From Synergistota bacterium (GTDB lineage Bacteria > Synergistota > GBS-1): a stretch of DNA of 20,931 nucleotides. The DNA is taken from contig JANXBX010000003.1 of assembly GCA_025060595.1 (NCBI GenBank), forward strand, positions 7,992 through 28,922, written 5' to 3'. The position numbers were made by a program, and so were the translations under genes. The notes beneath the pieces were generated by a model. The model had not been told where the DNA came from. It ran no database searches and saw only the letters and a list, made by a program, of their open reading frames with translations. This document shows positions 1 to 20,931 of this stretch, one piece after another (the first letter of the stretch is position 1; each line of letters starts with the position of its first letter).

Positions 1-108
1 ATCCGGATTTTTCCCCTTAGTCCTTTCAAGCAAAGCCCTTACTTTATCCCTGTTCGCTTCAGGATCCCCCAATTTGACATCAAACTGAAGCAAGGCAACT
101 TTAAGCAA
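1..108 (-). CDS. Carbon-nitrogen hydrolase (nitrilase superfamily), N-terminal fragment
   Basis: The first 36 codons of a gene that runs off the left edge. The translation begins LKVALLQFDVKLGDPEANRD, the typical first beta strand of the nitrilase/amidase (CN hydrolase) superfamily, whose members hydrolyse nitriles or amides with a Glu-Lys-Cys triad. That triad lies outside the window, so the substrate cannot be inferred. I chose a TTG start at 108 because it sits 6 bases after a strong ribosome-binding site (GGGAGGG, 115-121) and places the conserved strand at the very N-terminus. An extended -10 promoter lies just upstream. The gene is divergent from the histidine kinase. I am confident of the family but not of the function. 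Confidence 0.75.
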   Translation of the reverse strand, partial: MLKVALLQFDVKLGDPEANRDKVRALLERTKGKNPD

Positions 109-114
109 TTTAAT

Positions 115-121
115 CCCTCCC
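115..121 (-). promoter_or_regulatory. Ribosome-binding site deciding the TTG start of the nitrilase-family gene
   Basis: GGGAGGG on the minus strand, 6 bases before the TTG at 108. No ATG or GTG is available in this frame near the conserved N-terminus, so this site supports the UUG start. Confidence 0.65.
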
Positions 122-146
122 TTTTAAATCTTAAACACCTATACTT

Positions 147-155
147 ATTATAACA
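147..155 (-). promoter_or_regulatory. Extended -10 promoter for the nitrilase-family gene
   Basis: The minus strand reads TGTTATAAT: a perfect TATAAT (152 to 147) preceded by the TGn extension. I see no good -35 hexamer at 16-18 bases, which is common for extended -10 promoters. Transcription would start near 140, giving a leader of about 30 bases that includes the ribosome-binding site. The same nine bases occur in the divergent kinase promoter. Confidence 0.55.
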
Positions 156-259
156 CTTATCGAAACGCAGTATAGCACAAAGAATAACCAATAAATTAAT
201 ATATTAAATAGACAAAATTAGCACAAGTTATTTATTTGTTAACATTTACAGCTTTTCTA

Positions 260-288
260 TAGACATTATTAACGATATATGTTATAAT
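260..288 (+). promoter_or_regulatory. Sigma-A type promoter of the histidine kinase, leading to a near-leaderless mRNA
   Basis: TAGACA (260-265), a 17-base spacer, then TATAAT (283-288) preceded by TG at 280-281. This is a -35 box with 5 of 6 consensus matches at ideal spacing plus a perfect extended -10. The expected transcription start is near 294-296, only a few bases before the GTG at 299, so there is no space for a ribosome-binding site. The 109-298 interval otherwise holds only AT-rich sequence and the divergent promoter. Confidence 0.7.
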
Positions 289-298
289 TTATAGCATT

Positions 299-1729
299 GT
301 GTGGAGCAAGGTTAAAGCTAGCATCGGAACAAGAATAACAATATTAGCCATACTAGTCGTTATATTATTCGTGGTCTCGGGATTCATAGAATTGAAGACG
401 CTAAGACAAGGAAACGAGACGATGGAATTGCTTTCCTCAGAGAGGATATCCCTGGGGTATATAAAAATTCTTACAAATTATTTTGAAGAACATTATCGAG
501 ACCTTGAAATAATAGCTTCCGTTAAGGAAAGCTGGTTACCCTTCGCAGAGAGAAGACTTAATCTAACGGAAGGACTCCTTGAGATATTAAGGGAATCAAA
601 TCTCTTAGAGAAAAGATTTTTCGAGGCATTCCATAACCTTAAGAGGGCATTCCTTAACCTAAAGAGATCTATAACAAACGAAAATCTTCAAGAGTGCGTA
701 AGGCTAGTAAACTATATATTAAGTTCCCTCAGAGAGCTAACACAACAAAAGGAAGGTTATATGACTACAGCTATGATAAACTTTACCAAAGCCCTTAACA
801 AGGCTCACAGGCAAAGCCTGATTTTATTCAGCGTAGGGATTCCTGTAATACTTTTAATTGCATACCTCATAGTTATTGAGAGCAGACGCATGAACCTAAC
901 GTTAATAAACTATCTTAGGGATATAGCACTTAAGATTAAAAGCGGATCCTTCCCTATAGTTACATATAACCCACTAACTCGCTTGCCAGAAGGAGAAAGG
1001 CTTGCCATATACATAAATGATCTTATAAACCAGGTTAATGAAAGCGTTAAAAGAATTAATGAGCTCAGTGAAGCAAGAACCTCTTTCTTAGCGATTGCCT
1101 CTCATGAACTTAAAACTCCGTTAACCTCAATAATAGGCTATTCAGAGATACTGCTCGAAAGAGAAAATCTCTCACAAGAGGAGAAAAGGGCATTAAGTAT
1201 AATAAACTCTCAAGCACACAAGCTATCAAATACAATAGAAAGAATGCTTATTTACTCTACACTTGACTCCTCAATCAACCTAGAAGAAATAGATCTCAGA
1301 GAGATAATTTTAAAGCTACAGCAAGAGGTAAAAGCAAAAATTGATAAAAAGAGGCTAACTTTTAAGATAAATATGCCAGAAAAAAGGCTTTCCATTAGGT
1401 CAGATCCCTATAGAGTAGATATCGCCTTAAGAGAGATTTTAGATAATGCTATCAAGTTCACAGAGGAGGGAGAAATAACTTTAACAGTTAAAGATGATGA
1501 GGAGTATATAATTATAGAGGTAGAAGATAGCGGTCCAGGGATAAAGGAAAAAAGAGAAATTATATTTGAGCTTTTTGCCCAAGGAGAGGGCTTTCTTAAA
1601 AGAAAGCACGAGGGAATAGGATTAGGGTTACCATTAGCTCTACGTGCCTTAAGTGGGATAGGTAACCTTAGCTTTGAGAGTAAAGAAAAGGGAAGTAAAT
1701 TTTGTATTAAAATATTAAAGAGATGTTGA
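299..1729 (+). CDS. Membrane sensor histidine kinase (orphan)
   Basis: A 476-residue two-component sensor kinase. It has a transmembrane helix at about 12-30, an extracytoplasmic region of about 140 residues predicted mostly helical, a second helix at about 173-194, a HAMP-like linker (about 195-250), then HisKA with the phospho-acceptor His269 in SHELKTP. The ATPase domain has the N box (Asn383 in LDNAIKF), DSGPGI at 410-415, an F box (FELF, 423-426) and GIGLGL at 439-444. All catalytic motifs look intact. The start is GTG at 299: upstream the frame reaches a stop at 260-262, and starting at the next ATG (codon 42) would delete the first membrane helix. No response regulator lies next to it, so its partner is elsewhere or outside the window. 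The signal sensed cannot be told. Confidence 0.88.
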   Translation: MWSKVKASIGTRITILAILVVILFVVSGFIELKTLRQGNETMELLSSERISLGYIKILTNYFEEHYRDLEIIASVKESWLPFAERRLNLTEGLLEILRESNLLEKRFFEAFHNLKRAFLNLKRSITNENLQECVRLVNYILSSLRELTQQKEGYMTTAMINFTKALNKAHRQSLILFSVGIPVILLIAYLIVIESRRMNLTLINYLRDIALKIKSGSFPIVTYNPLTRLPEGERLAIYINDLINQVNESVKRINELSEARTSFLAIASHELKTPLTSIIGYSEILLERENLSQEEKRALSIINSQAHKLSNTIERMLIYSTLDSSINLEEIDLREIILKLQQEVKAKIDKKRLTFKINMPEKRLSIRSDPYRVDIALREILDNAIKFTEEGEITLTVKDDEEYIIIEVEDSGPGIKEKREIIFELFAQGEGFLKRKHEGIGLGLPLALRALSGIGNLSFESKEKGSKFCIKILKRC

Positions 1730-1754
1730 AAAAGTCATGGAATAACGGTATGAT
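1726..1754 (+). promoter_or_regulatory. Predicted sigma-A type promoter of the aminotransferase gene
   Basis: TTGAAA (1726-1731), a 17-base spacer, and TATGAT (1749-1754). Each hexamer matches consensus at 5 of 6 positions with ideal spacing. The -35 box overlaps the stop codon of the histidine kinase. Expected transcription start is near 1761, giving a leader of about 50 bases before the TTG start of the aminotransferase. This suggests the two plus-strand genes need not share a transcript. Confidence 0.55.
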
Positions 1755-1810
1755 AAGAATAAGAAGATACTATTGAGGGAAAAGGCGTCTACTTTAGGGG
1801 GTGGAAAGCC

Positions 1811-3004
1811 TTGATAAGGTTAGCAAGCAGGCTTGGTTCAGTAGAACCTTCTGCAACTTTAGCTATAACAGCCTTAGCTGGAAAAATGAAAAGGGAAGGG
1901 AAAAATGTTATAAGTCTTTCCGCTGGAGAACCTGATTTTCCTACACCGAGGAACGTAAAAAATGAAGCTTTAAGAGCTATTGAAGAGGATTTCACTCACT
2001 ACACTCCAGAGTCAGGAATACCTGAGCTTAAAGAAGCGGTAGCTAAAAGCTTTGAAAAAACATGGGGAATAAAATACAATTCCAGTGAAGTGATTATATC
2101 CAACGGAGCGAAACACGTCATATTTAACGCAATATTCGCTCTGTGTGACGAAGGAGATGAAATTATAGTTATAACCCCCGCATGGGTTAGCTATATAGAG
2201 CAAATAAAGCTTGCCGGTGGAAAACCAGTTATAGTGGAAACAAAAGAAGAAAACGATTTTATACCAAATCCCAAAGACATAGAAAGAAATATAACTAGTA
2301 AAACTAAGGCTATTATAATAAACAGTCCTCATAATCCAACAGGGACAGTCTATCCAAGGGATGTTTTAATTGAAATAGCAAAAATAGCCACATCTAGAGG
2401 AGTGTTCGTGATTAGCGATGAAATATACGATAAACTCTCATATGATGAAGAGAGCATCCCCCTAGTTTGCTTATTGCCAGAAGCTAAAGATAATATTCTT
2501 ATAGTAAATGGAGCCTCTAAGGCTTATGCTATGACTGGTTGGAGAATAGGATGGGGATTAGGACCTGCAGACCTAATTAAGGCAATGGGAATTATCCAAG
2601 GGCATATGACCTCTAATCCTTGCTCTATATCTCAAAGGGCCGCTTTAGAGGCAGTTAAAGGACCACAAGAAACGGTAGATAAAATGGTAAGAGAGTTTAG
2701 GGAGCGCCGCAATTTAATATGCTCTCTCCTTGAGGAAGCCCCACATATTAGCTTTAGAAAACCAAAGGGAGCGTTTTATCTTTTTATAAATATAACTGAA
2801 GCATTAGGTAAGAAGTATAAAAACGAGGTTATCAACGATGATATAACCTTCTCAAGAAAACTACTTGAAGAAAAACTTGTAGCAATTGTTCCAGGAACAG
2901 CCTTTGCCGCTCCCGGATATATAAGAATATCTTATGCAGCCTCAAGAAAGGATATAGAAGAGGCTTGTAAGAGAATAAAGGAGTTCTTAAAAGAACTAAT
3001 CTAA
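1811..3004 (+). CDS. Pyridoxal-phosphate aminotransferase, class I (aspartate aminotransferase-like)
   Basis: 397 residues, fold type I PLP enzyme of the aspartate aminotransferase I-gamma group (Thermus/Bacillus type), which moves amino groups between aspartate or a similar amino acid and 2-oxoglutarate. Visible motifs are NSPHNPTG (171-178), SDEIYDKL (202-209, with the cofactor-contacting Asp and Tyr), the Schiff-base Lys237 in [14 protein letters not shown], and the C-terminal RISYA Arg that usually binds the substrate carboxylate. Length is normal for the family. The start is TTG, 7 bases after a strong G-rich ribosome-binding site (AGGGGGTG at 1796-1803). Substrate preference (Asp, Ala, aromatic or others) cannot be settled by eye, so no symbol is given. 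Its 3' end overlaps the 3' end of rpoD by 9 bases. Confidence 0.88.
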
Positions 3005-4099
3005 GAAGTCCTTTAATCTCTTACTACGAGTAGGATGTCTGAGTTTCCTTAAAGCTTTTGCTTCTATCTGCCTTATCCTTTCTCTTGTAACACCAAAGCG
3101 CTTTCCTACCTCTTCTAAAGTAGAGGGTCTTCCATCTTCGAGCCCAAACCTTAACTTTAATACTTCCCTTTCCCTCTTAGAAAGGGTATTCAATATGGTT
3201 TCTAGCTGCTCTTTGAGAAGTTGCTTCGCTGCAGCCTCAGAGGGAGAGGGTATTGTCTTTTCTTCTATAAAGTCACCAAGGTGACTATCCTCCTCCTCAC
3301 CTATAGGAGTCTCTAAAGATATAGGCTCTTGAGCAACTTTCAGTATCTCTTCTATCTTATCAGGAGGCATATTCATAGCTTCAGCTAATTCCTCAGTAGT
3401 AGGCTCTCTACCAAGTTCCTGCACAAGTTGCCTTGAAATTCTCGTAAGCTTATTAATAGTTTCAACCATATGAACGGGAATTCTTATAGTTCTCGCTTGA
3501 TCGGCTATGGCTCTTGTTATAGCTTGTCTTATCCACCAGGTAGCGTATGTGCTAAACTTATATCCCTTTCGCCAGTCAAATTTTTCAACAGCCCTTATAA
3601 GTCCAAGGTTGCCCTCTTGAATAAGATCCAAGAATAGCATACCTCTACCTATATATTTCTTAGCTATACTCACCACAAGCCTGAGATTAGACTCTATGAG
3701 CTTCCTCTTGGCCTCTACATCTCCTTGTTCCATTCTCTTAGCGAGCTCCACCTCTTCTTCAGCAGTTAAAAGAGGTATCTTCCCTATCTCTTTAAGATAC
3801 ATCCTAACAGGATCATCAAGTGCTATTTCCTCTCCTATTTCCAGCTCTTTATCCAGATCTTCAAGAGATATCTCTTCTTTACCCGGAAGAGGACCTACTT
3901 TTTCATAAGTCTCAGGAGAATCTACAACATCTATACCCATTTCCATAAGATTCATATAAATATCATCAAGCTCATTAGGAGAAATACTATCCTTACCTAA
4001 AATCTCATCTATCTCATCATAAGTGACATACCCTTTACCTTTACCCTCCTCTAAAAGGGCTTTAACTATATCAAGTTTCTTAGAAACCTCTTCTCCCAT
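2996..4099 (-). CDS. rpoD: Primary RNA polymerase sigma factor (sigma-70/SigA)
   Basis: 367 residues, the main housekeeping sigma factor. A region 1.1-like acidic N-terminus (about 1-75) is followed by region 1.2 ([17 protein letters not shown], about 96-112). Region 2 contains the core-binding and -10-reading helices ([18 protein letters not shown] and [17 protein letters not shown]). Region 3 follows, then region 4 with the -35-reading helix-turn-helix ([26 protein letters not shown]) near the end. It lacks the long non-conserved insert of proteobacterial RpoD and resembles the short SigA of Firmicutes and Thermotoga. I chose the ATG at 4099, 8 bases after GGGGAGGTG; a TTG at 4105 would leave only 2 bases. 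It overlaps the end of dnaG by 20 bases, the classic dnaG-rpoD pair. Confidence 0.96.
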
Positions 4100-5840
4100 T
4101 ACCAAGGCACCTCCCCTTCTGAAGCTCCTTCAAAAGTTTCAAATATTCACTATATAAAGACGGAGGAAGCATGCCCTCCTTTCTTAATTTCTCCTCAATT
4201 TCATCAAGCCTCTTTCTAACCCTACGAGAAAGCAGAGATCTTAGTAATCCTTCAAAGTAAAGTTCAATTTTGTTTTCACTACAAGGTAAATCTTTTAAAA
4301 TCAGATAGGATACCAATCCGCTTAAATCCTCTTTTCCCTCAGCTTCCTCCATTATTTTATATTCGCTATAACCTTCCAAAATCCTTTCAGCTATCCATCT
4401 TATTTTCTCATCCTCGAAAAGATCCAAACCGCCATATTCTAAAAATTTATTCTTAAACCCTGGGTTTTTCATCAAAACCAGGATGGCATCCTCCTCAGCC
4501 TTTTGAAAACCGCTTTTAGAGGATGTCTGAGGAAGATACGTTTTTACCTTACTTTTCTTAATCTTAGATGAAAGAACCTTTTTGATCGAGTTTTCAGAGA
4601 GACCTAGTTTTTCTGAAAGCTTCGGAATAACAAATGACCTGTCGATATCAGAAAGCTCTAGGAGAAAATCTATGCCCCTTTTAAGAGCAATCCTCTTACT
4701 CTCTATATTTGAAGGGTCAAAATCTTTAAAAATCGCATCAAGCCTGAAGTCCCAGAAGTTAGAAGCATTTTCAAGAAGACTAATAAAAGCCTCTCCTCCG
4801 TATCTAGAAACAAATTCGTCAGGATCCATTCCAGAGGGGATACTTACAACCCTCACCTCAAGGCCTTTACTAACAAGCAAAGATACCCCTCTTATAGTAG
4901 CAGACTCACCAGCAAAATCCGCATCATAAGCTACAAACACTTTACCAACATGACGAGCTATAGTATTAACTTGAGCCTCGGTAAGAGATGTACCCAGAGA
5001 AGCAACAACAAAACGGATCCCTGCCTGAAAAAGCTTTATCATGTCCATATATCCTTCCACTAAAACCAGTTCACCACAAGATTTAATATAGTTTAACGCC
5101 TTATCAAGACCAAATAAGATCCTTTTTTTACTAAAAATCAACGTTTCAGGGGAATTAAGATATTTGGGCTCTTCTCCCTCAAGGCTTCTTCCTCCAAACC
5201 CAAGAATCCTGCCCCGTTCATCACATATAGGGAACATAATCCTTCCCCTGAACTTATCATAACAGCGTCCATCCAAATAAATTGTTGCAAGACCAGCACG
5301 GGAAAGCTCTTCTGGGTAAAAGCCCTTATCAACCATAAAGTTTGTTAACGCATCACCTGAAGAGGGAGAATAGCCTATTCTGAAGGCTTTTATAGTTGAG
5401 CTTTCCAGACCTCTTCTTTTCAAATAGGATAAAGCCTCACTGCCCTCCTCGCTCCAAAGCTTGGATTCAAAAAAACTCGCTGCAAGTTCATTAAGTTTAT
5501 AGAGCTTCTCACGCTCCCGGGCTTCCCGAGTCAGAGTCGATGGATCAAGCTCTTTTAAAGATATCCCCGCTCTCTCAGCTAACCTCAAAACCGCATCCTG
5601 AAAGGATGTTTTCTCAATTCTCATTATGAAACCTATCACATCTCCACCTACACCACAACCAAAGCAGTGAAAAATTTGCTTGTCAGGACTAACAATAAAG
5701 GAAGGGGTCTTTTCAGAATGAAACGGACAAAGAGCTTTATAATTTTTACCAGCTTTCTTTAAACTAACATACTCCGATATTACATCAACTATATCATTCC
5801 TTTTCCTAACCTCTTCAATTAACTCTGAATAAATCTTCAA
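4080..5840 (-). CDS. dnaG: DNA primase
   Basis: 586 residues, makes RNA primers for replication together with the DnaB helicase. The N-terminal CHC2 zinc finger is visible (Cys38, His41, Cys59, Cys62). The catalytic core contains the RGRIMFPI motif (about 198-205) and the TOPRIM fold with Glu262 (VEGYMD) and Asp306/Asp308 in the YDADFAG loop, which bind the catalytic metals. The C-terminal part (about 430-586) is less conserved and corresponds to the helicase-binding domain. The start is TTG, 10 bases after AGGAGGT (5851-5857); no better start preserves the N-terminus. Translation is probably coupled to rpoD through the 20-base overlap. Confidence 0.95.
4108..4116 (-). promoter_or_regulatory. 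Ribosome-binding site deciding the rpoD start
   Basis: GGGGAGGTG on the minus strand inside the 3' end of dnaG. It is 8 bases before the ATG at 4099 and only 2 before a TTG at 4105, so the ATG is favoured. Confidence 0.7.
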
Positions 5841-5870
5841 TTTTAGAATGACCTCCTAAAGACAATTAGA

Positions 5871-5900
5871 GGGGACTCCAACCCAAGGTTGAAGCCCCCC
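5871..5900 (-). terminator. Stem-loop between hppA and dnaG, possible attenuator or terminator
   Basis: The minus strand forms a 13-base-pair stem (GGGGGCTTCAACC with GGTTGGAGTCCCC, including two G-U pairs) around a 3-base loop. The following bases (TCTAATTGTCTTT) are only moderately U-rich, so it is not a textbook intrinsic terminator. It lies in the 91-base gap after hppA, the second-widest on the minus strand, so it may terminate partially, protect an mRNA end, or set dnaG-rpoD expression apart from the genes upstream. Confidence 0.45.
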
Positions 5901-5931
5901 TTAAAAACAAAGTAAGAGAGTGTTAGTTCAG

Positions 5932-7884
5932 TTAAAACAGGTTTGCAAATACTAGTGCTATTATAGACATAAGCTTTATTAAGATATTAAGAGATGGACC
6001 AGCCGTATCCTTAAACGGATCTCCAACGGTATCTCCGACCACAGCCGATGCGTGGGTCGGAGTCCCTTTCCCTCCAAAATGTCCCTCTTCTATGTATTTC
6101 TTAGCATTATCCCATGCTCCACCAGCATTGGCCATAAACACCGCAAGAAGAACACCAGTAACAATTGAACCAGCCAAAAGCCCTCCTAACGCTTCCTTAC
6201 CAAGTAAAAATCCAACTATTAAAGGAGACACTATAGCCATTACTCCAGGAACTATCATCTTTCTCAAGGCTCCTGCTGTACTTATATCTATACATTTATT
6301 ATAGTCGGGTTTAGCTCTACCTTCAAGGAGACCTGGTATCTCTCTAAATTGTCTACGAACTTCCTCAACCATAAAATAAGCAGCCCCACCAACGGCCTCT
6401 ATTGCAAAAGCACAGAAGAGGAAGGGAAGCATACCACCGATGAAAGCCCCTACTATAACTTTAGGAGAAACAAGAGATATAACTTTAAGATCAACAGCAG
6501 TAGTATAAGCAGAGAAGAGAGCTAATGCAGTGAGAGCAGCAGAACCTATAGCAAGCCCTTTACCTATAGCAGCAGTCGTATTCCCAACCGCATCCAACCT
6601 ATCAGTTATCTTCCTAACCTCAGAAGGGAGACCAGCCATTTCAGCTATACCACCAGCATTATCAGCAATAGGCCCATAAGCGTCAACAGAAAGATTCATA
6701 CCCGTCAAGGAAAGCATTCCTACCGCTGAAATAGCTATGCCATAGAGTCCACCAAAGTAGTAGGACACCAATATTGCACCAGACAGTACAAGTACCGGTA
6801 AGGCGGTACTCTTCATCCCAACAGCTATACCCATCAGTATATCGGTAGCCGCTCCTGTCTGAGCAGATTCCGCTATCTTTTTAACCGGATTGTAAAGAGA
6901 AGAAGTATAATACTCCGTTAAAAGCCCTATAGCTATACCAGCTATATCGCCTGCAACTACAGCCCAGAAAAGATTCAAACTATCAAACATAAACCTTGTT
7001 ACAAAGAAACTAGCCACTATGATAAGAATACCAGTCACATAAGTTCCTCTCCTTAGAGCAAGTTGCGGATCTTCATCCTTTCTTATTCTCACAAAGTAAG
7101 TCCCTATTATGGCAGAAATTATACCAATCGCTGACAGTATTAAGGGGTAAGCTACACCCTTTATACCGTAAACAACAGCTCCCACTATCATAGCCGCTAT
7201 TATAGAGTTAACATAGGATTCAAAGAGATCCGCCCCCATACCAGCTATATCTCCAACATTATCTCCAACGTTATCCGCTATAACAGCAGGATTTCTTGGA
7301 TCGTCTTCCGGTATACCAGCTTCAACCTTACCAACGAGGTCAGCACCCACATCTGCTGCTTTTGTATAAATACCTCCTCCAACACGAGCAAACAAAGCTA
7401 TAGAACTTGCACCAAAACCAAAGCCGTTTATTATGTTGGGATCTCCGAATATGGAGTAAAGAACCGCAACGCCTAAGATACCAAGCCCCACAACTGACAT
7501 TCCCATAACCGTCCCGCCTAAGAAAGCAATCCTTAACGCAGGAGCAACCCCCTGGGTCGCAGCATAGGCAGTTTTACCATTAGTTTTTGTAGCTATATTC
7601 ATACCTACAAAACCTGCTAAGGCAGAACAGAAAGCACCACAAATAAAGGATATAGCAGTATTAATATTGACCTTCCACGCCAAAATTGCAGTCACAATGA
7701 TAACGAATGGAACTAGAACCTTATACTCCCTGAATAGAAAAGTCATAGCTCCTCCGTGAATTATATTTGATATCTCTTGCACTTTCTCAGGCCCAGGATC
7801 AGCACTCCCCACCCTTTTAGCGGCATATGCCGCAAATATTAGAGCTAAAACGCCAGAAACAATAGAGAACATCAAAACTCCCAT
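5932..7884 (-). CDS. hppA: Membrane-bound K+-dependent-type ion-pumping pyrophosphatase
   Basis: 650 residues, an integral membrane pyrophosphatase (about 16 helices) that hydrolyses cytoplasmic PPi and pumps H+ or Na+ outward. The substrate-binding [11 protein letters not shown] (about 178-188) and [11 protein letters not shown] motifs are intact. [10 protein letters not shown] (about 434-443) has Ala and Gly where K+-independent enzymes carry Lys and Thr, so it belongs to the K+-dependent class. GADLFES has Glu222 at the helix-6 position typical of Na+-pumping members, which hints at Na+ transport but does not prove it. I chose the ATG at 7884, 9 bases after GGAGGTG. A longer reading would begin at a GTG lying inside that ribosome-binding site. 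Only 21 bases separate it from dgt. Confidence 0.95.
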
Positions 7885-7893
7885 TCTAAAAAG

Positions 7894-7900
7894 CACCTCC
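7894..7900 (-). promoter_or_regulatory. Ribosome-binding site deciding the hppA start
   Basis: GGAGGTG on the minus strand. Its last three bases are an in-frame GTG that would lengthen the protein by 4 residues, but a start codon cannot serve as its own ribosome-binding site. The ATG at 7884, 9 bases downstream, is therefore preferred. Confidence 0.75.
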
Positions 7901-7905
7901 TATAT

Positions 7906-8967
7906 TTAGATGTTATACCACGCTTCACTCCTCCAAGGATGGGGGAGAAGAAGCTCATTAAATACCTGTAAGGCATACCTATCGGTCATCCCAGCTATAT
8001 AATCAAGTACTACCCTTTCCTTCTCCTCAAAATTTAAAGCTTTTCTAAAGCTTTCTGGCAGATGTTCAGGGTGATCAAGGAAAAACTCATAAAGTCCTTT
8101 AAGCATATAAGAAACCCGAGGGCGCTCCCTCTGAGCTATATCACCTATGTAAACCCTTTCGTAAAGGAACTTTCTTAAATCCTCCATAGCCACTAAAACT
8201 TCCTTGCTTAGCGAAATCTCTCCCTTATCTAAACTCTGCTCCACACAATCTTTAACCATTCTATCTATCCTTTCTCCATGAGTGCTTCCAAGAAAAAGGA
8301 TGGTTTCTTTCGGAAGATCCTCTATCGAAACTAAACCCGCTCTTATGGCATCATCAAGATCGTGATTCAAATATGCTATACAGTCTGAAATTCTAACTAC
8401 CATTCCTTCAAGAGTCAAGGGGGAATCCAGGGAAAACCCAAGACTAAAATCTACCTGCCCTTTAGAGTGTTTCAATATCCCATCCCTAACCTCTATAGTT
8501 AGGTTTAAGCCATTACCATCTCTTTCCAACTTATCAACGACCCTTAAGCTCTGTTCCGCGTGCTTAAATCTCCCAAAACCTGCCTCTTTTGCTATCTCAT
8601 CTAGTACCTCTTCACCCATATGTCCAAAGGGAGTATGTCCAAGGTCATGCCCTAAGGCTATCGCCTCTGTCAAATCCTCGTTAAGACGTAAGGCTCTTGA
8701 TATCGTCCTGGCTATTTGAGCAACCTCTAAGGTATGAGTTAATCTCGTTCTATAGTGATCACCTTGTGGAGATAAAAGAACCTGGGTCTTATACTTTAGC
8801 CTTCTAAACGACTTAGAGTGAATTATTCTATCTCGATCCCGCTGATAACAAGTTCTTAAATCACATTCGCGCTCAGGCTTTAGTCTACCTCTGCTATTTT
8901 TAGATAAAGCTGCATATTTAGATAGAATTCTCTCCTCTAAACTTTCAGTTATTTGTCTGATAACCAT
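7906..8967 (-). CDS. dgt: dGTPase-like HD-domain triphosphohydrolase
   Basis: 353 residues, an HD-superfamily deoxynucleoside triphosphate triphosphohydrolase, which splits dNTPs such as dGTP to deoxynucleoside and inorganic triphosphate and so limits dNTP pools. The N-terminus has the [13 protein letters not shown] segment (about 51-63), [13 protein letters not shown] with the metal ligand His78, and [11 protein letters not shown] (106-116) with the His107-Asp108 pair. A further conserved Asp lies in [17 protein letters not shown]. Length fits the family's type-2 (dGTPase-like) branch. The ATG start overlaps the end of ppdK by 19 bases; the ribosome-binding site inside ppdK is weak (GGGAAAGA), so translational coupling is likely. 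True nucleotide preference cannot be read from sequence. Confidence 0.92.
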
Positions 8968-11618
8968 TCTTTCCCATCTTCGTTCAACTTAGCATGAGCA
9001 GCAGCCATTCGAGCCACTGGAACCCTAAAGGGTGAACAACTTACATAATTTAAACCTATTTGATGACAAAACTCTATAGATGAGGGCTCTCCGCCATGTT
9101 CGCCACATATTCCTATTTTAAGATTAGGTCTCGTTCTTCTACCTTTCTCAACAGCTATCTTCATTAAGGCTCCTACTCCATCTCTATCCAAAACCTCAAA
9201 CGGGTTATTATTAAGGATCTTCTTATCTATATATTGAGGCAGGAATTTACCCTCCACATCATCCCTAGAGAAACCAAAAACGGTCTGAGTTAGGTCATTC
9301 GTACCGAAGGAGAAGAACTCAGCATATTTCGCTATCTCATCAGCCGTAAGAGCCGCCCTAGGCAACTCTATCATTGTACCAACATGGTACTCGACTCTAA
9401 CGCCAGCCTTAGCCATCTCCTCTTCGGCGACCTTAACAACCATTTCTCTAAGAATTTCCATCTCCCTCCAATGACCAACTATAGGAAGCATAACATCGGG
9501 AAGAACATTATAACCCTCCTTAACTAGCCTCGTGGCCGCCCTGAAAATAGCCCTGACCTGCATCTCGTAAATTTCCGGATATACCACACCTAACCTGCAA
9601 CCCCTAAAACCTAGCATTGGATTAGCTTCCTGAAGAGCTCTGACCCTCTTTAGAAGCTCTTTCTTCTCTTCTATCAAGGAAGCGTTCTTTATAGGATCTT
9701 TATTAAGTTCTATCATCTCCTCAAGGATTTCCCTCTCCTTAGGAAGGAACTCATGAAGCGGTGGATCAAGAAGCCTTATAGTTACAGGATATCCTTCCAT
9801 CGCCTTTAGTATCTCATAGAAGTCCCCCTCTTGCATAGGTAAAATTTCACTCAGAGCTTTTTCCCTTTCTTCTCTCGTAAAGGCCATAATCATCCTTTTA
9901 ACCGCAGGAAGCCTATCTTCAGCCATGAACATATGCTCAGTACGACACAAACCTATACCCTTAGCACCAAACTCTCTTGCTCTTCTTGCATCTTCAGGCG
10001 TATCAGCGTTAGCCCAAACCTGAAGGCGAGCTATATCATCAGCCCAAGAAAGCAGCTCTTTAAACTCGGCACTCATCGCAGGTTCAACCATCGGAACTTC
10101 ACCTAATATAACTATACCTCTACTGCCATCTATAGTTATTACATCACCTTTCTTAACAACCACATCATCCACACTAAATACTTCTTTCTCAAGGTCTATA
10201 ACTATAGCCTCACATCCAACAACGCACGGTTTGCCCATACCTCGAGCCACAACCGCCGCATGGCTTGTCATTCCTCCCCTGCTTGTTAAGATACCTTGAG
10301 CGGCAAACAACCCATGAATATCATCAGGCGTCGTCTCAGGTCTAACAAGAATAACCTTCTCACCCTTGCTTCCTAACTCGCTAGCCTCATCAGCGCTAAA
10401 CACAACCTTACCACAAGCAGCACCTGGAGAAGCAGGTAACCCTCTTGCTAACACATCATATTTAGCGTTAGGATCCACCTGCCTATGAAGAAGAGTTTCC
10501 ACATGCTTTGGAGAAACCATCCTTACAGCAGTTGCTTTATCTATGATCCCCTCTTTAACCATATCCACAGCAATCTTAACAGCTGCCTGAGCAGTCCTTT
10601 TACCAGATCTCGTCTGGAGAAGGTAAAGTTTGCCCTTTTCAACTGTGAATTCTATATCCTGAATATCCTTGTAGTACCTCTCAAGCTGATCACAGACCTT
10701 CTTCAATTCCTCGTATATTTCAGGCAACGCATCTGCCATTTTCTCTATAGGAAGAGGAGTTCTTATACCCGCAACCACATCCTCCCCTTGAGCATTAAGC
10801 AAAAATTCTCCATATATTTTCTTTTCACCTGTTGAGGGGTTTCTCGTAAAGGCAACACCAGTACCAGAGTCATTGCCTCTATTACCAAAAACCATAGTCT
10901 GGACGTTAACAGCAGTTCCCATATCTTCAGATATACCATGAATTTTCCTGTATACCTTTGCCCTCTCATTGTTCCAGGATTTAAAGACCGCCTCTATAGC
11001 CATAAAAAGCTGTTCCCAAACATCTTGCGGAAATTCTCTACCTGTTTCTTGTTTTACTAAAGCCTTATAATCATCTATTACCTTTTTCCATGTTTCAGCA
11101 TCAACCTCTGGATCGTACTTAACTCCTTTCTCTTTCTTCCACTTTTCTATAATGTGTTCGAATTTCTCATGCGGAATACCCATAACAACGTTCCCAAACA
11201 TCTGAATGAACCTTCGGTAGCTATCGTAAGCAAATCTCTCATCCCCTGTTTGAGCTATAAGCCCAACAACCGTTTTATCATTCAAACCAAGATTAAGAAT
11301 AGTATCCATCATCCCAGGCATAGAAACTGGAGCACCAGATCTAACTGAAACCAAAAGTGGATTATTCACATCCCCGAACTTCTTGCCAGTTTTACTCTCA
11401 AGAATTTTCATCTTTTCCCTAACCTCAGGTTTAATCTCTTCTAAAACACCCTCTGCGTTTCTAAGATATCTTCTACAAACCTCTGTGGTTATCGTAAAGC
11501 CTGGGGGAACGGGTAAGCCAGCCTTTGTCATCTCAGCAAGTCCTGCGCCTTTACCTCCAAGGAGATCTCTAAGCTTTTCGCTCCCTTCCTCAAACAGATA
11601 TATCAGCTTTTCTGACAT
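8949..11618 (-). CDS. ppdK: Pyruvate, phosphate dikinase
   Basis: 889 residues, catalyses pyruvate + ATP + Pi to PEP + AMP + PPi, reversible in anaerobes where it often serves glycolysis. Three domains are seen: the N-terminal ATP-grasp domain (starting [11 protein letters not shown], with [16 protein letters not shown]), the central phosphohistidine domain with [18 protein letters not shown] (catalytic His453, and Thr451 two residues before it, the site normally phosphorylated by the regulator), and a C-terminal PEP/pyruvate barrel ([39 protein letters not shown]). The length is normal. I chose the ATG at 11618, 7 bases after GAGGAGGGGG; the longer TTG reading would start upstream of that site. 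It overlaps its regulator gene by 29 bases. Confidence 0.97.
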
Positions 11619-12438
11619 CCAGGAGCCCCCTCCTCTCAAGGTAATATATTATTTCATGGGCCGTCTCTTCTATAGCCCTATTAGTGACATTTATTATAGG
11701 AACCCCAAGCCTTCTCATCACACTTTCAGCATATTCAAGTTCCTCAATCACCCTCTCAAGCTTAACATAGTTTACGTCTGGCGCTAAGCCCATGAGCCTA
11801 AGTCTCTCCTGTCTTATATGAACAAGCTTTTCAGGCTCAATTGTTAACCCTACTATCCTTCTTCTCTCAACCTCCAATAGCTCTTTGGGGATGGTAATTT
11901 CAGGAACAAGAGGAACATTAGCAGCAAATATTCCCCTATATGCAAGATACATAGAAACAGGTGTTTTAGAAGATCTAGAAACTCCTATAATTACCACATC
12001 AGCATTTTTAATTCCAGGAAGATATCTGCCGTCATCACATTTTACGGCAAACTCTATAGCTCGTATTCTCCTAAAATATGCCTCATCCATCCTCCTTAAT
12101 AAACCAGGTTTCCCACTTGCTTTGGCCCCAGAAACCCTTTCAAACGCTTCTATTAAGGGGCCAAGAATGTCAACTTCGATTATGCCTCTTTCCTTAGCCC
12201 TATTAGCTAGATACGCTCTTAGCTCTGGAGATGCCAATGTATAAATTACTAAAGAGGTCTCCTCATCAAAAGCCCTATTTATAACCTCATCAACTTTATC
12301 TTCAGTCTGAATATGAGGAAACCTCTCTATATCATAGTCAGTGCCCTCAAACTGCGATAAAGCAGCCTTACAGACTAACTCCGCTGTTTCCCCTGTAGAA
12401 TCAGAAAGAATAAAGATTTTCATCCTTTTATCTTTCAT
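11590..12438 (-). CDS. Pyruvate, phosphate dikinase regulatory protein (DUF299 bifunctional kinase/phosphorylase)
   Basis: 282 residues. This family inactivates PPDK by ADP-dependent phosphorylation of the Thr near the catalytic His and reactivates it by Pi-dependent dephosphorylation that releases PPi. The unusual P-loop GVSRSSKTP (152-160) and the N-terminal FILSDSTGETAE are diagnostic. The related PEP synthase regulator has the same fold, but direct overlap with ppdK and the intact target Thr451 there point to PPDK as the partner. I chose the ATG at 12438 because the G-rich GGCGGTG lies 5 bases upstream inside the end of glyS; an ATG 5 codons in has almost no spacing. Only 2 bases separate it from the glyS stop. 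Confidence 0.94.
   Translation of the reverse strand: MKDKRMKIFILSDSTGETAELVCKAALSQFEGTDYDIERFPHIQTEDKVDEVINRAFDEETSLVIYTLASPELRAYLANRAKERGIIEVDILGPLIEAFERVSGAKASGKPGLLRRMDEAYFRRIRAIEFAVKCDDGRYLPGIKNADVVIIGVSRSSKTPVSMYLAYRGIFAANVPLVPEITIPKELLEVERRRIVGLTIEPEKLVHIRQERLRLMGLAPDVNYVKLERVIEELEYAESVMRRLGVPIINVTNRAIEETAHEIIYYLERRGLLDVRKADISV
11626..11635 (-). promoter_or_regulatory. Ribosome-binding site deciding the ppdK start
   Basis: GAGGAGGGGG on the minus strand, inside the 3' end of the regulator gene and 7 bases before the ATG at 11618. It excludes the TTG at 11639, which lies upstream of it. Confidence 0.7.
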
Positions 12439-12440
12439 AG

Positions 12441-14495
12441 CTACACCGCCAAAATAGATATTACCCCTACTCTCTCGACAAACTCCCTTATAGAGGTTAG
12501 TAACCTTAACCTATTTAACCTGAGACTTTCCTCAGGAGACATAACAAGAACCTTATCAAAGAAAGCATTTATATAATCAGTTAAGGGGAAAAGGGTTTCC
12601 AAAAACTTGTCATATTCACCCTTAAGAAAGGCAGGTTCAGCTTTTTCTTTAATCTCAAAAAATGCCTCATAAAGCATCCTCTCAGCATCCTCAATTAGAA
12701 GATCTTTATTAATCTCTCCATTTACACTTACTCCTCTAAGAATATTAACAACCCTAACAAAAGCAGAAACAAAGCGCTTAAAGTCATCTTTAAAAGAAAG
12801 GTCATTAAGAACATATACCCTTCTAAGAAGATCATAAGGTTTATACCAACCAGAGGCCATGGCAGCTTCAATCACAGAGTGAGTAAAACCTCTTTCTCTT
12901 AACTGATTAGCAATTCTGCTCTTTAAAAACTCAAGAACCTCCGTTTTGACCTCTTCAGGAGCTTTAAGAAGCTCCGCCCCACGAGAAACAATATGCTCAA
13001 GAGATAAATTTAAACCCCTTTGCCATATTATCTCATTAATAGCACGAGCTTGTCTTCGCAAACCATAGGGATCTTGAGAACCGGTTGGTGCCAATCCAAC
13101 CATAAAGCAAGAAAGAATCGTATCTATTTTGTCAGCTATACCAACAATGATACCTGTCCATGTTTTTGGAAGCTCATCGCCCGCAAAGCGCGGAAGATAG
13201 TGTTCAAATATCCCAAGTGCAACCTCTTCAGGCTCCCCAGACTTTAAAGCATATTCCTTACCCATTATTCCCTGAAGCTCGGGAAATTCACCAACCATAT
13301 CAGTTACAAGATCAGCCTTAGCAAGATAAGCGGTCCTTAAAACAATCTCATGTGTGGCAGGAAAACCAAGTAATGAATTTATATCCAAAGCTAGGGTTCT
13401 TATCCTTTCCATTTTATCATACATGGTACCAACCTTCTCTAAGAAGACAATGCCTTTAAGCAAAGGAACCCTTTCCTCAAGCGACTTCTCAAGATCTTTT
13501 TTGTAGTAAAAATCAGCATCTTCAAATCGAGCCTCCAAAACTCTATTATATCCTTCGATTATAGAGTCCATGACCGAAGCCCTGTTGTTACTAACAGCTA
13601 TAAAGTAGGGAAGAAGTCTGCCGTCCTCCGAATATACCGGGAAATATCTTTGATTCACTTTCATAACCATAACAAGAACTTCACTGGGTAACCTTAAAAA
13701 CTCTTCCCTGAAACTACCCTTAACAACCACCGGATACTCTGTTAAAAACACATTCTCCTCTAAAAGATCGTTATCTATAAGCTCCTTTCCCCCCGCCTCT
13801 CTCTGAAGCTTTTTAACCCCCTCTTCTATTATCCTTTTCCTTTTAGACTGATCAAATATTACAAACTCTCTTTCGAGGCTTGAAAAGAAATCGCTTACAC
13901 TCTTAACTTCAAATTCGCCCCTACCCATAAATCTATGACCACGAGTTTTTCTTCCACTCTTAATACCGTCAAGCTCAAATTCAACAACCTCGCTCCCATA
14001 TAAAGCTAAAAGCCAACGTATAGGCCTTAAAAATCTTAAATTACCCTTCCAACGCATAGATTTAGGAAGCGATAAAGACAAAACAATTTTAGGAAGAAGC
14101 TCTTTAAGCACATCTATTGTATTTCTACCCTTATATCTTTTAATAGCAAAGACATACTCCCCTTGATCCGTTTCTTTAACAACTAAATCCTCCACCTTAA
14201 CTCCCTTACTCCTTGCAAAGCCTATAGCCGCTTGTGTAGGGATCCCCTGAGGATCAAAAGCTATCCTTCTTGATGGTCCCCTTATTTCCTCAACTAACTC
14301 TTCCTGCTCTTCATGTAGTTCAGTTACAAAAAGTATAAGCCTCCTGGGGGTCCCAAAGGTTTTGACCTCATTATACTTAAGTCGTTCATCCCTAAAACTT
14401 AAAATGACTTTTTCCCTTAAATCCTCAAGTAAATTGGGCATGCTCTTAGCAGGTAGCTCCTCCGTGCCTATCTCAAAAACCAAATCCCTGGCCAT
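12441..14495 (-). CDS. glyS: Glycine-tRNA ligase beta subunit
   Basis: 684 residues, the beta subunit of the heterotetrameric (alpha2 beta2) bacterial glycyl-tRNA synthetase. The start MARDLVFEIGTEELPA is the conserved N-terminus of the family, followed by the large B3/B4-like and HD-like regions (GIMGKEYALKSGEPEEVA, LADKIDT-like segment, GSQDPYGLRRQA) and the tRNA-binding C-terminal helical region. The beta subunit recognises tRNA-Gly while alpha holds the active site. Length is normal. The ATG follows AAGGGGGGCG, which overlaps the glyQ stop codon; the gap to glyQ is 13 bases. No broken motif noticed. Confidence 0.97.
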   Translation of the reverse strand: MARDLVFEIGTEELPAKSMPNLLEDLREKVILSFRDERLKYNEVKTFGTPRRLILFVTELHEEQEELVEEIRGPSRRIAFDPQGIPTQAAIGFARSKGVKVEDLVVKETDQGEYVFAIKRYKGRNTIDVLKELLPKIVLSLSLPKSMRWKGNLRFLRPIRWLLALYGSEVVEFELDGIKSGRKTRGHRFMGRGEFEVKSVSDFFSSLEREFVIFDQSKRKRIIEEGVKKLQREAGGKELIDNDLLEENVFLTEYPVVVKGSFREEFLRLPSEVLVMVMKVNQRYFPVYSEDGRLLPYFIAVSNNRASVMDSIIEGYNRVLEARFEDADFYYKKDLEKSLEERVPLLKGIVFLEKVGTMYDKMERIRTLALDINSLLGFPATHEIVLRTAYLAKADLVTDMVGEFPELQGIMGKEYALKSGEPEEVALGIFEHYLPRFAGDELPKTWTGIIVGIADKIDTILSCFMVGLAPTGSQDPYGLRRQARAINEIIWQRGLNLSLEHIVSRGAELLKAPEEVKTEVLEFLKSRIANQLRERGFTHSVIEAAMASGWYKPYDLLRRVYVLNDLSFKDDFKRFVSAFVRVVNILRGVSVNGEINKDLLIEDAERMLYEAFFEIKEKAEPAFLKGEYDKFLETLFPLTDYINAFFDKVLVMSPEESLRLNRLRLLTSIREFVERVGVISILAV

Positions 14496-14508
14496 TTTTA
14501 CGCCCCCC

Positions 14509-15381
14509 TTAAAACTTATTAAGTAATGGGAAACCCATATCCTCTCTCTGCCTTATATAAGCCAAGGCGCATTTTCTCGCAAGATTTCTAACCCTAGATA
14601 TATAGTGGGTCCTCTCAGCTACGCTTATAGCCCCTCTCGCATCGAGAAGATTGAAAGTGTGGGAACACTTTAGAACATAGTCATAGGAAGGCAAAACAAG
14701 GCCCTTCTCAATAAGCCTTTCTGATTCCTTTTCATACATTTCAAACAATTTCCTAAGCATATTTACATCAGCCTCATCGAAGTTATAGATAGAGTATTCC
14801 ACTTCTCCTCTATGATGTATATCACCATACGTAACAGATCCCACCCACTTAAGGTCGAAGACTGATTTCACCTTTTGTATAAACATGGCTATCCTTTCTA
14901 TACCATATGTAAGCTCAACAGGTATCGGATCCAAATCTATTCCACCAACCTGCTGAAAGTAAGTAAACTGTGTAATCTCCATACCATCAAGCCATACCTC
15001 CCATCCCATACCCCAAGCACCAAGAGTAGGAGCCTCCCAATCATCCTCAACAAATCTAACATCATGTTCTTTAGGATCGATACCTAAAGCCTCCAGACTC
15101 TTTAAGTAAAGCTCTTGTATATCATCAGGTGCTGGCTTTAATATAACCTGATACTGGTAGTAATGTTGAAGCCTATTAGGATTCTCACCATATCTTCCAT
15201 CCGTTGGACGGCGAGATGGCTCCACATAAGCAACACGCCAGGGCTCTGGCCCCAAAGACCTCAAAGTAGTTGCGGGATTCATGGTCCCCGCTCCAACCTC
15301 AATATCATAAGGTTGTTGAATAACACATCCTTGCTCTGCCCAGAACCTTTCAAGCCTAAATATCAATTCCTGAAAATTCAA
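14509..15381 (-). CDS. glyQ: Glycine-tRNA ligase alpha subunit
   Basis: 290 residues, the catalytic subunit of alpha2 beta2 glycyl-tRNA synthetase (class II, subclass IIC), which activates glycine with [22 protein letters not shown] matches the usual N-terminus, followed by [19 protein letters not shown] and [18 protein letters not shown], which form class II motif regions. The start is a TTG at 15381, 6 bases after AGGAGGTG; the three-residue-longer reading begins with a GTG that is part of that ribosome-binding site. It overlaps recO by 26 bases. Having separate alpha and beta genes, rather than the dimeric GlyRS, fits most bacteria and excludes an archaeal origin. Confidence 0.97.
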
Positions 15382-16087
15382 ATCTAACACCTCCTACTAC
15401 CTTTTCAGAAAGTATCTTTAAATAAAGAGACGCCTCTTTCAAACCCTTCAAGTTATACCTCAGATCTTTAAAGAAAGCTAAGGGCATCTTCTGAATCTCT
15501 CCTAAAAGAGCTATTCCTTCAGCTCCAATTCTTAAACCATTAGCTTCAGAACAACTTCTACATAGAAGAAAGGGACCCTCAACTTTTATGAAAGCCTCTT
15601 TACTTATTTTACCACTACAATAAGAACATGTATCAAGCTTTGGTAAAAATCCTAAAAGGTCGAAGGCTTTTAAGGAGACAACCAATTCTAAGAGCAGAGG
15701 ATCTGACCCTTCTTCAAGTAAATTAAGAAAATCAAGTGTAATGTCAAATAGCTTCGCTTCAGGAGCCTCATAGGGCAGAAGTTTGTTAAGCAGAGAAAAA
15801 AAAGATAAGCTAGATCTTAATCTTTTTAGAGAGCCTCTAACACTCAAGAAGGAATTCTTAACATCAAACTCTTTAAGATAAAAGTTGCTCCCCACAGAGT
15901 AATATATACTCATAAGACCATAATTTAAAGGCTCTATCGCTCCACCAAATCGATTAGGAAGCTTAACGCTACCTGGAGCTATAACAAGGAGCTTCCCTTT
16001 CTCTCGAGTAAAAACAAAGAGAAGTTTATCTAATTTAGATACCTTTCTGTTGAGAATTATAGACTCAACTTTTAGAAAGCGCTCTAT
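15356..16087 (-). CDS. recO: DNA repair protein RecO, start codon uncertain
   Basis: RecO loads RecA at gaps with RecR and RecF. The reading frame from 16087 gives 243 residues, the family's usual length. Its N-terminal OB-fold ([20 protein letters not shown], then [14 protein letters not shown] and GGAIEPL) matches RecO. A helical domain follows, with a zinc motif CSYC...CRSC (Cys154, 157, 176, 179). The problem is the start: from the era stop (16102-16100) to the first ATG at 15913 there is no ATG, GTG, TTG or CTG in frame, and starting at 15913 would remove about 58 conserved residues. The boundary given assumes an ATA start at 16087. Alternatives are a one-base sequencing error in the GGG at 16088-16090, which would make GTG at 16092 the start, or readthrough from era. 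The gene is certain; the start is not. Confidence 0.85.
15388..15395 (-). promoter_or_regulatory. Ribosome-binding site deciding the glyQ start
   Basis: AGGAGGTG on the minus strand within the end of recO. It lies 6 bases before the TTG at 15381 and contains the in-frame GTG of the longer reading, which therefore cannot be the start. Confidence 0.75.
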
Positions 16088-16099
16088 CCCACTATAATA

Positions 16100-17011
16100 T
16101 CACCCTTGGTATTCAGAAAATCCTAACCTCCTAACATCGCTCTCAGAAAGCCTCCAATCCTCCCTGACTTTAACCCATAACTCGAGAAACACTCTCTTAT
16201 TACCCAATATGTGCTCTATCTCCTCCCTTGCCATTTTTCCTATTTTTTTAAGCATGTTTCCTCCCTTACCTATTACTATCTTCCTATGAGATTCTCTCTC
16301 TACATATATAGTAGCCCTTATATAGAATAAGTTTTTACCTTCTCTTTCTTCCATCTCCTCTATTACTACTGCCACCGAATAGGGTATCTCCTGATGAAGT
16401 TCCTCAAATAGTTTTTCCCTTATAACCTCTGCTATCATGAATCTTAAAGGCTGATCTGTAATCATATCCTCAGGATAAAGAAACTCCCCATCAGGGAGGT
16501 TTTGAAAAATCTTCTCAATAAGAACGTCAAGATTCGTTCCCTTAACAGCTGATATAGGTATGATCTCTCTAAAATAAAGCTTATCCTGGTATAGCTCTAC
16601 TACACGCCAAAAGGCCTCTTTATAATCTAATAGATCTATCTTATTGATTAAAAGAAACTTTGGAGTATCCACCTTGCTAAGAATAGATATAATAATTTCA
16701 TCCTCCTGCTTTAACTCACAATCGCTAGCCTCAACTACATACAGTATTAAGTCCACTCCTTCAAGAGCCTCTATGGCTATTTTTACCATCTCCTCACCTA
16801 AAAGATGTTTTGGCTTATGAATGCCAGGCGTATCTACAAAAACTATCTGACCTTCATCCCTTGTTAATATCCCTCTCACTTGAGTTCGAGTAGTTTGAGG
16901 TTTTGGAGAAACTATGGCAACTTTTTTACCAAGAAGGGCATTCATAAGTGTAGATTTTCCAACATTTGGCCTGCCAGCTAATGTAACGAATCCTGCCTTT
17001 TTCCTACTCAT
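16100..17011 (-). CDS. era: GTPase Era
   Basis: 303 residues, the ribosome-assembly GTPase that binds the 3' end of 16S rRNA and helps 30S maturation. GTP-binding motifs are G1 GRPNVGKST (13-21), G3 DTPG (60-63), G4 NKID (123-126) and G5 SAVKG (154-158). The C-terminal KH RNA-binding domain has GKGG at 248-251. Length is normal. The ATG follows only a weak AGGT, 7 bases away, but it lies inside the end of a small upstream ORF with a better ribosome-binding site, so translation may be coupled. Its UGA stop is in the same frame as recO, directly downstream. ybeY in the same run acts on the same rRNA end. Confidence 0.97.
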   Translation of the reverse strand: MSRKKAGFVTLAGRPNVGKSTLMNALLGKKVAIVSPKPQTTRTQVRGILTRDEGQIVFVDTPGIHKPKHLLGEEMVKIAIEALEGVDLILYVVEASDCELKQEDEIIISILSKVDTPKFLLINKIDLLDYKEAFWRVVELYQDKLYFREIIPISAVKGTNLDVLIEKIFQNLPDGEFLYPEDMITDQPLRFMIAEVIREKLFEELHQEIPYSVAVVIEEMEEREGKNLFYIRATIYVERESHRKIVIGKGGNMLKKIGKMAREEIEHILGNKRVFLELWVKVREDWRLSESDVRRLGFSEYQG

Positions 17012-17102
17012 AGCTTTGACCTAAAAACAACAGCCTTATCAAACCTATTCTTCTCACACAATCTGTAAGGCTATAGCGTGTAATTTTAATATCACAACGC
17101 AT
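17004..17102 (-). CDS. Small ORF (32 residues) overlapping the era start
   Basis: ATG at 17102 to TAG at 17004-17006, in the 156-base gap before era. It overlaps the first 8 bases of era (ATGAGTAG). A ribosome-binding site AGGTGA lies 6 bases upstream, better than that of era itself. The peptide is basic, with two Cys, and ends in a hydrophobic stretch (IGLIRLLFLG). I do not recognise it. It could be a coupling leader peptide for era, a true small protein, or a chance ORF. Support is positional only. Confidence 0.4.
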   Translation of the reverse strand: MRCDIKITRYSLTDCVRRIGLIRLLFLGQSYE

Positions 17103-17108
17103 AGAGAC

Positions 17109-17114
17109 TCACCT
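17109..17114 (-). promoter_or_regulatory. Ribosome-binding site of the small ORF before era
   Basis: AGGTGA on the minus strand, 6 bases before the ATG at 17102. It matches the complement of the 16S rRNA 3' end (AGGTGA within AAGGAGGTGATC). The remaining bases 17115-17167 are AT-rich, and I see no convincing terminator or promoter there. Confidence 0.45.
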
Positions 17115-17167
17115 ATCCTTACCAAGAATGATAAAACTAGCCCTAAAATATTATTAATTTTCCTGCT

Positions 17168-18202
17168 TCAATTTCTATAACCAACTAATCTTATCCTTTC
17201 CTCTTTCGTTACTTCAATTTTAATCCCGAAAAGCCCTAAGCTTTTCTCTATTAGCTTAAGAGCGGATATTAAAACTTCAGGATCTCCAACCGCCCTTACA
17301 ACTACAGGATCAACAGGAACAGGCCTATGATTAACAAGAATTATAGGCCCAACACATCTTATAGAGGTATGAGTAACCACCCTTTCATTTCCTATTTGAA
17401 CACCAAGAGCACCAGCAGCAAACAATTCGTTAACTACATCCCTAAGATCGCTATCATGTATTATACTAGATTCCCCTTCTCTTTTTTTAGCATCATAAAT
17501 TTTAATCGTTATTCCCTCTCCCTCTAACGGTGCAAAACCGGCAAGGCTTGCTATTGTCTCAAGACGCGTCTTTAAGCTATAAAGCTCAACTCTTAAGGCC
17601 TCAACTTTTTGCTTGAGGTAATCTTCATTAAGCAAGGTTACCTTCCCATCGCTTATCTCTATCCTAAAGGGAGAAACCACCCTATGAAACAAGGGATTTT
17701 CCTCTATCCTTAAGATAAGCTCTTGAGAAAGGATTCCATCCCTATCTTCCACTATAACCTTATCTCCACTTGGTGATCTTTTTATAACTATTTCCGTATC
17801 CCCTTTAAAATTCTTAATCTTAGGATCGGAAGAAAGCAGGTTTATAATTTCATTTAAGTGAAAATTCTTAGCTTCACTCATTATCGTCTCGTAAACCAAT
17901 CCACCATGATATAAAATAGCGCTTAGCGTCTCCTCAGCTGTAGAGGCTGATTCACTTTCAAACCTAAGCTTAGCCAAAGCGCTTCTAACTGATGGATAAT
18001 TCTGGACACCAAGTTGACTTGCCAAAAGCTGATAGTATTGAAGAAGAATCATAGCCATACCCTTAGCTTTTTTAAGCTCACCAATTTTACCTCCAAATCC
18101 CTCCGTACTCATAAACCTGAAGAAGAAAAACGTATTAAGAGCTAGAAGTATTAGAAGTAACCACAGTATCCAGTTCTCTCTTCCCTTTAAGCTCCCAAAC
18201 AT
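17168..18202 (-). CDS. DUF881 family membrane-anchored protein
   Basis: 344 residues. One N-terminal transmembrane helix (about 11-30, WILWLLLILLALNTFFFF) precedes a region with low similarity and a coiled coil near 195-215. The C-terminal DUF881 domain follows, recognised by GEGITIKIYD, the IHDSDLRDVVNELFAAGALGVQI block, and IRCVGPIILVNHRPV. The DUF881 family is known from YlxW/YlxX-type proteins near cell-division genes in Firmicutes and Actinobacteria; its function is not settled. The middle part, about 35-215, is longer than usual and I recognise nothing in it. The gene start overlaps the end of the DUF502 gene by 68 bases; the ATG is required to keep the membrane helix. Confidence 0.85.
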   Translation of the reverse strand: MFGSLKGRENWILWLLLILLALNTFFFFRFMSTEGFGGKIGELKKAKGMAMILLQYYQLLASQLGVQNYPSVRSALAKLRFESESASTAEETLSAILYHGGLVYETIMSEAKNFHLNEIINLLSSDPKIKNFKGDTEIVIKRSPSGDKVIVEDRDGILSQELILRIEENPLFHRVVSPFRIEISDGKVTLLNEDYLKQKVEALRVELYSLKTRLETIASLAGFAPLEGEGITIKIYDAKKREGESSIIHDSDLRDVVNELFAAGALGVQIGNERVVTHTSIRCVGPIILVNHRPVPVDPVVVRAVGDPEVLISALKLIEKSLGLFGIKIEVTKEERIRLVGYRN

Positions 18203-18806
18203 ATCCCTCTTCCCCCAATAACTCTTTAGCCAAAACCCCTCCCGAAACTACTAATTTCAACGCCTGATTTACACTTATAGATAAGGGAATCGCTTCGCTC
18301 GACGGAATAAGCACCATAAAGCCAGAGGTTGGGTTAGGCGTAGTTGGAATGAAAACTATCATAATGTCCTCATCTTTAGAGGCTAATTTTCCACATCTTT
18401 TGCTTGTAACAAAGCCGATACAATACATCCCCTTTCTTGGAAACTCAACAAGCACAACTTCCCTAAAAGAAGACTCCCCTTTAACTAATATAACCTCAAG
18501 AATCTGCTTTACCGTCATGTAAATTCCCCTAACTAGGGGGATCATGGAAAGGAGACCCTCAAAAAAAGAAACAAGCCTTTTCCCTATATAGTTGGCGGTA
18601 AGCATACCTATTAAAATGGTTAATACAATTAAAAGCCCAAGAAATATAAAGCTTATCCCTGGAATCTGATAGCCAGTTATCTTAGGAACTATCTTCCCAA
18701 GATTCGCATCTATCCAAAGAAAGATCTGATAGAATACGTATAGAGTTATAGAAAACGGAACTACAAGTATAAGACCTGCAAAAAAGTAATGTCTAAGTTT
18801 CCTCAT
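18135..18806 (-). CDS. DUF502 family membrane protein
   Basis: 223 residues with two transmembrane helices (about 8-28 and 50-72) and the DUF502 signature region: GLLSMIPLVRGIYMTVKQILE, FPRKGMYCIGFVT, and FIPTTPNPTSGFMVLIP. Members are widespread in bacteria and chloroplasts (COV-like proteins) and have no firmly known bacterial role. The last 23 or so residues, including a Thr/Ser-rich end, are encoded in the 68-base overlap with DUF881 and look like out-of-frame reading of that gene rather than conserved protein. The start overlaps the transporter gene by 14 bases. Confidence 0.9.
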   Translation of the reverse strand: MRKLRHYFFAGLILVVPFSITLYVFYQIFLWIDANLGKIVPKITGYQIPGISFIFLGLLIVLTILIGMLTANYIGKRLVSFFEGLLSMIPLVRGIYMTVKQILEVILVKGESSFREVVLVEFPRKGMYCIGFVTSKRCGKLASKDEDIMIVFIPTTPNPTSGFMVLIPSSEAIPLSISVNQALKLVVSGGVLAKELLGEEGYVWELKGKRELDTVVTSNTSSS

Positions 18807-20061
18807 TTTTTTCTTCCTCTTTTGAAATCATAACCTTTCTAATCCTATTTTTCTTGACATCTATAACCTTCAGCTTTAATCCTTTAAAGCTAACCTCTTC
18901 CCCTGATTTAGGTATTCTACCAAATAGAGAAAACAACAAGCCTGCAACTGTATCATATTCCCGTTCATCTATCTCCATATCTGGCTCCATACCAAAAAGC
19001 TCAAGAAGTTCATCTAAATTCATCCTACCATCAACTATATAAGCATCGTCCCTTACTTTCTCTACCGAGGGAAGTTCTCTATCGTACTCGTCTTCGATTT
19101 CACCCACTATCTCTTCAAGTATATCCTCCATGGTAACAAGGCCAGCTGTTCCACCGTATTCGTCAACTACTATAGCTATATGAATTCTCTTTTGCCTTAA
19201 TTCTTCAAATAGCTCTTTAACAGACTTAGTCTCTGGAACGAAATAGGGAACCCTTAATATATTTCCAACCTTCTCATCCCACTTAGCACTTGCCATTAAC
19301 GGGATCAAATCCTTAGCATAGAGAATTCCTACTATGTTATCTATGTTGTTTTCATAAACGGGGATCCTTGAATGCCCATACTCACTTATAACCTTTACCG
19401 CATCCTTAACAGAAGTTGATGTTTCTAAACAAACCATATCGAGACGAGGGACCATTATCTCCCTTACAACCTTGTCTTCAAGATTTATAACGCTCCTTAT
19501 CATCTTTCTCTCCTCTTCCTCGAGATCCACTTCCTCTTTCTTTGAGAGAAGCAACTCTAACTCCTCTCTCGTAATAAGAGGGAAAAGAAATCTCTTTTTG
19601 GGCCCCCCTAAAAGATCTACTATTTTAGAAAATATAAGTGCTACCGGATAAAAAATCAGTGACAAAAGATACATTAAATAAATGACTCTCTTTGAAATCC
19701 CATCTGCATATCTTAAAGCTATACCCTTTGGAGTTATCTCCCCAAACATAAGGATAACAAAGGTCATCAAACCTACCGCCAGGCCTATACCAATGTTAGG
19801 GAAAAGATTAAGCGACAAGGAAGTAGCTAAAGCAGACGCGGTTATATTAACTAAATTATTTCCTATTAAAATGGCCACAAGAACCTTTTGAGGATCATCT
19901 AAAAATGATTTCCAAGCTTTAGCCTTAGAAGGATCGTTTTTAATAAAACCAAGGATCTTCGTTTTACTTAAAGAAATAAGAGCTGTTTCTGAAGCAGAAA
20001 ATAAAGCTGATAAAACAATACATAGTATCAATAAAACTATATTTGAACTCACAGACTCCAT
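18793..20061 (-). CDS. CNNM/CorC (HlyC/TlyC) family protein with DUF21, CBS pair and CorC domain
   Basis: 422 residues. An N-terminal DUF21/CNNM membrane domain (about 1-150, several helices) contains the ETALISLS and FGEITPK motifs. A CBS-domain pair (about 200-320, from EIMVPRLDMV to VVDEYGGTAGLVTMEDILEEIVGEI) follows, and a C-terminal CorC/HlyC transporter-associated domain (about 335-410). Family members are implicated in Mg2+ (or cobalt) transport, with the CBS pair binding nucleotides. The older name hemolysin C is based on weak evidence. It lies between ybeY and DUF502, a frequent position for the family beside ybeY. The start ATG follows a GAGAGGA site about 13 bases away; it is the earliest start before the first helix. 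Confidence 0.94.
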   Translation of the reverse strand: MESVSSNIVLLILCIVLSALFSASETALISLSKTKILGFIKNDPSKAKAWKSFLDDPQKVLVAILIGNNLVNITASALATSLSLNLFPNIGIGLAVGLMTFVILMFGEITPKGIALRYADGISKRVIYLMYLLSLIFYPVALIFSKIVDLLGGPKKRFLFPLITREELELLLSKKEEVDLEEEERKMIRSVINLEDKVVREIMVPRLDMVCLETSTSVKDAVKVISEYGHSRIPVYENNIDNIVGILYAKDLIPLMASAKWDEKVGNILRVPYFVPETKSVKELFEELRQKRIHIAIVVDEYGGTAGLVTMEDILEEIVGEIEDEYDRELPSVEKVRDDAYIVDGRMNLDELLELFGMEPDMEIDEREYDTVAGLLFSLFGRIPKSGEEVSFKGLKLKVIDVKKNRIRKVMISKEEEKNEET

Positions 20062-20089
20062 TTTCTAAGCCATTCCTCTCTTTGTCACA

Positions 20090-20536
20090 TTATATCAGAT
20101 ACTCTTTTTCTTTTAAACGCATTTTTACGCTTTCCTCTTCAGAAACATGATCATATCCAAGAAGATGTAGTAATCCATGTATAACAAGTAGTTTAACCTC
20201 AGATGCAGAACTCCAACCTGCTTCTTTAGCCTGAGATAGAGCCCTATCTATAGAAACTATCACTTCCCCTAACACAGCAAAGGAACCATCCTTATCCACT
20301 TCATCCATCATAGGGAAAGATAAAACATCGGTAGAACCTTCCCTACCCGTATATGCCCGGTTTATAGGTATCATAGCCTCATCATCTACAAAAACCAAAC
20401 TCACCTTAATCCTGGAAAGAGGAATATCTCCTCTATACTCCCTCTCCAAAATCCTACGAGCCGTTTCCCTTACTTCCTTCTGCGATAGGCCCGCCTTCTT
20501 TAGCAACTTCTTTGGATCGCTTATTAAAACCTTCAA
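20090..20536 (-). CDS. ybeY: Endoribonuclease YbeY (16S rRNA maturation)
   Basis: 148 residues, a UPF0054 metal-dependent endoribonuclease needed for 16S rRNA 3'-end maturation and ribosome quality control. The zinc ligands His120, His124 and His130 sit in HGLLHLLGYDH; the DVLSFPM and LGEVIVS segments are also conserved. Length is normal. The start is TTG (20536) after GGGAGGAAAGGAAA, so the first 28 codons overlap the end of the upstream HD gene by 83 bases. It shares the rRNA-end pathway with era, encoded in the same run. Confidence 0.95.
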   Translation of the reverse strand: MKVLISDPKKLLKKAGLSQKEVRETARRILEREYRGDIPLSRIKVSLVFVDDEAMIPINRAYTGREGSTDVLSFPMMDEVDKDGSFAVLGEVIVSIDRALSQAKEAGWSSASEVKLLVIHGLLHLLGYDHVSEEESVKMRLKEKEYLI

Positions 20537-20931
20537 TTTCCTTTCCTCCCTCTGGATACTCTATTCTTGAATGATACATACCTCTTAAGACTTTAATAAA
20601 AGCGTAAACTATTTTTTCCAAGTCCTTGAAGGATAGGGGAGATTCAGAAAGCTGCCCATCTTCGATCTTCATCTTTATAACTTCCCTTACTAAACTTTCA
20701 AGCTTAGATGGGGTAAATTCCGATAAAGATCTCGCTGATGCTTCTATAGAATCCGCAAGCATAACTATAGCTGCCTCTTTAGTTTGAGGCTTAGGCCCAG
20801 GATACCTAAAATCATCAGGATTAACCTCCTCTCCCCTTTCTTCTTTAGCTTTATGATAGAAGTAAGATACTACCGTTGTCCCATGATGCTGAACAATTAT
20901 ATCAATTACAGCTTGAGGAAGCTTATACTCT
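20454..20931 (-). CDS. pgpH: PgpH-like HD-domain c-di-AMP phosphodiesterase, C-terminal fragment
   Basis: The last 158 codons of a gene that enters from the right edge. The visible part matches the end of the 7TMR-HD (PgpH) family, c-di-AMP phosphodiesterases: QHHGTTVVSYFYHKAK, then FRYPGPKPQTKEAAIVMLADSIEASARSL, and finally YHSRIEYPE, where the family usually ends. About 28 further residues follow (VAKEGGPIAEGSKGNGS at the end); they arise from reading across the start of ybeY in another frame, an 83-base overlap. The ATG near 20762 is only internal. The HD motif itself and the membrane part lie outside the window. The gene order pgpH-ybeY is common in bacteria. Confidence 0.9.
   Translation of the reverse strand, partial: EYKLPQAVIDIIVQHHGTTVVSYFYHKAKEERGEEVNPDDFRYPGPKPQTKEAAIVMLADSIEASARSLSEFTPSKLESLVREVIKMKIEDGQLSESPLSFKDLEKIVYAFIKVLRGMYHSRIEYPEGGKEIEGFNKRSKEVAKEGGPIAEGSKGNGS

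Follow-up and report, generated by a model that had tools for sequence, protein, structure and literature searches.

The DNA-repair gene recO in the 20,931-nucleotide stretch of Synergistota DNA analysed here (the window) and mgtE in the same lineage may be expressed by a −1 ribosomal frameshift at the second codon, a reading to which we give an even chance. In both genes, and in three species, a Shine-Dalgarno (SD) sequence precedes a conserved block of GTG or TTG, GGA and TAG, and the coding constraint lies in the −1 frame relative to this block. From this anatomy we infer initiation at the GUG or UUG, the slip itself and a possible regulatory use. The relevant features of the window are:

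16100..17011, minus strand: era, the upstream gene (TIGR00436/NF000908), whose stop TGA at 16102-16100 overlaps the recO SD
16099..16106, minus strand: Shine-Dalgarno sequence AGGGTGAT, which spans the era stop (duplex of −9.9 kcal/mol with the canonical anti-SD)
16090..16092, minus strand: GTG, the proposed out-of-frame initiation codon (TTG in bacterium 42_11), one base off the column that holds ATG/GTG in genomes G003/G002
16087..16089, minus strand: GGA, the proposed slip codon, with the overlapping GGG at 16090-16088; G_GGA is identical in two recO and three mgtE sequences
16084..16086, minus strand: TAG, which closes the two-codon ORF GTG GGA TAG and is identical in all five sequences
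16085..16087, minus strand: ATA, the putative first codon after the −1 slip or a rival start codon, overlapping TAG and conserved in all five sequences
15356..16090, minus strand: recO reading frame, 245 amino acids if M-G is followed by the 243 codons from ATA (TIGR00613, PF11967, PF02565)
15914..16087, minus strand: region encoding the RecO N-terminal part (OB-fold) before the first ATG (dN 0.18 and dS 1.86 compared with 42_11)

The last codons of era on the minus strand are GGG TGA, and its frame stays open to the recO stop codon at 15358-15356. As the preliminary description had pointed out, none of the 62 codons upstream of the first ATG of recO (15913-15911) is ATG, GTG, TTG or CTG. These four codons make up 5.05% of the codon usage in this genome, from which the chance of such a run is approximately 4%; taken alone, their absence is mildly unusual. 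RecO_N and TIGR00613 profile matches extend across the stretch upstream of the ATG, and together with the low dN and high dS of codons 16087 to 15914 they argue decisively that it is truly coding and under strong purifying selection. The residues E-R-F-L (16084-16073) differ from those of 42_11 by synonymous changes only and, therefore, translation of recO must start at or before 16084. A CTG or TTG start at the L of this motif was rejected because the upstream E-R-F is conserved in this way, and a start at the downstream ATG was rejected because the RecO_N domain would be lost. The product matches the RecO equivalog TIGR00613 with 78.7 bits (cut-off 48.7, E 4.2e-22) and PF11967 and PF02565 above the gathering score, and the matches of era to its profiles are far over the cut-off. 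A comparison with solved RecO structures gave no sequence match. When 1.81 Mb of this genome were scanned with a codon model, recO was among 26 ORFs with at least 12 coding-like codons preceding the first start.

RecO is present in each of the four family genomes, namely the window's genome (G000), bacterium 42_11 (G001), G002 and G003. The class holds only four genomes, of which just 42_11 belongs to the same genus as the window's genome; a contig search for further RecO relatives returned only the two known family members (42_11 and GBS-1, the latter corresponding to G003) and distant RecO proteins. A gap-free alignment anchored at the era stop reads TAT TAT AGT GGG ATA GAG CGC TTT after this stop in the window and CCT TGT ATT GGG ATA GAA CGG TTC in 42_11, and the corresponding stretches of G003 and G002 read GGG GAA ATG GTT TTC GAT AGG TTT and GTG AGC AGG AAA CGC TTC, respectively. 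Thus, the column with the in-frame ATG or GTG start of G003 and G002 is occupied in the genus by AGT (window) or ATT (42_11). One base past it lies GTG or TTG, respectively, the frame of which continues with GGA TAG; recO is in the −1 frame. The codons between the era UGA and GGG have diverged (TAT TAT AGT versus CCT TGT ATT); the block itself is identical at eight of nine positions, the difference being the G or T of the start codon. Since two separate assemblies whose RecO proteins are only 55% identical share this arrangement, the comparison indicates that the off-by-one start is not a sequencing error.

The spacing of the SD was measured as the aligned distance from the end of the AGGAGG equivalent. 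Duplex energies rest on an assumed canonical anti-SD sequence, as the 16S rRNA is absent from the assembly; on this basis, the SD of 42_11 recO, AGGGGTGA, has −11.0 kcal/mol. A canonical start with an SD was found for 1252 of 1616 genes of this genome, with a spacing peak at 8–9 nt. The out-of-frame start codon of recO is located 10 nt from the SD in both species (GTG 16092 in the window, TTG in 42_11), and ATA (16087 in the window) 15 nt.

Searching the four genomes for GGTGA-N-DTGGGATAG yielded four matches: both recO genes, the interior of a rubredoxin gene and the start of a magnesium-transporter gene of 42_11, which is MgtE by Pfam. This block, preceded by a conserved SD, likewise opens the mgtE orthologues of G003 and the window's genome, and the three starts read AAAGGAGTGAGGATA GTG GGA TAG, AAAGGAGTGAAGCCG GTG GGA TAG and AAAGGGGTGATTTTA GTG GGA TAG. 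In each case mgtE lies in the −1 frame relative to GTG GGA TAG, with an SD of −10.4 to −13.8 kcal/mol at a spacing of 8 nt to GTG and 13 nt to ATA. Between species, the five-base spacer from SD to GTG is identical at only 0–2 positions, compared with nine of nine for GTGGGATAG, and these nine bases are exactly start codon, GGA and UAG. The chance of the GTGGG conservation was roughly estimated at 1e-6 to 6e-4, assuming a neutral identity of 0.35–0.55. Because an AUA start does not need GTGGG, this conservation counts for the slip. Among 93 DTGGGATAG sites examined in part of the genome stretches, only recO and mgtE fit at gene starts, and the remaining sites belong to ordinary ATG or TTG genes or to coding interiors. 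Conservation is poor at residues 3–10 of MgtE, past the block, and further downstream in the gene of this genome an in-frame ATG follows a moderate SD (−7.9), so that mgtE may start elsewhere. An in-frame GTG after the ATA of 42_11 mgtE was ruled out, the codon being GTA. No Rfam element was detected at recO or mgtE at the gathering score.

Near-cognate start codons are used elsewhere in the lineage. In none of the four family genomes does the gene of a GntR-type regulator (G000 C1:55133, minus strand; L220, L221, L222, L223) start with NTG; the codons are ATA, ATT, ATT and ATC, mostly behind a good SD. The queA gene (G000 C3:123274, minus strand; L228, L229, L230, L231) starts with ATT, ATA and ATT in three genomes and has an in-frame GTG upstream in G002. 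By this comparison, AUA as such appears to be an acceptable start in the family at normal SD spacing. The idea of an AUA start in recO is therefore more plausible a priori, but these starts leave the conserved GTGGG and the 13–15 nt spacing of the recO and mgtE AUA unaccounted for.

For several other late-start ORFs from the codon-model scan, CTG or ATT is a plausible start, with a good SD before it. CTG apparently serves in leuC-, GntR regulator-, M20 peptidase-, iscU/nifU- and hisB-like genes (in this order G000 C3:56874, C6:127059, C10:51590, C12:6532 and C16:11738, all minus strand). An FtsW/RodA-like gene (G000 C4:49208, minus strand) has no canonical start near its SD, and ACG or ATT may be used; as its sequence is AGC GGT ATT, it was excluded as a carrier of GTGGGATAA. 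A tally of near-cognate codons across genes without a canonical SD start was too noisy for use. In the window, the listed GTG start of glyQ (15379-15390, minus strand) falls within the SD AGGAGGTG, and the TTG three codons further on (15381-15379) is the likelier start.

According to the proposed −1 slip, the ribosome would bind the SD at the era end, initiate out of frame, at GUG in the window and UUG in the sister species, and decode GGA as second codon, which would place UAG in the A site. Ahead of termination by release factor 1, the peptidyl-tRNA-Gly would move back by one base from GGA onto the overlapping GGG, whose first G is the last base of the start codon. Reading would then resume with AUA GAG CGC UUU to give fM-G-I-E-R-F-RecO, a product of the same length as the M-V-F-D-R-F start of the relatives. 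At that point the initiation SD would lie approximately 13 nt from the codon in the P site, and it may aid the slip by pulling on the mRNA. Ribosomes that do not slip would release fM-G, and hence the output of RecO would be low and set by the slip versus release factor 1.

Several observations fit this scheme. Start, GGA and TAG in one frame and coding sequence in the −1 frame are conserved together in the two recO and three mgtE sequences that carry the block and form the comparative basis, and in all five the slip codon can re-pair at −1, from G_GGA to GGG. When the start codon ends in G, full re-pairing after a −1 slip is possible only if the second codon is GGN, as is the conserved GGA. 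A tRNA-Gly(UCC) gene is present beside those for GCC and CCC. The SD lies approximately 11–13 nt (aligned) from GGA and may thus act as a stimulator, but it is needed for initiation in any case; SD sequences 9–14 nt upstream stimulate −1 shifts, and in an IS element a single SD serves both initiation and frameshifting (PMC5009743). Against the scheme, no conserved downstream structure was found in the recO and mgtE sequences, with a z-score of −2.0 for recO of the window and values near 0 for the others. In an E. coli assay of codons entering the A site, with no stop codon behind, G_GGA was likewise absent from the shift-prone tetramers (PMC4066793).

The preliminary description had offered three explanations, an AUA start at 16087, readthrough of the era UGA and a one-base error in the GGG at 16088-16090; frameshifting and termination-reinitiation at GTG GGA TAG go beyond these. 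Termination-reinitiation is the closest rival to the slip, although we regard it as rather unlikely. Here GTG GGA TAG would be a two-codon upstream ORF, and ribosomes stopping at UAG would restart at the overlapping AUA to give Met-Glu-Arg-Phe. This would account for the conserved SD-placed KTG, for ATAG and for the overlap, AUAG resembling the common AUGA. In E. coli, ribosomes that start out of frame beside a stop reach the correct frame at an overlapping GUG through termination-reinitiation that depends on release factors (PMC9841429), and the AUA, AUU and AUC starts of the family (the GntR gene in four of four genomes, queA in three of four) favour a restart at AUA. However, we found no precedent for reinitiation at this codon. 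Moreover, reinitiation has no need of the second-codon GG, which is kept in five of five sequences and is common to unrelated genes; its conservation within genes has a probability by chance of about 0.002–0.03. Third comes direct initiation at the AUA, with GTG GGA TAG incidental, which we consider improbable. The AUA is kept in the two recO and the three mgtE genes, AUA and AUU starts are used in the family at normal SD spacing, and a low level of initiation at AUA has been inferred from E. coli constructs (PMC4066793), so that the earlier suggestion gains in so far as the codon itself is concerned. Yet the AUA is 15, 15, 13, 13 and 13 nt from the SD in the two recO and three mgtE sequences, compared with the canonical mode of 8–9 nt and approximately 8–10 nt for the other AUH starts of the family, and GTGGG ahead of it is conserved although nothing would constrain it.

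The in-frame ATT of 42_11 recO, at a spacing of 9 nt, counts against the slip. The sister species might start at this AUU, an accepted start in the family that aligns gap-free with the ATG/GTG column of the relatives; a recent change of ATT to AGT would then have nearly silenced recO in the window or left it with a weak AUA start, the likeness to mgtE being coincidental. This is very unlikely, as the recO frame shows no decay here and the mgtE codon equivalent to ATT is AGT, AGT and GGT in the three genomes, with the same KTGGGATAG block. The two remaining explanations are hardly credible. Readthrough of UGA would yield an Era-RecO fusion, and era and recO do share one frame in three genomes; however, in G003 the era UGA is directly followed by ATG, the codons from UGA to GGG are not conserved, and mgtE carries the same block without an era-like in-frame partner upstream. 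As for a G missing from GGG, one added G would restore GTG GGG ATA GAG CGC with the length found in the relatives. The preliminary description was thus right about the place, since GTG 16092 lies one base off their ATG/GTG column, but the error itself is contradicted by the same arrangement in the separate assembly of 42_11 and by its repetition at mgtE in three genomes. An in-frame ATG or GTG in relatives had been named as a sign of an error or a recent mutation; it occurs in G003 and G002, and 42_11, the same-genus genome, is without it and shares the off-by-one start.

Across this genome, SD-placed starts in a −1 relation to their gene are followed by GGA or GGG in 5 of 22 cases, in comparison with 49 of 1090 normal starts (p 0.003; the −1 set is small, includes recO and was examined after the motif was known). 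For starts in a +1 relation the count is 0 of 18. In proC-, lysX/rimK- and cheX-like genes (G000 C13:56459, C6:114994 and C9:23770, respectively, all minus strand; names judged by eye from the translations) the best SD faces an out-of-frame ATG or TTG followed by GGA or GGG, with the gene in the −1 frame, and these are possible further cases. A search for proC in relatives gave weak matches only. Somewhat more tentatively than for recO and mgtE themselves, we suggest that an SD followed by KUG GGA UAG could be a start-site recoding signal, acting by a −1 slip at codon 2 and used by unrelated genes of this uncultured lineage (recO, mgtE and perhaps the proC-, cheX- and RimK/LysX-like genes), with the output set by slip versus release factor 1 just after initiation.

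If the proposed slip is real, frameshifting would take place at codon 2, straight after initiation, in two housekeeping genes, and one SD could set the start and also reset the frame. This would be a compact means of keeping genes at low, release-factor-dependent levels and would account for genes of a kind that annotation pipelines cut short or overlook. Independently of recO, the conserved AUA, AUU and AUC starts make the family useful for the study of relaxed start selection.

No description of codon-2 frameshifting was found in the literature that could be searched, and the scheme shares single elements with several known systems. Rare AUU and AUA starts of the infC type have counterparts in the GntR gene and queA of this family, which lie at normal SD spacing, unlike the AUA of recO and mgtE. 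The ambiguous starts AUGUGA and GUGUGA of E. coli likewise place an out-of-frame start beside a stop, the overlapping start giving the frame (PMC9841429), but in these cases a canonical GUG serves as the second start, whereas a restart in recO would need AUA. The RF2 gene prfB also combines an early stop in a housekeeping gene, a change of frame in competition with a release factor and a nearby SD; its shift is +1 at UGA around codon 26, in contrast to −1 at UAG, codon 3, in recO, and RecO is no release factor. Programmed −1 frameshifting in dnaX and IS911 similarly depends on re-pairing of tRNA on an overlapping codon with an SD upstream, while the recO slip would occur at codon 2, with a single P-site tRNA facing a stop and without a conserved downstream structure. 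In phage T4 gene 60 the take-off codon is likewise GGA, with UAG directly behind (PMC5009743), but the ribosome hops over approximately 50 nt in a process that depends on stem loops and a nascent peptide, whereas in recO we propose a backward slip of a single nucleotide onto GGG.
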